DNA of 64,000 nt from Occallatibacter gabretensis (lineage in GTDB: Bacteria; Acidobacteriota; Terriglobia; Terriglobales; Acidobacteriaceae), in contig NZ_LAIJ01000009.1 of NCBI RefSeq assembly GCF_001449115.1, forward strand, positions 992,001-1,056,000. The letters are read 5' to 3'. Position 1 is the stretch's first letter. Every line of letters begins with the position of its first letter. Made by a program: the position numbers and the translations under genes. Positions 1 to 64,000 of the stretch are shown in pieces. The notes beneath the pieces were generated by a model. That model had not been told where the DNA came from, did no database searches, and saw only the letters and a program-made list of their open reading frames with translations.

Positions 1-268
1 GTGTCGCGCCAGGGTAAATGTCAGTGCCGAGGTCGGCTGCCGTGAAGGTTGCTGAGTTGGTGCTCGTTACGGTAGTGCCCAGGATACTGGTCGTGGTCTT
101 GCCGTTCTCCGTGTGCGAAATCGAGTGCGCAATGCGATAGCAGCCGTAGGCAAACACTCCGACAATGAGAACCATCACCAGGGCAATCACGCCGAGGATA
201 ATGAGGATGATCTTGAGCGCGCCGCCGGATTTGGGCGCCGGTGCGGGTACAGGAGCGGGAGTAGCCAA
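1..268 (-). CDS. Small membrane-anchored protein, 3' part missing
   Basis: The frame opens at a TTG at 268 and runs off the left edge of the window, giving about 89 residues. TTG is chosen because AAGGAGA lies 6 nt upstream and no ATG occurs before the membrane segment. The N-terminus is Ala/Pro-rich (ATPAPVPAPAPKSGG), followed by one clear transmembrane helix (about residues 19-43, rich in Ile/Leu/Val) and then a Thr/Ser-rich extracytoplasmic part. The architecture suggests a single-pass membrane protein with its C-terminal domain outside the cytoplasm. I do not recognise a family from the part present, so no function is given. Confidence 0.6.
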   Translation of the reverse strand, partial: MATPAPVPAPAPKSGGALKIILIILGVIALVMVLIVGVFAYGCYRIAHSISHTENGKTTTSILGTTVTSTNSATFTAADLGTDIYPGAT

Positions 269-391
269 AGATATTCTCCTTTTTTTGCAGCTTTCAATAG
301 TGCTCCGAGGATTCGAAGCGCATCTTTCCGGGGAAAAAACTCGCTGCCACTATACCGCACAAGCCGCCGAATCCACGCGCGAATTCTTCGC

Positions 392-430
392 TGCAAAAGA
401 AAAGGGCGTCCGCGGTTACGGACGCCCTTA
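392..430 (-). terminator. Rho-independent terminator of pit
   Basis: On the minus strand a perfect 9-bp stem (GGGCGTCCG at 404-412 paired with CGGACGCCC at 419-427) with a 6-nt loop is followed by TTTTCTTTT. It lies about 30 nt after the stop codon of the phosphate transporter gene and separates that gene from the membrane protein gene at the window edge. Confidence 0.85.
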
Positions 431-456
431 AGTTGATGCCCAATCAGAACGAGGAA

Positions 457-2079
457 TCAGCTACCTGTAAACATGCGGAAGACCCAGAACAGCAGACCTG
501 AAAGCAGCGCAGCGGCAGGAAGCGTAAAGACCCATGCAGCCGCAATGTTCCGGATCGTCGAAAGCTGCAGACCGCTCTTGTTCGCCGCCATCGTGCCCGC
601 AATGCCCGAACTCAGCACATGCGTGGTACTCACGGGCAGCCCGCCAAAGTCGGCAAGAGCAATGGTCGAAGCAGCCATAAGCTCGGCCACAGCGCCCTGC
701 CCATAAGTCAGGTGCTCTTTGCCGATCTTCTCGCCTACCGTTACCACAATGCGCTTCCAGCCCACCATCGTGCCCAGGCCCAGCGCCAGCGCAACAGCTA
801 CCTTCACCCATGTCGGAATGAACTTGGTAGCCGTATCCAGCTTTTTCTTGTAGTTGTCCAGGCCCGCTTGCTCATCCGCACTGAAACTGACCGCGTGGTT
901 CTTGGCCATCACTCGCAGCGTCTCGCTCGTTACATAGAATCCGTTGCGCACGTTGGTCTGCTGGTTGGCCGGAACGCTCTTGTAATCGTGATAAGCGTTC
1001 ACATCGCCTTCCAGGTTCTGAACTTCCATCCGCAGCGCCGTCAGCGTAGCAGGCGTGAACTTCTTGGTCTTCAGGTAATCCGTCAGTTCGGCTGCGGGGT
1101 CGCCCACCGTCGCATTCTTGTCAGAGTGCACGTCAATGATGGAAACCGCCCGTTCGCTGGCTGCAAAGAAGTCCTGGATGTCTCGTGCGCTCACCGCATG
1201 GTTCAGAGCGTATGCAGTCGGCACCGTGCCGATCAGGATCAGCATGATCAGGCCCATACCCTTCTGGCCGTCATTCGATCCGTGGAAGAAGCTGACCAGC
1301 GTACAGGTAATCACCAGCAGGATGCGAATCGGGAAAGGCGGCGGCGTATTATCCTTCGGAGACTCGTAAAGTGCGGGGTACTTGACGGTCGCTTTCGAAA
1401 CCAGGAAGAGCAGATACGCGCCGGCGAAGCCCACGAGAGGCGAGAGCAGCAGTGTCCAACCCACCTTGCTTGCCTGGGCCCAGTCAACGCCTGAGGTTCC
1501 GCTTCCCCCGCTCAAAAGCTGGTTCGCCAGGCCCACGCCGATGATCGAGCCCGTCATCGTGTGCGTGCTCGAAGCCGGCAGTCCCAGCCACCATGTGCCC
1601 AGATTCCACAGAATCGCGGCCAGCAGCAGCGCAAAGACCATTGCGAAACCCGCGCCCGAGCTCACCTTCAGGATCAGCTCAACAGGCAGCAGCGTAATGA
1701 TTGTAAAAGCCACCGTACCTGCGGAGGTCAATACACCCACCAGGTTGCACAGGCCGCTCCACACCACTGCAATATTCGGCTCCAGCGAGTGCGTATAGAT
1801 CACCGTTGCCACGGCATTTGCCGTGTCATGGAAGCCGTTCACGAATTCGAAGGCCAGCGCAATGAACAGTGCCGTGCCCAGTAGGACATAGGGCCACGTG
1901 CTGCCCAGGGTCACACTGCCCAGGTCGCCGGCAATGTGAAAGCCAACGTAGCCAAGGCCCCCAACGAGGGCGATAAGAATAACGACAACGCTCAGCCATG
2001 CTGGCGATTTCTTCATCTTTTTGTCGAGTAGCGATCCGCCCTGCGGGGCGGCTCCCGCGGTGGTAGCAAAGTCTGACAT
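457..2079 (-). CDS. pit: Inorganic phosphate transporter, PiT/PitA type
   Basis: 540-residue inner-membrane protein of the PHO4 (PiT) family, which takes up metal-phosphate with protons (family knowledge). Both half-repeats carry the diagnostic signature: FHDTANAVATVI at about residues 83-94 and HGSNDGQKGMG in the second half. There are about ten hydrophobic segments. Between the halves lies a hydrophilic insertion of roughly 130 residues (containing VSARDIQDFFAASERAV), as in PitA-like members. ATG at 2079 is preferred over the longer frame because AGGAG lies 6 nt upstream and the protein then starts MSDFATT. It is monocistronic, with a strong terminator downstream. No PhoU homologue is adjacent, and no Pho box was recognised. 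Confidence 0.93.
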   Translation of the reverse strand: MSDFATTAGAAPQGGSLLDKKMKKSPAWLSVVVILIALVGGLGYVGFHIAGDLGSVTLGSTWPYVLLGTALFIALAFEFVNGFHDTANAVATVIYTHSLEPNIAVVWSGLCNLVGVLTSAGTVAFTIITLLPVELILKVSSGAGFAMVFALLLAAILWNLGTWWLGLPASSTHTMTGSIIGVGLANQLLSGGSGTSGVDWAQASKVGWTLLLSPLVGFAGAYLLFLVSKATVKYPALYESPKDNTPPPFPIRILLVITCTLVSFFHGSNDGQKGMGLIMLILIGTVPTAYALNHAVSARDIQDFFAASERAVSIIDVHSDKNATVGDPAAELTDYLKTKKFTPATLTALRMEVQNLEGDVNAYHDYKSVPANQQTNVRNGFYVTSETLRVMAKNHAVSFSADEQAGLDNYKKKLDTATKFIPTWVKVAVALALGLGTMVGWKRIVVTVGEKIGKEHLTYGQGAVAELMAASTIALADFGGLPVSTTHVLSSGIAGTMAANKSGLQLSTIRNIAAAWVFTLPAAALLSGLLFWVFRMFTGS

Positions 2080-2313
2080 GCGTGGCTCCTGATAAATTGG
2101 CGTGCGTCCGTGCGTGCGCGGGGAAACATTTGCCGGACCAGCCAAGGGATACACGACCAAGATGAAAGGGGAATGAATTGAGGACTGGCCGTCCATGCAA
2201 TTCGTAAAAAGTCAACATGGAATGGGCGGCATCAAGGCGAGATTTTAGATCGTGCTGCAAAAGATATGGAAATGTAGGGGTCTTAGCCGCAGGGGAAGAT
2301 CCGCAGCATTATT

Positions 2314-2517
2314 CTATTGGAACCTTCTCATTCTCTTTGGCTTACCGGCAGTCCTCAAAAGAAAAAATTGCTCTCGTGTACTGAGAAGAAAACCACGGTC
2401 AAGCCAGAACACGTGAAGAGTTTCGCCCACCTTGGCTTTCATATTTGCTGATATAGCTTTGGGCAAAATGATGACATCGTGGCCGTTAAATTCAGTAATT
2501 TTGACTTCGTATTCCAT
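2314..2517 (-). CDS. AbrB/MazE-like swapped-hairpin protein, orphan
   Basis: 67 residues. The stretch from KITEFNGHDVIILPK through KVGETLHV to the region around LSTRE follows the pattern of SpoVT-AbrB/MazE swapped-hairpin DNA-binding domains (conserved ILPK, then a K-x-G-D/E-T-L element). MazE-type antitoxins have such a domain followed by a toxin-binding tail; here the tail is a short basic segment (GKPKRMRRFQ) and no toxin-like frame lies next to it. A 9-bp inverted repeat sits directly upstream of the start (2521-2541), consistent with autoregulation. It could be an orphan antitoxin or a small transcription factor. The gene lies downstream of scpA, where scpB is often found. Confidence 0.6.
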   Translation of the reverse strand: MEYEVKITEFNGHDVIILPKAISANMKAKVGETLHVFWLDRGFLLSTREQFFLLRTAGKPKRMRRFQ

Positions 2518-2520
2518 CGG

Positions 2521-2541
2521 GAGAGACCTCGTAGATCTCTC
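2521..2541 (-). promoter_or_regulatory. Inverted repeat, candidate operator of the AbrB-like gene
   Basis: Arms GAGAGACCT and AGATCTCTC (9 bp each, one mismatch) separated by CGT, ending 3 nt before the ATG at 2517. A repeat in this position would overlap the ribosome-binding region or the promoter. AbrB/MazE-type proteins commonly bind palindromes in their own promoters; binding here is inferred. Confidence 0.45.
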
Positions 2542-2563
2542 GGTCTATGGGCAAAAATCCGAT

Positions 2564-3520
2564 TTACTTCCAGTCGTCTCGTGCCGCCACAGCCTCATTC
2601 ATCACGGCGTCAAAGCCCGAATTCTTCTTGATGAAGATCTCGCTGAAAGCATGATCCTGCCGCAGCAAAATCGCCTGCAGCCGCACCAGCTCCAGCAGCG
2701 CCAGAAACGCCGCCACCAGCGCCCGCTCGCTCTTCGTATGGCTCAGCAGCCGCCGCAGCGCCACCGGCCTGTCCTCCATCGTCAGCCGCCGCGTCAGAAA
2801 CTGGATCATCTGGCCCACCGTCACGGAGTCCTCTTCTACATTGAAAACAGGCCGCGTACGCACGCGATCCAGAATCTGCTGAAAGATCCTGACCAGGTCC
2901 GTCGTATCGGCTGCAATTTCCGGCTCGGCCTCGGCGTCGTCCTTGAACTCCCGCATCCCGGGATTAGTCCACGCCGCCGCCTCCAGCATTTGTTTCTGCT
3001 GCAGCATCTGCGCGGCATTTTTAAACCGCTCGTGCTCCAGCAGCCGCTCCACCAGCTCGCGCCGTGGGTCTTCTGCGGCGTCCTCCGGCCCTGTCGGCAT
3101 GCGCGGCAGCAGCATCTTGCTCTTAATGTGGATCAGCAGCGAAGCCGTATAGATAAACTCGCCCGCCACATCCACATCGCCTACCTTCAGCTGGTCCACG
3201 TATGCCAGAAACTGCGCCGTAATCTTCGCAATCGGAATGTCGTAAATATCGATATCCTGCTTGCGGATCAGGTCCAGCAGCAGGTCCAGCGGCCCATCGT
3301 ACACCTGGCCCACCATAACGTCAAAGGGAGAAAACTTCTCCTCTGCACCGGACTTCTTCGCAACGTCCTTCTTCGGCTTCGGCGCAGCTTTCTCGGCAGG
3401 CCCAGGCGGTGATGTCAGCACCAGCTGCGGACCCTCGGAAACCGACGCGTTCTGCGCTTCAGCGGAATTCTGCTCCGGCTCAGCCGACTTGGGGAACGGA
3501 TTGGTATTCGGATCAGTCAA
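2564..3520 (-). CDS. scpA: Segregation and condensation protein A (ScpA kleisin)
   Basis: 318 residues. The kleisin of the bacterial SMC condensin, bridging the SMC heads together with ScpB. Residues ~1-65 are a poorly conserved, charged N-terminal extension. The ScpA domain begins at FDVMVGQVYDGPLDLLLDLI and includes QDIDIYDIPIAKITAQFL and the YTASLLIHIKSKMLLPR helix; the C-terminal winged-helix part ends near DDWK. The start is a TTG (3518-3520), as no ATG occurs in the first 90 residues; it lies 13 nt after the trpS stop, so the two are probably co-transcribed. No scpB gene follows; an AbrB-like gene and pit are found instead. Confidence 0.93.
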   Translation of the reverse strand: MTDPNTNPFPKSAEPEQNSAEAQNASVSEGPQLVLTSPPGPAEKAAPKPKKDVAKKSGAEEKFSPFDVMVGQVYDGPLDLLLDLIRKQDIDIYDIPIAKITAQFLAYVDQLKVGDVDVAGEFIYTASLLIHIKSKMLLPRMPTGPEDAAEDPRRELVERLLEHERFKNAAQMLQQKQMLEAAAWTNPGMREFKDDAEAEPEIAADTTDLVRIFQQILDRVRTRPVFNVEEDSVTVGQMIQFLTRRLTMEDRPVALRRLLSHTKSERALVAAFLALLELVRLQAILLRQDHAFSEIFIKKNSGFDAVMNEAVAARDDWK

Positions 3521-3533
3521 CGTAATATGTGCC

Positions 3534-5087
3534 TTACTTCAGGGGTTCGTAGACATTTTGGAACTGGCCTGCAGATCGGCCTGCTTTGTCCGCCATCGAC
3601 CATTGGTATAGATTGCCTGTTGTTTTTCTGATATAGGCCTTAATTACATCACTTTTCTTTAAGGGCTTTCTTTCCAATGCAAAATCAAACGAAAATTCTT
3701 TTTGCGGAATCACAAATGCATTCACTTTGTTGCTAGTGACGTCCGCGGTAATAAATGCCAGCACCTCGAAGTTTTTGTTTGGAATCGCATACTCAAACAT
3801 TTGAGTACCAATCTGATTATCCATTGTGACCGCAGCCGCAACAAAAACTCTTTTGTTACGAAGAGTTACAAACGAATTGTCATCGAGTTGCTTCAATTGA
3901 TATTCAGACGGGAGCATTTGGTTCTTCCAAAAATCGATCAAAAATTTTCGTTGGGCTTCGGGCGATACGCTACGTATCTCTTCCGCAAAATTTTCTAGAG
4001 AATATTGCATCGGTTGTGAAGTGTCGTAGCTATATCGGTCGAAGGCATTTATTCTCGCTACTGGAATGCCTCTTGCAATTCCCATAGCGTCTCGGACAAG
4101 CCGCATTGTCTCTTCTGCTCTTTTGCTCGCTCTCTGTGCGCCGTCTTCAAATATTTGATTCACATCGTTCGGCTTAAGCTCGTATTCGCTTCGCCTGCGT
4201 CGAATCGGCTCTAAATATTCATCTATGGAGCGGGCTGCGATCTGCTTGCATTCTGCACATGAGATTTTGGCAGTTCGACACGCCAAATTAGTTTCAGCTT
4301 TGATCGTTTCTGAACTGAAAACTTTATGCAGGTCATAGACTGGGCAAATCTCTGGATCGCCTGGATCAGACACATGGTTTCTTTGTCCACCATTGGTCAT
4401 CTTTTCAAGCTTCTCGAAAATTTGCTTGGTAGAATCTGTCAACCCAATAGTGTTTCCATAGCTCTTTGACATCTTCCGGCCATCTGTCCCCGGAAGTTTT
4501 GGCGATGGAGTAAGCAGATGATCCGGTTCCGGAAAAATGTTTCCTTTGTAAATAGAATTGAAACGCCTCGCCACTTCACGCGTAAGTTCGACATGGCTAA
4601 CTTGGTCTTGCCCGACCGGTACGAACCTAGGCTGATAAATCAATATGTCTGCTGATTGCAGGAGCGGGTAGCCTAGGAAGCCGTATGTCGTAAGTTCTTT
4701 CCCGGCCAAATTTTCTTGCTGCTCTTTGTATGTTGGAACTCTCTCCAGCCAACCAAGCGAAGTAACCATACTGAGCAACAAATGCAGTTCAGCATGTTGG
4801 GGAACATAGCTCTGAATAAAAAGTGTTGATTTCTCCGGATCAAGTCCAGCGCCAAGGTAATCAAGTGCAACCTCAGCAATATTCTTCCGAATCTGGGAGG
4901 GATCCGCATAATCCGTCGTCAGCGCATGCCAATCCGCAATAAAAAAGTAGCACTCGTAAAGCCCTGAGTCCTGCAGCTTGACCCAGTTCGCCAGCGCGCC
5001 CATGTAATTGCCCAGATGCAGCTTGCCCGTTGGGCGCATCCCGCTCAAAACGCGCGGCTTGGAAGTCATGGATTGCTGTTCTGACAT
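3534..5087 (-). CDS. trpS: Tryptophanyl-tRNA synthetase with C-terminal extension
   Basis: Class Ic synthetase charging tRNA-Trp. The HIGH-type motif PTGKLHLGNYMG is near residue 20 and GRKMSKSYGN near 205. Cysteines at 248, 270, 277 and 280 (C-x21-C-x6-C-x2-C) closely resemble the [4Fe-4S]-binding pattern described for Thermotoga TrpRS. Typical TrpRS is 330-350 residues; this protein has 517, with about 180 extra residues after GMARL-type helix RLVRDAMGI. The extension is unrecognised, rich in Phe/Asn/Lys and predicted alpha/beta. The gene is much poorer in G+C than its neighbours (33% at 3841-3900). Start taken as the ATG giving MSEQQS; upstream TTG/ATG codons (5102, 5099) or the ATG at 5069 are alternatives. 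It lies between the site-2 protease and scpA genes. Confidence 0.92.
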   Translation of the reverse strand: MSEQQSMTSKPRVLSGMRPTGKLHLGNYMGALANWVKLQDSGLYECYFFIADWHALTTDYADPSQIRKNIAEVALDYLGAGLDPEKSTLFIQSYVPQHAELHLLLSMVTSLGWLERVPTYKEQQENLAGKELTTYGFLGYPLLQSADILIYQPRFVPVGQDQVSHVELTREVARRFNSIYKGNIFPEPDHLLTPSPKLPGTDGRKMSKSYGNTIGLTDSTKQIFEKLEKMTNGGQRNHVSDPGDPEICPVYDLHKVFSSETIKAETNLACRTAKISCAECKQIAARSIDEYLEPIRRRRSEYELKPNDVNQIFEDGAQRASKRAEETMRLVRDAMGIARGIPVARINAFDRYSYDTSQPMQYSLENFAEEIRSVSPEAQRKFLIDFWKNQMLPSEYQLKQLDDNSFVTLRNKRVFVAAAVTMDNQIGTQMFEYAIPNKNFEVLAFITADVTSNKVNAFVIPQKEFSFDFALERKPLKKSDVIKAYIRKTTGNLYQWSMADKAGRSAGQFQNVYEPLK

Positions 5088-5162
5088 TATGCCTGTCATC
5101 AAAAAAAGATAATGCCGTCTCCGGCTCTGTTTATTGTAGCGGCCCGGTCATTTTCCGGCGCG

Positions 5163-5858
5163 CTATCGTCCCGGCAGGTTGTACAGGATGCCGAAGATCA
5201 CACCCAGCGCAGGCCCCATCAGCAGCGGCAGCAAAAACCACCCCATCGCGATCATCACCACCCAGCTCGCAAGGCCGCTGATGTTGTCATACACCCGCAT
5301 CGCGTTATAAGGCAGCAGGTTCCGCACAATGCGGCTGCCATCCAGCGGAGGCACGGGAAACAGATTGAAGAAGAAAAGCGTCAGGTTCAGCTCAATCGCA
5401 AGAATCGCAAGAATCACAATCGCTTCCATGTTTGAGCCAAACGCCATGCCGCTAAACGTCGAACGCACCAGATCCCGTCCTCCAGGCACGCCAATCTCAA
5501 TCCCGGCCAGCACCAGAAACGCCACCAGCGTCAGCAGCAGATTCGAAGCGGGCCCCGCCAGCGTCGTCAGGTTGTCGTCACGAACAATCTTCTTGAAATT
5601 CCGCGTAATCACCGGCGTCGGCTTGGCCCACCCGAACAGCACTCCGCCCCGGAAGATGAAAAGTGTGAGCGCCGGATACAGCAGCGTGCCGATCGGATCT
5701 ATGTGGTACATCGGGTTCAGCGTGACGCGGCCTTGCAGCCGTGCCGTCTGATCACCCAGCCGCGAGGCCATCCACGCATGAGCGCACTCGTGCACGCTGA
5801 GCGAAAAGATGAGCAGCACAAACTTGAATATGGCTATGAGAAGGAAAGTCTGCGACAC
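5163..5858 (-). CDS. Site-2 protease family (M50) intramembrane metalloprotease
   Basis: 231 residues, five to six hydrophobic segments. The zinc-binding HEXXH motif is HECAH at residues 23-27 inside the first helix, and the second conserved motif PVPPLDGSR (the N/P-x-x-D-G element) is near residue 180. This is the short, PDZ-less group III S2P type. Such enzymes cleave transmembrane substrates; the substrate cannot be read from the sequence. The gene is about 75 nt upstream of trpS on the same strand and probably heads the S2P-trpS-scpA transcription unit, an arrangement that recurs in several phyla. Confidence 0.9.
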   Translation of the reverse strand: MSQTFLLIAIFKFVLLIFSLSVHECAHAWMASRLGDQTARLQGRVTLNPMYHIDPIGTLLYPALTLFIFRGGVLFGWAKPTPVITRNFKKIVRDDNLTTLAGPASNLLLTLVAFLVLAGIEIGVPGGRDLVRSTFSGMAFGSNMEAIVILAILAIELNLTLFFFNLFPVPPLDGSRIVRNLLPYNAMRVYDNISGLASWVVMIAMGWFLLPLLMGPALGVIFGILYNLPGR

Positions 5859-5915
5859 TTCAGCTCCAAAATACCGGAAACCTCAGATTACCACCCGCCG
5901 CATCCCTTCTCGCCA

Positions 5916-6653
5916 TTACCGCTTCTCCGCGGGGAAGTCCCCAAGGACCGAGTGAGGCTCAACCTTCTGCCCGGCAAGCACAATCGCATGACTGCCAATA
6001 CGCGACTGTTCGCCAATCTCGGTAGCTGTAAGCGAGACATGTTCCATATCCTCATTCAACGCGTGGGAGTAAATGCGGGCAAACGAGCCGATCACGGTAC
6101 CTTTGCCGATTTTGATGCCACCTCGGTCGTTCAAAATCACGCCTTGGCGGATCTCAACATTATCCTCGATCGTCAAGTTGTAGCCATAGGTCAGGTCCAC
6201 ACCCTGGTAAATCCGCACACCCGTTCCCATGTGCTGAAAGATATGCCGCCCCAGCATGCACCGGAAGCGAAGTCCCAGCCAGTGATTCAGGCCCAGCGGC
6301 GAGCGGTCAAACATCTTCCAGAACCAAAGCAGCGGCTTCAGCGGCGCCCACTTCTTACGGTCAATATCCGGAAAATGTCCAGCCTCAAGCGTCACATTCT
6401 CCGGGTCCAGCGTCAGAGAAACCACATTGCCCGGCAGCTCGCTCGTTAGAGTAAGGTTCAGCTTTCCGCCATGTGGCCTTCCCAGGTAAATCTGGTAAAG
6501 CTGGTCGCGAATAATCTCTGATCGCCGCTCCGGCACCTCGTGCCGGGTAAACTCATCATCCAGAAACTGGAGCCAACGGCGGTAAATCTCTTCCGCTTCA
6601 GGCGTAGGGTGCGGCGCAGCCGCAACAGCATTCGCAGGAGTAGCCATACCCAT
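5916..6653 (-). CDS. Left-handed beta-helix (hexapeptide) acyltransferase
   Basis: 245 residues. The C-terminal half (from about residue 150) shows hexapeptide-repeat character with turns of small/hydrophobic residues (GVRIYQGVDL, NLTIEDNVEIRQGVIL, GGIKIGKGTVIG), as in maltose/serine O-acetyltransferase-like enzymes. A His in IYSHALNED may be catalytic by analogy. The N-terminal ~100 residues are a helical region not seen in short acetyltransferases. The acceptor substrate is unknown. Start at 6653 or at the ATG six bases downstream (6647); neither has a clear ribosome-binding site. It is divergent from asnS. Confidence 0.8.
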   Translation of the reverse strand: MGMATPANAVAAAPHPTPEAEEIYRRWLQFLDDEFTRHEVPERRSEIIRDQLYQIYLGRPHGGKLNLTLTSELPGNVVSLTLDPENVTLEAGHFPDIDRKKWAPLKPLLWFWKMFDRSPLGLNHWLGLRFRCMLGRHIFQHMGTGVRIYQGVDLTYGYNLTIEDNVEIRQGVILNDRGGIKIGKGTVIGSFARIYSHALNEDMEHVSLTATEIGEQSRIGSHAIVLAGQKVEPHSVLGDFPAEKR

Positions 6654-6735
6654 AGGACGATAAACCAGGCCCCAGGGATGCAGCCAGTGCGGAAATCAGA
6701 TCACCCCGCGGCGTTATCCTAGAAAGGAGAATGCC

Positions 6736-8103
6736 ATGTCTGAAGAAACCGTTGTGAATATTGAAGAGACCAAGGCCGCATCTGCGCCTGTAGCCACCAT
6801 CTCCACTCTCGGTAAGCACGAAGGCCAGTCCGTCACCCTCAAAGGCTGGCTCTATAACCTGCGTGAAAGCGGCAAGCTGCTCTTCCCCATCTTCCGCGAT
6901 GGCACCGGAACCGTGCAGGGCGTCGCCCACGTCAAATCCGTGCCCGCTGAGGTCTTCGAAGCCCTCAAAGGCCTGACGCAGGAGTCCAGCGTCATCGTCA
7001 CCGGAAAGGTCCGCGCCGACAAGCGCGCCCCCGGAGGCTATGAGCTGGACGTCGAGAACATCCAGGTTATCCAGCGCGTCTCCGAATCCGACCCGTTCCC
7101 CATCAGCCTCAAGGAGCATGGCGTCGAGTTCCTCATGGAGCATCGCCATCTCTGGGTCCGCACGCCGCGCCAGTCCGCCATCCTCCGCATCCGCGCCGAG
7201 ATCATGCGCGCCGCCGCCGAATACTTTGACCAGAACGGATTCATCCGCACTGATCCGCCCATCCTCACCCCCGCCGCCTGCGAAGGCACCTCGACGCTCT
7301 TTCCCGTCGATTACTTCGGCGAACCGGCGTTCCTAACACAGTCCGGCCAGCTCTACATCGAGTCCACTGCCCTCGCCCTCGGCAAGGTTTACAGCTTCGG
7401 CCCCACCTTCCGCGCCGAAAAATCCAAGACCCGCCGCCATCTCACCGAGTTCTGGATGGTCGAGCCCGAAGTCGCCTTCTGCGACCTCAACGACCTTATG
7501 CAACTCGCCGAAAACTACCTCTCGCACATCGTGCAGAGCGTCGTAAAAAACCGCGCTCCGGAGCTCGAAGTGATCGGTCGCGACATCCAAAAGCTCGAAG
7601 CCATCGTTCCGCCCTTCCCGCGCCTGCGCTACGATGAAGCCGCAAAGATGCTCAACGACGCCCACGCCAAAGGCGAGCTCGAAAATCCCTTCGAGTACGG
7701 CAACGACTTCGGCTCACCCGATGAAACCTGGCTCACGAAGCAGTTCGACAAGCCCGTCATGGTCCATCGCTATCCCGCCGCCGTCAAAGCCTTCTACATG
7801 GAGCCGGACCCCGAAGACCCCACCTACGCGCTCTGCCTCGACGTACTCGCGCCCGAGGGCTACGGCGAAGTCATCGGAGGCTCGCAGCGTGTCTCCAGCT
7901 ACGATCTGCTCAAGAGCCGCATCGAAGCCCACAACCTGCCCCTCGAATCCTTCCAGTGGTATCTCGATCTGCGCCGTTACGGCAGCGTGCCGCATGCCGG
8001 CTTCGGCATGGGCATCGAGCGCGTCGTAGCCTGGGTCTGCGGTCTCGATCACGTCCGCGAAACCATCCCCTTTGCCCGCACCCTCCACCGCATCTACCCA
8101 TAA
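6736..8103 (+). CDS. asnS: Asparaginyl-tRNA synthetase
   Basis: 455-residue class IIb synthetase. Residues ~25-120 form the OB-fold anticodon-binding domain ([16 protein letters not shown]). The catalytic domain contains motif 2 ([21 protein letters not shown] region) and motif 3 ([16 protein letters not shown]), followed by a C-terminal HRIYP, typical of AsnRS. An AAAGGAGAATGCC ribosome-binding site precedes ATG 6736. A hairpin at 8138-8168 follows the stop and may end the transcript. Presence of asnS suggests direct Asn-tRNA formation; whether GatCAB also operates cannot be told from this window. Confidence 0.96.
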
Positions 8104-8137
8104 TCTTTCTACTGTTTGCTTGTTCCATCACACCACT

Positions 8138-8168
8138 GGGTGCCCCAGGTCTCGATTCTGAGACCTGG
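8138..8168. repeat. GGGTGCCC-type hairpin repeat, copy 1
   Basis: GGGTGCCC is followed by a perfect 9-bp hairpin (CCAGGTCTC at 8145-8153 with GAGACCTGG at 8160-8168, 6-nt loop). Two other elements in the window (17966 and 21498) begin with the same GGGTGCC(C) and fold similarly, so this looks like a small REP-type family. Without a T-run it is a weak terminator at best. Confidence 0.55.
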
Positions 8169-8248
8169 AAGCACTCCCGCCAACCAAAAGCTTCGCATCA
8201 CGGCACCACTCTTTTTCACGGATACACTATTCGCATCCGGAGGGATTC

Positions 8249-8812
8249 ATGCCCACCTGCATCGCACTCCTGCGCGCAGTCAATGTCGGCGGAACAGGCA
8301 AGCTTTCCATGGCCGACTTCCGCGCAATCCTCGAAAAACTCGGCTACAAGCGCGTAGAAACCTACATCCAGAGCGGCAACGCGGTCTTTGAAACCAGCGC
8401 CAAAGCAGAAAAAGTAGCATCCGATATAACGAAAGCGCTCGAAAAACATCTCGGTGCTCCCGTCGGCGTCATCGTACGAGCCACAGACCAGCTGAAGCGC
8501 CTCATTGACTCCAACCCCTACGCCACCGAAGCCGCCGCGAATGGCGCTCTGGTCCACGCCGCCTTTCTTGCCGGCCCAGCAGGCAAAGAGGCAGAAGCCG
8601 CACTGGCAACCATCGTTGCCAAATACCCCGCCCGCCGCGACCGCTACACACTCGACCACAATGCAATCTACTTCCATTTCCCAGACGGCGCCGGCGAAAC
8701 CAAATTCACCGGAAAAACTTTAGACAAAGCCATCGGCGTCATCGGCACCGGACGAAATTGGAACACTATTCTTAAGCTCTACGAAATGGCAAAAAATCGG
8801 GAAAATTCCTAG
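8249..8812 (+). CDS. DUF1697 domain protein
   Basis: 187 residues. The opening CIALLRAVNVGGTGKLSMADF and the element VETYIQSGNAVFE are the hallmark of the DUF1697 family, small cytosolic proteins of unknown function. A CGGAGGGATTC site precedes the ATG. The stop codon (TAG, 8810-8812) forms the first bases of the inverted repeat in front of the Phd-type gene. No functional partner is evident. Confidence 0.88.
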   Translation: MPTCIALLRAVNVGGTGKLSMADFRAILEKLGYKRVETYIQSGNAVFETSAKAEKVASDITKALEKHLGAPVGVIVRATDQLKRLIDSNPYATEAAANGALVHAAFLAGPAGKEAEAALATIVAKYPARRDRYTLDHNAIYFHFPDGAGETKFTGKTLDKAIGVIGTGRNWNTILKLYEMAKNRENS

Positions 8813-8849
8813 CTTAGCTAAGTCTAGCTAAGCTAACCCGTGCTACACT
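8810..8849 (+). promoter_or_regulatory. Operator/promoter of the Phd-type antitoxin gene
   Basis: A perfect 11-bp inverted repeat (TAGCTTAGCTA at 8810-8820, TAGCTAAGCTA at 8825-8835, 4-nt spacer) is followed by an extended -10-like TGCTACACT (TACACT at 8844-8849). Transcription would start at or next to the ATG at 8856, and there is no ribosome-binding site, so the message may be leaderless. Phd/YefM proteins are known autorepressors that bind such palindromes. Confidence 0.6.
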
Positions 8850-8855
8850 TCCCGC

Positions 8856-9185
8856 ATGGAAGTCAATATCCATCACGCCAAAACCAATCTCTCGCAACTT
8901 ATCCTCAAGGCTGAATCCGGCGAAGAAGTCATCATCGCCCGCGCCGGCAAGCCCGTCGTGCGCCTCGTGCCCATAGAAACGTCCCCGCGCAGCATCAGCA
9001 AGCAAGGCGCTACGAAGCAGTTGCTCGAAGAAAAGCAGAAACCCTCTTCTGCCTTTTTTGACCCGAGATTAGGTGAAGAAATCGCGAGGTGGTTCAGCGA
9101 AAGCCCGCTCCTTCGCACCGATGAAACGGCGCAGCAGGAAACGGCTGTAAAAAAATCGCGCAAGCACAAGAAGCACAAAAAGTAA
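8856..9185 (+). CDS. Phd/YefM-type antitoxin without adjacent toxin
   Basis: 109 residues. The N-terminus (MEVNIHHAKTNLSQLILKAE, then GEEVIIARAGKPVVRLVP) is the canonical Phd fold that dimerises and binds DNA. The C-terminal half is unusual: longer than the usual ~80-residue antitoxins and ending in a strongly basic tail (KKSRKHKKHKK). The middle part (DPRLGEEIARWFSESPLL) could be the toxin-binding helix. No PIN, Doc or RelE-type gene lies downstream; a terminator and then the convergent TonB receptor gene follow. Either an orphan antitoxin or a DNA-binding repressor in its own right. Confidence 0.75.
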   Translation: MEVNIHHAKTNLSQLILKAESGEEVIIARAGKPVVRLVPIETSPRSISKQGATKQLLEEKQKPSSAFFDPRLGEEIARWFSESPLLRTDETAQQETAVKKSRKHKKHKK

Positions 9186-9228
9186 CAGTCCTCGTGGACG
9201 CGCGTGCTCATTTCGTAACAAACGAAAA

Positions 9229-9250
9229 CGGCGGCCCAACTGGGCCGCCG
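9229..9250. terminator. Bidirectional terminator
   Basis: A perfect 10-bp stem (CGGCGGCCCA at 9229-9238 with TGGGCCGCCG at 9241-9250) is flanked by T-rich sequence on both strands (CTTTCATTTG on plus, TTTTCGTTTG on minus). It separates the convergent antitoxin gene and TonB receptor gene. Confidence 0.8.
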
Positions 9251-9274
9251 CTTTCATTTGCGTTTGAGTTGTAT

Positions 9275-12200
9275 TTAGAAATCCAGCTTCATGCCCAGCT
9301 GCACCTGCCGCTGGCTATACACAAAGGTGGAATCCGCATTGGTGATCGCGCCGAAACCCGACTGGCCGGTAATGCCCGTCGAGCCGGCGCTGAATGGCTG
9401 ATAGCTCAGCTTGCAGGCCTCTGCAGCGCCTGAAGCCGCGCAGCTGCCAATCGAGTACGCGGTCGAGTTCAGGCTCGTCACGTTCAGGTGGTTGACCAGA
9501 TTAAACGCCTCCGCCACCAGCTCCACGTTAAACCGCTCGCCAATGTGAATATCTTTCTGCAGCCGCACATCCAGATCAAGTGTCGTCGGCTGCTGGAAGG
9601 TATTGCGCCCAAGCTGCAGCAGGTAGCCGGAGTTGCCGGAGCCCGTAAGCCCGGAGCTGTATGCGCCTGTGATCGTGCCGCTCACGGCGGCCGAGTACGG
9701 CAGGCCGTTCTGCACCTGCAGCACCGGGTTCAGGTGCCAGCCATCTTCAACGTACCGCTGCCAGCCGTGGTGCGCGCCCGGATACTGCAGCAGCGCCCAG
9801 CCCACAAAGCGGTTCGGTACGTTATACGCCGAGTTGCCGTAGTTAGCGCGCGCGTTGCCGTTCGGATCCCACCAGTTGTTTGTGCTTGGTGAGGTCGCCT
9901 GGTTCTGGTTGTAGTCCAGCGCATGGCTCCACGTGTAGTTCACGTCGAACTGTGCATACTTGTTGCCGCGGTTCTGGAACTCCACCACCGCCGCATGGTA
10001 GCTAGAGTTAATGTTGCTCACCACCTCGGTAATGCTGCCGTAATGTGAGGTATTGAGAGTCTTGGTGTAGAAAGCCGTTGGAATCTGCGTTCCACAGGCC
10101 AACGGTCCGCAGGATCCACCTGTTGTCGCAGGTGCAATCGTAAGAACGCCCTGCTTCAAGGACGCGGGATTCAGGTTGATGTTCAGGAAGTTTGGCAGCT
10201 CACGGCCCAACGCTCCCATATAATTCACCGTCAGATAGCTTCCATGGCCGAATTCGTGCTGCACGCTGAAGTCGAACTCATGAATCTGCGAATTCTGGAA
10301 GTTCTTGGCAAAGAAGTCCACGCTCGGCGTTGAGTACGAGCCGTTGTTGGGAATGATCTGCGGGAACGCCGGCGCAGTGGCTCCGTTGGGAATTTCGCCA
10401 TAAATGCCCGGAATTGTGTACTGTCCGTTGGGGCTGCCCGCCGCCTCGTACGCGTTCAGAACCACGCCGTTCAGGATGCGTCCGTAATACAGTCCGTAGC
10501 CGGCGCGCACCACATTGTGACCCGTCCCATAAGGATCCCACGAGAGACCCACGCGAGGACCGAAGTTGTTTTTGTCGTCCGGTTTGTTGCCGATTTGAGC
10601 CGGAGCATAAGGAAACGTCGTCGTCAGCAGTGAAGTGTTAATCAGCGACGGATACGGCGGAGGAACATGCTCGTAGTCGTAGCGCAGGCCGAGGTTCAGC
10701 GTCAGGCGCGGCGTAATCTTCCAGTCATCTTGCGCAAAGAATCCGTAGTCGATCGTTGTGACGGAGAAGACTGGCGTTCCAAGGCCCTGGGTGAAGTTGT
10801 AATAGCAGGCATATTTGCCCAGACCGCTTTCCGTTCCGCCGGAATCGCAGGTTCCGCTCGGCTGCAGGATATCGGCAAAGAAATCACCGAAGGTCGTATA
10901 GGTGTAAACACCGTTTGACTCGTAGAGGTTGTTGATCTCATCCGAGTTTCGCAGCAGGTCAAAGCCGAACTTCAGGGTGTGGTTTCTGTGCGTCCAGTAT
11001 CCCGTGTCGCCCACCTGATCTTTCCACTCCGCTGGGTACGCGGTGCGGAAAGAGTAATACGGCATGCCGGCAGTGAAACCATCGTTGGTTGAAGGAGCGT
11101 TGTTTGAGGTCGAATAGGGAGTGCCATCGATGCCAAGCTGGACAGGCGTGCCCGTATTGTTATTCAGATACGTTGAGGTAAAACTCGAATAGGGCTGCTG
11201 GCCTTCATCGTTCAGTTCTTTGCCATACTGGAAGCGGATTTGGTTGGTGAGCGACGGGCTGATGATCCAGTCCAGCTTGGCCATGCCGTAGTCCAGCTTC
11301 ACAAAGTCCGTACCAAAGGTATCAGTCGCGTAGTTGTTTGAGGTCTGCGTCTGCACGCCGCCCGGCGAATCCCAGCGCAGCCGATGATACAGGAAGCTCG
11401 CATGCAGTCTGTCGTTGATCTGCCAGTCCAGCTTCGGTGTGTTCAATACTTCGTCGCCGGTACGGGGTGTGGTGCCCGTGTCATCCAGCAGGCCGGGATT
11501 CGTCAGACCTGTAATGCTTGAAACCGCCGAACCAAACAAAAGCTGGTCATAATTGGCTGCCGCCGTGGCATAGTTACCGCCAAAGACACGATACGCAAGC
11601 ACGCAGGCGTTGTAGTCGCCACTGCTTGGCGAGGAGCCTTCCGCGGGCGTGAAGGTTGCTTTGGTTGAGGTGGCGCTGCAGGTGCCATTGCCATCCAGTG
11701 ACAGGTCCGCCCACTGGTTAAAGAAAGCGGCCGGTGATGACGGCTTCGCCACACCGGGAAAATTCCTGCGGTACTGATCATACGCATAGAACCAGAAAAG
11801 CTTGTCCTTGATCAGCGGACCGCCTGCGCCAAAGCCCCAGCGCTTGCGCCAGTCCTTCGGCTGGAAGGGCACGCCCGTCACAATATTCGGCGCGCCGCCG
11901 GCAGCAGGCTCCGTCACGCTGGTAAATGTCGTGAACGGGTTAATCGCGCCCCAGTCGTTGTCGCGGTCCAGAAAATACGCCTGTCCGTGAATCTGGTTGG
12001 TGCCGCTCTTGGTCACCGAGTTGATCACGCCGCCTGCGGCGCGTCCATATTCCGCCGAGTAGACGCCCGTGTTCACCTGGAATTCGGCAATGCCAATCTG
12101 TGAGGTGGAGTAGCCCTCGCGCGTACGTCCACGTTCTTCTGAGAAGAACGCCTGGTTGTCGTCCGCGCCGTCAATCTCAACGTTATTCAGCAGCGGGCTG

Positions 12201-12763
12201 ATGCCGCGAAACACGATCAGGCCAAAGCCGTTCGCATCTGAAAGCGCACCCGGCGTCAGCAGCGCCAGATCGCTCCAGCGGCCGCCGTTCAACGGCAGAT
12301 CCAGAATTTCCCTCGAGGTCAGCGTGCTCGAAATCTCCGGCGACTCGAACTGCAGAACCGGGGCATCGCCCGAAACCTGCACCGATTCCACCGCCGAGCC
12401 AGTCTTCAGCTCCGGATGCAGTTCCGTCAGCGAGCCCACCGTCACCGCCACGCCCGTTGCCTTATAGTCCCCAAAGCCACTCGCCGAGATGGTCACCGTA
12501 TAGGTTCCCGGTGACACCAGCGGAGCCTTGAAGTAGCCGCTCGAATCGCTGGCCAGCTTGATTTCGGCATTCGTGTCGTTGTTGTGCAGCGTCACTGCTG
12601 CCGAGGGAATGATTGCGCCGGTTGGGTCGGTCACCGTGCCGGCAATGGCGCCTTCCGTAGTGCTCTGAGCGCGCAGAGCGGCGGGCGCGGAAACTATCCC
12701 GACTAACCCGGCGCCCAGCAGCGCGGAGCAGAAAGCGCGCTGAAGAAGCTTGGAAAATTTCAT
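9275..12763 (-). CDS. TonB-dependent receptor, Oar/CarA type with carboxypeptidase-like N-domain
   Basis: 1162 residues. MKFSKLLQRAF starts a signal peptide ending near LRAQ. It is followed by a carboxypeptidase regulatory-like (CarboxypepD_reg) domain (EGAIAGTVTDPTGAIIPSA), then a plug (STSQIGIAEFQVNTGVYSAE, GRAAGGVINSVTKSGTN) and a large beta-barrel ending in a C-terminal Phe (LGMKLDF). This is the outer-membrane receptor type greatly expanded in Acidobacteria, thought to import oligosaccharides or peptides. ATG 12763 has AAGGAGA upstream; the frame extends 49 codons further 5' without signal-peptide logic. No SusD partner is adjacent. A FucP-type symporter gene lies upstream on the same strand. 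Confidence 0.9.
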   Translation of the reverse strand: MKFSKLLQRAFCSALLGAGLVGIVSAPAALRAQSTTEGAIAGTVTDPTGAIIPSAAVTLHNNDTNAEIKLASDSSGYFKAPLVSPGTYTVTISASGFGDYKATGVAVTVGSLTELHPELKTGSAVESVQVSGDAPVLQFESPEISSTLTSREILDLPLNGGRWSDLALLTPGALSDANGFGLIVFRGISPLLNNVEIDGADDNQAFFSEERGRTREGYSTSQIGIAEFQVNTGVYSAEYGRAAGGVINSVTKSGTNQIHGQAYFLDRDNDWGAINPFTTFTSVTEPAAGGAPNIVTGVPFQPKDWRKRWGFGAGGPLIKDKLFWFYAYDQYRRNFPGVAKPSSPAAFFNQWADLSLDGNGTCSATSTKATFTPAEGSSPSSGDYNACVLAYRVFGGNYATAAANYDQLLFGSAVSSITGLTNPGLLDDTGTTPRTGDEVLNTPKLDWQINDRLHASFLYHRLRWDSPGGVQTQTSNNYATDTFGTDFVKLDYGMAKLDWIISPSLTNQIRFQYGKELNDEGQQPYSSFTSTYLNNNTGTPVQLGIDGTPYSTSNNAPSTNDGFTAGMPYYSFRTAYPAEWKDQVGDTGYWTHRNHTLKFGFDLLRNSDEINNLYESNGVYTYTTFGDFFADILQPSGTCDSGGTESGLGKYACYYNFTQGLGTPVFSVTTIDYGFFAQDDWKITPRLTLNLGLRYDYEHVPPPYPSLINTSLLTTTFPYAPAQIGNKPDDKNNFGPRVGLSWDPYGTGHNVVRAGYGLYYGRILNGVVLNAYEAAGSPNGQYTIPGIYGEIPNGATAPAFPQIIPNNGSYSTPSVDFFAKNFQNSQIHEFDFSVQHEFGHGSYLTVNYMGALGRELPNFLNINLNPASLKQGVLTIAPATTGGSCGPLACGTQIPTAFYTKTLNTSHYGSITEVVSNINSSYHAAVVEFQNRGNKYAQFDVNYTWSHALDYNQNQATSPSTNNWWDPNGNARANYGNSAYNVPNRFVGWALLQYPGAHHGWQRYVEDGWHLNPVLQVQNGLPYSAAVSGTITGAYSSGLTGSGNSGYLLQLGRNTFQQPTTLDLDVRLQKDIHIGERFNVELVAEAFNLVNHLNVTSLNSTAYSIGSCAASGAAEACKLSYQPFSAGSTGITGQSGFGAITNADSTFVYSQRQVQLGMKLDF

Positions 12764-13092
12764 CGAATGGCTCTCCTTGATAAGGAATGCGGATCTATAG
12801 CGCAATCCGCGTAAGAGGGGCCCGAAAACAAGCCCTGACTTCATATATGGTTGGCGCGCCGCTGGATGCGGCTGCGTTACCGTAGCTGTTACCGTCTCCT
12901 GCTGGAACAAACAAAAATTCCGCTGAGCGTCTGGATTCAGGCTCGGTTGATCCGGAAATGTTCCTTATATAAGACCCTTACACATCCGGTTTACGGGAAT
13001 GTTAATGAGTAGCAGGCTCATTTGCCATAGAAATCGCACAAGATTTGCGGTGGAAAAGCCGCCGGAAATTTTCTAAAGAGGCGAAGGAAAAG
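12764..13092 (-). other. Leader and promoter region of the TonB receptor gene
   Basis: About 330 bases without a gene. On the minus strand it contains TATATAAG near 12965 as a possible -10, which would give a 5' leader of roughly 190 nt. I see no riboswitch that I recognise and no repeat. Confidence 0.35.
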
Positions 13093-13128
13093 AAAAAGGC
13101 CTTCCGGCGTCTGCCAGAAGGCCTTTTT
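13093..13128 (-). terminator. Terminator of the FucP-type symporter gene
   Basis: A perfect 12-bp stem: AAAAAGGCCTTC (13093-13104) pairs with GAAGGCCTTTTT (13117-13128), 12-nt loop. On the minus strand the stem ends in a T-run, 15 nt after the symporter stop codon. Confidence 0.85.
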
Positions 13129-13142
13129 CGAATTACGGGATC

Positions 13143-14441
13143 CTAAGCCGTCAAAGTCCGTGAGGGCTTGTGGCCGACGAAACCGTAAAAAGCAATGTAC
13201 AGATAGCAAAGGATCGGCAAAATCGCCGCGGGCCGGAAACTGAAGTGGTCGACTAATCCACCCAGAATCACCGGAATGATGGCCCCACCGACAACCGCCG
13301 TCATAATCAACCCCGACCCCTTGCTGGTCATCGGCCCCAGTCCGGTGATGCCTAGCGCGAAGATATTTGGGAACATGATCGAGTTGAAGAAGCCGCATAG
13401 AATCAGACTCCATACTGCGATCGTGCCGGTGGTGCTGATGGATACGACCACGCAGACTACTGCGAAGAGGCCAAAGAGCCCGAGCAGACGGCCAGCGTTG
13501 ATCTTGGTAAGCATCCACGATCCGAGCAGGCGGCCAACGAGCGCACCAGCCCAGTAGTAGAACGTAAAGGCGGCAGCGGCAGCGGCAGTCATTCCTCCCA
13601 GCTCGGGCAATCCAAAGTAACCCACCATGAACTGCGCCAAGCCTACCTCGACGCCGACATAAAAGAAGATTCCCACGGTGGCCAGAACCGTTTGGCGATA
13701 CGACCAGATGCTCTGATCGAGAATGCCTACGCCTTCCTTTGTGGGACGGAACTCCTGGGTGTGTTTAATAGTCGGCAAAGAGGCAAATGAGACCGCGATC
13801 CCAAGCAATATGAGCGCACCGGCAATGGCCAGATATGGCATGCGAACCGTGCTGGCAATGCTGATCTGGTAAGCCAGCCGCTCCTGCGCGGTCTTAGTTG
13901 CTAGCTGTGCCGCATCCAACACCACCTTATGCTTGAGGATGAGTGCGCCGGCGACTACCGGCGCGAGCATTCCGCCGATGGAGTTAAAGGCCTGTGCAAG
14001 GTTCTGGCGAACTGGGGCGCTGTTTTCTGGGCCCAGTGCGGATACATAAGGATTGGCCGAGGTTTGGAGCATGGCCACGCCGGAACCCACGATGAACACT
14101 GCCGTCAGGAACAGCCAGAAGTTGGGTAGGCTGGCAGCCGGTAGAAAGAGCAACGCACCTGCCACCTGCACGAATAGCGAAACGACGATGGTTTTCTTGT
14201 AGCCGATAGCTTCAATCAGTTTCGACGTGGGCGAGGAGACCACAAAATACGCAGTGAAGAAGGCGCCGTTTGCCAGTGCGGCCTGGAGCCACGGCAGGCT
14301 GAAGACTGACTTGAGGTGGGGAACCAGCTGCATGTTCAGATTCGTGATGAATCCAAAAATGAAGTAGAGAATAGTGACCGTAATAAACGGTCCCGTATAG
14401 TTCGGCGCGCTCGCCGCCGGAGGTGTGGATCGCGTGGCCAT
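13143..14441 (-). CDS. MFS sugar:H+ symporter, FucP family
   Basis: 432 residues, about 12 membrane helices. The pattern FGFITNLNMQLVPHLKS, the A/G-rich helices and the ANPYVSALGPE element match the FHS family (L-fucose:H+ symporter FucP and glucose/galactose permease GluP). The exact sugar is not readable. The start at 14441 (MATRSTPPAAS) gives the usual family length; the open frame extends 39 codons further 5' but without membrane-protein character. It is transcribed towards the TonB receptor gene but ends in its own terminator. Confidence 0.87.
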   Translation of the reverse strand: MATRSTPPAASAPNYTGPFITVTILYFIFGFITNLNMQLVPHLKSVFSLPWLQAALANGAFFTAYFVVSSPTSKLIEAIGYKKTIVVSLFVQVAGALLFLPAASLPNFWLFLTAVFIVGSGVAMLQTSANPYVSALGPENSAPVRQNLAQAFNSIGGMLAPVVAGALILKHKVVLDAAQLATKTAQERLAYQISIASTVRMPYLAIAGALILLGIAVSFASLPTIKHTQEFRPTKEGVGILDQSIWSYRQTVLATVGIFFYVGVEVGLAQFMVGYFGLPELGGMTAAAAAAFTFYYWAGALVGRLLGSWMLTKINAGRLLGLFGLFAVVCVVVSISTTGTIAVWSLILCGFFNSIMFPNIFALGITGLGPMTSKGSGLIMTAVVGGAIIPVILGGLVDHFSFRPAAILPILCYLYIAFYGFVGHKPSRTLTA

Positions 14442-14564
14442 GAGAGGCGGTTCCCACTTTCGTGCAGATTTTTCGTATTGATTTTTCAGCTCTGCCGCTG
14501 ACACACAAATGTAACAGCGCGTAGCCGCCAGTGAACAGTGTTGTTCCACCACCATCAACCGTCA

Positions 14565-14660
14565 TCCTTGAGGGTAGCCGTACTTCAGGCGGAGTCGGGG
14601 TCCCCAGCGACAGGTCTTCGTCGCTGGGGTGAGGGACCGAAGGACCTGTTTTTGTCTTTT
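14565..14660. repeat. Structured intergenic repeat with nested hairpin
   Basis: Within the 342-base gap between the symporter and VIT genes lies a hairpin with CCCCAGCGAC (14602-14611) paired to GTCGCTGGGG (14620-14629), nested inside GGTCCC/GGGACC and CAGGTC/GACCTG pairs. The flanks GTCATCCTTGAG and GAAGGACCTGTTTTTG resemble the GTCATCC...GAAGGACCTG intergenic elements I recall from acidobacterial genomes. Only one copy is seen in this window. The rest of the gap holds the two divergent promoters; TATCCT at about 14743 may be the -10 of the plus-strand gene. Confidence 0.5.
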
Positions 14661-14783
14661 CGGTCGCACGCAGGAGATACTTCGTTCTCCTCCAATCGAA
14701 CTGAAGGCTGAGTCCTCACGCCTGAAAGCTTCCGCCGCCAATGCTATCCTCGAATTTCGCAAACACCCGGCAAGGAGGCGCAC

Positions 14784-15995
14784 GTGGCAACGGAAGAGCT
14801 AACTGGCGTTCGCCTGAAAAAAGTCCTCGAAGCTCTCGAAGCCAACTGGCAGGCCGAGATGAGCGGATACCACACCTACAAGACCATCGCTGACCGCGAC
14901 ACCGACCCCATCCGCGCCCAGGTTCTGCGCCATCTCGCCGCCGCCGAGCTCGAACACGCAGCGCTCTGGCAGCAGCGAATCAAGCAGCTCGGCGGTCCTG
15001 AGCCTGTCTATAAAGGTGGGCCCGGTGGTGACGCGGGCTCTCTCAGGAGCGCCATCGGCGGAATTCCCCTGTCTCTCCGCCGCCTTGAAATCGACGAGAG
15101 CCGTCACATCGCCAATTACGGCACCCAGCTCAAGCAGCTCGGTGACGAAGCCTCCATCGAAATCCTCCATCACGTCATCGAAGACGAAAAACAACATCAC
15201 CGAGAGCTAGGCTCGCTCCTGCGCGGTCACCATGGCCGCTCCGTCATCGGCGCGCATAAGGTCGACCCCAAAGCTGTCCTGGAAGAAATGCTCGCCAAGC
15301 GCAACAAGGGCCGCAAGCAGACCGGCTCATGGATCGGCGACGCCATCTACGGCGTCAATGACGGCCTCGGAGCCATCTTCGGCATCGTCTCCAGCGTCTC
15401 CGGCGCCACCACCGGCGAAAGCAAATACGTTCTCCTCGCCGGCCTCTCCGGCATGATTGCCTCGGCGCTCTCCATGGGTTCGGGCGCATACCTCGCCGCC
15501 AAAAGCACGCGCGAAATCTACCAGGCAGAAGTCGCCCGCGAGCGCGAAGCCATCCTCATGAATCCAGCCGAAGCCCGCGAGCTGCTCGGCCTCTACTATC
15601 AGGTCAAAGGATTGCCTGAAGAAGACGCCCTCCACGTAGCCGACCACATCGGCTCCGACCCCGAGCAAATGGTGCGCGCCCTCGTCAGCGAGCGCATCGG
15701 TTCCAGCGAAGAAGCGCTATCGAAGCCCATGGTCTCCGCCCTCTCCGGCGCGCTCTCTACCGCCGTCGGAGCCATCATTCCCGTCATTCCCTTCTTTTTT
15801 TTAAGCGGAGTGACAGCCATTATCGTTGCCGCCATCATCTCGCTCATCGCCCACTTCGCAGTCGGCGCAGCCAAAAGCCTCATCACCGTCCGCTCCTGGT
15901 GGTCCTCAGGCCTCGAAATGACCCTCGTCGGCGCCATCGAAGGCGCCGTCACCTACGGTATCGGAATTCTCCTAGGCACCACCGGCGGGCTGTAA
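14784..15995 (+). CDS. Ferritin-like/VIT1 fusion, MbfA-type iron exporter
   Basis: 403 residues in two parts. Residues ~1-140 are a rubrerythrin-like four-helix domain with metal-ligand pairs (AEMSGYHTY, AELEHAALW, DESRHIANYG, EDEKQHHREL). Residues ~170-403 are a CCC1/VIT1 membrane domain (GDAIYGVNDGLGAIFGIVSSV) with five helices. This architecture is that of membrane-bound ferritin A (MbfA), which exports iron and protects against peroxide in alpha-proteobacteria and Rhizobium. The gene starts at GTG 14784 behind a strong AAGGAGG. No Irr- or Fur-box could be recognised. The function as an iron or manganese exporter is inferred from the family. Confidence 0.88.
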   Translation: MATEELTGVRLKKVLEALEANWQAEMSGYHTYKTIADRDTDPIRAQVLRHLAAAELEHAALWQQRIKQLGGPEPVYKGGPGGDAGSLRSAIGGIPLSLRRLEIDESRHIANYGTQLKQLGDEASIEILHHVIEDEKQHHRELGSLLRGHHGRSVIGAHKVDPKAVLEEMLAKRNKGRKQTGSWIGDAIYGVNDGLGAIFGIVSSVSGATTGESKYVLLAGLSGMIASALSMGSGAYLAAKSTREIYQAEVAREREAILMNPAEARELLGLYYQVKGLPEEDALHVADHIGSDPEQMVRALVSERIGSSEEALSKPMVSALSGALSTAVGAIIPVIPFFFLSGVTAIIVAAIISLIAHFAVGAAKSLITVRSWWSSGLEMTLVGAIEGAVTYGIGILLGTTGGL

Positions 15996-16054
15996 GCTGT
16001 AGGCATTCGAATTACTGTTCATCTTCGCGCTGGCTGCGGATTCGGGGGCTCTCG

Positions 16055-17938
16055 TTGAAGCTGCGTCATCGCATAGCCGTCGCCATTCCCGCGATGCTCG
16101 CGCTCATCTCTCTTTGCGCAGCGCAGAACGCGCCCGGGAGCTTCCACTATAAATTCAGCGCTTCCTGCTCCGCTGACTCCGGCTGGACTAGCTCATCCTT
16201 TGACGATCATGAGTGGCTCACCAGCCCGATTGGTCCCTGGCCCAAGCCCGCTTACCCTGCCGACGGCATCATCTGCGCCCGTTTCCGCGTTCCCATCCCC
16301 GCCGCAGCTTCCGAACCGCTGGCGCTGCGCACAATCCAAAAGGAAAATCTTCCCAGTGCCGAAGAAATCTATGTCAATGGGGTGCTGCTCGGCCGCAGGG
16401 GAAACCTTCCGCCGCATCCGACGGCAGTTACTGGCAGGGGACAGACTGTCTTTGCGACTCCTGGTGGTCTGATCCCGCAAAATGCCTCCTCCGCTCTTGT
16501 TGCAGTCCGCGCGTGGATGGGGCCGACCGCTCTGCTCGCAGACAGCATTGACCAGCGCTTTGCCATCGATCGCGCAGATGCGGCTGAGCTAACGGCGCGC
16601 GAGAACGACGAATCGTGGCTGCTTGCATGGCTGCCCATCTGGACGGCTTTTTCAGCCGCGGGACTATTCGGTGTGGGGCTGCTGATCCTCTCGCGAGTGA
16701 CAGGAGAGCGCGAGCTGGCGCTTTTCAGCTATTTCATGATGAGTGGGTCCGCATTCGCCCTCTTCATGAATCTGTCCGCTCAGGGATATCTGGACATGAC
16801 GCAGCGTCAGTGGACGCTTCTCTATCCTCCCTTGCAGTTTTTCGCTCCCTTTGCTGGAATTTTCTTTACCTGGACTTTCTTCCGCATTCCCTGGCCGTTC
16901 GTGAAATACATCTCCTACGCCGCAGTGGCAGCCATGGCGGCTGGGCTTGCAGTCGTGATGTGGGCTTACACTCCTTACCCGTGGTTGCCCGGGCTCAGTA
17001 GCATTTCCTACGGCGCAAATGCGTTCTTCGGAGTGCTATATATCTGCGCGGATATATGGGCCATGCTTTTCCGTCCAGGCAAACGCGTGCTGGCCTTTGT
17101 CATGTCCCTGGTTCCCGCCGCTGACATTCTGTCCACGCTCTTTGGCCTGCCGCCTCTCGTCATCGGGCGCGCATACATTGACGGCCTTGCGCTCACTTCG
17201 CTGGTTGTCGACGTGGTCATGGCAACGATTCTCGCCCGACGTGCGTGGACAAATTGGCGGGAGGGCGCATCGCTCCACGCTGAGATGGATGCCGCCCGCG
17301 AAGTCCAGCAACAGCTCGTCTTCGCCCCGCCGGCAATTCCAGGATTCGCAGTAGACGCCGCATACCTGCCCGCCGCGCAGGTCGGCGGCGACTTCTACAG
17401 CGTCACTCCGCTCGCCGGTGGCAGCCTGCTGCTCGTCGCCGGCGATGTCAGCGGCAAAGGCCTTCGCGCCGCCATGACCGTTGCAGCCGTCATGGGCGCG
17501 CTTCGCGCCATTTACACGGAAAGTCCCGCGGCAATCCTCATTCTTCTCAACAATGCCCTTGTCGGCCAGCTTCGCAGCGGCTTTGTCACTTGTTGCGCGA
17601 TCCGCGTCTCACCCGGCGGCAAAGCCCTCATCGCCAACGCGGGCCACATTCCTCCCTACATCGCCGGCCGCGAGCTTGATCTTCCAGGTGCATTCCCCCT
17701 TGGCATCGCCGCCGGCATCGAATACGTCGAAACCCCATTTGAGCTTGCCGCCAGCCAGCGACTCACCGTGCTTTCCGATGGAGTGATAGAGGCTCGCAAC
17801 TCCGCAGGCGAGCTCTTCGGCTTCGAGCGCACAGCATCGCTCACCAGCGACACCGCCGACCAGATCGCAAGCCGCGCAAAGCAGTTTGGGCAAGAGGATG
17901 ACATCACCGTCGTCACCATCGCGCTGGCTCCCGCTTAA
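16055..17938 (+). CDS. Membrane-bound SpoIIE/RsbU-type PP2C phosphatase
   Basis: 627 residues. The TTG at 16055, after GGGGG, gives a clean signal peptide (MKLRHRIAVAIPAMLAL...CAAQ); the longer open frame overlaps the previous gene and is rejected. Residues ~25-185 form an extracytoplasmic region, then about seven transmembrane helices, then a SpoIIE-like phosphatase domain from AAREVQQQLVFAPP through QVGGDFYSV and AGDVSGKGLRAAMT to LTVLSDGVIEARN, with the metal-binding Asp residues present. Such proteins dephosphorylate anti-anti-sigma factors; no STAS or HPK partner is nearby, so the target is unknown. Confidence 0.88.
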   Translation: MKLRHRIAVAIPAMLALISLCAAQNAPGSFHYKFSASCSADSGWTSSSFDDHEWLTSPIGPWPKPAYPADGIICARFRVPIPAAASEPLALRTIQKENLPSAEEIYVNGVLLGRRGNLPPHPTAVTGRGQTVFATPGGLIPQNASSALVAVRAWMGPTALLADSIDQRFAIDRADAAELTARENDESWLLAWLPIWTAFSAAGLFGVGLLILSRVTGERELALFSYFMMSGSAFALFMNLSAQGYLDMTQRQWTLLYPPLQFFAPFAGIFFTWTFFRIPWPFVKYISYAAVAAMAAGLAVVMWAYTPYPWLPGLSSISYGANAFFGVLYICADIWAMLFRPGKRVLAFVMSLVPAADILSTLFGLPPLVIGRAYIDGLALTSLVVDVVMATILARRAWTNWREGASLHAEMDAAREVQQQLVFAPPAIPGFAVDAAYLPAAQVGGDFYSVTPLAGGSLLLVAGDVSGKGLRAAMTVAAVMGALRAIYTESPAAILILLNNALVGQLRSGFVTCCAIRVSPGGKALIANAGHIPPYIAGRELDLPGAFPLGIAAGIEYVETPFELAASQRLTVLSDGVIEARNSAGELFGFERTASLTSDTADQIASRAKQFGQEDDITVVTIALAPA

Positions 17939-17965
17939 GCGCACAGTGTGGGTCAGCCATAATTT

Positions 17966-18005
17966 GGGTGCCCATTCATGCGCGGCTTCATCGCGCATGG
18001 GTGGC
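17966..18005. repeat. GGGTGCCC-type hairpin repeat, copy 2
   Basis: Between two convergent genes. It begins GGGTGCCC and folds through CATGCGCG (17977-17984) with CGCGCATG (17992-17999), ending GGGTGGCA. It is the same design as the elements at 8138 and 21498. Confidence 0.55.
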
Positions 18006-18017
18006 ATAACTCAAAAG

Positions 18018-19424
18018 CTAACTGACCGAGACTCCAGCAATCTCCCGCGCAGCTCCGCGCCCCAGCCGAATGCAATCCGAAATCCCAATCCCATCGTAAG
18101 CATTCCCCACCAGATGCAGCCCCGTCAGCCCATCCACACGAGCACGAATCCGCTTCACCCGCCCTAGATGCCCGACAGCATACTGCGCCATCGCCCGCGG
18201 CCAGCGGCTCACGCGCGTCTCCTCTGGCTCAATATGTATCCCCAGCACTCGCGTTCCCAGAATCTCGCTCAACTCCCGCCGCGCCGTCGTAATCAACACA
18301 TCGTCCGGCTGCTCCACCAGCGCCGCATTCCGCACTCCACCCAGAAACGCCCGCAAAACTGCCTTACCCGGCGCAATCCTCCCCAGAAACTTCCTGTGCG
18401 CAAAGGTGCACGCCAGCATGGCTCGCCCCGCACTCGCGGGAACCAGAAACCCGAAGCCCTCCGGCAGCGGCCCCAGCTCTTTCTCGTCATAAACCAGGTT
18501 CACGGCAATCGACGACGAATACGGAATCGCAGCCAGCTCTTCACTAAGCTGCGCATCCACCGTCCGCAGCAAGTCAGCAGCAGCCCAGGCCGGCGAAGCC
18601 ACAATCACCGCATCAAAAACTTCGCTTCCAGAATCTTGAGCCGAACCAGCCGTCGTCACCCTCCAGCCCTCAGCCACGCGCTCCAGCATCCGCACCGGCG
18701 TCTTCAACCGAATCGCCTCCGGCTTCAACCTCGCCGCCAACGCGTCAATCATCTGCTGCAATCCGCCGCGCAGCGTCGTAAAAGTCGCCCTCGTCCCAGC
18801 TCCTGTCGGCCTTCCCTTCATGACTGCAAGCATCGCCCGTGTCAGCGAGCCATACTTCGCCTCCATCTCCACCAGCTTCGGCAGCACCGCCCGCGCGCTC
18901 AACTGATTCGCCTCGCCGCCATAAATCCCGCTCAGCAGCGGCCCGGCCAGCCGATCCACAACCTCTGCCCCGTAATGCCGCTCTATCATCGAAGCCACCG
19001 ACTCATCCGCCTCACCCCTACGCGGCGGATGCAGCAACTCTCGCGCCATCCGAATCTTAGTACCCAGCGAAAACAGCGGCGTCATCGCCGTCGGCATCAG
19101 CTTCGTCGGAATCAGAAACATCAGCCCATCCGGCAGCGCCACCAGCCGCTTTCCCACCACAATCCACGTCTTCCGCTGTGCATCGTTGGAAGGAATCAGC
19201 TCATCGCCCAGCCCCAGCTCGCGGCAAAGCTCCGCCGCCGCCGGCTTCTCCGTTAGAAATGAGTCCGGCCCATCCTCCAGCGCGCTCCCCGCAACCGTTG
19301 CGCTCGAAATCACGCCGCCCAGCCGGTTCCCGGCTTCAAATAGCGTGTACTCCGCGCCCGCTTTTTCCAGCTCAAACGCCGCCGCAAGCCCCGCAATTCC
19401 GCCGCCAATGATCGCCGTCCGCAT
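18018..19424 (-). CDS. hemY: Protoporphyrinogen/coproporphyrinogen oxidase, HemY type
   Basis: 468 residues. An FAD enzyme of the oxygen-dependent protoporphyrinogen oxidase family, acting in the penultimate steps of haem synthesis. The N-terminal dinucleotide-binding motif AIIGGGIAGLAAAFELEKAG is followed by FEAGNRLGG; the C-terminal FAD motif is in LHLVGNAYDGIGISDCIRLG. ATG 19424 has AAGGACA upstream and removes a 21-residue 5' extension. Whether the physiological substrate is protoporphyrinogen or coproporphyrinogen III cannot be decided from sequence alone. No other hem genes are in the window. Confidence 0.9.
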   Translation of the reverse strand: MRTAIIGGGIAGLAAAFELEKAGAEYTLFEAGNRLGGVISSATVAGSALEDGPDSFLTEKPAAAELCRELGLGDELIPSNDAQRKTWIVVGKRLVALPDGLMFLIPTKLMPTAMTPLFSLGTKIRMARELLHPPRRGEADESVASMIERHYGAEVVDRLAGPLLSGIYGGEANQLSARAVLPKLVEMEAKYGSLTRAMLAVMKGRPTGAGTRATFTTLRGGLQQMIDALAARLKPEAIRLKTPVRMLERVAEGWRVTTAGSAQDSGSEVFDAVIVASPAWAAADLLRTVDAQLSEELAAIPYSSSIAVNLVYDEKELGPLPEGFGFLVPASAGRAMLACTFAHRKFLGRIAPGKAVLRAFLGGVRNAALVEQPDDVLITTARRELSEILGTRVLGIHIEPEETRVSRWPRAMAQYAVGHLGRVKRIRARVDGLTGLHLVGNAYDGIGISDCIRLGRGAAREIAGVSVS

Positions 19425-19542
19425 AAACTGTCCTTGCCAGTCTAGCCCACGCTCTCCGGCATCTCGGAATTCCATCACAGCCGCCATACGAAAACGATAG
19501 ATTCCCCATCGCCACTCAAGTGACTCCAGTCACCCGCAAACA

Positions 19543-19572
19543 AAAGGACCGGAGCCTAAGCTCCGGTCCTTT
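19543..19572 (-). terminator. Terminator of the HtrA gene
   Basis: A perfect 13-bp stem (AAAGGACCGGAGC at 19543-19555, GCTCCGGTCCTTT at 19560-19572) with a CTAA loop, 30 nt after the HtrA stop and T-rich on the minus strand; it may also serve hemY readthrough. Confidence 0.85.
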
Positions 19573-19602
19573 CACGAACCACGAACAACTAGCCACTAAC
19601 TA

Positions 19603-21123
19603 CTAATTGCTATCCGGATGCACCGTCCGGTAGCTCGCATTTCCATGCGACCACACCAGCAGCAGCACATCCTTGCCGTCCGGAACCGCGTGAATCTGGC
19701 TCACCGTTTCGCTGGCTGACGTCACCGGCTTGCGGTTTACCTCCACAATCACGTCTCCCGGCTGAATAGCCGCATCCTCCGCGGGGCTACCCTGCCGAAC
19801 GTCCTCCACCACCGCGCCCTTCACCCGCGCCGGTATCTGGAACTGCTGCCTGACATCGTCACTCAGGTCGCCTACAGAAACTCCAAGGCGTCCCTTGTTC
19901 TCCGCCGCGCCGCCTTCGTTCGAAGCCTCCTCAGTCTTATCCTTAAAGGCTCCAACCGTCAGGTTCAGCGTGACCGGCTTTCCATCGCGAACGACATTCA
20001 GCTTCAACGCCTGTCCCGGCTGCATCTGGCTCACCGCCATCTGAAATGCGCTACCAGAATCCACCGTCTGTCCGTTCGCTTCCTTCACCACATCGCCCTG
20101 CTTCAGGCCGCCCTTGCTCGCAGGTGAATCCGGCTGCACCTGCGCAATCAACGCGCCTGACGCATCGGAAATGTTAAAGAACTGCGCATTCTCCGGCGTC
20201 ACATCATTCAGGTTCACACCAAGGTATCCATGCTCAATCTTGCCGTGCGCAATCAACTGCTCTGAGACCGAGCGCACCATCTGCACAGGAATCGCAAATC
20301 CAGCTCCCGCAAACGAGCCGCTCTCAGAAACAATCGCCGTGTTGATACCCACCAGCTCCCCGCGTGCATTCACCAGCGCGCCGCCGGAGTTGCCCGGATT
20401 GATCGCAGCATCCGTCTGGATATACCCACCCGGCTTCCGGCGATCCTGATCTGCAAATGGATTCGGTCGGTCAAGCGCGCTCACAATCCCGCGCGTAATC
20501 GTGCCGCTCAACCCGAACGGGCTCCCAAACGCCAGCACCGTCTGTCCCGGCTTCAGCTTCGTCGAATCACCCCACGCAATCGCGGGCAGCTCCTTCGCAT
20601 CTACCTTGATCACCGCCAGGTCGGTCAACTTATCCACGCCAATGACCTTCGCCGTCAAAATCCGCCGGTCATGCAGCGTCACCTTCACCTGTGTCGCGCC
20701 ATCCACCACGTGATTGTTCGTCACAATGTAGCCATCAGACGTAATAATCACGCCCGAGCCGATCCCATGCTCAATCTGCGGTCCCTGATGTTGACCGCCC
20801 ATCCCGCCAAAAAACCTCCGCAGCTCCGGCGGAATCTGTTGCATCTCTTCGCCACCGCCGTCCTTCGCGTCCACCTTCGCCGTTACCGCCACGTTCACCA
20901 CAGCCGGCGTCACGCGCGAGCTTACAGCTTCCATCGCGTGATCCAATGACGTCAGCGCAGCCGTCGATTCCTCGTCCAGCGGCGCCACGCCATTACCCGA
21001 TGAGGCAAACACATTCCCGTGCCCTGCATACAGCACAGCGCCCAAAGCAAAGGCTGCTGCAATTCCCGCCGGAGCCCAAAACCGCTTCATAATCGCAACT
21101 AAATGATTAGTTGATTCACGCAT
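19603..21123 (-). CDS. Do/HtrA family periplasmic serine protease
   Basis: 506 residues. A signal/anchor segment (MKRFWAPAGIAAAFALGAVL) is followed by a trypsin-like domain with His138 (TNNHVV), Asp168 (KLTDLAVI) and Ser246 (PGNSGGAL), then two PDZ domains (from about 295 and 405). DegP/DegQ-type enzymes degrade or refold damaged envelope proteins. ATG 21123 has GGAG 8 nt upstream; ATG 21090 (MKRF) would give a conventional signal peptide but has no ribosome-binding site. An AACTAA-N4-TTAGTT palindrome lies between these two start codons and matches one upstream of the BlaI-like gene two genes away, suggesting BlaI control. The M56 gene lies 140 nt upstream on the same strand. Confidence 0.93.
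   Translation of the reverse strand: MRESTNHLVAIMKRFWAPAGIAAAFALGAVLYAGHGNVFASSGNGVAPLDEESTAALTSLDHAMEAVSSRVTPAVVNVAVTAKVDAKDGGGEEMQQIPPELRRFFGGMGGQHQGPQIEHGIGSGVIITSDGYIVTNNHVVDGATQVKVTLHDRRILTAKVIGVDKLTDLAVIKVDAKELPAIAWGDSTKLKPGQTVLAFGSPFGLSGTITRGIVSALDRPNPFADQDRRKPGGYIQTDAAINPGNSGGALVNARGELVGINTAIVSESGSFAGAGFAIPVQMVRSVSEQLIAHGKIEHGYLGVNLNDVTPENAQFFNISDASGALIAQVQPDSPASKGGLKQGDVVKEANGQTVDSGSAFQMAVSQMQPGQALKLNVVRDGKPVTLNLTVGAFKDKTEEASNEGGAAENKGRLGVSVGDLSDDVRQQFQIPARVKGAVVEDVRQGSPAEDAAIQPGDVIVEVNRKPVTSASETVSQIHAVPDGKDVLLLVWSHGNASYRTVHPDSN
21097..21112 (-). promoter_or_regulatory. BlaI-type operator at the HtrA gene
   Basis: AACTAA-ATGA-TTAGTT, a perfect 6-bp inverted repeat with 4-bp spacer, identical in its arms to the element at 23053-23068 in front of the BlaI-like gene. 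It lies inside the first codons of the HtrA frame if translation begins at 21123, or just upstream if it begins at 21090. Confidence 0.6.
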
Positions 21124-21271
21124 ATTCATTCACTCCAAGTTGTTGATCCTGCATTGTTTTTGAATGGCACGAGCCTCAGCCCGCACATAAATTTCTCGAT
21201 AGGCTATCGGGTTTAGCTCCCGAGGGATCTTTCTTGTCCCTTGTCCCTGTTCCCTTGTTCCTTGCCTCTTT

Positions 21272-22594
21272 CTAAATCTGCACAATCAGCCAGCCATTCG
21301 GCGTCGCTACAAAATAAACCGCAGGAACCGCAGTCACAGGCGGCTCCCTGCCTTCGCGCAGCATCGTCCAGATCACCCGCTGCTGCACGCCCAGATCATT
21401 CCACTCCGCCATCACCAGCAGATGATTGCCGCCCGGAACTCTCTGTACTGGCTTCCACAGTCCAGCCAGCTTCAACTCAGCTGTCTTCACTGTGATCGGG
21501 TGCCCCACCCTCGCGGCGTATTTGTTTTTGCCGCTAGGGTGGGAACGGCAAACCGTCCCCGTTGCGCGTGCCTCAACCAGCATCGTCATCTTCATAAGCT
21601 GAGGCTTCGCCCCAACCAGCGTCGGTGCCTCACTCGAAGCAATCTCCGCCTGCGCCACCGGCGCAAAGCTCACCATCTCAGGACTCCGCGCCAGCATCAG
21701 TGCGCCCACCAGACTAGCCGCCATCACGCCGCCCGTCACGCCAACAGCCATCCGCCGTCCCAGCGTCCGTTCGCCGCGCAAAATCCGCTCCACGCGTCGC
21801 ACCAGCTCCGGCCGCTTCTCCCACGCGCCCAGCGCCAGGCTCATCCCGCGCTGCAGCATCGCATGTTCTGCCAGATGTGCCAGGCACATCGCATACGCCT
21901 TGCGCCCATTGCCAGCCTCCAGCACGCGATCGTCGCAGGCCAGCTCGCGCTCCGCGCACAGCCGCCGCTCCACCCACGCCAGCGCAGGATTCAGCGGAAA
22001 CGCCACCAGCGCCAGCTTCTGCAGCAGGTTCGTCCAGTCGTCCGCACGCCGCAGATGCTCCAACTCATGAATCAGAACCTGCTTCAGCTCCGCCTCAGGC
22101 AGGCTCTCCATCAGCTTTGCCGGAATCAAAATCTTCGGTCGAAAGAACCCAATCACGCTGGGCCTTGCAATCTCATCGGATACGCAAAGCCGCACCCGCC
22201 TGCCCGCCACAATCTCGCGAAATCCAGCTTCCGCAGGCAGTTCCACCGCGCGCCTGGCCAGCCGCCGCAGATGCACCACACCAATGCCAAGCTGCACAGC
22301 CCTCGCCAGCGAAAGCGCTACCCATAGACCCAATATCGCGTAGCCCCACCGCAAGTCGAGATGCGCCACTGGAGCTGCAACCGCATCAGCCGATTTCGCC
22401 ATCAACGGCGATATTTGCAGTCCGACCAGCAGCGCAAAAACGCCCAGCCACACCGTGCTCCGCGCAGCCGCGCTGAGTCGCGGAAAAGCCCGCAGCACAG
22501 CCCATGTCAGGCCCGCTAGCACGGTTCCCTCCCACAAGGCGGAAACCAGAGCCGAAGCCGCAACCGGACTCAAAGATGCAAGCCACTCATTCAT
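21272..22594 (-). CDS. M56 family membrane metallopeptidase (BlaR1/MecR1-like)
   Basis: 440 residues. Four N-terminal hydrophobic segments, a cytoplasmic zinc-protease motif HELEH at 176-180 with a downstream Glu in ERELACDD, then a further hydrophobic segment and ~130 C-terminal residues outside. In BlaR1 the external domain is a penicillin sensor; here it is short, lacks penicillin-binding motifs and ends around YFVATPNGWLIVQI, so the signal sensed is unknown. It overlaps the BlaI-like gene by 4 bases (ATGA), so the two are translationally coupled. About 15 codons near residue 350 coincide with a hairpin repeat (21498-21543). Confidence 0.88.
   Translation of the reverse strand: MNEWLASLSPVAASALVSALWEGTVLAGLTWAVLRAFPRLSAAARSTVWLGVFALLVGLQISPLMAKSADAVAAPVAHLDLRWGYAILGLWVALSLARAVQLGIGVVHLRRLARRAVELPAEAGFREIVAGRRVRLCVSDEIARPSVIGFFRPKILIPAKLMESLPEAELKQVLIHELEHLRRADDWTNLLQKLALVAFPLNPALAWVERRLCAERELACDDRVLEAGNGRKAYAMCLAHLAEHAMLQRGMSLALGAWEKRPELVRRVERILRGERTLGRRMAVGVTGGVMAASLVGALMLARSPEMVSFAPVAQAEIASSEAPTLVGAKPQLMKMTMLVEARATGTVCRSHPSGKNKYAARVGHPITVKTAELKLAGLWKPVQRVPGGNHLLVMAEWNDLGVQQRVIWTMLREGREPPVTAVPAVYFVATPNGWLIVQI
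21498..21543. repeat. GGGTGCCC-type hairpin repeat, copy 3, inside the M56 coding sequence
   Basis: GGGTGCCC is followed by CCACCCT and CGGC, a T-rich loop, then GCCG and AGGGTGGGA, forming an imperfect stem. It resembles the intergenic elements at 8138 and 17966 but lies in frame within the M56 gene (encoding roughly SHPSGKNKYAARVGHP on the minus strand). Confidence 0.5.
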
Positions 22595-23016
22595 CGCCGC
22601 GCCCTCATTCCGTCTGCCATTCCGCCTACAGACTCATCGTCCGTCGCCCCGGCAATCCGTTCCTTCAGCCGCTTTAGCTCTTCGGCAGTCAACTCGTCAT
22701 CCCCTAACAGCGATAACACCAGCCGCTCCCGTGAGTTGCCAAAAAACCGCTCCAGCACATGCCGAATCTCGCTCCGGCTCGCCTCATCCTCGGCCACGCA
22801 CGGCGAGTAAAGAAACGCCCGCCCCTGCTGCCGGTGCATCACATAGCCCTTCTGCTCCAGGATACGCACCGTCGTAAGAACGGAGGTATATGCCAGCGGC
22901 CCATTATCAGCCGCCGCGGCCGCAATATCGGCGACAGCCGACTCGCCCCGAGTCCACAGGATCTTCATCAGCCTCAGCTCAGCTGGCGTCAACGTATTCG
23001 ATGGCTTCGGAGGCAT
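22591..23016 (-). CDS. BlaI/MecI family transcriptional repressor
   Basis: 141 residues. A winged-helix protein: LTPAELRLMKILWTRGESAV, then LAYTSVLTTVRILEQKGYVMH, the typical BlaI recognition helix and wing, and a C-terminal dimerisation helix (LERFFGNSRERLVLSLL). In the family it is cleaved by the partner M56 protease, freeing target promoters. The start at 23016 has AAGGAG 12 nt upstream. A palindrome at 23053-23068 sits in its promoter, and a matching copy lies at the HtrA gene. Confidence 0.92.
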   Translation of the reverse strand: MPPKPSNTLTPAELRLMKILWTRGESAVADIAAAAADNGPLAYTSVLTTVRILEQKGYVMHRQQGRAFLYSPCVAEDEASRSEIRHVLERFFGNSRERLVLSLLGDDELTAEELKRLKERIAGATDDESVGGMADGMRARR

Positions 23017-23052
23017 GGTTCTGGAAAACTCCTTCTACAAATTAGACGAGAC

Positions 23053-23068
23053 AACTAAAGAATTAGTT
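23053..23068 (-). promoter_or_regulatory. BlaI-type operator in front of the BlaI-M56 operon
   Basis: AACTAA-AGAA-TTAGTT, a 6-bp perfect inverted repeat with 4-bp spacer, 37 nt upstream of the BlaI-like start codon. Arms and spacing are identical to the element at 21097-21112. BlaI/MecI operators are short palindromes of this size. Confidence 0.65.
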
Positions 23069-23267
23069 ACCATAGCCGGCCAATCCATGCAATAAAACTT
23101 GGAGAGTATCCCAGCAAGGCAAGTCAGCAAGAGGCGATACGGTTCGCTTCTCCTGGCTCTTTTTATCATTTCTCAGATTGCGCTTTGCTGCGCGGGCCGT
23201 CCTCTGCCAAACTCGTTTTGCGTGGGAGAATTTGATTGCTCTGTGATCTCACAGTCGAGGCAACCTT

Positions 23268-23735
23268 ATGTCCAATATTTTGTCAGCCGGAAGGCCGGCT
23301 CCAGATTTCAGTGTTCATGTCACGCCTGACCAAAAGCTCTCTCTGAGCGAGTTGCGCGGCAAGCCGGTTATTCTGGCATTCTACCCAGCTGACTGGAGCC
23401 CGGTTTGCGGTGACCAGATGGCGCTTTATAACGAGATTCTGCCCGAGTTTCAAAAGCTTGGCGCCGTATTGGTGGGAGTATCAGTCGATGGCGTCTGGTG
23501 CCACGAGGCGTTTGCCAAAGATAGACACTTGCAATTCCCGTTGGCCGCAGACTTTGAACCTAAAGGCGAGATTGCGAAAGCTTACGGTGCCTATCGAACC
23601 GTCGAAGGCGTCTGTGAGCGGGCACTCTTTGTCATTGACCGGGAGGGAGTGATTGCCTGGAGCTATCTCTCGCCGGTCGCGATCAATCCTGGAGCCGACG
23701 GAATCCTGGAAGCTCTTGAGAATCTGCCGAAATAG
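23268..23735 (+). CDS. Peroxiredoxin (AhpC/TSA family)
   Basis: 155 residues. A thioredoxin fold with the peroxidatic cysteine Cys47 in the motif YPADWSPVCGDQ, where Pro and Trp precede the Cys as in AhpE/BCP-like enzymes. Cys78 and Cys116 are candidate resolving residues. It reduces peroxides in the cytoplasm (no signal peptide). GAGG lies 7 nt before ATG 23268. The next gene, a DsbA-like protein, starts 9 nt after the stop and is probably its operon partner. Confidence 0.9.
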   Translation: MSNILSAGRPAPDFSVHVTPDQKLSLSELRGKPVILAFYPADWSPVCGDQMALYNEILPEFQKLGAVLVGVSVDGVWCHEAFAKDRHLQFPLAADFEPKGEIAKAYGAYRTVEGVCERALFVIDREGVIAWSYLSPVAINPGADGILEALENLPK

Positions 23736-23743
23736 GAGACGTC

Positions 23744-24268
23744 ATGAGCAAACTTTCCATTGAGGTCAACGCGGACGACCACATACAAGGAAATTCCACG
23801 GCGGAGTGCAGCCTGGTGGAATATGGCGATTATGAATGTCCGCATTGCGGCACGGCCTATCCAATCGTCAAGAGAGTACAAAAGCACTTTGGAAAACGGC
23901 TCTCATTTGTCTTCCGCAATTTTCCCCTGACGCAGATCCATCCGTGGGCAGAACCGGCTGCTGAAGTGGCCGAATTTGCCGGAGTTCACGGCAAGTTCTG
24001 GGAAATGCATGATCTGCTCTTTGAGAATCAGGAAAATTTAGGCGAGACCCTCTTCCTGAATCTGGCTGACAAGCTCGACCTGTCAACTGCCCAGTTACAA
24101 ACTGCAAAAGCAAGCCAGACCTACCGCTCTCGGGTGCGGGCTGATTTTTCTGGAGGCGCACGCAGTGGCGTCAACGGAACTCCGACTTTCTTCATCAACG
24201 GTCGGCGTCACAACGGACCCTTCGATTTCGATTCCTTGAGTGAGGCTATCGAACTGGCCCTTCGCTAA
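23744..24268 (+). CDS. DsbA-like thiol oxidoreductase, apparently cytosolic
   Basis: 174 residues. It carries the DsbA-type active site CPHC (Cys32-Cys35, in EYGDYECPHCGTA), the helical insertion, and the cis-Pro loop GVNGTPTFFINGRRH. Unlike secreted DsbA it has no signal peptide (MSKLSIEVNADDHIQG). Such proteins (FrnE/YyaL-like group) act on cytosolic thiols or detoxification. Ribosome-binding site AGGAGACGTC. Coupled to the peroxiredoxin gene, it could be the reductant or a repair partner of that enzyme, which is an inference from position. Confidence 0.88.
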   Translation: MSKLSIEVNADDHIQGNSTAECSLVEYGDYECPHCGTAYPIVKRVQKHFGKRLSFVFRNFPLTQIHPWAEPAAEVAEFAGVHGKFWEMHDLLFENQENLGETLFLNLADKLDLSTAQLQTAKASQTYRSRVRADFSGGARSGVNGTPTFFINGRRHNGPFDFDSLSEAIELALR

Positions 24269-24489
24269 ATCGGTAGCGGCGCATACGTTGACGCACCTTG
24301 CACTTCAAAGCCTTGTAAATCTCGGTGCTCACCGGCTGGGCAATTGTCTGACTTTCTTGCATCTGCAAGCGTGTCTTGCGCTATGGCATGGTTGAGCTGC
24401 GAGCCCCTGACAGCCTCCAATCTTCAATTGTTTCTGTGAATGTTGCACCTTACTTTGTATCGATCCCTCATCCCACTGCTTCTCACCAC

Positions 24490-24684
24490 ATTACTTTGGT
24501 CCAACTCCCTTTCGTACCGTCCTTCGTGTTCAGAAAGTTTGCGTGCAATTAAGGGGTTTTCTGTCACACTCATAATCAGCAGTAGAAAAGCCACGGCCCG
24601 AACCTTAAAAGGTTCGGGCCGTGGCCGTTTTGGGGAGGGGACGGGGCCCCTCCCCCATCCCCTCTGCACTAGAATTTGTGCAAA
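24490..24684 (-). repeat. ~195-bp structured repeat, copy A
   Basis: Within the 677-base gap between the DsbA-like and cupin genes. It is nearly identical to the inverted copy at 30866-31062. Reading the minus strand: GTGCAGAGGGGATGGGGG, a GGGGAGGGG/CCCCTCCCC stem, a 14-bp stem (CCACGGCCCGAACC/GGTTCGGGCCGTGG), a T-rich stretch, then ATGAGTGTGACAGAAAACC and a short open frame (MSVTENPLIARKLSEHEGR, then YERELDQSN, about 49 residues). Differences between copies fall in the hairpin loops. The rest of the gap (24690-24945) is A+T-rich and contains nothing I recognise. Confidence 0.85.
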
Positions 24685-24945
24685 TTGGTCTTTTACCTAA
24701 ATTCGAGCTGTTGGTCTCCAGCTCAGTGGAAAGCCGTAAAACGTCAGCAAAAGTGTCATTAAGGCGCTATTTAGACCCCATTAAGACACTCAGTTTCTAG
24801 GGCTGAATTTAACCGTAAGTTGATCATTGTAAATGAGTTGTAAAATAAATAACCAGAGAAAATCACCCAAAATCAACTTTTCTATTAACTCATAAGTAAA
24901 CATTGCACGAAAACAAGTGCAAAAATAAGGCAACCAGTACATTTA

Positions 24946-25341
24946 CTATCCCGAGTACTGCTCGTCGCTGACCTTCTCCAGCCACTCGACCGCCTGGCCG
25001 TTCAGCCGCTCCTGAATGGCAATATGCGTCATGGCCGTCTCGGGCGAAGCTCCGTGCCAGTGCTTTTCGCCGGGCGCAAACCAGACCACATCGCCAGGAT
25101 GGATTTCTTCAACTGGCCCGTCCCAGCGCTGCGCCCGACCGCGCCCGCTGGTCACAATCAGAGTCTGACCCAGCGGATGCGTATGCCACGCCGTCCGCGC
25201 ACCGGGTTCGAAAGTCACATGCGCACCGACAACGCGGGAAGGCTCCGGTGCGGAAAAAAGAGGATCCACCCGCACCGTGCCCGTGAAATATTCCTCCGGC
25301 CCTTTGCCCGAAGGCTTGGAGCCGGCTCGTTGAATCTCCAT
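24946..25341 (-). CDS. Cupin, (R)-hydroxynitrile lyase-like
   Basis: 131 residues, single cupin barrel. The metal-ligand pattern falls at His53, His55 and Gln59 (WHTHPLGQT) and His94 (EKHWHGASP). These are the positions of the manganese ligands described for the cupin hydroxynitrile lyase of Granulicella tundricola, and overall similarity as recalled is very high. That enzyme cleaves or forms mandelonitrile in vitro; its natural role is unsettled. The gene starts 19 nt after the stop of a zinc alcohol dehydrogenase gene, so they are probably one operon. Alternative: a general cupin detoxification enzyme. Confidence 0.85.
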
Positions 25342-25360
25342 GAACCAACTTCTTTCCGGC

Positions 25361-26419
25361 TTACTCGGACTTAAGCGAAGCCATATCGATCGAGAAGCGG
25401 TACTTCACGTCAGATTTGATCAGCCGCTCGTAAGCTTCGTTGATCTTCTGAATCGGAATCACTTCCACATCGGACGTAATGTTGTGCTCGCCGCAGAAGT
25501 CCAGCATCTCCTGCGTCTCCTTGATCCCGCCGATCATGGAGCCGGAAAGGCTCTTGCGGCCCAGAATGAGGTTGAAGGAGGAAATCGCCATCGGCTTTTC
25601 CGGCGCGCCAACCAGAACCATGTGCGAGTCGCGGCCCAGCAGCGGAAGATAAGCGTTGATGTCATGGTCGGCAGAGACAGCGTCGAGAATGAAGTCAAAG
25701 CTGAAAGCATGCTTCGCCATCTCCTTCGCGTCTTTCGAAATTACGACCTCGTCAGCGCCCAGCCGCTTGGCGTCTTCCACCTTGTTGGGCGAGGTCGTAA
25801 AGACCACCGTATGCGCGCCCAGCGCATGCGCAAACTTCACGCCCATGTGGCCCAATCCACCAAGGCCCACAATGCCCACCTTCTGGCCCTTGGTCACGCC
25901 CCAATGGTGCAGCGGCGAATAGGTGGTAATGCCCGCGCAAAGCAGCGGCGCGGCTCCGGCAGGATCCAGATTCTCAGGAACGCGCAGCACAAAACGCTCG
26001 TCCACAACGACGCTCTCCGAGTAGCCGCCGTAGGTGACGCCGCCCAGATGCTTGTCCGGGAAGTTATAAGTCAGCGTGGGATTAGGACAGAACTGCTCCT
26101 CGCCTGCCTTGCAGGCCGGACAGCTTCCGTCAGAATCCACCAGGCAGCCCACGGCGGCGATATCGCCGGCCTTGAACTTGGTCACAGCGGAGCCGACCTT
26201 GGTGACGCGGCCGAGAATCTCATGCCCCGGAATGCACGGATAAACGGTGGGCATGACGCCGCTCCACTCATTGCGCACCTGGTGGAGATCGGAGTGGCAG
26301 ACGCCGCAGAAGAGAATTTCAATCGCGACGTCAGTATCGGTAGGATCGCGCCGTTCAATAGTTGTGAAAGCAAGCGGCGATGTGGCGCTGGCGGCAGAGT
26401 AAGCCTTGGCTTTGGACAA
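25361..26419 (-). CDS. Zinc-dependent NAD(P) alcohol dehydrogenase, YahK/CAD type
   Basis: 352 residues, medium-chain dehydrogenase. The catalytic zinc site is [10 protein letters not shown] plus GHE, and the nucleotide-binding motif is GLGGLGHMG. The structural zinc loop reads [18 protein letters not shown]: the position of the first of the usual four cysteines (as in YahK, VDSC) is Asp here. Aldehyde reductases of this group reduce aromatic and aliphatic aldehydes with NADPH. The TTG at 26419 is chosen as start because GAGGTG lies 8 nt upstream; a longer frame to 26572 is basic and non-homologous. Upstream of the cupin lyase gene in a likely operon. Confidence 0.88.
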
Positions 26420-26568
26420 GAATTCACCTCGTTTAGAGAAAGGATGCAGAAGTCCGACGGAAGTATTCGTACAACCCGAAGAAATTCTAACGCGAGACCG
26501 CACTCTAACTGCACGACCGAGGCGCAAAGCCTGCATTGACCGCAACGTTGATCGGGGAAGCAGCTGAT

Positions 26569-27987
26569 TCAAAAGAGATCCGGCACCGAGTGAAATGCAA
26601 TGCGAGTAGGCGCAGCTTTGTATGCCGTCAGCATCGTTGCGGGAGCCAGTGTCTGCATCCCGTATTTGCGATTGAGTGCGTCCATGGCCTCATACAACCT
26701 CGCTCGCTTCTCGGAGCCGTCCATCGAGTCAAAGAGGCTCAAGCTGTGCAGCTTGTCAGGAACAAGGCCGCCAAGATGGACACCCACAAAATATGGATAC
26801 GCGTTTTGCTCGCCACCCGGCTGTTGCTGCCATAGCTTCCGCAGCGCGGTAATGAGCGTCTGGTTGTCCTGGCATTCGGTGAGTTTGATTTCGCTATGCC
26901 ATCCACGCCGTGGCACGCCGTAACTGCTCACGGAATTCGGAATCTCCTGCTGCGCACGCGGAACAGCAAAGCCTACGGCGAGGCCTATGCTGGCAGCCCA
27001 CAGGTCGGCTTCACGCAGGCGCAGCGCGGCTTTGTGCAGTAGCTTCAACGCCACGGCCCACGCCCTTTCCGGCGTGCGCATCTCCGGCGCCAGCACATGC
27101 TGGTGGCCAATAGACTTGGCGTGCTCGTTGTCCGATAGATCGAAATCCTGGCCGCGCAACCAGTGCCAGAGCCGTTCGCCCCAGACCGAGCCCCATAGTT
27201 GGCCCATCTGTTCGCAGTTGAGCGCCAGCAGCTGCTGCATGGTGTGGATGCCCCTTGCGTTCAGCCGTTTTTCCGTCCGCGTGCCGATGCCGGGCAGGTC
27301 GCGCAGTGCAAGCAGGGGGAGTGCCGTGGGTAGGACATCGACTGGTAGAGCAACAAGGCCATCCGGCTTTTCCATGTTGCTAGCGATCTTGGCGAGGAAG
27401 CGGTTCGGCGCAAGACCCACCGAACTGCGAAGCATATCGCCAACCTGTTCGCGAATGGTGCGCTTTACCTTTCGCGCTAGCTCCATCGCGGTCAGGAGTG
27501 GCCGCTCGCGGCCAATGAGCCGGCAGGCCATCTCGTCAATGGAAGCGACTGCGGTGACTGGCACGCAGCTCTCAACGGCCTCCACTACTTCGCGGTGGAT
27601 TTGGGTGTAGAGTTCGTGGCGACCTTCAACGAGGATGAGATCCGGGCACAGCCTTTTCGCGTCCCCCACAATGGTGCCGGTCTTAACGCCATAAGCTTTT
27701 GCTTCATAGCTGGCGGCAATGCAGCAGGTGGTGTCGGCCATCATAGGTACCACAGCGACGGGACGATTTCGCAGTTCCGGTCGTTTTTGCTGCTCGCAGG
27801 ATGCGAAGTAGGAGTTCAGATCGACGAAGAGCCAGTTCACGGCCGGTGCAGAATCTTCCGCTGTGCGCTGCGGCTCTTTTTCCCTTAGCGCGGAAGAGGA
27901 GACATGTGCATGGCTCCGCCACTCGTCGATCTGCTCGTCGGTCAGTTCGGCAATCGCGCCGTCATCCGGAATGGACCTTTGCAACAT
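26569..27987 (-). CDS. Y-family DNA polymerase (DinB/UmuC-like)
   Basis: 472 residues. The palm motif VDLNSYFASCEQQ carries the first catalytic Asp, and SIDEMACRL carries the second Asp/Glu pair. A helix-hairpin-helix region (LRDLPGIGTRTEKRLNARGI) and a little-finger domain follow. These enzymes copy damaged DNA with low fidelity. There are about 50 extra residues before the polymerase domain. It is similar to the 'Y-family polymerase, UmuC-like' group rather than classical short DinB. No UmuD, LexA or SOS-box palindrome was recognised nearby, and no clear ribosome-binding site precedes ATG 27987. Confidence 0.88.
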   Translation of the reverse strand: MLQRSIPDDGAIAELTDEQIDEWRSHAHVSSSALREKEPQRTAEDSAPAVNWLFVDLNSYFASCEQQKRPELRNRPVAVVPMMADTTCCIAASYEAKAYGVKTGTIVGDAKRLCPDLILVEGRHELYTQIHREVVEAVESCVPVTAVASIDEMACRLIGRERPLLTAMELARKVKRTIREQVGDMLRSSVGLAPNRFLAKIASNMEKPDGLVALPVDVLPTALPLLALRDLPGIGTRTEKRLNARGIHTMQQLLALNCEQMGQLWGSVWGERLWHWLRGQDFDLSDNEHAKSIGHQHVLAPEMRTPERAWAVALKLLHKAALRLREADLWAASIGLAVGFAVPRAQQEIPNSVSSYGVPRRGWHSEIKLTECQDNQTLITALRKLWQQQPGGEQNAYPYFVGVHLGGLVPDKLHSLSLFDSMDGSEKRARLYEAMDALNRKYGMQTLAPATMLTAYKAAPTRIAFHSVPDLF

Positions 27988-28196
27988 GGCGGAAGGCTTT
28001 ATAGGCCGCGAAATTAGTTTCGCTTTTTATTTGCTTTTATGCAATGGAAATGCTCTTCTTTCATGGCCCGAAATAACTATTGACGACCTAAAATTTTCCG
28101 ATGATACACTGAGGGCGTCTGAGGTATCTCTCTCAACCTGCCCGAAAGAGATGAAATCTGTCAGAAGACAGCCTCTGATTGAGTGAAGTGTTCGCG

Positions 28197-28352
28197 ATGA
28201 CGCAAAGCTGGCTGCATTGGATTCTTGTTAGCGGAAGTCTCGTCGCGCTGGTCGTAACGATTGGCGTGGCTATTCTGCTTGTTTGCTGCTTGAGCTGTGC
28301 CCGCTGCCCTTTAAAGGAAAAAGACGAGCTCTTCAAACGCCGCGAAGTCTAG
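28197..28352 (+). CDS. Small single-pass membrane protein (51 residues)
   Basis: An uninterrupted frame: MTQSWLHWILVSG, a long hydrophobic helix, a cysteine cluster at the membrane exit (CC..C..C) and a charged end KEKDELFKRREV. Topology and composition look like a real small membrane protein. The ribosome-binding site is weak (GAGTGAAGTG) and no family is recognised. It lies between two minus-strand genes. Confidence 0.45.
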   Translation: MTQSWLHWILVSGSLVALVVTIGVAILLVCCLSCARCPLKEKDELFKRREV

Positions 28353-28393
28353 TCGCGGTGAATTCATTACTCAGCCATAAGATTCGCGAAAGC

Positions 28394-30643
28394 TCATCGA
28401 GATTCTTTTAGCCCTGTGTCCGGCTTCAAATACTGCTCAAAATGCGCAAGAATCTGGCGGTAGAGCTGCACGCGTGCCTCACTTCCCGCAAGATCATGCT
28501 TCTTGCGCGGAAAAATCTGCAAGTCATAGGGAATGCCCGCATTGACCAGCTTGTCTATAAATTGCACGGTGTTGCCGATATGAACATTGTCGTCGCTTAC
28601 ACCGTGAACTAACAGCAGAGGACCTTTCAGGCTCGCCGCGGTGTTCACCACCGATGAATCCTTGTATGCCTGCGGCTCATCGGCTGGTTGACCCAGATAC
28701 CGCTCCGTATAAGTCGAGTCGTAAACGCGCCAGTCGGTAACAGGAGCGACAGCGACACCGGCTATGAATCGATCCGAGTGAGTCATTGCGTAGAGTGTAA
28801 AGTGCCCTCCCCAGCTCCAGCCCCACCATCCGAGCCGCTTTGGATCGAGTTGCGGAAATTTCTCAAGCGCGGCATCGAGAGCTGCAATTTGATCTTCAAG
28901 CTGCACCTTGCCAAAGTCGCGATATGCTGCCAGCGCAAAGTCGCGCCCGCGTCCCGCCATGCCGCGATTGTCTGTACGTAATACCGCGAAGCCGTGCTGT
29001 GCGAGCAACTCGTCGAAGAGTAGATTGTTGCCCCAAAAATCGTCGCCCCAGCGATTCATTACTGTCTGTGCGGTCGGGCCGCCATAAGGATTCACAATGA
29101 GCGGAACGCTTTTCACACCATGAGAACTTTCGGGCAGCATCAGTGTGGAATACAGCGTCGTTCCGTTCTTCGTCTTTGTCTCAAGCTGCAAGCGTGGTTG
29201 CAGCTGATAAGCCTGCATCGAGCGCGAGGCCCATAGCTCCTGACATTCGCTGCCTGTTTTGCAGATGCTGAGCTTCGGCGGATCAAGATGCGTCGAGAAG
29301 GTATCAACAAATGCCGATTCATCCGATGCAGGGACAGACGGGAAGTTTCCTTCGTGCGTTCCTGCTTCGGTGGTCAGCGCCTTGCGCTCCCCTGCAAAGC
29401 TTACCTGCCAGAGCTGCTGTTCTACCGGGCTGGTTTCATTCGATGCGTAGTAGATCTTTTGGTGCTGAGAATCGACCGCAGCGATGGAGTGTACGTCCCA
29501 GTTGCCGCTGGTGAGCTGCTTTGGCGCAGCGGCCGGCGCGCTCATCGGATTTCCCGTGTCGTAGCGATAGAGATAGATGTGGTTGTAACCGTCCTTCCAA
29601 CAGGTGAGCACAATGGCTCCGCCGCTCACCGAGACGCCGTAGTTATCATCTAGGAACTTATCGTCGGTCACTTCAAGTATCTGCAGAGAATCGCGGCTGC
29701 CGAATGCGTCGGCAAAGTAGACGGCGCGGCGCTTATGGTCGCGGCTTAGCGTTTCGATCCAGAGTGTCTTTCGATCGACCCATCCAAAACGTGGGATGTA
29801 GTCCTGCCCTTCGTGGATCGGGAGCCTGATCCAGGATGTGTGGCCGCCTGTGGCGCCGATTACGCCGAGGCGAAGTTCGGGATTGGAATCGCCTGGCTGC
29901 GGATACCATTGCTTCTCGGCTTTGGCGTGCGTGAGCGTCCAGTCGACGAGCGGATACTCCGGCACGTTGCCTTCGTTCATCTGCAGATAGGCGATGTGGC
30001 TGGAGTCCGGCGACCAGAAGTAGTTGCTCTTTACTTCGAGTTCCTCACCGTAGAGCCAGTCCACCTCTGCATTGGTGATGGCGGGGCTCTGCGATGGTGC
30101 GATGGCGACAGGAGTTCCTGTCGCTCCCTCGTCCCGCGGGCGTACGATCCAGAGACCGTGATCGCGGACAAAGGCGATGGTTTCACCGTTTGGAGAAAAG
30201 GTGGGATTGTCTCCGGAACTCGCGGCGGTGAAGCCCATCTCAACCGCTGTGCCAATCTTCAAATCAAAGAGCCAGAGGCGTCCGGCTGAATCAAAGAGCA
30301 GATGCTTGCTGTCCGGTGACCACCAATAGCTGGGTGTCCCGACGCTGCCGCCCTGGTCGTCGCTGCTTGCTTTGAACATCGAAGCAAGCCTGTCATGGCT
30401 TATCAATATAGATCGTCTGCCGGAAGCGATCTCAATGGCGTGCAGCTCGCCGTTTTCGAGCCAGCTCAGGTGCTTGCCGTCCGGCGACCAGGCCACTCCC
30501 GCCGGTGGTGTGCCGATGAGCGGCTCATCCCCATTGATGGCCTCTACTGTCAGAGGCGTTGGCGTGGATTGACCGTTGAGCGCGGGTGCGGCAAGCAGCA
30601 AAGCAGAGAGAGCGAAAGGCGCAAGGCGAAAGTGACGAGGCAA
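28394..30643 (-). CDS. Dipeptidyl peptidase IV-like S9 serine peptidase, secreted
   Basis: 749 residues. A signal peptide (LAPFALSALLLAAPALNGQ) is followed by an N-terminal beta-propeller (DPP IV N domain) and a C-terminal alpha/beta hydrolase. The nucleophile is Ser610 in GWSWGG (usually GWSYGG), the acid is in VHGVSDDNVH (~684) and the base is His716 in FPRKKHD. The family removes Xaa-Pro dipeptides from peptide N-termini in the periplasm. The start is TTG 30643, with GAGGGT 6 nt upstream. It is monocistronic and probably serves peptide scavenging. Confidence 0.92.
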   Translation of the reverse strand: MPRHFRLAPFALSALLLAAPALNGQSTPTPLTVEAINGDEPLIGTPPAGVAWSPDGKHLSWLENGELHAIEIASGRRSILISHDRLASMFKASSDDQGGSVGTPSYWWSPDSKHLLFDSAGRLWLFDLKIGTAVEMGFTAASSGDNPTFSPNGETIAFVRDHGLWIVRPRDEGATGTPVAIAPSQSPAITNAEVDWLYGEELEVKSNYFWSPDSSHIAYLQMNEGNVPEYPLVDWTLTHAKAEKQWYPQPGDSNPELRLGVIGATGGHTSWIRLPIHEGQDYIPRFGWVDRKTLWIETLSRDHKRRAVYFADAFGSRDSLQILEVTDDKFLDDNYGVSVSGGAIVLTCWKDGYNHIYLYRYDTGNPMSAPAAAPKQLTSGNWDVHSIAAVDSQHQKIYYASNETSPVEQQLWQVSFAGERKALTTEAGTHEGNFPSVPASDESAFVDTFSTHLDPPKLSICKTGSECQELWASRSMQAYQLQPRLQLETKTKNGTTLYSTLMLPESSHGVKSVPLIVNPYGGPTAQTVMNRWGDDFWGNNLLFDELLAQHGFAVLRTDNRGMAGRGRDFALAAYRDFGKVQLEDQIAALDAALEKFPQLDPKRLGWWGWSWGGHFTLYAMTHSDRFIAGVAVAPVTDWRVYDSTYTERYLGQPADEPQAYKDSSVVNTAASLKGPLLLVHGVSDDNVHIGNTVQFIDKLVNAGIPYDLQIFPRKKHDLAGSEARVQLYRQILAHFEQYLKPDTGLKESR

Positions 30644-30865
30644 ATAATTACCCTCACGGAGCGATGACAGCGCATTGCCAGTCTATCTGGAGGCAGTGTT
30701 CGATTCCGGACAATTGCGGGAGTCATCCTGTGCAGGGTTGATTTTGAAGTGATGTTTTTTGTGTTGGTTATGGCGGTTTCCACACTCCTTATAGAAATCT
30801 TTATGCGATCTTCATTTCAGAACTGTGCAATCGCACAGTTCTGTTTGCAGGGTATCGAAATCGTT

Positions 30866-31062
30866 TTTGCACAAATTTTGGTGCAGAGGGGATGGGGGAG
30901 GGGGGGTGCCCCCTCCCCAAAACGGCCACGGCCCGAACCTGTTTTTGGGTTCGGGCCGTGGCTTTTCTTCTGCTGATTATGAGTGTGACAGAAAACCCCT
31001 TAATTGCATGCAAACTTTCTGAGCATGAAGGACGGTACGAAAGGGAGTTGGACTAAAGTAAC
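30866..31062 (+). repeat. ~195-bp structured repeat, copy B
   Basis: Located in the 628-base gap before the Ig-like secreted protein, inverted relative to copy A (24490-24684). The same three stems are present (GCAC/GTGC near the start, the G-rich stem, the 14-bp CCACGGCCCGAACC stem), with different loop sequences. The short frame after the hairpin starts identically (MSVTENPLIA) but ends at a stop after YERELD. The rest of the gap (30644-30865 and 31063-31271) holds only presumed promoters. Confidence 0.85.
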
Positions 31063-31271
31063 GTTGCTTAAAAAATCGCGCGCGAGCATAGTTCTTGCGT
31101 AAGAGAAATCGCCTGCATAGGCGATCTTTGAATTCCGATCGTGGGCCCCTTAAAAATTCATCTGACACGCAATCAGATTCACGTCTGACTTTGTGTCAGA
31201 TTTGCTTGCTCTCTCATGTACTTGCTTCCCGATTCTCCGGGCTTTTGACTTCAATTGCCAAGGGGCTATGC

Positions 31272-32720
31272 ATGAGAAGGAAATTTAGGGGTTCCTATAT
31301 TTGGTCGCAGGTTGCAGTGCTATTTGCCGCTGTGGCGCTAGCATTGACCGTGCGAGACGCCTTCGGGATGGAGCAGGCAAACCAGCAAGTTTCACCGCAA
31401 ATTCTTGCGGCCTATCACCATGCGTTTTACCTGTATGATCATGCGGGCGAAATCGCTCAGGCTCATGCCAAAGCTGTCTATCCTTCGTCTGATTCCTTGA
31501 GGCGCGATTTGGGCTTAACCAGCTCAGAATTTGCTGTCTTTGGGAAGGCGGCTTCGGATTTCCGGCAGGTGGAGTATGCGACTCAGGCACAAATTGAATC
31601 CGTTGAGCGGGCGGACCTTGCAACTCATCCAGATGCAAGAAGCCTTACCCCTGCGGCCAAAGCCCGGATTCACTCGCTATTCCTTGCAATGAGACGTCGC
31701 GAGTCGGAGACGATCAATGCCATTCATTCGGGTCTGGATATAAACACCGCAGTTACTTTGGATGCCTCAGTGGTTTCACTCTACGCCGAGGTGCAAGCAC
31801 AGACTACTCTTCAGCTCTCATCTACATCGCTCCTTAGCCGGCCGAGCAGTCTTAGTTCGAGTCGGGTCCAGCCGGAATATAGCGAGCCGCCAAACTGCGT
31901 GGATCTCACCCCCGCAGAAGAAGAGGCCGAAGATGATGAGTGTGTTGACGGCGATGGGGTTTATGACCTTGAAGACTGCACCTGCAACCCCACCGGTGGT
32001 GGCGGCGGCGGAGGACCTACGGGAGGGATAGATCCAGAGCCGCTCGTCACGGTTACCAGCGCGTCCGCCCAATATGGGCAAGCCTTTGATGATCCCATCA
32101 CCGCGAGAGTGGCATCTCAGGCAGGCTCAGGAACTGATGCTCCAACACCCACAGGTAGTGTCGATTTTTCGATGAGCAATACCAACTCTGATCCGGGAAC
32201 ACCCCCGTATCAGAGTGGTAGCGGTGATCTGAACAGCGAAGGAGTAGCAACATGGAATCTGGCAGCAGTAATAGCCACAGGCAACTACAGCACTACCGGT
32301 GAGTATCTAGGAGACGATTATTACGACTCCGCGAAGAACTCCAGTACCGCATCGATCCAAAAGGCAGAATCTATAACAACAATGACCGGGTGTCCGTCCG
32401 GTGCGGTAACTTCTGGACAATCTTTGTCCTTTGAAATCAGCGTGACCTGGGCTAAAGACCCAACGGCTGCACTTGGCACTGCTGGTGTTGCCACGCCAAG
32501 TGGGAACGTTAGCCTTGCTTACTCAGGGAGTTCGAACCCAATTGCCAAGTCACTCACTCCATTGCCAGGCGTGCCTTCTACCGCGACCGTTGCAGTCACA
32601 ATTACAGGCACAGGATCTCAAACCCTAATACCAAGCTATGGGAGCGACAACAACTATGAGGCCTCTACTGGCGCGAGCTCTGCGGGTTCTAATGGTGAAT
32701 GCGACATAACGGTGAACTGA
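31272..32720 (+). CDS. Secreted Ig-like repeat protein with acidic Cys-rich linker
   Basis: 482 residues. ATG 31272 has AAGGGG upstream; an open frame 59 codons longer is rejected. The signal peptide ends near RDAFG. Residues ~40-200 are helical with no family recognised. A linker at ~208-240 is very acidic with cysteines (EEEAEDDECVDGDGVYDLED) and resembles thrombospondin type-3/Ca-binding motifs, followed by a Gly run. The C-terminal ~220 residues contain two Ig-like (Big_3_5-type) domains (VTVTSASAQYGQAF, SITTMTGCPSGAVTSG). Probably cell-surface or extracellular; role unknown. Confidence 0.75.
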   Translation: MRRKFRGSYIWSQVAVLFAAVALALTVRDAFGMEQANQQVSPQILAAYHHAFYLYDHAGEIAQAHAKAVYPSSDSLRRDLGLTSSEFAVFGKAASDFRQVEYATQAQIESVERADLATHPDARSLTPAAKARIHSLFLAMRRRESETINAIHSGLDINTAVTLDASVVSLYAEVQAQTTLQLSSTSLLSRPSSLSSSRVQPEYSEPPNCVDLTPAEEEAEDDECVDGDGVYDLEDCTCNPTGGGGGGGPTGGIDPEPLVTVTSASAQYGQAFDDPITARVASQAGSGTDAPTPTGSVDFSMSNTNSDPGTPPYQSGSGDLNSEGVATWNLAAVIATGNYSTTGEYLGDDYYDSAKNSSTASIQKAESITTMTGCPSGAVTSGQSLSFEISVTWAKDPTAALGTAGVATPSGNVSLAYSGSSNPIAKSLTPLPGVPSTATVAVTITGTGSQTLIPSYGSDNNYEASTGASSAGSNGECDITVN

Positions 32721-32792
32721 GCAGTCAGCTTGTACGCGGAATTCCTAAAGAAGCTAACCTTAGGCTGGGCAGAAGGGTGGATGGAGATAATT

Positions 32793-33599
32793 ATGAAAAA
32801 GCTGATTTGCGCAATGCTCCTCGCAGCGTCCCTCGCGACCGGGCAGTCTCCGAGAACATCAACCGAGTTGCATGTAAAAGATATCCGAGCACAACAGCCA
32901 CAGGAGAAGCTCGCCGCCAGTCCTCTCTGTCAGCGTGCTTTCGAAAGTCCCAACCACGGAATCATCCAGCGCACTTCCGTTGATCCCACTACCTTCGTCC
33001 ATAACTTGGCCGCCCTGTTGGAGAAGAGCGACGAAGTGGTTCTCGTAGGAACTCACTATCGCTCAGAGTCAGTATTCTCTCCTTCCGGTGAAAGTGTAAC
33101 CACGTATTACGACGTAAAGGTAATACGCAGTTGGAAAGGACCGCATGAGGTTGGAGATAACCTCACCTTCAGCGTGCCTGCCGGAGCCGTACATTGTGGA
33201 ATGACGGAATCTCACCAGTCCGTATATTTCTCTACCATGAAGGGAACAGTCGAATGGAAAGTTGCCTACAACGGTCCGTATCTGCTGTTCCTGCGCCATC
33301 CACAGGGAAAGGAGATGCAACTGGTCCAAGGGCTCCTTCCTGCGGCGGGCGGAGGATTTCAAGGCATATTTCCGATCTCATTTCCTGTCAGTGGCGAAGA
33401 TATAAGCAAGTGCACTAGCTTATTGCCTGAAACCCGGAAGTGGTGCGACTCCTTTTTGGAGACCAGCCAGAATCCTGTCGTTGTTCCTTATGTTCCTGAT
33501 CCGCTTGGAAAGAAATACGATGGCATGCCAATCGCGGATTTCCTGAATTTGGTGCGGAATCTGGCTGCTGATCAAGGACTGGACGAAAAGCGGCCTTGA
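32793..33599 (+). CDS. Secreted protein of unknown function
   Basis: 268 residues. MKKLICAMLLAASLATGQS is a clear signal peptide and GGAG lies 7 nt before the ATG. The mature part has scattered cysteines, a beta-rich middle (YYDVKVIRSWKGPHEVGDNLTF, then SVPAGAVHCGMTES) resembling secreted proteins annotated only as hypothetical, and no catalytic motif that I recognise. It follows the Ig-like protein gene by 72 nt on the same strand and may be co-transcribed. Confidence 0.7.
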   Translation: MKKLICAMLLAASLATGQSPRTSTELHVKDIRAQQPQEKLAASPLCQRAFESPNHGIIQRTSVDPTTFVHNLAALLEKSDEVVLVGTHYRSESVFSPSGESVTTYYDVKVIRSWKGPHEVGDNLTFSVPAGAVHCGMTESHQSVYFSTMKGTVEWKVAYNGPYLLFLRHPQGKEMQLVQGLLPAAGGGFQGIFPISFPVSGEDISKCTSLLPETRKWCDSFLETSQNPVVVPYVPDPLGKKYDGMPIADFLNLVRNLAADQGLDEKRP

Positions 33600-33610
33600 G
33601 AGGTCTCCTT

Positions 33611-33656
33611 CTGCCATACCCCGTCAGAAGCGGAGTATCTGGCAGCGCACTATTTT
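33611..33656 (+). terminator. Probable terminator between convergent genes
   Basis: CTGCCA (33611) pairs with TGGCAG (33640-33645), with an inner TACCCCG/CGGAGTA pairing, followed by TATTTTTCTG. It sits just after the stop of the secreted protein gene, facing the cyclase gene. Confidence 0.5.
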
Positions 33657-33687
33657 TCTGCATAGTTGGATTTTCGCTCATTGGTTG

Positions 33688-35565
33688 TCAGTTGGCGAGG
33701 CGGACGCAGTTTCTTCCGGCTTCTTTGGCCTGGTACATGGCGGCGTCTGCGCTTTCGAGAAGCTGCACGGATTGCGCGGTACCTGACGGCTCTGTGGTGG
33801 CGCATCCGATACTTACGGTTACTACGCGGTGGGGATTGCCTTCGTGCGGGATCTGCTCCAGCTCGACGGCGCGGCGGATTTTTTCGCCGATGTGCCACGC
33901 GCCGGCAAGGTCCGTGTCGGGAAGGACTACGACGAACTCCTCGCCGCCGTAGCGGCCGACAAAATCCGTCGGACGCTGCACGACGCTGGCGATGGCTCCG
34001 GTTACCTCGCGCAGGCAACGGTCACCGGCGAGATGGCCGTAGCGGTCGTTGTAATGCTTGAAGTGATCGACATCGATCATGAGCACGGAGATTTTGGTGT
34101 GGGCGGTTTGCGCGCGCTGCCACTCGCGCTCAATGTACTCATCGAGGCGGCGGCGGTTGGCGATTCCTGTAACCGCATCTGTAATGGCGCGGTTCTCGGC
34201 GACGTTGAGAGCTTTGTTCAGCTCCTCTTCATGAGCTTTTCTGCCGGAGATGTCACGCACGACGTTGATGAAGCCGGCGGCATCGCTTGTCTCGGGATCG
34301 CAGTGGAGGACGAGGTTGGCTTCAAGCCAGAGGTATCCTCCATCACGCTTGCGTCCGCGGAATTCGAGGATGTTGCGGGCCTTGCCTGCGAGGCAATCGG
34401 TATAGAGCTTTTCCAGCGACGCCTGGTCATCGGGATGCACCATGGCTCCGCGCTCAAAGAGGCCTGCGCTGCGGCGATCCCAACCGAGCAGCGTTGTTGC
34501 CGAAGGAGAAACATAGACGACTTCGCGATTGAGATTGGCGAGCGTGATGATATCGCTGGAGCCTTCGGCGAGGAGGCGGAAACGCTGCTCGCTGGCGCGC
34601 AGGTTGAGCTCAAGGCGTGCCCGCGCTGCGCGTACGACCTCTGCGATGTAGACAAGCAGCATGGAGACGAAGGCGAAGACCTGGAGCATGAGCGTGCGCG
34701 GTGAGGGAGTGAGAACGGTGAGGCCGATGGGCCCGTGACCGCGCGAGGTGAGGAAGCCTCCGATGGTGGAGACAGCCAGCAGCCCCAACGCCGCGCCGGC
34801 CATGCCGAGACGCACTTCCACCAGCAGAAGTACAGGCAGAATTGCAAAGAGGAGCGGCAGGGAGGTCTGCCAGAAGACGCCAACGCTGACCACGATGAGA
34901 AGAAAGAACAGGCCGGCCGCTTCATACCAGGGGCGTTTGGAAAAAGGCGCACGGCTCCGGAGCGAGAGATAGAGCGGCGTCATGATGGTGATGCCGAGCG
35001 CATCCCCTGGGAACCACTCGGGAACGATCTGCCAGAAGGGTTTGAAGTGCACGAGGAAGGAAAGACACGTGGCATAGCAGAGCGAAGCGACGCCGGGAGC
35101 CACGAATACGCCATAAATAAGGAGAGCGACGAGCTGGCTGGCGCGCGCCATGTAGCGACCTGGCGCAAGAGCCGGGCGAAGAAGCCACGCGGCGACGGTT
35201 ACTTCGACTACATTGCATCCGGAGGCGGAGAGCGCAAGCCACACCGGCGCATGGAGCGGCGGCATGAGGTTGGCTGCGAAGTCGATGACCGTGCCTAAGG
35301 CAATGAAGGCCGGCCACTGCCGCTGCGGCACGCAGAGAAGCATGCCTACCATCAGGCCAGTGGAAGGCCACATGATACTGATGTCGCCGTGCGCCCAGGG
35401 GATGGTGTTCAGCAGTTCAGCGCCTGCCGTTACGCCACCCAGAATCAGCGCCGCATAGACCAGTTGCTGCAGCGGGAATATGGTTACTGACCCGCTACTT
35501 TCCTCTATGCGCGGCTGAACGGACGTATTCATTTGCCCCGGCTCGACAGAATTCTTGCCTACCAT
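33688..35565 (-). CDS. Diguanylate cyclase, MASE1-PAS-GGDEF
   Basis: 625 residues. An N-terminal MASE1 membrane domain (about eight helices, including AHGDISIMWPSTGLMVGML) is followed by a PAS/PAC sensor (~320-440, with EFRGRKRDGGYLWLEANL) and a GGDEF domain with GGEEF at 540-544. RPTD at 531-534 forms the RxxD inhibitory site at the standard distance, so product feedback is likely. The active-site variant GGEEF is competent in the family. It synthesises cyclic di-GMP. The start may be 35565 or 35532; neither has a strong ribosome-binding site. No c-di-GMP riboswitch was recognised upstream. Confidence 0.92.
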   Translation of the reverse strand: MVGKNSVEPGQMNTSVQPRIEESSGSVTIFPLQQLVYAALILGGVTAGAELLNTIPWAHGDISIMWPSTGLMVGMLLCVPQRQWPAFIALGTVIDFAANLMPPLHAPVWLALSASGCNVVEVTVAAWLLRPALAPGRYMARASQLVALLIYGVFVAPGVASLCYATCLSFLVHFKPFWQIVPEWFPGDALGITIMTPLYLSLRSRAPFSKRPWYEAAGLFFLLIVVSVGVFWQTSLPLLFAILPVLLLVEVRLGMAGAALGLLAVSTIGGFLTSRGHGPIGLTVLTPSPRTLMLQVFAFVSMLLVYIAEVVRAARARLELNLRASEQRFRLLAEGSSDIITLANLNREVVYVSPSATTLLGWDRRSAGLFERGAMVHPDDQASLEKLYTDCLAGKARNILEFRGRKRDGGYLWLEANLVLHCDPETSDAAGFINVVRDISGRKAHEEELNKALNVAENRAITDAVTGIANRRRLDEYIEREWQRAQTAHTKISVLMIDVDHFKHYNDRYGHLAGDRCLREVTGAIASVVQRPTDFVGRYGGEEFVVVLPDTDLAGAWHIGEKIRRAVELEQIPHEGNPHRVVTVSIGCATTEPSGTAQSVQLLESADAAMYQAKEAGRNCVRLAN

Positions 35566-35852
35566 CCTAACCTAACTATCAGAATGGCCAGAAAAAATGA
35601 CCCCCCGACTCAAACCAGTGGAAGTGAAGCAGGCAACATTCCGACCAGCAAAGAAACAGAGGGGCCATAGCCGCAACTCCTGGAAGACGCACCTGCCCGC
35701 CCTTGCGCATGAGCAGCTTGTGCGCGGGTGAGTCTCTATTTGTCCTCCAGACCGAATGCGACTATAACACAGCTCTACATATCGTCGGCAATGGAATTGC
35801 GTGGGGATCGCGCGAGGTGATGTATGCGGCTTTATGGGGCCGTAGTTTCTAA

Positions 35853-36086
35853 TCAGTCCTTTTTGGTCCTGGCCTTCTGCGCGGCCCAGCGCCGCTTTTG
35901 CGCGTCTGCAATGCGCTTACGCGCGTCTGCGCTCAGAATGCGCTTGTGTGCTTTTGCAGGAGCTGCCTTTGTCTTTGTCGCTTTTGTGGTGAGTGAAGAG
36001 CTGCCGGAAGATGCAAGTAACTTCCTCACTTGAGTCAGTCTTGCAATCTCAGCATCGATTTGAGAAAGTATGGATTCTATCGACAT
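35853..36086 (-). CDS. Small Lys/Ala-rich basic protein
   Basis: 77 residues (start MSIESILSQIDAEI; an ATG six codons upstream is possible). A short N-terminal helix/coiled coil (SQIDAEIARLTQVRKLL) is followed by an Ala/Lys/Thr linker and a basic C-terminal element (SADARKRIADAQKRRW). Similar short proteins are common in acidobacterial genomes and may bind nucleic acid; this is inferred from composition. The 287-base gap upstream, towards the cyclase gene, shows nothing recognisable. Confidence 0.65.
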   Translation of the reverse strand: MSIESILSQIDAEIARLTQVRKLLASSGSSSLTTKATKTKAAPAKAHKRILSADARKRIADAQKRRWAAQKARTKKD

Positions 36087-36162
36087 GTGACGAGAATACC
36101 TCATTCTTTTCGCGGTGGCGAACTGTGTAGGTAACTTCCACTAAAGTTATGCGTTGGGTGAG

Positions 36163-38004
36163 TTACTCTGGTTTACCCACGGCGCCTTCTTTGTATGCCT
36201 TCTGCAGGATGTAATAGGCCTGTTTCTTCTCTCCCTGATCCGAGATAAGTCCCTTGCGATTGAATTCATCCTGAATGCCTGCGAGAGGACGATTGGGCGA
36301 ACGAAAATCCATGAGTAGCCAGGGGCTCATGCCGCGCAACTGTGGGATGCGATTCAGCATTCCGATTTGATGACGGTAGATATTTGCCTGATACTCTTCA
36401 GTCCATCGGTCGTTATCGCGGCCGTGCAATCCTGCTTTGGCATCGCCGCCAAACTCGCTTACGATGAGCGGCTTGTCATAACGGATATCCCATTGTGTAA
36501 CATCGGCAGTTTCCGGATGAGCCTCATACCAGCCGATGTATTCATTGACGCCGATGACATCGAGAACGTTGCCTAGCGGATCGTCGACGATCTTTGTGTT
36601 GCCCTGTGCGTGCACGAGCAGCGCAGCTGTGATGAGCCGCGAGTTATCGAGTTCGCGCGCCTTTGCTGCGAGGCGAGTTATAAAATCTGTGCGCGTGGGA
36701 TTGTTGGGTGTTTCATTGGCCATTGACCAGAGAATGATGGAGGCATGATTGCGCAATGTGCCGATTTCTTCTTCGAGCTGGTGTGAGGCTTTGTCGTAGA
36801 CCTGCGGGCTATCGAATTTGAGCGCCCAGTAAACAGGGTTTTCACTCCAGACCATGATTCCCATGCGGTCCGCGGCGCGCTGCATGGTTTCATCGTGCGG
36901 ATAATGCGCGAGGCGAACGAAGTTACAGCCGAGATCCTTTGCCCATCCGAGAAGGGTTTCGGCGTCTTTATCGGACCATGCGCGGCCGGTGCGGTATGGA
37001 GCTTCTGCGTGAATCGAGATGCCGCGCAGAAAGACAGGCTTGCCATTCAATAGAATCTGCGTGCCGCGCGTCTCTATGGTGCGAAAGCCCATCTGCTCGT
37101 TGATAGAGTCGGCGTCGGCGTGCAGCGTTACTGCGTATAACTTCGGGTGCTCCGGGGACCAGCGCTCGAGACCACTTACGGAGAAGTGAATTGCAGCTTT
37201 GCCGTTTGCATTCGTTGTGGCATGGGCCTTGGCGTGCAGCTCGGGGATCTCGACTTCGACGGGCGCGCCTGCACTTGCGCCGGTGAGATGTGCCCATCCT
37301 TCGATTACACCGTCTTCTGTGGGGCTGAGATGAAGGTCGTACTGATCGATGAATGTGTTGGGTACAGTGATGAGCGAGATTTCGCGTGTGATGCCGCCGT
37401 AGTTCCACCAATCGGTTTCAAGTGTGGGAACATTGTCTTCGCGCCGGGTGTTATCCACCGCGGCAACGATGAAGTTATCGCCGGCATGCACCGCCTCTGT
37501 GACGTCGCAGTTGAAGGCGGTGAATCCCCCCTCATGTTCGCAGGCTCTTTTGCCGTTGACCCACCACCAGGAGTGGTAGTTGGCTGCGCCGACGTGCAGG
37601 TAGACGCGCGAGTGCGCCTGGGGCTGGTAAGTGAAGTTACGCTGGTACCAGATGGGACCTTCATAGAAGAAGAGCGATTCTCGCTGTGTGTTCCAGTCGC
37701 CGGGAACCTTGAGCTTCGGAGCTTTATCGAAGTCGTATTCGGTGGGGCCGGTGTCACCTGGCTGTGCTTTGCGATTCAAGAACCAGCCATTCTTTTTCTC
37801 TTCATGATGAAAGCTGAAGAGACCGGAGAAATATGGGTCGACGATATAGGCCCAGTCTCCATTGAGCGAGAGTGCGGGCCTGCGGTCGGCTCCGGTGAAT
37901 GCGAGCGGAGCATTTGCAGCCTGCGACCATGCGGCAACTCCGCAGCAGATGAGAGTGGCGCACGCAAGCGCAATACGGCCGAGCGGGAAGCGAGAAGATG
38001 GCAT
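36163..38004 (-). CDS. Secreted GH2 beta-glucuronidase
   Basis: 613 residues with a signal peptide (IALACATLICCGVAAWSQA). Sugar-binding (jelly roll), Ig-like and TIM-barrel GH2 domains in order. The acid/base is Glu431 (SMANETP) and the nucleophile Glu517 (IVSEFGG). The N-x-K motif that distinguishes glucuronidases by contacting the uronic acid carboxylate is present (Asn582-Arg-Lys584). The enzyme hydrolyses beta-D-glucuronides outside the cytoplasm, probably from plant or microbial polysaccharides. It stands alone, without a uronate transporter or uxaC nearby. Confidence 0.88.
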   Translation of the reverse strand: MPSSRFPLGRIALACATLICCGVAAWSQAANAPLAFTGADRRPALSLNGDWAYIVDPYFSGLFSFHHEEKKNGWFLNRKAQPGDTGPTEYDFDKAPKLKVPGDWNTQRESLFFYEGPIWYQRNFTYQPQAHSRVYLHVGAANYHSWWWVNGKRACEHEGGFTAFNCDVTEAVHAGDNFIVAAVDNTRREDNVPTLETDWWNYGGITREISLITVPNTFIDQYDLHLSPTEDGVIEGWAHLTGASAGAPVEVEIPELHAKAHATTNANGKAAIHFSVSGLERWSPEHPKLYAVTLHADADSINEQMGFRTIETRGTQILLNGKPVFLRGISIHAEAPYRTGRAWSDKDAETLLGWAKDLGCNFVRLAHYPHDETMQRAADRMGIMVWSENPVYWALKFDSPQVYDKASHQLEEEIGTLRNHASIILWSMANETPNNPTRTDFITRLAAKARELDNSRLITAALLVHAQGNTKIVDDPLGNVLDVIGVNEYIGWYEAHPETADVTQWDIRYDKPLIVSEFGGDAKAGLHGRDNDRWTEEYQANIYRHQIGMLNRIPQLRGMSPWLLMDFRSPNRPLAGIQDEFNRKGLISDQGEKKQAYYILQKAYKEGAVGKPE

Positions 38005-38155
38005 GGTTAATTTCCGGATAACTTAGAGTAAGGTTCAATAGCAGAGCAAAAAAGTGCCTTGGCGACGTTCAGAGTAAGTATTTTCCCGACGGGCCATCTT
38101 ATCCTGTGAGCGCCTGCGCTGTACAACCCAGCAGTGAGTTATGCCCAAACACTAC

Positions 38156-38190
38156 AAAGGGGTGAAGCCGATGCTCCACCCCTTTTGGTT
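38156..38190. terminator. Hairpin after the His-rich protein gene
   Basis: AAAGGGGTG (38156-38164) pairs with CACCCCTTT (38177-38185), 12-nt loop, followed on the plus strand by TTGGTTTTTTG. For the minus-strand gene ending at 38207 it is a plausible terminator although the better T-run is on plus. Confidence 0.55.
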
Positions 38191-38206
38191 TTTTGTGGCG
38201 GGCAAG

Positions 38207-38716
38207 TTACATTGCGCCCATATACATTACGTGCACGTAGGTGCCGAGCCGTACGTTGTAAGCCAGATACCAGCCCGGATGGTCGGGATCTTCATAGATA
38301 ATGATGTCGTCGGAGCTCCAGAGCCAGCCGTCGCAATAACCTACGTCATAGGGAGCGACACTCCAGGCCCAGCCATTGAACCAGAAGCGACCGGGTCCGC
38401 CGCCGCCGATGTGCCATACGTGATGCGGGCCGAAGCCGCCAGAAAAGTGTCCATGCTCCCAGGGATGATCGATATGGTAGTGAGCATCATTGGGCCCTGA
38501 CTCATGGCCCACCCAGGTACGGCCGTTGTCCACGTGCGGAGCAGCGGGATGGCCCGGATGATCAGGTCCCTGCGCCGGTGGGTGAGGGGTGCCGTGGAAG
38601 GCTTCGGGTCCGTGCTCCGGCGCGCGCGGCGCGGCATGTTGAGCTGGATGTTGTGCAAAGGCCGGTACGGCCATCACCAAGGCCGCTGCGAATGCAATCT
38701 TGAAGAAGGGTTTCAT
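38207..38716 (-). CDS. Secreted His/Pro-rich protein
   Basis: 169 residues with a signal peptide ([21 protein letters not shown]) and AAGGAGA before the ATG. The mature N-terminal half is dominated by His, Pro and Gly ([20 protein letters not shown]), suggesting metal binding. The C-terminal half ([20 protein letters not shown], then [16 protein letters not shown]) looks like a small beta domain seen in periplasmic proteins of unknown function. Possibly a copper/nickel/zinc-binding envelope protein; this is inferred from composition. Confidence 0.75.
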
Positions 38717-38922
38717 CTGCTTTCTCCTTACGCCCGCCGTCTTGTCGTTGTCTCTGGCGGCTATCCCTAACAATACGATGCAACCCGGCGTGCATGAGTA
38801 AGTTGCGTCGAGATATTTTCCAGGTAGACCGATAACTGAGCAGGAAGAAGATAGACGAAAGAGAGCGCAGCAAGAATATTCGAAGCGAAGGGGAGCCCCA
38901 GAACTATTTTTTATCTACAAAA

Positions 38923-38944
38923 GAGGGCGAAGTTATCCGCCCTC
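38923..38944 (-). terminator. Terminator of glyA
   Basis: GAGGGCG (38923-38929) pairs with CGCCCTC (38938-38944), followed on the minus strand by TTTTG and further T-rich sequence, about 40 nt after the glyA stop. Confidence 0.75.
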
Positions 38945-38985
38945 TCAGAATATATTTGGCGGGCTATTGCCTGGGTCACCTGCAG

Positions 38986-40266
38986 CTATGCTTCAACCGC
39001 AGCGGGTTGACGGCGCCAGGCGTAGAGCGGGAAATGGTTAGCGAACTCGGCGACCTTGTTGCGGATGTTATCGAGGGCCGCGTCGTCGCTACGCTTGTCG
39101 AGAGCTTCGACGATCCATGCCGCAATCTGCTTCATCTCGGCCTGCTTCATGCCGCGCGTGGTGAGCGCGGGCGTGCCGATGCGGATGCCGGAGGGCTTGA
39201 GCGGGGGATTGGTGTCATAAGGAATGGCGTTTTTATTGACCGTGATGCCTGCCTTACCGAGAGCGCCCTCGGCCTCAGAGCCGAGAATGCCCTTGGCGAA
39301 GACGTCAACGAGCATCAAGTGGTTGTCCGTGCCGCCGGAGATGATGCGGTAGCCTGCCTCCGCGATGGCGGAGGCGAGCGCCTGTGCGTTGGCTACGGTT
39401 TGCGCGGCATAGGTCTTGAATTCAGGGCGAAGCGCTTCAGCGAAGGCGACAGCCTTGGCAGCGACGATGTGGACGAGCGGGCCACCCTGCTGGCCGGGGA
39501 AGACGGCTTTATCGACAGCGGCTGCAAGATCCTGACCGCAGAGCACCAGACCGGCGCGCGGGCCGCGCAGCGTTTTGTGCGTGGTGGTGGTGGTGATGTG
39601 CGCGTGAGGGACGGGTGAGGGATGAGCGCCTCCTGCGACGAGGCCTGCGATGTGCGCCATATCGAAGATGTAATGTGCGCCGACCTTGTCAGCAATTTCG
39701 CGCATGCGGGCGAAGTCCCAGAGGCGTGGGTAAGCTGAACCGCCACCGATGATGGCTTTGGGCTTTTCACGCAGAGCGATGGCTTCGAGCTCGTCATAAT
39801 CGATGAGCTCAGTGTCTTTACGGACGGTGTAAAAAGTGGGGCGGTAGAGCTTGCCCGAGAAGCTGAGCTTGTGGCCGTGCGTAAGGTGACCGCCGTGGGC
39901 GAGATCTAGGCCAAGGATGGTGTCGCCTGCCTGGAGGACTGCCATATAGGCCGATGCGTTGGCCTGTGAGCCGGAGTGGGGCTGCACGTTGGCGTGCTCG
40001 GCGCCGAAGATGGCCTTGGCGCGATCGCGGGCGAGGTTTTCGACGACGTCCGCATACTCGCAGCCGCCGTAGTAACGCCGACCGGGATAGCCTTCGGCGT
40101 ACTTATTGGTGAAGACGGAGCCTGCGGCCTCCAGTACTGCCTCAGAGACGAAATTCTCGCTGGCAATCATCTCCAGCCCCTCATGCTGGCGGAGGGTTTC
40201 GTGGTCGATGGCGGCGGCGATCTCGGGGTCGGCCTGAGCGAGCGAAAGCGACATGCGGTCAGTCAT
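38986..40266 (-). CDS. glyA: Serine hydroxymethyltransferase
   Basis: 426-residue PLP enzyme converting serine and tetrahydrofolate to glycine and methylene-THF. The PLP lysine is in [14 protein letters not shown]; the N-terminal arm ([14 protein letters not shown]), YPGRRYYGG and the Gly-rich QQGGPL are diagnostic. Length matches the family. The start may be 40266 or the in-frame ATG 12 nt downstream; no clear ribosome-binding site is seen at either. It is divergent from the Sel1-repeat gene, with a terminator downstream. Confidence 0.97.
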
Positions 40267-40361
40267 AGGATGATTCTAGCTTTTTTCCGGACTGCCGATG
40301 GTGTGAATTACGGCGTGAAATTTGGTATTGTCATCGGTAGAAATCCTTGCGAGATATGAAT

Positions 40362-40937
40362 ATGAACCTGTTACGTATAGTCTCTCCGGTATTCTTTTTT
40401 GCCGCTGCATTTGTCGCCGGCGCACAGACGTCCGGTATTGATCCCACGCTTGTGGCCAAAGCTGCTGCGGGAGATGCCGCAGCGCAAGTGGCTGTTGGCG
40501 AAGACTATGCGACGGGCAAAGGCGTGGCTCAGGATCTGAAGCAGGCGGCGGACTGGTATCGTAAAGTGGCGGAAGCAGGGAATGCCGCGGGGCAAATTCA
40601 TCTGGCAGAGATGTACCGCGATGGCCGCGGCATAGAGCGTGACAAGGTGCAAGCCGCGGAATGGTATGGCAAGGCCGCCGAACAAGGCGATGCCAGTGCG
40701 CAGGGGACGCTTGCGGTGCTTTACTCAGTGGGTGAAGGCGTGCCGCAAGACTATGCCGAAGCCTACTACTGGTTTGATCTTGCGGCGGCTGTCGAGTCAG
40801 CAAAACAGCAGCAATATATTGCCAACCGCCAGAACATGGGAGCCCACATCACGGCCGACGAGTTGGCCGCCGTGCAGGAGCGCGCGGCGAAGTGGAAGGC
40901 GGCGCATCCACGCCCCGTTACAAGCCCGGCAAAATAA
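40362..40937 (+). CDS. Secreted Sel1-repeat protein
   Basis: 191 residues. A signal peptide (MNLLRIVSPVFFFAAAFVAGAQ) is followed by about three to four Sel1 (TPR-like) repeats (AAQVAVGEDYATGKGVAQDL, AAGQIHLAEMYRDGRGIERD, ASAQGTLAVLYSVGEGVPQD). Sel1 repeats mediate protein-protein contacts; the partner is unknown. The start is ATG 40362, with GAGA upstream; ATG 40356 is an alternative. Confidence 0.82.
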   Translation: MNLLRIVSPVFFFAAAFVAGAQTSGIDPTLVAKAAAGDAAAQVAVGEDYATGKGVAQDLKQAADWYRKVAEAGNAAGQIHLAEMYRDGRGIERDKVQAAEWYGKAAEQGDASAQGTLAVLYSVGEGVPQDYAEAYYWFDLAAAVESAKQQQYIANRQNMGAHITADELAAVQERAAKWKAAHPRPVTSPAK

Positions 40938-40980
40938 CCCTCCTTCGACATCTCGCGGCCCGATCTTGAATTGATTCCTG

Positions 40981-41012
40981 TTGACAATCTACATATGATG
41001 CCGTCAATATGT
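40981..41012 (+). promoter_or_regulatory. PadR promoter with inverted repeat
   Basis: TTGACA (40981-40986) is a consensus -35; the -10 lies about 17-18 nt on (TCAATA/CAATAT, 41004-41010). The inverted repeat ACATAT (40991-40996) and ATATGT (41007-41012) with a 10-nt spacer overlaps it. PadR operators have similar ATGT-ACAT-type symmetry, so autorepression of the PadR-permease operon is likely. Confidence 0.55.
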
Positions 41013-41050
41013 TGAACAACAACAGGAGAGACGGGGAACAGGAGAGACGC

Positions 41051-41401
41051 ATGGGCGGAAATAAGGCCGATGTTTTGCAGGGCACTCTGGACCTGATGGT
41101 GCTCAAGACGCTGGAATCGCTGGGGCCGCTGCATGGCTACGGCATTGCGCGGCGGATTGAACAGGTGAGCGGCGAGACGATTCAGCTAAACCAGGGGACG
41201 ATTTATCCGGCGCTGCTGCGGTTGGAGCAGAAGGGCTGGATCAAGTCCGAGTGGGGCATGTCGGAGACGAACCGCCGGGCGCGGTTCTATTCGCTCAGCC
41301 GCACCGGTCGCAAACAGATGGAACGCGCGACGGAGAACTGGGAGCGCGTGGCTTCGACGATGGCGCGCTTTCTTGCGCAAGCGAGCAGCGAGACAAATTA
41401 G
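41051..41401 (+). CDS. PadR family transcriptional regulator
   Basis: 116 residues from ATG 41051 (GGAG 6 nt upstream). The PadR winged helix is GTLDLMVLKTLESLGPLHGYG, then QLNQGTIYPALLRLEQKGWI, then ARFYSLSRTGRKQ, with the C-terminal dimerisation helix. It is the usual companion of ADOP permease genes in Acidobacteria and probably represses the operon at 40981-41012. The stop codon is 9 nt before the first permease gene. Confidence 0.92.
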   Translation: MGGNKADVLQGTLDLMVLKTLESLGPLHGYGIARRIEQVSGETIQLNQGTIYPALLRLEQKGWIKSEWGMSETNRRARFYSLSRTGRKQMERATENWERVASTMARFLAQASSETN

Positions 41402-41410
41402 GAGACAGCC

Positions 41411-44089
41411 ATGGAGTGGATTCGTGTTCTGCTGAATAGTTTTGTGTCACTGTTTCGAGGTAAGGAACTGGATGCGCGGCTGGATGAAGAGTTGGGTGCG
41501 CATGTGGATCTTGCCGTTGCGGAGAATGTGCGACATGGAATGACGGAAGGAGACGCACGTACGGCGGCGCTGCGAGCATTTGGCGGCGTGACGCAGACGC
41601 GGGAGAGGTATCGTGTGCAGCGCGGGCTGCCGTGGATTACCACCGCTGCGCAGGATGTTCGCTTCGGCATGCGCATGATGGCGAAGAACCCAGGGTTTAC
41701 CGCGATTGCCGTGCTGACGCTGGCGCTGGGGATTGGCGGCAACACGGCTATCTTTTCCATTGTGAACGGCGTGCTGCTCAATCCGTTACCGTTTCCGCAC
41801 GCTGAGCAACTTGTGGAGCTAAACGAGAGCAAGCCCGACTTTCCTCGAGGCTCCATTCCGTATCCAAATTTTCTGGATTGGCAGCGAGAGAATCACAGCT
41901 TCTCTTCGATTGCCATTACCCGCGGTTACGTGTTCAGCCTGACAGGCCGAGGAGATGCCGAACAGGTGCAATCCGAATTCATCTCGACGGATTTCTTTTC
42001 TGTACTTGGCTTGCATCCGCTGATAGGGCGCACGTTTACTGCGGCCGAAGAACAGTCCGGCGCTGCGCCCGTCGCTTTGATCAGCGAGGGACTTTGGAAG
42101 CGGAAATTCGATGGTGCAAATAATGTGCTGGGACAGGCCATCACGCTGGATGGCCACAACTACACCATCGTTGGCGTCATCCCCTCCGGCTTTCATCTGA
42201 GCTTTGCCAACTTCACAGAGCGGGATGTCTATGTTCCAATTCGCCAGTGGATCAATCCCTACCTGATGCGGCGCTCGGCGGGGTTGGCGATCCATGGGAT
42301 TGCACGACTCAAGCCAGGCGTGACTCTGCAACAGGCCAGTGCCGACATGGATGAAGTCACGCGCAATCTGGCTGTGGCGTATCCCGATGCAAACCAGGGC
42401 ACTGGAGCAAGCATTATTCCACTGAAGGAAGAGATGGTGGGCGATGTGCGGCCCTTTCTGCTGGTGCTGATGGGGGCGGTGGGATTTGTGCTGTTGATTG
42501 CGTGCGTGAATGTGGCAAGCCTGCTGCTGGCGCGCTCTGCCGCGCGTGGCCGCGAGTTTGCTGTTTGTGCGGCGCTGGGCGCAAGCCGCGCACGCGTCAT
42601 TCGCCAGTTGCTTACAGAAAGCCTGTTGCTGGGGATCCTTGCGGGAGACATCAGCCTGGTTCCAGCAGTGTGGGGAACTCATGCAGCGCTGCGATGGTTG
42701 CCAGCCGTGCTGCCCCGCGCGGAAGAGGTTGGCCTCGATTTCCGTGTACTCGCATTTACTATGACGATTTCGTTGCTCACCAGCACACTCTTTGGGCTTG
42801 CTCCGGCGTTGCGCACCTCACAGGCGAATCCGCAAATGGCGCTGAAAGAGGGCGGGCGCGGATCAAACGGACCGCGGCAGCGGACGCTGGGAACATTTGT
42901 AGTGGTGGAGATGGCCATTGCGTTGGTGCTGCTAACGGGCGCGGGGCTGATGATCCGGAGCCTGGTTGAGCTTTGGAATGTCGATCCGGGTTTCAATCCA
43001 CATAATGTACTCACCTTCGGCATGTCGCTTCCGACCTCGATGGCTGACGCATCCCCGGACAAGATACGCGCTACATTCCGTGCGCTCGATGAAAGCCTTG
43101 CCTCCACGCCGGGAATCAAGGCGGTTTCGCCGGTATGGGGCGCGCTTCCGATGGCCGGTGACGATCAACGGCTGTTTTGGCTCGATGGCCAGCCCAAGCC
43201 TGCGAGCGATCATGACATGGACTGGGCAATTGATTACATTGAGCAGCCGGATTATCTGCGTGTGATGCAGATTCCGCTCAAGCGCGGACGCTTCTTTAGC
43301 AGGCAGGACTATGAGCATTCTCCGCTGGTTGCCGTAGTGGATGATGTTTTCGCGAACAAATATTTTTCGGGCCAGGATGTGATTGGCAAGCGCATCCGTA
43401 TGAGCGATAGCGGAAGCGTGGTTGAGATTGTCGGTCTTGTTCCGCATGTGAATCAGTGGGGACTGGATACGGACGACACGCAATCCCTGCGCGCTGAACT
43501 TTACCTGCCGTGCATGCAGATGCCGGAAAATTTTCTTAACGTTATGCGTACCGGCTCCGGCATGGTGGTGCGTTATGAGGGCAGCCTGGAAGCGGTGTCT
43601 GCTGCGCTGCTGCGCACGAGCCGGCAGATCAGCTTGGAGCAGGTGATCGCCGGCTATCAGACGATGGACAGCGTTCTATCCGATTCACTGGCTTCGCGGC
43701 GGTTCGCGATGATTCTGCTGGGAACGTTTGCGGCGCTGGCCGTGATGCTGGCCTCGATCGGTATCTATGGTGTTATGGCATACCTGGTTGCGCAGCGCAC
43801 GCAGGAGATGGGCATCCGGATGGCGCTTGGCGCAAAACGCTCGGACGTGCTGCTGCTGATCTTCCGTCATTGCGCGCGGCTTACTCTGCTTGGTGTTGCG
43901 ATTGGTGTTATGAGCGCGATTGGCCTGACACGACTCATGACCTCACTGCTCTTTCATGTCAGTCCCGGCGATCCCGGTATTCTTGCCGGCGTGGCGGTTC
44001 TGTTGACACTGGTTGCTATGGCTGCCTGCATTCTTCCGGCTCGCCGCGCCGCATCCATTGAACCTATGCAGGCCCTGAGAACGGAATAG
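41411..44089 (+). CDS. ADOP-type MacB/FtsX permease 1
   Basis: 892 residues. It has the acidobacterial duplicated orphan permease architecture. An N-terminal prefix domain ([40 protein letters not shown]) precedes the MacB periplasmic core domain and two four-helix FtsX units (~280-420 and ~750-890). Each unit begins with a conserved TM pattern ([23 protein letters not shown]). No ATPase gene is encoded in the window, so any energising partner must be elsewhere; known members lack one too. Ends 9 nt before permease 2. Confidence 0.92.
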
Positions 44090-44098
44090 GAGATTCCC

Positions 44099-46762
44099 AT
44101 GGATAGGATTCGTATTTTGCTCAGCCGCTGCGCGGCGCTATTCCGCAAGAAGAAGCTGGACGCTCGTCTGGATGAGGAGCTGAACGCGCATGTGGATCTT
44201 GCGGTTGCGGAGAATGTGCGGCGTGGTATGACGGCGGATGAGGCGCGCACGGCGGCGCTACGGGCATTTGGCGGCGTGACGCAGACGCGGGAGAACTATC
44301 GCGTGCAGCGCGGGCTGCCCTGGCTCGAACAGATTGCGCGCGATCTGCGCTATGGCTGCCGCACACTGTATCGCACGCCGGGATTCACAACGACTGCGAT
44401 CCTGGTGATGGCGCTTGGCATTGGCGCTAATGTAGCCATCTTCTCCATTGTGCGCACCGTTCTGCTGAATCCGCTTCCGTACCGCGATCCGCAGCAACTG
44501 GTGGCTCTTTACAGTCATAATTCCGATGCCGGGAAGGGGCATCAGTTTGCGCCTATTGATGCGGGCAGCTTCTTTGAGTGGAAACAGGCTGCACAAGGCA
44601 CGGCGGAGATGGCGCTGATTTCGCCTTTCCAGAACTACAACGTGTCGGCTGAAGGCAACCAGCTTCCGGAAAAAGTGGATGCGGCTTGGGTCAGTGCAAA
44701 TTTCTTCTCCACGCTTGGTGTTCAGCCTACGCTGGGTCGCAGCTTTTCCAGCTTTGATGACCGGCCCGAGGCCGGCGCCACTGCGATTCTTTCGCACTCA
44801 TTCTGGAAGCGGCGTTATGGCGCCGACCCGAACGTGGTTGGCCGCAATATCTGGCTTGATGCCAGGCCGTACACGATTATCGGCGTGATGCCGGAATCCC
44901 TGGTCTTCCTGGGGCCCTTCTCATCGGGCAAGATCCAGGTTTGGACTCCGGCCAGCCATGAAGCTTCGTCGTTTCTGATGAGCACCTTTGAGGATCACGA
45001 ATTCATTGCCGTGGCGCGGCTTGCCCAGGGCGTTACGCTGCCTCAACTGCTTGGCCGGCTCGATCCCATACAGGCACAGATCAAGGCGCAGCATCCACAG
45101 ACCTCCGTACGCAGTGTTACCAGCGGCAGATCCCTGCTGGATGACGCCGTGCAGGACTATAAGACGCCGCTCTATGTTCTGTTTGCCGCTACAGGATGCG
45201 TGTTGCTTATTGCATGCATAAATGTAGCGGGACTCCTGGTAGCGCGCGCGGCGGCACGGCGCAAGGAGCATGCCATTCGCACTGCTCTTGGCGGCAGCCG
45301 CATGCGCCTGGTGCGCGAGCGCGTGATGGAAAGTATGCTGCTTTCAACGGGCGGCGGCCTGTTGGGCGTGATGCTTGCGGCAGCAGCTCTGCGATGGCTG
45401 GAGCATGTTCGGCCCGATATGCGCCGCGTCGAGGGAATTCATCTGGATTGGACGGCTGTGGCGTTCACTGCTGCCGTTGTGATTCTATGCGCAGTGTTTT
45501 CCGGGCTTATCTCTGCTTTCAGTGTTGATAGCCACAGAATCCTGGCTGCTCTGCAGGATGGATCGCGTACGCAGGCCGGGACGCGAGGCCGCGCCGGTTT
45601 GCGGCAAGGCCTGCTGTTTTTTGAAATCAGCCTGACTGTCGTACTTCTGATTGGCGCTGGACTACTGCTGAAGAGCTACAGGCACCTGCGCGCCACCAAC
45701 CTTGGTGTTCCTGTTCACAACGTACTCATGATGCAGGTTGGACTTCCGGATGAACGATACAAAACGGCTGTGGAACAGGTGAGCTTCAAGGAGCGGCTCA
45801 TCGAGCGGGTGCGTGCGATTCCCGGCGTGGAGTCTGCCGCTCTGGTGAGCACGGCACCGGGACAAGGCTGGGGCGGAGACCGCATCGTTGTTGTGGTCGA
45901 GCATCCTCGGTTGGTCAAAGACGCCGAGATCGACATGATGGTGCGCGGCGCCGATCCGGGATACTTCGCTGCGATGAACATTCCTATCATCAAAGGCCGC
46001 ACATTCGCAGGCGATGAAAAACTTTCTAAAGACCATGTCATTCTTATCGGCCAGCAGGCGGCGAGGATATGTTTTCCGGGTGAAGACCCGATCGGCAAAC
46101 ATCTGAAGATCACACTGACCGGAGATATCTACGAGATCATTGGCGTTGTGGGCGATACACTCTACTCCATCTCAGATCCCGTATTGCCCATGATGTACAT
46201 GCCGATCTTCGGGAACGGATTCTCGGGCGTGACGATCGTTCTGCGGTCTGCGCATGATGTGGATGTGCTGGCGATACCGGTGGAGAAACTTGTGAGTCAA
46301 CTCGATCGCGATCTGCCTGTCTCTGGTGTTATGACGCTCGAAGAGTCCCTGGCTAAGGCTACCCTGGGCTCGCAATTTGATTCCATGCTTGTGCTGGGCT
46401 TTGCGGTTATTGCATTGGTGCTGGCTGCCGTGGGCCACTATGGCGTGCTGGCTTATCTTGTTACGCAGCAAACCAGCGAGATCGGCATACGCATTGCATT
46501 GGGCGCGCAGCGAGGGCAGATTCTACGCAACATTCTATTCGATGGAATTCGTCCAGCGCTGGCGGGAATTGCCGCAGGGCTGCTGGTGAGTGCGGCGGCG
46601 GTGCGTTTGATTGGATCGATGCTGTATGAAACAGAGCCGCTTGATCCAGGAATTTTTGCCGCCGTTGCCGGAGTGTTTTTGCTCGTTGCGGTAGTGGCGT
46701 GTCTTATGCCTGCGTGGCGCGCAGCGCGGCTGGACCCTGTGCAGGCGCTGCGAAGCGAATAA
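44099..46762 (+). CDS. ADOP-type MacB/FtsX permease 2
   Basis: 887 residues, paralogous to the first permease and of the same architecture (prefix [20 protein letters not shown], then ALGIGANVAIFSIVRTVLLNPLP, C-terminal ACLMPAWRAARLDPVQALRSE). Strong sequence similarity at both ends, with a diverged periplasmic core, suggests tandem duplication with divergence of the ligand-facing part. Likely one transcript with PadR and permease 1. Confidence 0.92.
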   Translation: MDRIRILLSRCAALFRKKKLDARLDEELNAHVDLAVAENVRRGMTADEARTAALRAFGGVTQTRENYRVQRGLPWLEQIARDLRYGCRTLYRTPGFTTTAILVMALGIGANVAIFSIVRTVLLNPLPYRDPQQLVALYSHNSDAGKGHQFAPIDAGSFFEWKQAAQGTAEMALISPFQNYNVSAEGNQLPEKVDAAWVSANFFSTLGVQPTLGRSFSSFDDRPEAGATAILSHSFWKRRYGADPNVVGRNIWLDARPYTIIGVMPESLVFLGPFSSGKIQVWTPASHEASSFLMSTFEDHEFIAVARLAQGVTLPQLLGRLDPIQAQIKAQHPQTSVRSVTSGRSLLDDAVQDYKTPLYVLFAATGCVLLIACINVAGLLVARAAARRKEHAIRTALGGSRMRLVRERVMESMLLSTGGGLLGVMLAAAALRWLEHVRPDMRRVEGIHLDWTAVAFTAAVVILCAVFSGLISAFSVDSHRILAALQDGSRTQAGTRGRAGLRQGLLFFEISLTVVLLIGAGLLLKSYRHLRATNLGVPVHNVLMMQVGLPDERYKTAVEQVSFKERLIERVRAIPGVESAALVSTAPGQGWGGDRIVVVVEHPRLVKDAEIDMMVRGADPGYFAAMNIPIIKGRTFAGDEKLSKDHVILIGQQAARICFPGEDPIGKHLKITLTGDIYEIIGVVGDTLYSISDPVLPMMYMPIFGNGFSGVTIVLRSAHDVDVLAIPVEKLVSQLDRDLPVSGVMTLEESLAKATLGSQFDSMLVLGFAVIALVLAAVGHYGVLAYLVTQQTSEIGIRIALGAQRGQILRNILFDGIRPALAGIAAGLLVSAAAVRLIGSMLYETEPLDPGIFAAVAGVFLLVAVVACLMPAWRAARLDPVQALRSE

Positions 46763-46792
46763 GAGAGCAGCTCAGATTTTCTGGAGAACCTG

Positions 46793-49525
46793 ATGGATTG
46801 GATTCGTGTTCTGTTGAGCCGTTTTGTGTCGCTGTTTCGCCGCAAGGAGCTGGATACGCGGCTGGATGAGGAGCTTTGCGCGCATATTGATCTTGCGATT
46901 GCGGAGCATGTGCGGCGCGGGGTCGCGGAAGATGAAGCGCGCACGGCAGCGCTGCGCGAATTTGGCGGCGTGACGCAGACGCGGGAGAGATATCGGATGC
47001 AGCGGGGGGTGCCATGGATGGAACAGATTGTGCGCGATGTGCGCTTTGCCGCGCGGCAGTTGCGGAAGTCGCCGGGGTTTACGTTGACGGCGATTTTGAC
47101 GCTGGCGCTTGGACTGGGCGCGAATACGGCGGTCTTTTCGTTGATCAATGCGCTGCTGCTGAGGCCGCTGCCGGTGCCTCATGCGGATAAGCTGGTGGTG
47201 CTGCGCGCGGACAGCGATGACGACGGAAAATATGGACCGAACTATAGCTCTGCTGCGCCGCTGGCGCGTGCGCTGGAGAAACGGCACGATGTGTTTGATT
47301 CCGTTGCTGCCAATACGGGAATGTCGCGGTTCCAGGTGCGCGGCGCTTCCGGCAGTGTGAATGTTCCGGGATCGATTGTCAGCGGTTAATATTTCCAAGT
47401 AATGGAGACGCAGCCGCTGATGGGCCGCTACCTGACGCCGCAGGATGATCAGCCGGGCGGCGGTCCAGGCGGATATGCGGTTGTCATCGGCGAGGATTTC
47501 TGGCGCACATGGTTCAGCGGCGCGCCAGATGTGCTCGGACGCAAGCTGACGATTGCGAATACACCGTTCACAGTTGTGGGCGTGATGCCGAAGAAATTTA
47601 TCGGTGCTGCTCCAACGTCACGGCCCCAGATTTATGCGCCGATGTGGGCCGAGCCGGTCATCGACGCGCCTTCGAACAGCATTGCCGGTGGAATGCACTC
47701 GTGGTGGCTCACTGTGATTGCGCGGCACAAGCCAGGTGTTTCACTTGAGCAGACGAACGCCGCGCTGAGCGCTATATCCGGCTCGATTGTGGATGAAGTA
47801 GGCGCGGATACGACCGGAGGCGAGTGGGCGGCGGACGCGCGCAAGCATCATCTTCATTTTGTTGCCGAGCCGGGAGCAAAGGGTTACACGTATCTGCGCG
47901 CGATGTTTGTGAAGCCGCTGGTGGCCGTGTTCTGCCTGTGCGGAGCGATGCTGCTGCTGGCCTGCCTGAACCTGGCGAGCCTGCTGATGGCGCGAGCGGC
48001 AGCGCGTGAGCGCGAGCTGGCGACACGGCTGGCAATGGGCGCTACACGTAGGCGGCTTGTTCAGCAGCTTATGGTGGAGAGCCTGCTGATTGCGCTGCTG
48101 GGAACGGCGGCGGGGGTTGGCGCGGCTCCGTTTGTGAGCAGCTTGCTGGCAAGGATGATTCTGCCGCGCTATCCAGGCATGTCACTTGTGCTGGATACGA
48201 CGCTCGATCTGCGTGTGCTGTTTTTTGTGGCGTTGATCGCGATTGTGACGACTGCGCTGATTGGGCTAGTTCCAGCGCTGCGCGCCACGTCGAAGAGTTT
48301 AAATGAGCAGATCAAATCGGGGTCGAATGCAACGATGACGCGGGAGCGTACGCGGCTGCTGCCGCGGGTTCTGATGGGGCTGGAGGTTGCGCTGGCACTG
48401 ATTTTGGTAGTTGGTGCAGGCTTGCTGGCTACGAGCCTTACGCGACTTTATTCCACCGGGCTTGGCTTTGAACCGAAGGGCATTGTCAACATCAACTTTG
48501 AAATGAATAAGCAATCCCTCGACGGCCAGGCGCTTGTTCGTTGGTACCAGCAATTCGGCGATGCGTTGACGCGGCAGCCGGGGGTCGCGAGCGTGAGCTT
48601 TGCCTCAATACCACCCATGAGCGGCGAAACGTGGGACAGCGATCTTCACACCCCATCGAGTAGCGGGGACCGAGACGTCTACATGAACGCCGTCTCGCCC
48701 AATTACTTTTTGACCATGCGCATTCCCATTCTGGCCGGGCGCGACTTTCAGTGGAATGAAACGGCAGCTTCTGGACTGAAAATCATCCTGAGCGAGTCGG
48801 CGGCAAGGACGCTCTTTCCGAATGGCAGCGCGGTGGGGCAGAGAGTGACGGGATGGAAGGGTAGTACCTATGCAGGCGCTACCTATGAAGTGATTGCGGT
48901 TGTGGGCGACATACGCTACCGCTCGATTCAGGAAGATCCGCCCGCAGAGGGCTACGTTGCAATTACACAAAGCGAGGAGCACAAGCCGTCTTATACGGCC
49001 GTGATTCGTTCGGTGGGACCGGCTACGCCGCTGGCTGCGGTAGCGCGGGCGCTGGTTGCGCGGATGGCTCCGGATATTCCAGCGCCGGTGATGACGACCC
49101 TGAATAGCAGGATTGATGGCTCGATAGGCGCGGAGCGGATGATGGCGACGCTGGCGGTTTTCTTTGCGGTGAGCGCGCTGCTGGTGACGGGGATTGGCTT
49201 GTACGGAACGCTCGCGTATGCGACGGCGCGGCGGACGAGCGAGATTGGGATTCGCATTGCACTGGGCGCGCAGCGGCTGCGAGTGGTGGCGATGATCTTT
49301 CGCGAGAATGTGTGGGTGGCGGTTTGTGGATCGGCGCTGGGGCTGGGGATTGCGCTGTTTGCTTCGCGTGTGCTGGCTTCGTTTCTCTACAACACTTCGG
49401 TGCGCGATCCGTGGATATTGCTGGGCTCGGTTGCCGCGCTTACGTTGATTGCCAGTGCGGCCTCAATGATTCCGGCGATTCGAGCGGCGAGTGTGGATCC
49501 CATGAAAGCGCTGCGGGCGGAGTAA
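46793..49525 (+). pseudogene. ADOP-type permease 3, interrupted by an in-frame UAA
   Basis: The frame runs 911 codons but has one in-frame TAA at 47387-47389, in IVSG-stop-YFQVMETQPLMGRY. Related permeases read SG(N/E)YFxVLGxxPLxGR at this point, so a single sense codon (for example GAA to TAA) appears to have changed. Upstream (46793-47386) are the prefix domain and first helix; downstream (47390-49525) the rest is intact to ALRAE. Either a recent pseudogene, a readthrough case, or an assembly error. A restart at ATG 47402 would give 707 residues without the first helix. Confidence 0.8.
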
Positions 49526-49545
49526 GCGGCGTTATTCTGGAGGCG

Positions 49546-50412
49546 ATGCGAGTCTCCGCGCTGTTTTTCCTGAGTGCCGTTTTAGTTTTTACGCCAAGTT
49601 TCGCTGTGGCCCAGTCTGCGAGGGTTACGCTGACGCCTGCGATTGTCTATGCGGGTGCGCCGGAGCTGATCCGGGTACATGCCCCGGGTGCGCGGACCGT
49701 CGATGGCGAATGGCTGGGGCGGAAGATTGCGTTTTTTGAGAAGGATGGAGAGTGGTTTGCTCTGGCCGGTGTTGACGTTGAAGCGCCGGTGGGGTCTTCG
49801 ACGCTGCACGTTACGGTGAAGATCGCGGGTGGCAGCGAGGATCTAAGCCGAAGTGTGCTAATTCTCCAGGCGCATTATCGTACGGGGACGCTAACGGTTG
49901 CGCCGAAGTTTGTGGAGCCTCCGCCGGAGGAGCTGGTGCGCATCAAGGCGGAGAGCGAGTTCAAGGAGAAGGTGTTTTCTAACAGTGCCGACCGGCCGCT
50001 GTGGGAGGGAGACTTTCATGCGCCGGTGGCGGCCGAGGCGACGGACAGCTTTGGCACGCGGCGCATGTTCAATGGGAAGCTGGCGAGCGTGCACAAGGGC
50101 GCGGATTTTCGCGCAGGCGTCGGGACGCCGGTACATGCGGGCAACAGCGGCGTGGTGGTGATTGCGCGGCAGCTTTACTTTGAAGGCAACTGCGTGGTGA
50201 TTGACCACGGGCTTGGGTTGTACACGCTGTACATGCACTTCAGCCGTATTGATATGAAAGAAGGACAACGCGTGAGGACCGGCGACCTGCTGGGGCTGAG
50301 CGGCGCGACAGGGCGCGTGACAGGGCCGCATCTGCACTGGGCAGTACGATGGCAAAACGCGTATCTTGACCCGATCAAGCTGCTGAAGATGGATTTGAAC
50401 GAGATTCCGTAG
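49546..50412 (+). CDS. M23 family (LytM) peptidase
   Basis: 288 residues with a signal peptide (VSALFFLSAVLVFTPSFAVA). Residues ~25-150 are a beta-rich N-domain. The LytM domain holds the zinc ligands HKGADFR (with the Asp) and HLHWAVR (HxH). These enzymes cleave peptidoglycan cross-links during growth or division. GGAGG lies close to ATG 49546. The gene starts 20 nt after the third permease, so it may be at the end of that operon. Confidence 0.9.
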   Translation: MRVSALFFLSAVLVFTPSFAVAQSARVTLTPAIVYAGAPELIRVHAPGARTVDGEWLGRKIAFFEKDGEWFALAGVDVEAPVGSSTLHVTVKIAGGSEDLSRSVLILQAHYRTGTLTVAPKFVEPPPEELVRIKAESEFKEKVFSNSADRPLWEGDFHAPVAAEATDSFGTRRMFNGKLASVHKGADFRAGVGTPVHAGNSGVVVIARQLYFEGNCVVIDHGLGLYTLYMHFSRIDMKEGQRVRTGDLLGLSGATGRVTGPHLHWAVRWQNAYLDPIKLLKMDLNEIP

Positions 50413-50425
50413 ATTCAAAACGAAA

Positions 50426-51775
50426 TTAGATCCTTCGCCACGCTTTGGATAACGAACGCTTATTCGGGCAGGTACTACTGATGGTGCGCGGGCCGAAGCC
50501 GCTGAGGTCAAAGGCTGCTTGAATGATCTGATGGAGAATGGGCAGGCGAAGGATCATGGCGCACCATGCCCAGAAGAGATTGATGTGCTCAAGAGCGCGG
50601 GCGAAGGCGAGAAGGCCTTCTTCGGGCGATGTGCCATCGGCGGGATCGTATCGAAGACGTCTGATGGAACCCTGAGGGAGAGTTTCGGCGTCGATGAACT
50701 CAATGCCGAGCGGATGTTGGGCCTCAATCCACTGACGCAGAACGGAGCATTGACCGCATGTGGCGGAGATGTAGAGCCGCGCGGGCTGGGTGGCGACGAA
50801 TGGACGCCAGCGTAGACGCCAGGCTGGGACTGCGGCGCGGTAGGTTTGCCAAAGTGCGCCGAAGCGTGCGGAGAGATCGCGTTCCTCGTCCCAGTGGGCG
50901 ATGCCGGCGGAGTAAATCGTAGTAACGGCGGCGGCACCGGCGAGCCAGGGATTGCGGAGTAGGAGCGCCCATAGGAACAGTGCGACTGCGCAGGAGAGCT
51001 GCATGGGATTGGCGCAGTAACGGTAGATGCCGCTGGTGACCAGGCGCTGGGGCGGATCGTAGGGGATGGGTGTGCCGGAGCCGCGCTGTGCGAATTCCTG
51101 CACGGCGCTGATGCCGGGGAGTGCAACGATTGCGATGATTTGCAGAGCGGCGAGGAGAAGTGGGTGCGAGAGGGTGAAAAGGGGCTGCCAGACGGATGTT
51201 GCGCCAGGAATGGGTCGAAGAGCGAAGGCGATTTCGGGGAGCAGAAAGAGAAAGAGCAAGCCGGAGAGCGCGACCTGCAGAGCGGCGCGGAGTTTGAGGC
51301 GCGTGTCGTCGACGGTCCAGCGTGCGAGGCAATAGGCGGGTGTGAGGACGAGCGCGAGGGCGGCGGCTTCACCGATGAGCCACTGCGGCCACGCTAGCTT
51401 GAGGTAGAACAGGGGGCTAAGAAGCCCCATAAGCCAGAGATCGAGCAGACCGAAGATAAGGATGACTTCTGGAAGATCAAGAACGGGAAAAGCGAGGATG
51501 GGGACAGCTCCCCAGAGAATGATCCAGCCGATGTAGAGTTCAAGCGGCATTCCGGCGAGAGATGGGCCGGTGGATTGAAAACTCCACCAATGGGCGACAA
51601 GACTGATGCGCTGAACCACGACGAGCGAGGCCAGCGCCCAAAGAATGCTGAGGAGTACTGCGGGGAAAGTGCGTTTGGTGCGCCTGTGGACACGCTGCTG
51701 GACCATGGCGGCGAAGATCGCTGCAACGAGCGGGAAGTAAAGGACGGCAAGGGAAGCCCAGTTCGTGCGTTTCAT
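50426..51775 (-). CDS. ICMT/PEMT-like methyltransferase fused to a DCC (DUF393) domain
   Basis: 449 residues. About nine hydrophobic segments fill residues 1-245. The isoprenylcysteine/phospholipid methyltransferase-type element follows (LVTSGIYRYCANPMQLSCAV, then HWDEERDLSARFGALWQTY). The C-terminal ~120 residues are a DCC thiol-disulfide oxidoreductase-like domain with Cys340-x-x-Cys343 (ATCGQCSVL). Both are known as separate families; the fusion is unusual. It starts 5 nt after the SRPBCC gene stop and belongs to the TetR-controlled operon. A role in modifying a membrane lipid or lipid-linked thiol is inferred. Confidence 0.75.
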   Translation of the reverse strand: MKRTNWASLAVLYFPLVAAIFAAMVQQRVHRRTKRTFPAVLLSILWALASLVVVQRISLVAHWWSFQSTGPSLAGMPLELYIGWIILWGAVPILAFPVLDLPEVILIFGLLDLWLMGLLSPLFYLKLAWPQWLIGEAAALALVLTPAYCLARWTVDDTRLKLRAALQVALSGLLFLFLLPEIAFALRPIPGATSVWQPLFTLSHPLLLAALQIIAIVALPGISAVQEFAQRGSGTPIPYDPPQRLVTSGIYRYCANPMQLSCAVALFLWALLLRNPWLAGAAAVTTIYSAGIAHWDEERDLSARFGALWQTYRAAVPAWRLRWRPFVATQPARLYISATCGQCSVLRQWIEAQHPLGIEFIDAETLPQGSIRRLRYDPADGTSPEEGLLAFARALEHINLFWAWCAMILRLPILHQIIQAAFDLSGFGPRTISSTCPNKRSLSKAWRRI

Positions 51776-51779
51776 AGAG

Positions 51780-52775
51780 TTAGCTCCCTGGCTGGCCGTG
51801 CGGCATGGTGTTGGCCGTGATGAGGTAGCCTGCGGCTTGGTGGACGGCGAGCTGCTCCCAGGGTGCGAAGTACCAATACGGATCAAGCTGGCGGTCAAAG
51901 CCGATGCGCCAGGTGATGGCGGTGTGCGTGGAGTCAATGGCTTGCCATGAGACATCGGAGCTGCGCCAGCGGAGCCACTGGGTGAGCTTGCTTGAGTCAT
52001 TGATGGTCTCGAAGTGGATGTGGCCTGAAGCAGGTTGCAGATCGGATTGGACGACGCGCATGGTGAGGTCGCCGGGAGGGTCACCTTCCGCTCCAGTGAA
52101 GTGGATGACGCGAACGCTGCCGATAGCGAGGCCGGAGCCTGTTGCGGACAACGGGCGCGGAAAGCCGATGCGGAGGAAGCGCGGGAGCGGAGCGGCGATT
52201 TGGGGACTTTGCGCGAGGGCGGCTACGATTTGAGCAGCGGGAGCGTTGACGATGCGCGTGGCTGTGGCGAACTGTGTGCGATTGAAGCTGAGCTGAGGAG
52301 TCGTGCCCTCCAGCGTGAAGGGAAGAAGCACAATAACGCAACTCAGGGTGACGGTGCGTTTATGCTTACGCGAAATGTCAATGATGCCGCCGACGAGGAG
52401 TCCAACTCCGAAAAAGAGCGGTGAGGCGAAAAGGATGCAGAGATAGCCTTCTCCGACAAGTGGCGCGACGATGAGGAGCGCGAGCGCGATGCCACGGAGT
52501 ATGCCGCCTGTGGCGGATTTGGGCCGGGGAGCCATGGCGAGCAGCGCGCCGAGTATGAGCGGGATGCCGAGGAAGATCAGCGAAGTATGCATCATGCCGA
52601 TGTTCCTGAGAACTCGGTAAATAAAAGCGGCGAGTATCAGGGCGGTGACGAGAAATGCGATGCCAATCGAGCGCGTCGCGCCGCTGCGGGTGAGGGACGG
52701 CGTGGATTCAACGGGGCCGAAGCTCTCAATTCTCCCTTCAGCATTCGGTTCCGGATTTGTTTCGGGTGTGGACAT
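51780..52775 (-). CDS. Membrane protein with C-terminal SRPBCC-like domain
   Basis: 331 residues. Residues 1-35 are polar. About four hydrophobic segments (~37-160) are followed by a soluble region (~165-331) with a START/SRPBCC-like beta pattern (TRIVNAPAAQIVAALAQS, RVIHFTGAEGDPPGDLTMRV, THTAITWRIGFDRQL). SRPBCC domains bind hydrophobic ligands. Position between TetR and the methyltransferase-DCC fusion suggests a lipid-related pathway; the ligand is unknown. Confidence 0.65.
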   Translation of the reverse strand: MSTPETNPEPNAEGRIESFGPVESTPSLTRSGATRSIGIAFLVTALILAAFIYRVLRNIGMMHTSLIFLGIPLILGALLAMAPRPKSATGGILRGIALALLIVAPLVGEGYLCILFASPLFFGVGLLVGGIIDISRKHKRTVTLSCVIVLLPFTLEGTTPQLSFNRTQFATATRIVNAPAAQIVAALAQSPQIAAPLPRFLRIGFPRPLSATGSGLAIGSVRVIHFTGAEGDPPGDLTMRVVQSDLQPASGHIHFETINDSSKLTQWLRWRSSDVSWQAIDSTHTAITWRIGFDRQLDPYWYFAPWEQLAVHQAAGYLITANTMPHGQPGS

Positions 52776-52798
52776 CGTTTTCTCCTTTGAATGCGCGC

Positions 52799-53482
52799 TT
52801 ATCCAAGCTCAGGGATCAGGTCGGCTTGGCGGAGCAGGTCGAGGACCTTGGCACGGATGGGCTTGAGGACGGGGAGTTTGGCGAGAGAGAGCATTTTGAC
52901 CGTAAATTCGATGGCGCCGTCGGCGAGGCCTCGGGTGCGCTGCTGGTTGGGCGTTTCATCGTAGAAGAAGAGGACGAGCAGGCCCATCTGGAGCGCCCAG
53001 AGGGCGAGGGGTAGAAGCTCTTCGAGATCGCGCGGCAAACGTTCAACGGAGAGCGCGTCACGGAAGATGAGCATGGAGCGGCGGCGCATCTCGTGGTTTG
53101 CAGGGCCGAGGCACGAGAGCGGGTGGGCCGGTTCGCCGGTGTAGCGAAAGACGATGCCGAGGAGCTTGCGGTCGTTCTGGGCGAGATCGAACTTGGAGTG
53201 TAGCGCGGCATGGAGGCGCTTCTTCAGCTTCTTGGACTGGCCGAATGTGTCTGCACAGAGCTGCTCCTGCGCGGACTGAACGGCTTCATAGTAGGCCTGG
53301 ATGATGGTTTCTTTGCTCGCGAAGTAGTAGTAGGCGGCGCTTTTGGCGACCTTGGCGCGATCCGCGATCTGCTGCATGGTGGCGGCGTCGAAGCCGTTTT
53401 CGCGGAAGAGATCTAGTGCGGCCCGATAAATGACTTCGCGGGTCTGTTCGCCTTTAGTGGTGGATGGCTCATTTTTGACCAT
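52799..53482 (-). CDS. TetR/AcrR family regulator of the downstream operon
   Basis: 227 residues. The helix-turn-helix spans about residues 15-60 (GFDAATMQQIADRAKVAKSA, YYYFASKETIIQAYYE) and a C-terminal TetR ligand domain follows. It heads an operon with the SRPBCC and methyltransferase-DCC genes (gaps of 23 and 4 nt). A perfect 16-bp palindrome (53474-53489) covers its start codon. The start is ATG 53482 or TTG 53488; there is no clear ribosome-binding site, so a leaderless message is possible. Confidence 0.88.
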   Translation of the reverse strand: MVKNEPSTTKGEQTREVIYRAALDLFRENGFDAATMQQIADRAKVAKSAAYYYFASKETIIQAYYEAVQSAQEQLCADTFGQSKKLKKRLHAALHSKFDLAQNDRKLLGIVFRYTGEPAHPLSCLGPANHEMRRRSMLIFRDALSVERLPRDLEELLPLALWALQMGLLVLFFYDETPNQQRTRGLADGAIEFTVKMLSLAKLPVLKPIRAKVLDLLRQADLIPELG

Positions 53483-53489
53483 GGTCAAA
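53474..53489. promoter_or_regulatory. Palindromic TetR operator at its own start codon
   Basis: TTTGACCATGGTCAAA is a perfect 16-bp palindrome covering the start codon of the TetR gene. A further half-site CGGTCAAAT lies at about 53531-53539, between this gene and the divergent sigma factor gene. Binding would repress the TetR operon and might also affect the sigma gene. Confidence 0.65.
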
Positions 53490-53582
53490 TCTTGAACCCA
53501 TTCAGGCGATGAGTCAAGGGAAAGTTGAACACGGTCAAATAATTAATTTTGAGGGTTGAAATCGAAGCAATTACGGGTTGGC

Positions 53583-53608
53583 GAACTTTTTTCTCGCGTG
53601 TGCGTACT
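53583..53608 (+). promoter_or_regulatory. Possible ECF-type promoter of the sigma operon
   Basis: GAACTT (53583-53588) is followed after 14-15 nt by CGTACTT, similar to GAACTT-N15-17-(C)GTCT-type ECF promoters, 50 nt before the sigma factor start. ECF sigma genes are often autoregulated. The match is partial. Confidence 0.35.
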
Positions 53609-53660
53609 TTCTGCATCCCTGAGCGTGATTCCGTGCGGATAAGAGAGTAGAAGCGGACAG

Positions 53661-54185
53661 ATGGCCAATGCGTGGAAGCCGGATTTTGAACAACTCGTGG
53701 AAAAGCACCAGTCGATGGTTTTCTCGCTGGCGCTTCGCATGACCGGCGACCGCGGGCTGGCGGAAGAGATTGCTCAGGATGCTTTTCTCGCTCTGGACAA
53801 GAATTTGCGGAGCATCGAGAGCCCCGAGCATGCGCTGTTCTGGCTGCGGCGGGTGACGATGAGCCGGGCGACGGATGCATTACGGCGGCGGCGGGTGCGC
53901 GGGATGGATCTGTGGGTGGAGATTGAGGAGCGGCATGGGCTGCCGGCGGAGAGTTCAGGGGCTGGGTCGAGATTGGGTTCGAGGCTCGAAGCGTTGTTGA
54001 CGACGCTTCCTGAGGCACAAAGGGCGGCGATTCTGCTGAGGTATCAGGAGGAATTGACGCCGGAAGAGATTGCGGCGGCGCTGGACGCGCCGCTAGCCAC
54101 GGTGAAGAGCCACTTGCAGCGGGGATTGAAGCTGCTGCGAGCGAAGGCTGAGAGTCATTTGAAAGAGTTTGTCCGCGGCATGTGA
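53661..54185 (+). CDS. ECF-type RNA polymerase sigma factor
   Basis: 174 residues. Region 2 (FSLALRMTGDRGLAEEIAQD, FWLRRVTMSRATDALRRRR) and region 4 (LPEAQRAAILLRYQEELTPE, LDAPLATVKSHLQRGLKLLR) are present with no region 3, which defines ECF sigma factors. A GTAGAAG-type weak site precedes the ATG. It is followed by a membrane protein gene (likely its anti-sigma) and two secreted DUF4252-type proteins, a typical four-gene unit. Confidence 0.92.
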   Translation: MANAWKPDFEQLVEKHQSMVFSLALRMTGDRGLAEEIAQDAFLALDKNLRSIESPEHALFWLRRVTMSRATDALRRRRVRGMDLWVEIEERHGLPAESSGAGSRLGSRLEALLTTLPEAQRAAILLRYQEELTPEEIAAALDAPLATVKSHLQRGLKLLRAKAESHLKEFVRGM

Positions 54186-54204
54186 AGACCGGGAGCATAA
54201 CGGC

Positions 54205-54528
54205 ATGGACGATTTTGAGAAGGAACTAAGCGAATCGCTGACGCGCAGGCCGGCTCCGCCAGGACTGAAGGGGCGGATTCTGGCTGAGCGGACGCGGCGT
54301 GCAGCGGCGGAGCAGAATGGCCGGCATGTGATGTGGATGCGGCTGGCGGCGAGTGTGATGATTGCGGCGGTGCTGGCGGGAGCTGCCGGTTGGCAGTGGC
54401 AGCGAGTGGAAGAGCGGCGCAGAGGCGAAGAGGCAAGGCAGCAGGTGATGACGGCGCTGGGAATCACGGCGAAAGCTCTGGATAAGGTGCAGAAGCGGTT
54501 GCAGTCAAACGACGGGAAAGAGGATTGA
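54205..54528 (+). CDS. Putative membrane anti-sigma factor
   Basis: 107 residues: a cytosolic N-terminal segment (MDDFEKELSESLTRRPAPPG), one transmembrane helix (~50-66) and a short helical C-terminal part. It lacks the zinc-binding HxxxCxxC of ZAS domains, so anti-sigma function is inferred from position only. The ATG at 54205 is 19 nt after the sigma factor stop; GGGAG lies 10 nt upstream. Confidence 0.65.
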   Translation: MDDFEKELSESLTRRPAPPGLKGRILAERTRRAAAEQNGRHVMWMRLAASVMIAAVLAGAAGWQWQRVEERRRGEEARQQVMTALGITAKALDKVQKRLQSNDGKED

Positions 54529-54531
54529 GCG

Positions 54532-55098
54532 ATGAAGATGCGAGTTGCGGCGGTGTTGGTTTTGGCTTTGGCGGTGATGTCGGGTGTGGCGCGGGCGCAG
54601 GATCGGCTTCCGGAAGCTTCGGCGATCGAGAAGGACCTGGCCGCGCATGCGTCCGATGTGACGGAGGTGACGCTGAGCAAGCAGATGCTGAGCTTTGCCG
54701 CACAGTTCATGGATAAGGACGACAAGGACGACGTCCAGACGAAGAAGCTGATTGAGGGGCTGGATGGCATCTATGTGCGCGAGTACACCTTTGACAAAGA
54801 GGGCGAAATAACGCCGGAGATAGTGGAGAAGCTGCGCGCGCATTATGCGACCGGCGAGTGGACGCCGATGGTGCATGAGCGCGAGACGAAGACTCATGAG
54901 ACCTCTGACGTGATGATGAAGATGGTGAATGGCGAGCCGCGAGGGATCTTTGTGCTGACAGCGGAACCGAAGGAACTGACGATTGTGCTGATCCTGGGGC
55001 CGATCCGGATGGAAGACCTGGGTAAGCTGCATGAAATTCATGGGCTGGGATCGCTGAGCGTGGTGGGCAAGAGCACGAAGGCGACTCAGGGCAAGTAG
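54532..55098 (+). CDS. Secreted DUF4252 protein 1
   Basis: 188 residues with a signal peptide (VLVLALAVMSGVARA). The mature protein shows DUF4252 features (EVTLSKQMLSFAAQFM, then GLDGIYVREYTFD). The C-terminus (LTIVLILGPIRMEDLGKLHE) matches the usual family end. It starts 3 nt after the putative anti-sigma stop. Role unknown, probably controlled by the sigma factor. Confidence 0.82.
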   Translation: MKMRVAAVLVLALAVMSGVARAQDRLPEASAIEKDLAAHASDVTEVTLSKQMLSFAAQFMDKDDKDDVQTKKLIEGLDGIYVREYTFDKEGEITPEIVEKLRAHYATGEWTPMVHERETKTHETSDVMMKMVNGEPRGIFVLTAEPKELTIVLILGPIRMEDLGKLHEIHGLGSLSVVGKSTKATQGK

Positions 55099-55140
55099 GA
55101 ATTACTCAGTAAAAAACCGGACGGATGAAAAGGAGCGGTT

Positions 55141-55668
55141 ATGAGAATGTATCTGGTGATTCCTGTATGCGCGGTGGCGCTGATGGTGCCTGTGGTGGTG
55201 CTAGCCAGTGGAGGCGGGAGAGGGTTTAACGGCGTAGTGGATGCGATTGAGGCGCAGTATCACGTGCGGTCTACACGGATTCCGTTCATGGGGCTGATCA
55301 GCTTCGTGGCGCGCAAGGCCAGTCATGGAGCAGCGGCGAATCTGCATGTGGCGGAGTTCGAGAACTTCACGGCGGATGTGGACGGCCAGGAGCTGGACCG
55401 CATGGTGGAGCAGAAGCTGGGCGATGGCTGGGAGCGCGTGGTGCGGGAGACCTCAAAGGCTGGACACGAGCAGTCGCTGATCTTTATGCGGCCGGAAGGC
55501 GCGCGGATGGGCCTGTTTGTTGTCGACAAGGACGGCAACGAGATGGATGTGGTGCAGATTTCCGTTGATCCACGGCATGTGGACGACGATATCAAGCACT
55601 ACACGCATCACCATGAAAGCGATGATGCAAGCCAAAATGATTCGGACCACGACAAGGACAAGAACTAG
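55141..55668 (+). CDS. Secreted DUF4252-like protein 2
   Basis: 175 residues with a signal peptide (LVIPVCAVALMVPVVVLAS). The layout is similar to its neighbour (STRIPFMGLISFVARKASHG, LIFMRPEGARMGLFVVDKDG, then DVVQISVDP), and it ends in an acidic, His/Asp-rich tail (HHHESDDASQNDSDHDKDKN) likely to bind metal or be flexible. Paralogous by position and composition; last gene of the sigma operon. Confidence 0.72.
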   Translation: MRMYLVIPVCAVALMVPVVVLASGGGRGFNGVVDAIEAQYHVRSTRIPFMGLISFVARKASHGAAANLHVAEFENFTADVDGQELDRMVEQKLGDGWERVVRETSKAGHEQSLIFMRPEGARMGLFVVDKDGNEMDVVQISVDPRHVDDDIKHYTHHHESDDASQNDSDHDKDKN

Positions 55669-55741
55669 CAGACAGCGCACATCGAGCGAGTAACTGGTGA
55701 GGAATTTGCGGCGCGGAGTGGATTGCTAGAATCGGGCCAGA

Positions 55742-56671
55742 ATGACTGGCCCGATGAGCGCGGCAGGAGTATCGGATTATCGGGGACGGCTTGCGCCTTC
55801 GCCGACGGGCTATTTGCATCTGGGGCATGCGCGGACGTTTTATTCGGCGTACATGCGCGCGCGGCAGGCAGGCGGCACGCTGGTGATGCGGATGGAAGAC
55901 CTGGACACGGCGCGCAGCAAGAAAGAGTATGCCGAGGCAGCATACGAGGACCTGCGCTGGTTGGGGATTCGCTGGCAGGAGGGTCCTAATGCGGGCCTGG
56001 GCCGTTCGGATCGAGACAAAGCCGACAAGAAAAACAAAGATGGCGGTCCGTATGGACCGTACGTGCAGAGCAAGCGCGGCGCGGTCTATCTGGATGCGTG
56101 GCGAAAGCTGATGCGAGGAGGATTTCTGTTTCCGTGCCAATGTTCGCGGAAGGACCTGGAGATGATTGCGGGTGCACCGCATGAGGGGCTGGAGACAGAG
56201 GATGAGCCGTTATACCCAGGGACTTGCAGGGGAAATCCGCGCTCGGATGGCCCGGGAGGTATGAATTGGCGCTTTCGCGTGCGGGATGGCGAAGCGATTG
56301 AGTTTGAGGACGGAAATATGGGTCCACAGCGATATGTGGCTGGGGTGGATTTTGGAGACTTTCTTGTGTGGCGGCGCGATGGATTTCCGAGCTACCAACT
56401 GGCATGCGTGGCCGATGATGCGGCGATGCGGATTACAGAGGTTGTGCGCGGGGCGGATCTGCTGAAATCTACAGCAAGGCAGATTCTGCTGTATCGCGCA
56501 CTGGGACTGAAGTCGCCGAAGTGGTATCACTGCCGTCTGGTGGTGGACCATAACGGCCAGCGGTTGGCCAAGCGGCATGACGCGCTTAGTATTCGCTCGC
56601 TGCGGAAGCGAGGGCTGACACCGCTGAAGGTGTTGGCGGCGGATGTGCCGATGGAGGGATGGAAGCTATAA
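55742..56671 (+). CDS. gluQ: Glutamyl-Q tRNA(Asp) synthetase
   Basis: 309 residues. A truncated class I GluRS without the anticodon-binding domain, which glutamylates queuosine in tRNA-Asp. HIGH-type HLGHARTFYSAY and the KMSKS variant LAKRHDALS are present. The zinc site known from GluQ-RS (C-x-C...Y...C) is found as CQCSRKD and LYPGTCRG. The loop NKDGGPYGPY is an insertion. The start is ATG 55742 or ATG 55754; no strong ribosome-binding site. A terminator follows. Confidence 0.93.
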   Translation: MTGPMSAAGVSDYRGRLAPSPTGYLHLGHARTFYSAYMRARQAGGTLVMRMEDLDTARSKKEYAEAAYEDLRWLGIRWQEGPNAGLGRSDRDKADKKNKDGGPYGPYVQSKRGAVYLDAWRKLMRGGFLFPCQCSRKDLEMIAGAPHEGLETEDEPLYPGTCRGNPRSDGPGGMNWRFRVRDGEAIEFEDGNMGPQRYVAGVDFGDFLVWRRDGFPSYQLACVADDAAMRITEVVRGADLLKSTARQILLYRALGLKSPKWYHCRLVVDHNGQRLAKRHDALSIRSLRKRGLTPLKVLAADVPMEGWKL

Positions 56672-56704
56672 GCGGCCAGTCCGAACCCGGACTGACCGCT
56701 TTTG
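56671..56704 (+). terminator. Terminator of the GluQ-RS gene
   Basis: AGCGGCCAGTCCG pairs with CGGACTGACCGCT with one mismatch and a 4-nt loop, followed by TTTTG, directly after the stop codon. It also separates the convergent pirin gene. Confidence 0.8.
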
Positions 56705-56713
56705 TTCTAAGGG

Positions 56714-57634
56714 TTACCCATGTTTGATGAACTTGCCGTTCTGCAACTCACGCATGGCGGTCTGCAACTCAGCCTGCGTGTTCATTACGATGGGGCCGTG
56801 CCAGGCGACCGGCTCTTCGAGCGGCTTGCCTGAGACGAGCAGGAAACGGATGCCCTCCGGACCGGCCTGGACAACGATCTCGTCACCGCGGTCAAAGAGC
56901 ACGAGCGAGTGATTCTTCGCGTCGTAGACCGGAGCAGCATTGGGATCGCGGCCATCTTCGGTGAGCACGGCGCGTGGATCACTGGCGTCGCGGAAGGTGC
57001 CCGCGCCTGCGAAGACATACGCGAAGGCGTTGCGTTCGACTTCCACCTTGATGCGCTTCAACTTGCCGGGCGGGACGGAGATGTCGATGTAGCGCGCGTC
57101 TGTGCCGAATTGTCCGGCGGAGGCGCCTTCCACTGGACCGGTTTGGCCCCAGAAGTTGCCCGTGATGATGCGTGCATGCGTGCCGTCGTCCTCGGTGACC
57201 TCAGGGATGGCGCTTGCAGGGATGTCCTGATAGCGCGGATCGGTCATTTTGAGGCTTGCGGGCAGGTTGGCCCAAAGCTGAAAGCCGTGCATGCGGCCAT
57301 GCTCATCGCCCTTGGGCATCTCCTGGTGCAAAATACCGGAGCCTGCGGTCATCCACTGCACATCGCCGGCGGTCATACGGCCTTTATTGCCGAGGCTATC
57401 GCCGTGAGCAACCTCGCCCGCAAGGACGTACGTAATGGTCTCAATGCCACGGTGCGGATGCCAGGGGAAGCCGGCGATGTAATCGCGCGGGTTCTCGTTG
57501 CGGAAGTCGTCAAAGAGCAGAAACGGATCGAATTCCTTCGTTTTGCCGAAGCCGAAGGCGCGCTCGAGCTTGACGCCGGCGCCTTCCATGGTGGTTTGAG
57601 TTTGAAGAATCTCTTTTACGGGCCGCAAAGACAT
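56714..57634 (-). CDS. Pirin family cupin protein
   Basis: 306 residues, two cupin domains. The metal-binding cupin motif is GFPWHPHRGIETITYVLAGE with further His in GILHQEMP. Some bacterial pirins oxidise quercetin or bind regulators; the function here is unknown. AAGGAG lies upstream of ATG 57634. Its promoter contains a palindrome (57681-57702) shared with the yceI promoter 6 kb away, suggesting co-regulation, plausibly by an oxidative or MarR-type regulator. Confidence 0.9.
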   Translation of the reverse strand: MSLRPVKEILQTQTTMEGAGVKLERAFGFGKTKEFDPFLLFDDFRNENPRDYIAGFPWHPHRGIETITYVLAGEVAHGDSLGNKGRMTAGDVQWMTAGSGILHQEMPKGDEHGRMHGFQLWANLPASLKMTDPRYQDIPASAIPEVTEDDGTHARIITGNFWGQTGPVEGASAGQFGTDARYIDISVPPGKLKRIKVEVERNAFAYVFAGAGTFRDASDPRAVLTEDGRDPNAAPVYDAKNHSLVLFDRGDEIVVQAGPEGIRFLLVSGKPLEEPVAWHGPIVMNTQAELQTAMRELQNGKFIKHG

Positions 57635-57680
57635 GGTGGCAATCTCCTTTTGCGCTTGTATTTAATAGATGCACGAGAGA

Positions 57681-57702
57681 GATATTCGTTGCAACGACTA
57701 TC
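57681..57702. promoter_or_regulatory. Shared palindrome, pirin copy
   Basis: A 22-bp near-perfect palindrome centred on GTTGCAAC (consensus ATAGTCGTTGCAACGACTAT, one mismatch here), 47 nt upstream of the pirin ATG. The yceI promoter has the matching element (63298-63319), and the flank GATGCACGA is also shared. Palindromes of this kind are typical MarR-type operators. Confidence 0.65.
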
Positions 57703-57884
57703 TTAGACGGCGAGGCTACCACTCCCGGATGGTGGCGTCCAGTGGAATGCAGTGGCTTTGGGATACAGCATCTCAGGATTTGCGCCAGGGCGCGGCCCGG
57801 AGCGGGATGCAGAATTACAGATTTACAGAAACTGTGGCCTGTAGAGGGGGGTGGGGGCACATTTCGCCGAAACTGGTACAGAAA

Positions 57885-57905
57885 TACAGAAGTACAACTT
57901 CTGTA
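57885..57905. promoter_or_regulatory. Unassigned 9-bp inverted repeat
   Basis: TACAGAAGT and ACTTCTGTA separated by ACA, in the 549-base gap between pirin and serB. No adjacent start codon fits; it may bind a regulator or form RNA structure. The region around it is A+T-rich. Confidence 0.4.
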
Positions 57906-57990
57906 CGTAGAGGTAAAAAATTATGACTTTCTCTTTTTGGAAATGATATAACCTGCTTTGATTCATAATGTTATGCCAATTTTTTGCTTG

Positions 57991-58155
57991 AAAAAAGGCC
58001 TTTTTTGACTTCAACATGAGTTGAGTGTGGCACAGATGAGGGTAATTTTGTGCAAACTATCTGGTGCTGACAAACGGTACGAAAGGACAATCGACGAAAG
58101 TAATCTGCGCTTCAGCAGCTCTGGAATCGCTGTAGTCCATCCCAGGCGCAAAAAC
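57991..58155 (+). repeat. Diverged repeat, copy C
   Basis: An A/T stem (AAAAAAGGCCTTTTTT) about 20 nt before GAGTGTGG takes the place of the G/C hairpins of copies A and B. The following ~82 nt align without gaps to copies A and B (GAGTGTG, TGCAAACT, ACGGTACGAAAGG, AAAGTAAT). The short frame reads MSVAQMRVILCKLSG, then KRYERTIDESN, similar to copy A. It overlaps no gene until the serB 3' end. Confidence 0.6.
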
Positions 58156-58183
58156 AACAGCTCCGAAGATGGAGGAACCCGGA

Positions 58184-59125
58184 TCAGGCCTTGTCCGAAT
58201 CCTGGTCACGCAGGCCGATGAGGTAGAGCAATCCGTCGAGGCCGAGCGAGGTGATGGAATGGTCGGCCTGGGCGCGGACGATGGGCTTGGCGCGGTAGGC
58301 GATGCCCATGCCAGCGAGACCCATCATGGGCAGGTCGTTTGCGCCATCGCCCACGGCTACGGCTTCTTCAAGGGGGATGCTTTCGCGTTTAGCGATATCG
58401 CGGAGCATGGTGGCTTTACGCGCGCCGTTCATGATGGGCGGGATGACGCGGCCGGTTACTTTGCCGTCGACAATTTCGAGCTCGTTGGCGTGGAATTCAT
58501 CGATGCCGAGGCGGGCTTGCAGTAACTTGGCGAAAAATGTGAAACCGCCGGAGAGGATGGCGGTGTAGTAGCCGCGCGACTTGAGTGTGCGGAAGAGTCT
58601 CTCCGCGCCGGGTGATAGCGGGATGCGCTCGCGCAGGGCGAGAGCCTGCTCGGCGGGCAGGCCTTTGAGCAGGCCGACGCGGCGGGTGAAGCTTTCGTCG
58701 AAATTAAGCTCGCCGCGCATGGCGGCCTCGGTGATTTTCGAGACCTCTTCACCGACGCCGGCGAGTTTGGCGAGTTCGTCGATGACTTCGCCCTGGATGA
58801 GGGTGGAATCCATATCGAAGACAAAGAGGCGGCGGTTGGTGCGGTGCGGCGTATCGTGCTGGAGAGCAATGTCGAGAGAGAGGTCTGTAGCTGCCGCAAG
58901 GAGCTCGGCGCGAAGTTCTTTTTCTTGTTTTGGTTGACCTCTGAGCGACCACGACAAAACTGCGTTGAAGGGTTCCTGCGTGGGCGCGAGGCTTTCGGTG
59001 AGCTGATCGGCATGCGCGATCTCGAGGCCGTGAGCGGCGAGAAGGTCGCGGATGCGCTCCTGGTGCAGAGTGGTGATGACGGGGCCAAGAATGGTGAGGA
59101 TCAACGAATGAGAGGTTTGGGACAT
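58184..59125 (-). CDS. serB: Phosphoserine phosphatase
   Basis: 313 residues, HAD superfamily. Residues ~1-90 form an ACT-like regulatory domain. The phosphatase domain has Asp104/Asp106 (FVFDMDSTLI), then SGGFTFFAKLL and VGDGANDLPMMG. Last step of serine synthesis. Start ATG 59125. Copy C of the repeat lies just beyond its 3' end. Confidence 0.94.
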   Translation of the reverse strand: MSQTSHSLILTILGPVITTLHQERIRDLLAAHGLEIAHADQLTESLAPTQEPFNAVLSWSLRGQPKQEKELRAELLAAATDLSLDIALQHDTPHRTNRRLFVFDMDSTLIQGEVIDELAKLAGVGEEVSKITEAAMRGELNFDESFTRRVGLLKGLPAEQALALRERIPLSPGAERLFRTLKSRGYYTAILSGGFTFFAKLLQARLGIDEFHANELEIVDGKVTGRVIPPIMNGARKATMLRDIAKRESIPLEEAVAVGDGANDLPMMGLAGMGIAYRAKPIVRAQADHSITSLGLDGLLYLIGLRDQDSDKA

Positions 59126-59171
59126 ACTGATTTTGATTTTACGAGGGGCGCGGGCACTTGTTTAGCGCCCG

Positions 59172-60023
59172 CTAGTTGCAAAAGGAATGACGGTTTTCGG
59201 TAGCCCACTGTTGAAGGGAGATCGGCTTTCTGCCTAGAATGTGCTCGATGCAGTTCGTGGTCGTGGCCAGCCGGCCTTCACGGATTGCGTGCCACAGGGC
59301 CACATGCGCTTCCGTTTCTTTTGTTGAGTCGCTGATGCGGGAGTAACGTTCGCGTGCTTCTTCGTCGGAGATGACCTGATACGTGAGAGGCTTGCCGATC
59401 GCATGAGCGAGTATCTCTGTTATTTTGCCCCATGTGTGCAATTGCGTTCCGGTGATCGGTAAAACTTCGCCGAGATATTTATCGCTCAAGAGCGCTGCGA
59501 CCGAAATCGAGGCAATATCTTCTGAGTGGATGAACGATCGGCGACCATTTGCGGTGGATGAGCGCACAATGCCTTCTGTTTTGATGGAGTGCGCCCATGC
59601 GAGCAGGTTGGTCATAAAGCCGCTGGGCCGGACAAAGGTAAATTCCACTCCCGCGGCGCGAATCGCGGCTTCACCCTTCTCATGCCAGGCTCCGATGGCA
59701 AGGCCCTGCTCGACGTCAAAGGATGAAAGCTTGATGATCTTACGAATGCCTTCTTCTTTGGCGATGGCTGCCGCAGACGCGTCGCGGCTAGGAATTTCAG
59801 GCCCGACGTTGACTAAGAAAACAGCGTCCGCGCCGCGCATCGCTACGCGGATGGACGCGGGATCGGAGAGATCGCCCGCGAAAACGTCGATGCAATTACC
59901 GAAGAGTGAACGTGCCTTTTCTTCGCTGCGTGAGAGCACGCGTGGACGAATGCCTCGCTCCAATAGCTGCCTGATGACGCGCGATCCTACATCTCCGGTT
60001 GCGCCTGTGATCAGATATGTCAT
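59172..60023 (-). CDS. NmrA/NAD(P)H-binding family protein
   Basis: 283 residues. Rossmann motif YLITGATGDVGSRVIRQLLE, then FAGDLSDPASIRVAMRGADAV, as in NmrA-like SDR proteins that sense or reduce NAD(P). The start at ATG 60023 has AAGGAG; the frame continues 130 codons upstream without homology and overlaps the divergent TetR gene, so it is rejected. The TetR gene at 60183 is divergent and probably regulates it. Confidence 0.87.
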   Translation of the reverse strand: MTYLITGATGDVGSRVIRQLLERGIRPRVLSRSEEKARSLFGNCIDVFAGDLSDPASIRVAMRGADAVFLVNVGPEIPSRDASAAAIAKEEGIRKIIKLSSFDVEQGLAIGAWHEKGEAAIRAAGVEFTFVRPSGFMTNLLAWAHSIKTEGIVRSSTANGRRSFIHSEDIASISVAALLSDKYLGEVLPITGTQLHTWGKITEILAHAIGKPLTYQVISDEEARERYSRISDSTKETEAHVALWHAIREGRLATTTNCIEHILGRKPISLQQWATENRHSFCN

Positions 60024-60182
60024 GGCTCCTTCTTTCTGAGGCGGTACATGCCTCATGAAAGTAAGCCTAGTAGCGAGAGAGGCTTTGTCTACTCGCATGA
60101 AAGGCTGGGCTAAGTTATCTAAAACCGGTGAGATACAGAAGTAATTAAAGAAAAGCTCACATTTCTGATGTAGGCTGTCAGC

Positions 60183-60803
60183 ATGAAGTCCACCTTGAGA
60201 CGATCGATGGTTCGCCGACGCAGGCCCGTTCAGGAGCGGGCGAAGGTGACCGTGGATGCCATGCTGGATGCAGCAATAAAGCTGCTCAAGCACGGTGGAG
60301 CCTCTGCGATTACTACGAATCGCATCGCGGCGGCTGCGGGCGTGAGCATTGGATCGGTGTACCAATACTTTCCGAACAAGCATGCCGTATTTGCGGCATT
60401 GCACGAGCGACACATTCGGCAGGTAGACGAGATCATGGCGCGAAAAATGAGTGAGAATGAGGACGCATCGCTCGATAAGCTCGTCGAAGCGTGGATGGAC
60501 GGCATGGTCGAGTCACACGCACAGGATCCGGAACTTTCGGCCCTGTTGCAGTCAGAAGTTCCGCATCGCGCGAGCGGTACGATTGAGTTTGTGACTCGAC
60601 TTCATGGAAGTTTTCGCGGTGCTCTTGCGCCTCATACAAAGAGTTTTCATAAAAGAGCAGATCTCGATATGCTGGCTTTTTTCACAGCCAGCATGGTCGA
60701 TGCGCTCGGCCATGCCGTTGTCACTGGCAAGCCGCGCGGACTTTCGCTCAGGCGCGCAAAGGCAGAGGCCTGCAGAGCGATTCTTGGGTATTTAACGGCC
60801 TGA
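60183..60803 (+). CDS. TetR/AcrR family regulator
   Basis: 206 residues. The N-terminus is very basic (TLRRSMVRRRRPVQERAK), then the helix-turn-helix region ITTNRIAAAAGVSIGSVYQY followed by FPNKHAVFAAL, and a TetR C-terminal domain. It is divergent from the NmrA-like gene (160 nt), the usual layout for a regulator and its target. The intergenic region contains no long perfect palindrome that I could confirm. Confidence 0.88.
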   Translation: MKSTLRRSMVRRRRPVQERAKVTVDAMLDAAIKLLKHGGASAITTNRIAAAAGVSIGSVYQYFPNKHAVFAALHERHIRQVDEIMARKMSENEDASLDKLVEAWMDGMVESHAQDPELSALLQSEVPHRASGTIEFVTRLHGSFRGALAPHTKSFHKRADLDMLAFFTASMVDALGHAVVTGKPRGLSLRRAKAEACRAILGYLTA

Positions 60804-60821
60804 GAGACAACTCTGGTCCGG

Positions 60822-62132
60822 ATGAACTATATGGTGGGGACGAGAGGATTGATGCGAGGAACTGGTCCGGTGTTGAACAGGCGGAGTTTTATGGTGGGTG
60901 CGTTAGCGAGTGGATATTTTGCGATAGCCGAGGCGAAGCTGCGAGCGTGGCCTGCGTTTGCCGCGGATGTTGAAAGCATGCTACCGCCATGGACGCCGGG
61001 GGAGTTCGACATTCACCACATTGATACGGGGCGCGGCAACGCGACGTTTCTGCTGGGGCCGGATGGGACGACGCTGTTGATTGACTGCGGCGCGTCGAAT
61101 GATGGACCTGATTCTTCGGCGCCTGCGCGGCCGAATGCTTCTCACAAGCCGGGGGAATGGGTGGCGTGGTATGCGCTGAAGCAGGCACGCGCGGCGGGAC
61201 GAAATTCGCTCGATTATGCGATTGCTACGCACATTCATCCTGACCATGTGGGCGATGTGCCGGTGGGCGAAGAGGGACACACGAGCAGGTTTGTACCCAC
61301 CGGATTGAGTCAGGTAGATGCGCTGATGCCGGTCGAAACGGTGATTGATCGGAGCTATCCGGATTACGGTTTGCTGCAGCCGCCAAAGGCGTCGTTCACA
61401 GCGAATTATCTGGCCTGGTTGGATGCGCGGCGGCGGGCCGGGAAACGCGTGGAGCGGTTGGAGGTGGGTTCGCGTGAGCAGATTCGCCTGCGCGAGGCAG
61501 GACGGTTTCCTGGATTTTCTGTTCGGGCGCTAGCGGCGAATGGGCGCGTGTGGACTGGAAAGGGGACGGAAAGCCGGCAGGCGTTTCCGGATTTGGCGAA
61601 GGTGCCGGGAGCCGAGCTTCCGGCTGAGAACAACTGTTCGATTGCGCTGCGAATTGAGTATGGGCGATTTTCGTATTTCACCGGCGGGGATTTGAATGCG
61701 GATACGCATGATGGGCGCGCGCCGTGGCTCGATGTGGAATCGGCAGTGGTGGAGGCGTGCGGACGCGTGGAGGTAGCCTCGGCCGACCATCATGCTTACT
61801 TTGACGCCTGCGGACCACAGTTCACCAAGTCGCTCGACGCGCAGGCGTATGTGATTCCGTCGTGGCACGTGACGCATCCGGCGCAGGCGCAGCTGGAGCG
61901 GTTGATTGGCGCATGGCCCAACGCCCAGCCGCATGATGTGTTTGCGACCGAGATGCTGCCGGCTAACAAGCTGTTCAATGCGCGATGGCTGCGACAGATG
62001 AAGAGCATGCAGGGACACGTTGTGGTGCGCGTGGCCTCGGATGGGATGAGCTACCGCATCTTTGTTGTGGACAGCTCGACGGAAGATGGTCGGGTCGTGC
62101 TGTCCTGCGGGCCGTATGCTTGCCGAGAATGA
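60822..62132 (+). CDS. Tat-exported MBL-fold metallohydrolase, ComEC-like
   Basis: 436 residues. A twin-arginine signal (NRRSFMVGALASGYFA, with RR at 20-21) indicates export of the folded enzyme. The metal-binding motif is His137-x-His139-x-Asp141-His142 (THIHPDHVGD), with further ligands later (SADHHAYFDACG). The pattern FDIHHIDTGRGNATFLLGP resembles ComEC/Rec2-type MBL domains. The substrate is unknown. It starts 19 nt after the TetR stop, so it is probably co-transcribed. Confidence 0.82.
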   Translation: MNYMVGTRGLMRGTGPVLNRRSFMVGALASGYFAIAEAKLRAWPAFAADVESMLPPWTPGEFDIHHIDTGRGNATFLLGPDGTTLLIDCGASNDGPDSSAPARPNASHKPGEWVAWYALKQARAAGRNSLDYAIATHIHPDHVGDVPVGEEGHTSRFVPTGLSQVDALMPVETVIDRSYPDYGLLQPPKASFTANYLAWLDARRRAGKRVERLEVGSREQIRLREAGRFPGFSVRALAANGRVWTGKGTESRQAFPDLAKVPGAELPAENNCSIALRIEYGRFSYFTGGDLNADTHDGRAPWLDVESAVVEACGRVEVASADHHAYFDACGPQFTKSLDAQAYVIPSWHVTHPAQAQLERLIGAWPNAQPHDVFATEMLPANKLFNARWLRQMKSMQGHVVVRVASDGMSYRIFVVDSSTEDGRVVLSCGPYACRE

Positions 62133-62167
62133 GATGTAAGAGCGCGGAAAGAATTGCCCGCGAGGGA

Positions 62168-62608
62168 TCAGACTAGCTTCTTTTCAAAAACTGCGGAGAT
62201 TTTTACCTGCTCGTAGCCGTCCTGCAGATAAAAGCGGTGCGCATCTTCCCGCTTGATCTGGGACCGGACTCGGACTATCGATATTCCGCGGCCGCGCGCC
62301 CAATCCTCAGCAGCCTGGCAGAGTCGCCGACCAATGCCGCGACCTCTCACGTCTTCGTGCACGACGAGGCCGCCGATGACAGCTGTATCGGATGATTGCA
62401 GATGGCGCTCGATGGCGACATCGATCCAACCAATAAGGCGGCTCTCCAGAATACCTGCGAAGGTCGCCCGTTCAGAGGAATGAAGCAGTTGCTCGATTCT
62501 TGGAAGCAGATCTGCGACTGAGCTGGGGTAACCAAGCTGATGATTCAGAATGGCAACTGCCTCGGCATCACTAATGCTGAGCGGGCGAATGGCGAGCTCG
62601 TCTGTCAC
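62168..62608 (-). CDS. GNAT family N-acetyltransferase
   Basis: 146 residues. The acetyl-CoA loop is VHEDVRGRGIGRRLCQAAED, preceded by AVIGGLVV; the C-terminal RFYLQDGYEQ is typical of the GNAT fold. The acceptor is not identifiable. It is a single gene, convergent with the MBL hydrolase gene. Confidence 0.88.
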   Translation of the reverse strand: MTDELAIRPLSISDAEAVAILNHQLGYPSSVADLLPRIEQLLHSSERATFAGILESRLIGWIDVAIERHLQSSDTAVIGGLVVHEDVRGRGIGRRLCQAAEDWARGRGISIVRVRSQIKREDAHRFYLQDGYEQVKISAVFEKKLV

Positions 62609-62713
62609 ATTTTGAGTGTAGTGCAGAGCGAAGGAAAAAATTGAGGCTCGTTATCCATCCTTGCGACAAATGCATCGCAAGGATGGGCAAGGAGCGCGGT
62701 GAAGTGGCAACAA

Positions 62714-63250
62714 TTACGCGGCTTTGACGAATTGCACGTCGAGCGTGAGAGTGACGTCTTCGCCGACGAGCACGCCGCCGGTCTCGAGCGCGGCGTTGTA
62801 GGTGAGATCGAAGTCCTTGCGGTTGATCTTGGTGGTGGCGATGAGGCCAATGCGCTGGTTGCCCCAGGGGTCCTTGGCTGGATCGGAGAACTCTTCCACG
62901 TCGAAGGTGACAGGCTTGGTGATGCCGTGCAGGGTGAAGTCGCCGGTGACGGAGAATTCGCCTTTGCCTGCTGGCTTAACGTCGGTCGACTTGAAGGTGA
63001 TGGTGGGGAACTGTTCGACGTTGAAGAAGTCGGCGCTCTTGAGATGACCGTCGCGGTCGGCTGCTCCGGTGGTGACGGTGGCAACGTCGATGGTGGCCTC
63101 GACGGCGTGCTGCGATCCGTCTGAATCGTGGAGGGCGAGTGTGCCGGTGAGGCCGGTGAATTTGCCTTTGACCCAGGAGATCATCATGTGGCGGACTTTG
63201 AACTCGGCTGTGGAGTGGGCGGGATCGAGGTTCCAGGTGGTGGTAGACAT
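62714..63250 (-). CDS. YceI family lipocalin-like protein
   Basis: 178 residues from ATG 63250 (AAAGGAG upstream; an upstream in-frame extension covers the promoter and is rejected). YceI beta-barrel: WNLDPAHSTAEFKVRHMM, GDFTLHGITKPVTFDVEEFS, QRIGLIATTKINRKDFDL. There is no signal peptide, so the protein is cytosolic, like many acidobacterial YceI proteins. The family binds long-chain isoprenoids or fatty amides. The promoter shares a palindrome with pirin. Confidence 0.9.
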   Translation of the reverse strand: MSTTTWNLDPAHSTAEFKVRHMMISWVKGKFTGLTGTLALHDSDGSQHAVEATIDVATVTTGAADRDGHLKSADFFNVEQFPTITFKSTDVKPAGKGEFSVTGDFTLHGITKPVTFDVEEFSDPAKDPWGNQRIGLIATTKINRKDFDLTYNAALETGGVLVGEDVTLTLDVQFVKAA

Positions 63251-63297
63251 TTTTTCTGCGCTCCTTTGCGCTTCGGTGTATAGGATGCACGACGAGT

Positions 63298-63319
63298 GAT
63301 AGTCGTTGCAACAACTATT
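63298..63319. promoter_or_regulatory. Shared palindrome, yceI copy
   Basis: Centre GTTGCAAC with arms GATAGTC and AACTATT; one mismatch from symmetry in the inner 20 bp. It lies 48 nt upstream of the yceI ATG, the same distance as in the pirin promoter (47 nt), and shares the flank GGATGCACGA. Confidence 0.65.
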
Positions 63320-63413
63320 TTGCGATTCTGTTAATTTTTCCATGGATTTTCACAGGACGGGGATTGGTTCCTAGAGTGCGCACTGTGCCGTATGCTCAGA
63401 ATCAGACCCGCAC

Positions 63414-64000
63414 ATGAGCGACTTTGCCCAATCCGTGAAGCAGCAGGCCGATATTGTGAAGGTGATAGAGGGGTACGTGCGCCTGCGTAAGGCGGGCGCG
63501 ACGAACTACTCCGGCCTTTGCCCTTTTCATAAGGAAAAATCGCCGTCGTTCAGCGTTCATGCTGTGCGGCAGTTCTTTCATTGCTTTGGGTGCGGGGTTT
63601 CCGGGGATGTATTCACGTTTGTGAGCAAGATGGAGAACGTGGGTTTTCCGGAGGCGGTGCGGATTGTGGCGCAGAAATGCGGGATTCCGCTGCCGAAGAA
63701 GGAGTATTCCTCCCCGGAAGAAGCAGCCGAAGGACGCCTTCGAGCGAAGCTCCTGGAGCTGCATGAGGCTGCTGCGGCGTGGTTTGAGCAGCAACTGGCA
63801 GGGCCTGAGGGCGCTGTTGCGCGGGAATATCTCGCAGGCCGGGGACTGGATGCGAAGGGGATTAAGGAATTCCGGATCGGCTACTCGCCGGACAGCTTTA
63901 ACGCGCTGCGTGACTTTTTGGGCAAGCAGGCGGATGCGGAGACGCTGCGGGCGAGTGGGCTGTTCAGCCAGAAGGAACATGAGGATGGCACGACGGGGCC
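63414..64000 (+). CDS. dnaG: DNA primase, N-terminal part, runs off the right edge
   Basis: 195 residues present. The CHC2 zinc-binding domain has Cys and His ligands in GLCPFHKEKSPSF and FHCFGCGVSGDV, followed by the start of the catalytic core (YLAGRGLDAKGIKEFRIGYS). It makes RNA primers at the replication fork. No strong ribosome-binding site precedes ATG 63414. The gene is divergent from yceI. Confidence 0.95.
   Translation, partial: MSDFAQSVKQQADIVKVIEGYVRLRKAGATNYSGLCPFHKEKSPSFSVHAVRQFFHCFGCGVSGDVFTFVSKMENVGFPEAVRIVAQKCGIPLPKKEYSSPEEAAEGRLRAKLLELHEAAAAWFEQQLAGPEGAVAREYLAGRGLDAKGIKEFRIGYSPDSFNALRDFLGKQADAETLRASGLFSQKEHEDGTTG

Follow-up and report, generated by a model that had tools for sequence, protein, structure and literature searches.

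The window analyzed here, a stretch of 64,000 nt of Occallatibacter gabretensis (C2:992001-1056000 of the 5.35-Mb, 19-contig genome), contains two inverted copies of a repeat in the neighborhood of genes encoding DsbA, a cupin, an alcohol dehydrogenase, a DinB-type polymerase and DPP IV. Copy A (24488-24684, minus strand) and copy B (30866-31064, plus strand) have 91.5% identity over 199 aligned bases, the longest exact common block being 39 bp, and the same two arms were returned by a repeat finder. Copy A has the end of the DsbA gene on one side and that of the cupin gene on the other, and copy B is located between divergent genes, in front of both the DPP IV gene and the next plus-strand gene (31095). 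With regard to the possible inversion of the cupin-to-DPP IV segment mentioned in the original prediction, the DinB gene adjoins the DPP IV gene in seven of the 11 relatives' loci examined, which do not reach the outer flanking genes. The features of the window are as follows.

24488-24531, minus strand: 3' block of copy A (A/B alignment, family alignment)
24532-24626, minus strand: predicted terminator hairpin of copy A (24589-24626, 17 bp) with the palindrome-rich block (92.2 bits with the R1 model; folding)
24627-24684, minus strand: G-rich segment and small hairpin of copy A (sequence, A/B alignment)
24743-24795, minus strand: alternative 5' sequence of copy A, GTGTCTTAATG...TTAATGACACTT, replacing the common 5' module (by-eye likeness only)
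30697-30865, plus strand: 5' module of copy B (GAGTCATCCTGTGC ... AATCTTTATGCGATCTTCATT ... ACTGTGCA, 30720-30829), extended more weakly in the 5' direction to about 30697, and variable spacer (pattern, alignment A3)
30866-30918, plus strand: small TGCAC/GTGCA hairpin and G-rich segment of copy B (sequence, A/B alignment; pattern in other copies)
30924-30969, plus strand: predicted terminator hairpin of copy B (18 bp) with the T-tract (folding; covariation in the family)
30970-31020, plus strand: palindrome-rich block of copy B, CTGCTGATTATGAGT...TGCATGCAAACTTTCTG (pattern; 91.7 bits with R1 jointly with the hairpin)
31021-31064, plus strand: 3' block of copy B, GGACGGTACGAAAGG...AGTAACG, with a sharp 3' end (conservation drop after GTAAY)
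57991-58107, plus strand: third, degenerate copy with a decayed hairpin and recognizable palindromic and 3' blocks (R1 31.4 bits, E 3.3e-5; BLAST 72% over 61 nt)

The main stem of copy A has 17 bp (−36.8 kcal/mol), and that of copy B (30924-30963) has 18 bp (−37.3 kcal/mol); in both cases none of 200 shuffles is equally stable, and both hairpins have a T-rich tail. The two near-identical inverted copies of the original prediction are present where it had placed them; its main stem of 14 bp is too short, and its limits of about 195 bp are too narrow, since the element comprises approximately 0.3-0.4 kb and copy B continues for about 150-170 bp further upstream, to about 30697-30720. The alternative 5' sequence of copy A resembles, by eye only, sequences at loci L004 (= L052) and L006 (= L047) of the same genome and L151, L163, L165 and L167 of a relative, JOPF040; used as a BLAST query, it finds no second place in its own genome. 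The degenerate third copy is preceded by a repeated module CAGAATTACAGATTTACAGAAACTGTGG with a G-run (57800-57990), and the element at the citrate synthase locus (L210) has a similar module before its core. Elsewhere in the window (41411-49525) there are three tandem genes of MacB/FtsX-type permeases, with 266-bp direct repeats at a distance of 2.69 kb; the third gene is broken into two reading frames, 46793-47389 and 47402-49525.

A genome-wide search, suggested as a check of the original prediction, yields at least 67 places with the core of the element (the hairpin with the following block). Of these, 63 were identified with a pattern of the palindromic block (at most three mismatches; no places with the reversed pattern as a control), one was added by BLAST (C3:261950-262127) and two by the covariance model (C2:68866, C12:401197), and the last is the degenerate copy of the window. 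The core copies are spread over eight contigs and both strands. BLAST with copy B gives at least 43 matches in this genome, among the best 40 of 77 candidates, three of which come from the opposite side of hairpins. All copy numbers are minimum values, because only part of the candidates was scored (the best 40 of 77 and the best 40 of 57 in BLAST and the best 53 of 1285 in the model search of this genome, and the best 40 of 113 in G149, a genome from another genus). That one intergenic stretch was recently duplicated by chance, as the high similarity of A and B might suggest, is refuted by the dozens of diverged copies and by the relatives of the element in other species.

The 5'-module pattern is found at 51 places (none in the control), and a module on the same strand precedes 40 of the 64 oriented cores, mostly 140-240 bp from start to start (range 90-464 bp). 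For seven modules the pattern detects no core at a distance of up to 700 bp; for one of them, C12:400840, the model gives a match 357 bp further on. Tandem duplications of the 5' module, with a 99-bp period, are found at four places (G000:C2:890224-890355, C2:896859-896990, C3:204404-204535 and C3:582413-582544).

The order of parts in the element is the following: 5' modules, a variable spacer, a hairpin of 13-18 bp with a T-tract, a palindromic block of about 50 bp and, in most copies, a 3' block. In 64 oriented copies the 5' module starts with GAGTTATCCTGTGC, the hairpin consensus is GGCCCGAAYCC...GGRTTCGGGCC followed by the T-tract, and the next block is CTGCTGATTATGAGT...TAATT...CGCAAACTTTCTG (L080 and L097, two of the 64, were left out of alignment A2, and four spurious matches of 50 out of A3). 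The 3' block ACGGTACGAAAGGACAATGGAC...GTAAY is present in 48 of the 64 copies, and conservation falls abruptly to the background level right after GTAAY, the 5' end being less sharp. Other copies, e.g. L066, L068, L070, L081, L083, L092, L093 and L098, have different 3' ends, and these together with the alternative 5' sequence of copy A make the family a mosaic. The spacer varies in length and sequence; one of its several types is the TGCAC/GTGCA hairpin with the G-rich segment.

The analysis of 63 sequences shows that the stem of the main hairpin is under real constraint. Pairing is retained in 95.4% of cells, and changes on both sides are observed in eight of 13 pairs (47 cells); none of 500 shuffles reaches any of the measures, and a slide by one column destroys pairing. 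The folding constraint suggested by the original prediction is therefore confirmed for this hairpin; the 9-bp stem, said to be kept as well, is retained in the A/B pair and is not constant across the family. In particular, among 30 copies with the G-rich 5' arm the exact 3' arm is present in 17 (in 18 with one mismatch) and missing in 12-13. The small hairpin and the G-rich segment occur together in 22 of the 64 core copies by pattern, of which, by our count, 11 have the matching 9-bp 3' arm and 11 lack it, some of the replacements being able to pair in other ways.

The tail after the hairpin contains, on average, 4.69 T per 9 nt in the 64 O. gabretensis copies, 5.42 in 19 copies of JOPF040 and 4.0 in 12 copies of another congener, G063, compared with a T fraction of 0.215 in the O. 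gabretensis flanking DNA; on the opposite strand the respective values are 3.45, 3.79 and 3.58 (reverse hairpin matches and L182-L186 were left out of these counts). Strong conservation persists downstream of the hairpin. The 5' module, though strongly conserved in sequence, has no consensus fold (−0.01 kcal/mol), and Rfam 15 gives no matches at the gathering score in the window, the eight weak matches below it being at chance level.

Several other candidate features were considered and rejected. One is a coding module: although 44 of 64 copies keep the ATG frame of GATTATGAGT open, two reverse frames are free of stops in even more of them (54 and 50), some copies have internal stops, no common stop codon is seen, and among 33 ungapped copies variability is not highest at the third codon position. 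A hairpin at the 3' end, TTACGAAAG...CTTTCGTAA, is found in few copies, and its right arm switches between TTT and AAA across the family. For a tRNA-like piece, CTCATAATC, ARAGORN finds nothing in 24200-31400. That the element itself supplies the stop codon of the gene before it is not supported (TAG in nine of 20 abutting genes and in 57 of 209 others, Fisher p 0.12).

Genes were called, here and in G149, with a home-made finder based on codon usage, in order to analyze the position of copies relative to them. None of the 64 anchors falls inside a called gene, though in a few copies a called gene runs into the element. Twenty copies are between convergent genes, 33 between tandem genes (23 and 10 in the two orientations) and 11 between divergent genes; the 3'-side gene points towards the element in 43 of 64 cases (p 0.008), and the 5'-side gene is on the same strand in 30. 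Since a same-strand gene is upstream of just 30 copies, and 11 are divergent, the predicted terminator would not always serve the preceding gene. The bias to gene 3' ends is stronger in the 39 copies that have a 5' module and a called gene on either flank (12 convergent, 23 tandem and four divergent, including copy B). Where a same-strand gene precedes the 5' module, the latter starts within 30 bp of its stop codon in 20 of 26 cases, and 18 of 20 such modules with a core are nearer to this stop codon than to the next gene (p 0.0004), with a median distance of 12 bp.

A similar arrangement is observed in G149, where 25 copies were analyzed, five of 30 loci having no recognizable core. A same-strand gene precedes 19 of these copies, and none is between divergent genes; in the 19 cases the stop codon is 118-174 bp before the block, and in 15 of them, by our count, the C-rich start of the element is within five bases of the stop codon. 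In two copies, L232 and L243, the called gene extends into the element and stops there.

The comparison of orthologous loci demonstrates that the element has been inserted. At L094, the junction between a Nudix gene and a gene of 158 aa measures, by our count, about 617 bp with the element in O. gabretensis and about 511 bp with the element in JOPF040, while without it the same junction is about 62 bp in G063 and about 43 bp in G056. In G003 there are about 230 bp between the genes at this position, with no R1 match. With the ends drawn as above, of which the 5' one is less sharp, no terminal inverted repeats were found, and an offset scan for target duplications in 33 copies gave at best three copies with a common 4-mer. 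Two genes of Y1 (RAYT-like) transposases were found in the genome (G000:C2:32190-32492 and C2:887437-887715), each at most 2.6 kb from a copy of the element; the 3.3-kb loci of these two genes, the Y1 family being the only one searched, contain no copy of the element beyond short chance-like matches. In viral contigs two exact patterns gave no matches, and a third, short and weakly specific, gave 13 stretches; blastn against plasmid and phage collections found no match.

BLAST over 40 relatives gave only two short weak matches, and the exact block pattern in GTDB genomes other than the O. gabretensis one was found on 10 contigs of a single MAG, Acidobacteriaceae bacterium JOPF040 (G020), which says little about absence elsewhere, as copies in G063 and G149 are missed by this pattern. 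The covariance model R1, built from the hairpin and the following block, was run on 80 genomes of the genus including that of O. gabretensis (with stricter filters in searches over more than 40 genomes), and gave at least 53 matches in this genome, 21 in JOPF040 (two of these being second, reverse-side matches to hairpins in the same set) and 12 in G063. One or two weak matches each were obtained in G047, G004, G053 and G074, and none at E 0.01 in the remaining 73. Among 200 genomes of the order, R1 gave six matches in G149, which belongs to the same family and to a different genus. The best of them has E 2.2e-5 per genome; being nearly identical, the six count as one independent hit. A search of G149 with its own sequence gave at least 45 matches, among the best 40 of 113 candidates. 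A covariance model, also proposed in the original prediction, thus finds the element in its own genome, in congeners and in another genus, and the outcome by which that prediction was to fall, only two copies and none in relatives, is clearly at variance with these data.

The copies in JOPF040, G063 and G149 have in common the hairpin, the T-tract and the CTGATTTRAGTGTRGC-like start of the block, the remainder being species-specific, so that related families with different sequences, or dialects, are present in at least four species of two genera. In the 25 aligned copies of G149 (L232-L261) the block is followed by a near-invariant segment TTTATTTGCTTTGGAATG...GGGGCTTGACA; GGGCTTGACA with TTTCCACAGG is also found behind one O. 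gabretensis copy (L231) and behind a weak match in G047 (L186). In 13 of 19 JOPF040 copies (L151, L153-L161, L163, L164 and L169, all by eye) a REP-like hairpin ATCCCA...TGGGGCACCCG or its variants, with differing stem sequences, directly follows the element.

Mean identity is 0.66, 0.67 and 0.62 within species and 0.52-0.58 between species (L163b and L168b, which are reverse hairpin matches, and L169, L178 and L182-L186 were left out). Four pairs of copies occupy orthologous positions in the same orientation in O. gabretensis and JOPF040 or G063: L094-L167, L056-L171, L041-L159 and L058-L164, the last matched by the upstream gene only. A rough estimate, taking about 4000 gene ends and copy numbers of 66 and about 31, gives about 0.5 shared positions by chance. 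The identity in these pairs is 0.485-0.563, and 78%, 19%, 51% and 54% of random cross-species pairs, respectively, are closer; even the best pair, L056-L171, is exceeded by 19% of random pairs, with random means of 0.52-0.53. As orthologous copies are no closer than random ones, either copies are homogenized within species or the same spots have been struck twice.

A multi-copy mosaic element that has been inserted between genes, has a covarying stem with a T-rich tail, is biased to gene 3' ends and differs in sequence between species is best explained as a modular, non-autonomous interspersed repeat bearing an intrinsic terminator, and this is what copies A and B probably are. In this repeat, a constant core, consisting of a GC-rich stem of 13-18 bp, a short loop, a T-rich tail and about 50 bp of palindrome-rich DNA, is joined to exchangeable 5' modules and, in most O. 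gabretensis copies, to a fixed 3' block. Copies are inserted between genes, preferentially behind gene 3' ends and often within about 30 bp of the stop codon, where the hairpin is expected to terminate transcripts of the preceding gene and, to a lesser degree, those of the opposite gene; termination would also be the reason why the hairpin is kept. If so, insertion behind a gene would be tolerated or useful, and copies preceding a gene or interrupting an operon would tend to be lost. The palindromic block and the ends of the element may be recognized by a putative protein that moves or homogenizes copies, which would explain the single dialect per species, even at orthologous positions.

Stem conservation could also reflect handling at the DNA level instead of termination. 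The repeat would then be purely parasitic, with the hairpin needed by a mobilizing enzyme acting on single-stranded DNA, gene 3' ends being the least harmful sites, and termination being incidental. This is a possible explanation, though clearly a less probable one. The same argument has been published for BOX, RUP and SPRITE of Streptococcus pneumoniae (in the portion of PMC3049150 available); it agrees with the mosaic make-up, with copies that have no 5' module or have other 3' ends, with the 5' modules coreless by pattern (at least one of the seven has a core by model) and with the degenerate copy at 57991, and covariation suits DNA hairpins as well as RNA ones. However, a DNA hairpin does not need the T-rich tail that is conserved beside the stem in three species, many copies begin almost exactly at stop codons in two genera, and neither of the two Y1 genes found is linked to the element.

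More tentatively, the terminator-bearing repeat may be part of a system common to the family Acidobacteriaceae that installs ready-made transcript ends behind genes. A putative recombinase or transposase would read the palindromic block, place elements at stop codons and keep one dialect per species, so that sites common by descent would carry species-specific sequences. We consider this extension rather doubtful.

It is improbable that the repeat is transcribed into a family of small structured RNAs that end at the hairpin, although a hairpin with a T-tract is a normal 3' end of such RNAs and the 5' module is strongly conserved. Against the structured RNA of the original prediction are the lack of a conserved fold in this module and that of an Rfam match at the gathering score. 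Moreover, promoter-like sites of the sigma-70 type in 24200-31300 do not exceed those in shuffles (two compared with 3.2 expected), conservation goes on past the predicted terminator, and the spacer between the 5' module and the hairpin is variable. Even less probable is that the palindromes (e.g. GCAGATT...AATCTGC and CTGATTATGAGT) are binding sites of a regulatory or DNA-organizing protein and that the terminator just happens to lie beside them: palindromic, species-specific blocks do adjoin the hairpin, and copies are found on eight contigs and both strands, but no regular spacing or strand order is seen by eye, there is no candidate protein, and the same position can be empty in relatives.

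If the hairpins of the preferred, terminator-bearing repeat do terminate transcription, dozens of unrelated genes in each genome have their 3' ends reshaped by one repeat family, and this in a phylum that has received little study. Of particular interest are the placement at stop codons in two genera and the different dialects at common positions; positional orthologues with non-orthologous sequences allow the question of gene conversion, re-insertion or co-evolution with a binding protein to be addressed directly. Our literature search for repeats of Acidobacteria and for terminator-bearing repeats found no title or abstract describing this element; repeat counts for Granulicella aggregans are given in the accessible part of PMC12306157.

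In comparison with known systems, the best reading is a non-autonomous, terminator-bearing interspersed repeat with species-specific dialects, neither a new RNA nor a simple MITE. The REP/MITE-like nature suggested by the original prediction holds in kind, as this is a dispersed repeat. Like MITEs, the element is small and multi-copy, shows no sign of coding and was evidently inserted, judging by the empty site; unlike them, it has no detected terminal inverted repeats or target duplications with the ends as drawn, and no parent transposase was identified in the search of the Y1 family. Intergenic palindromes in mosaics, the two Y1 genes in the genome and the REP-like hairpins beside 13 of 19 JOPF040 copies (by eye) resemble REP/BIME/REPIN systems with RAYT. 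However, REPs have 20-40 bp, according to the accessible text of PMC3733652, the present element being approximately ten times longer, and the two Y1 genes, the only ones found, are not flanked by it.

The closest parallels come from pneumococcus, as far as described in the available part of PMC3049150. BOX (boxA-boxB-boxC) is likewise modular, with a variable number of modules, lone modules, about 100 copies, an excess between convergent genes and restriction to a clade; in the present element exchangeable modules in variable number are seen as 5' modules at 40 of 64 cores, tandem 5' modules and several spacer types. BOX differs in having terminal inverted repeats and target duplications, which we did not find here, and in not being built round a terminator. 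SPRITE is an interspersed repeat found near the 3' ends of genes, its main feature being an 18-bp stem with a U-rich tract behind it; that text reports no clear target duplication or partner IS for SPRITE. The present element has the same long stem with a T/U-rich tract, has no target duplication that we could find, and is likewise near gene 3' ends and rare between divergent genes, more weakly so over all 64 O. gabretensis copies with the crude gene calls. SPRITE, however, is short (typically less than 200 bp), AT-rich and consists of one unit, whereas the present element has 0.3-0.4 kb, a GC-rich stem and several exchangeable modules, and, unlike SPRITE, forms related families of differing sequence in at least four species of two genera. 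Likened by description and not by sequence, the present family may thus be regarded as resembling, in kind, SPRITE and BOX combined.
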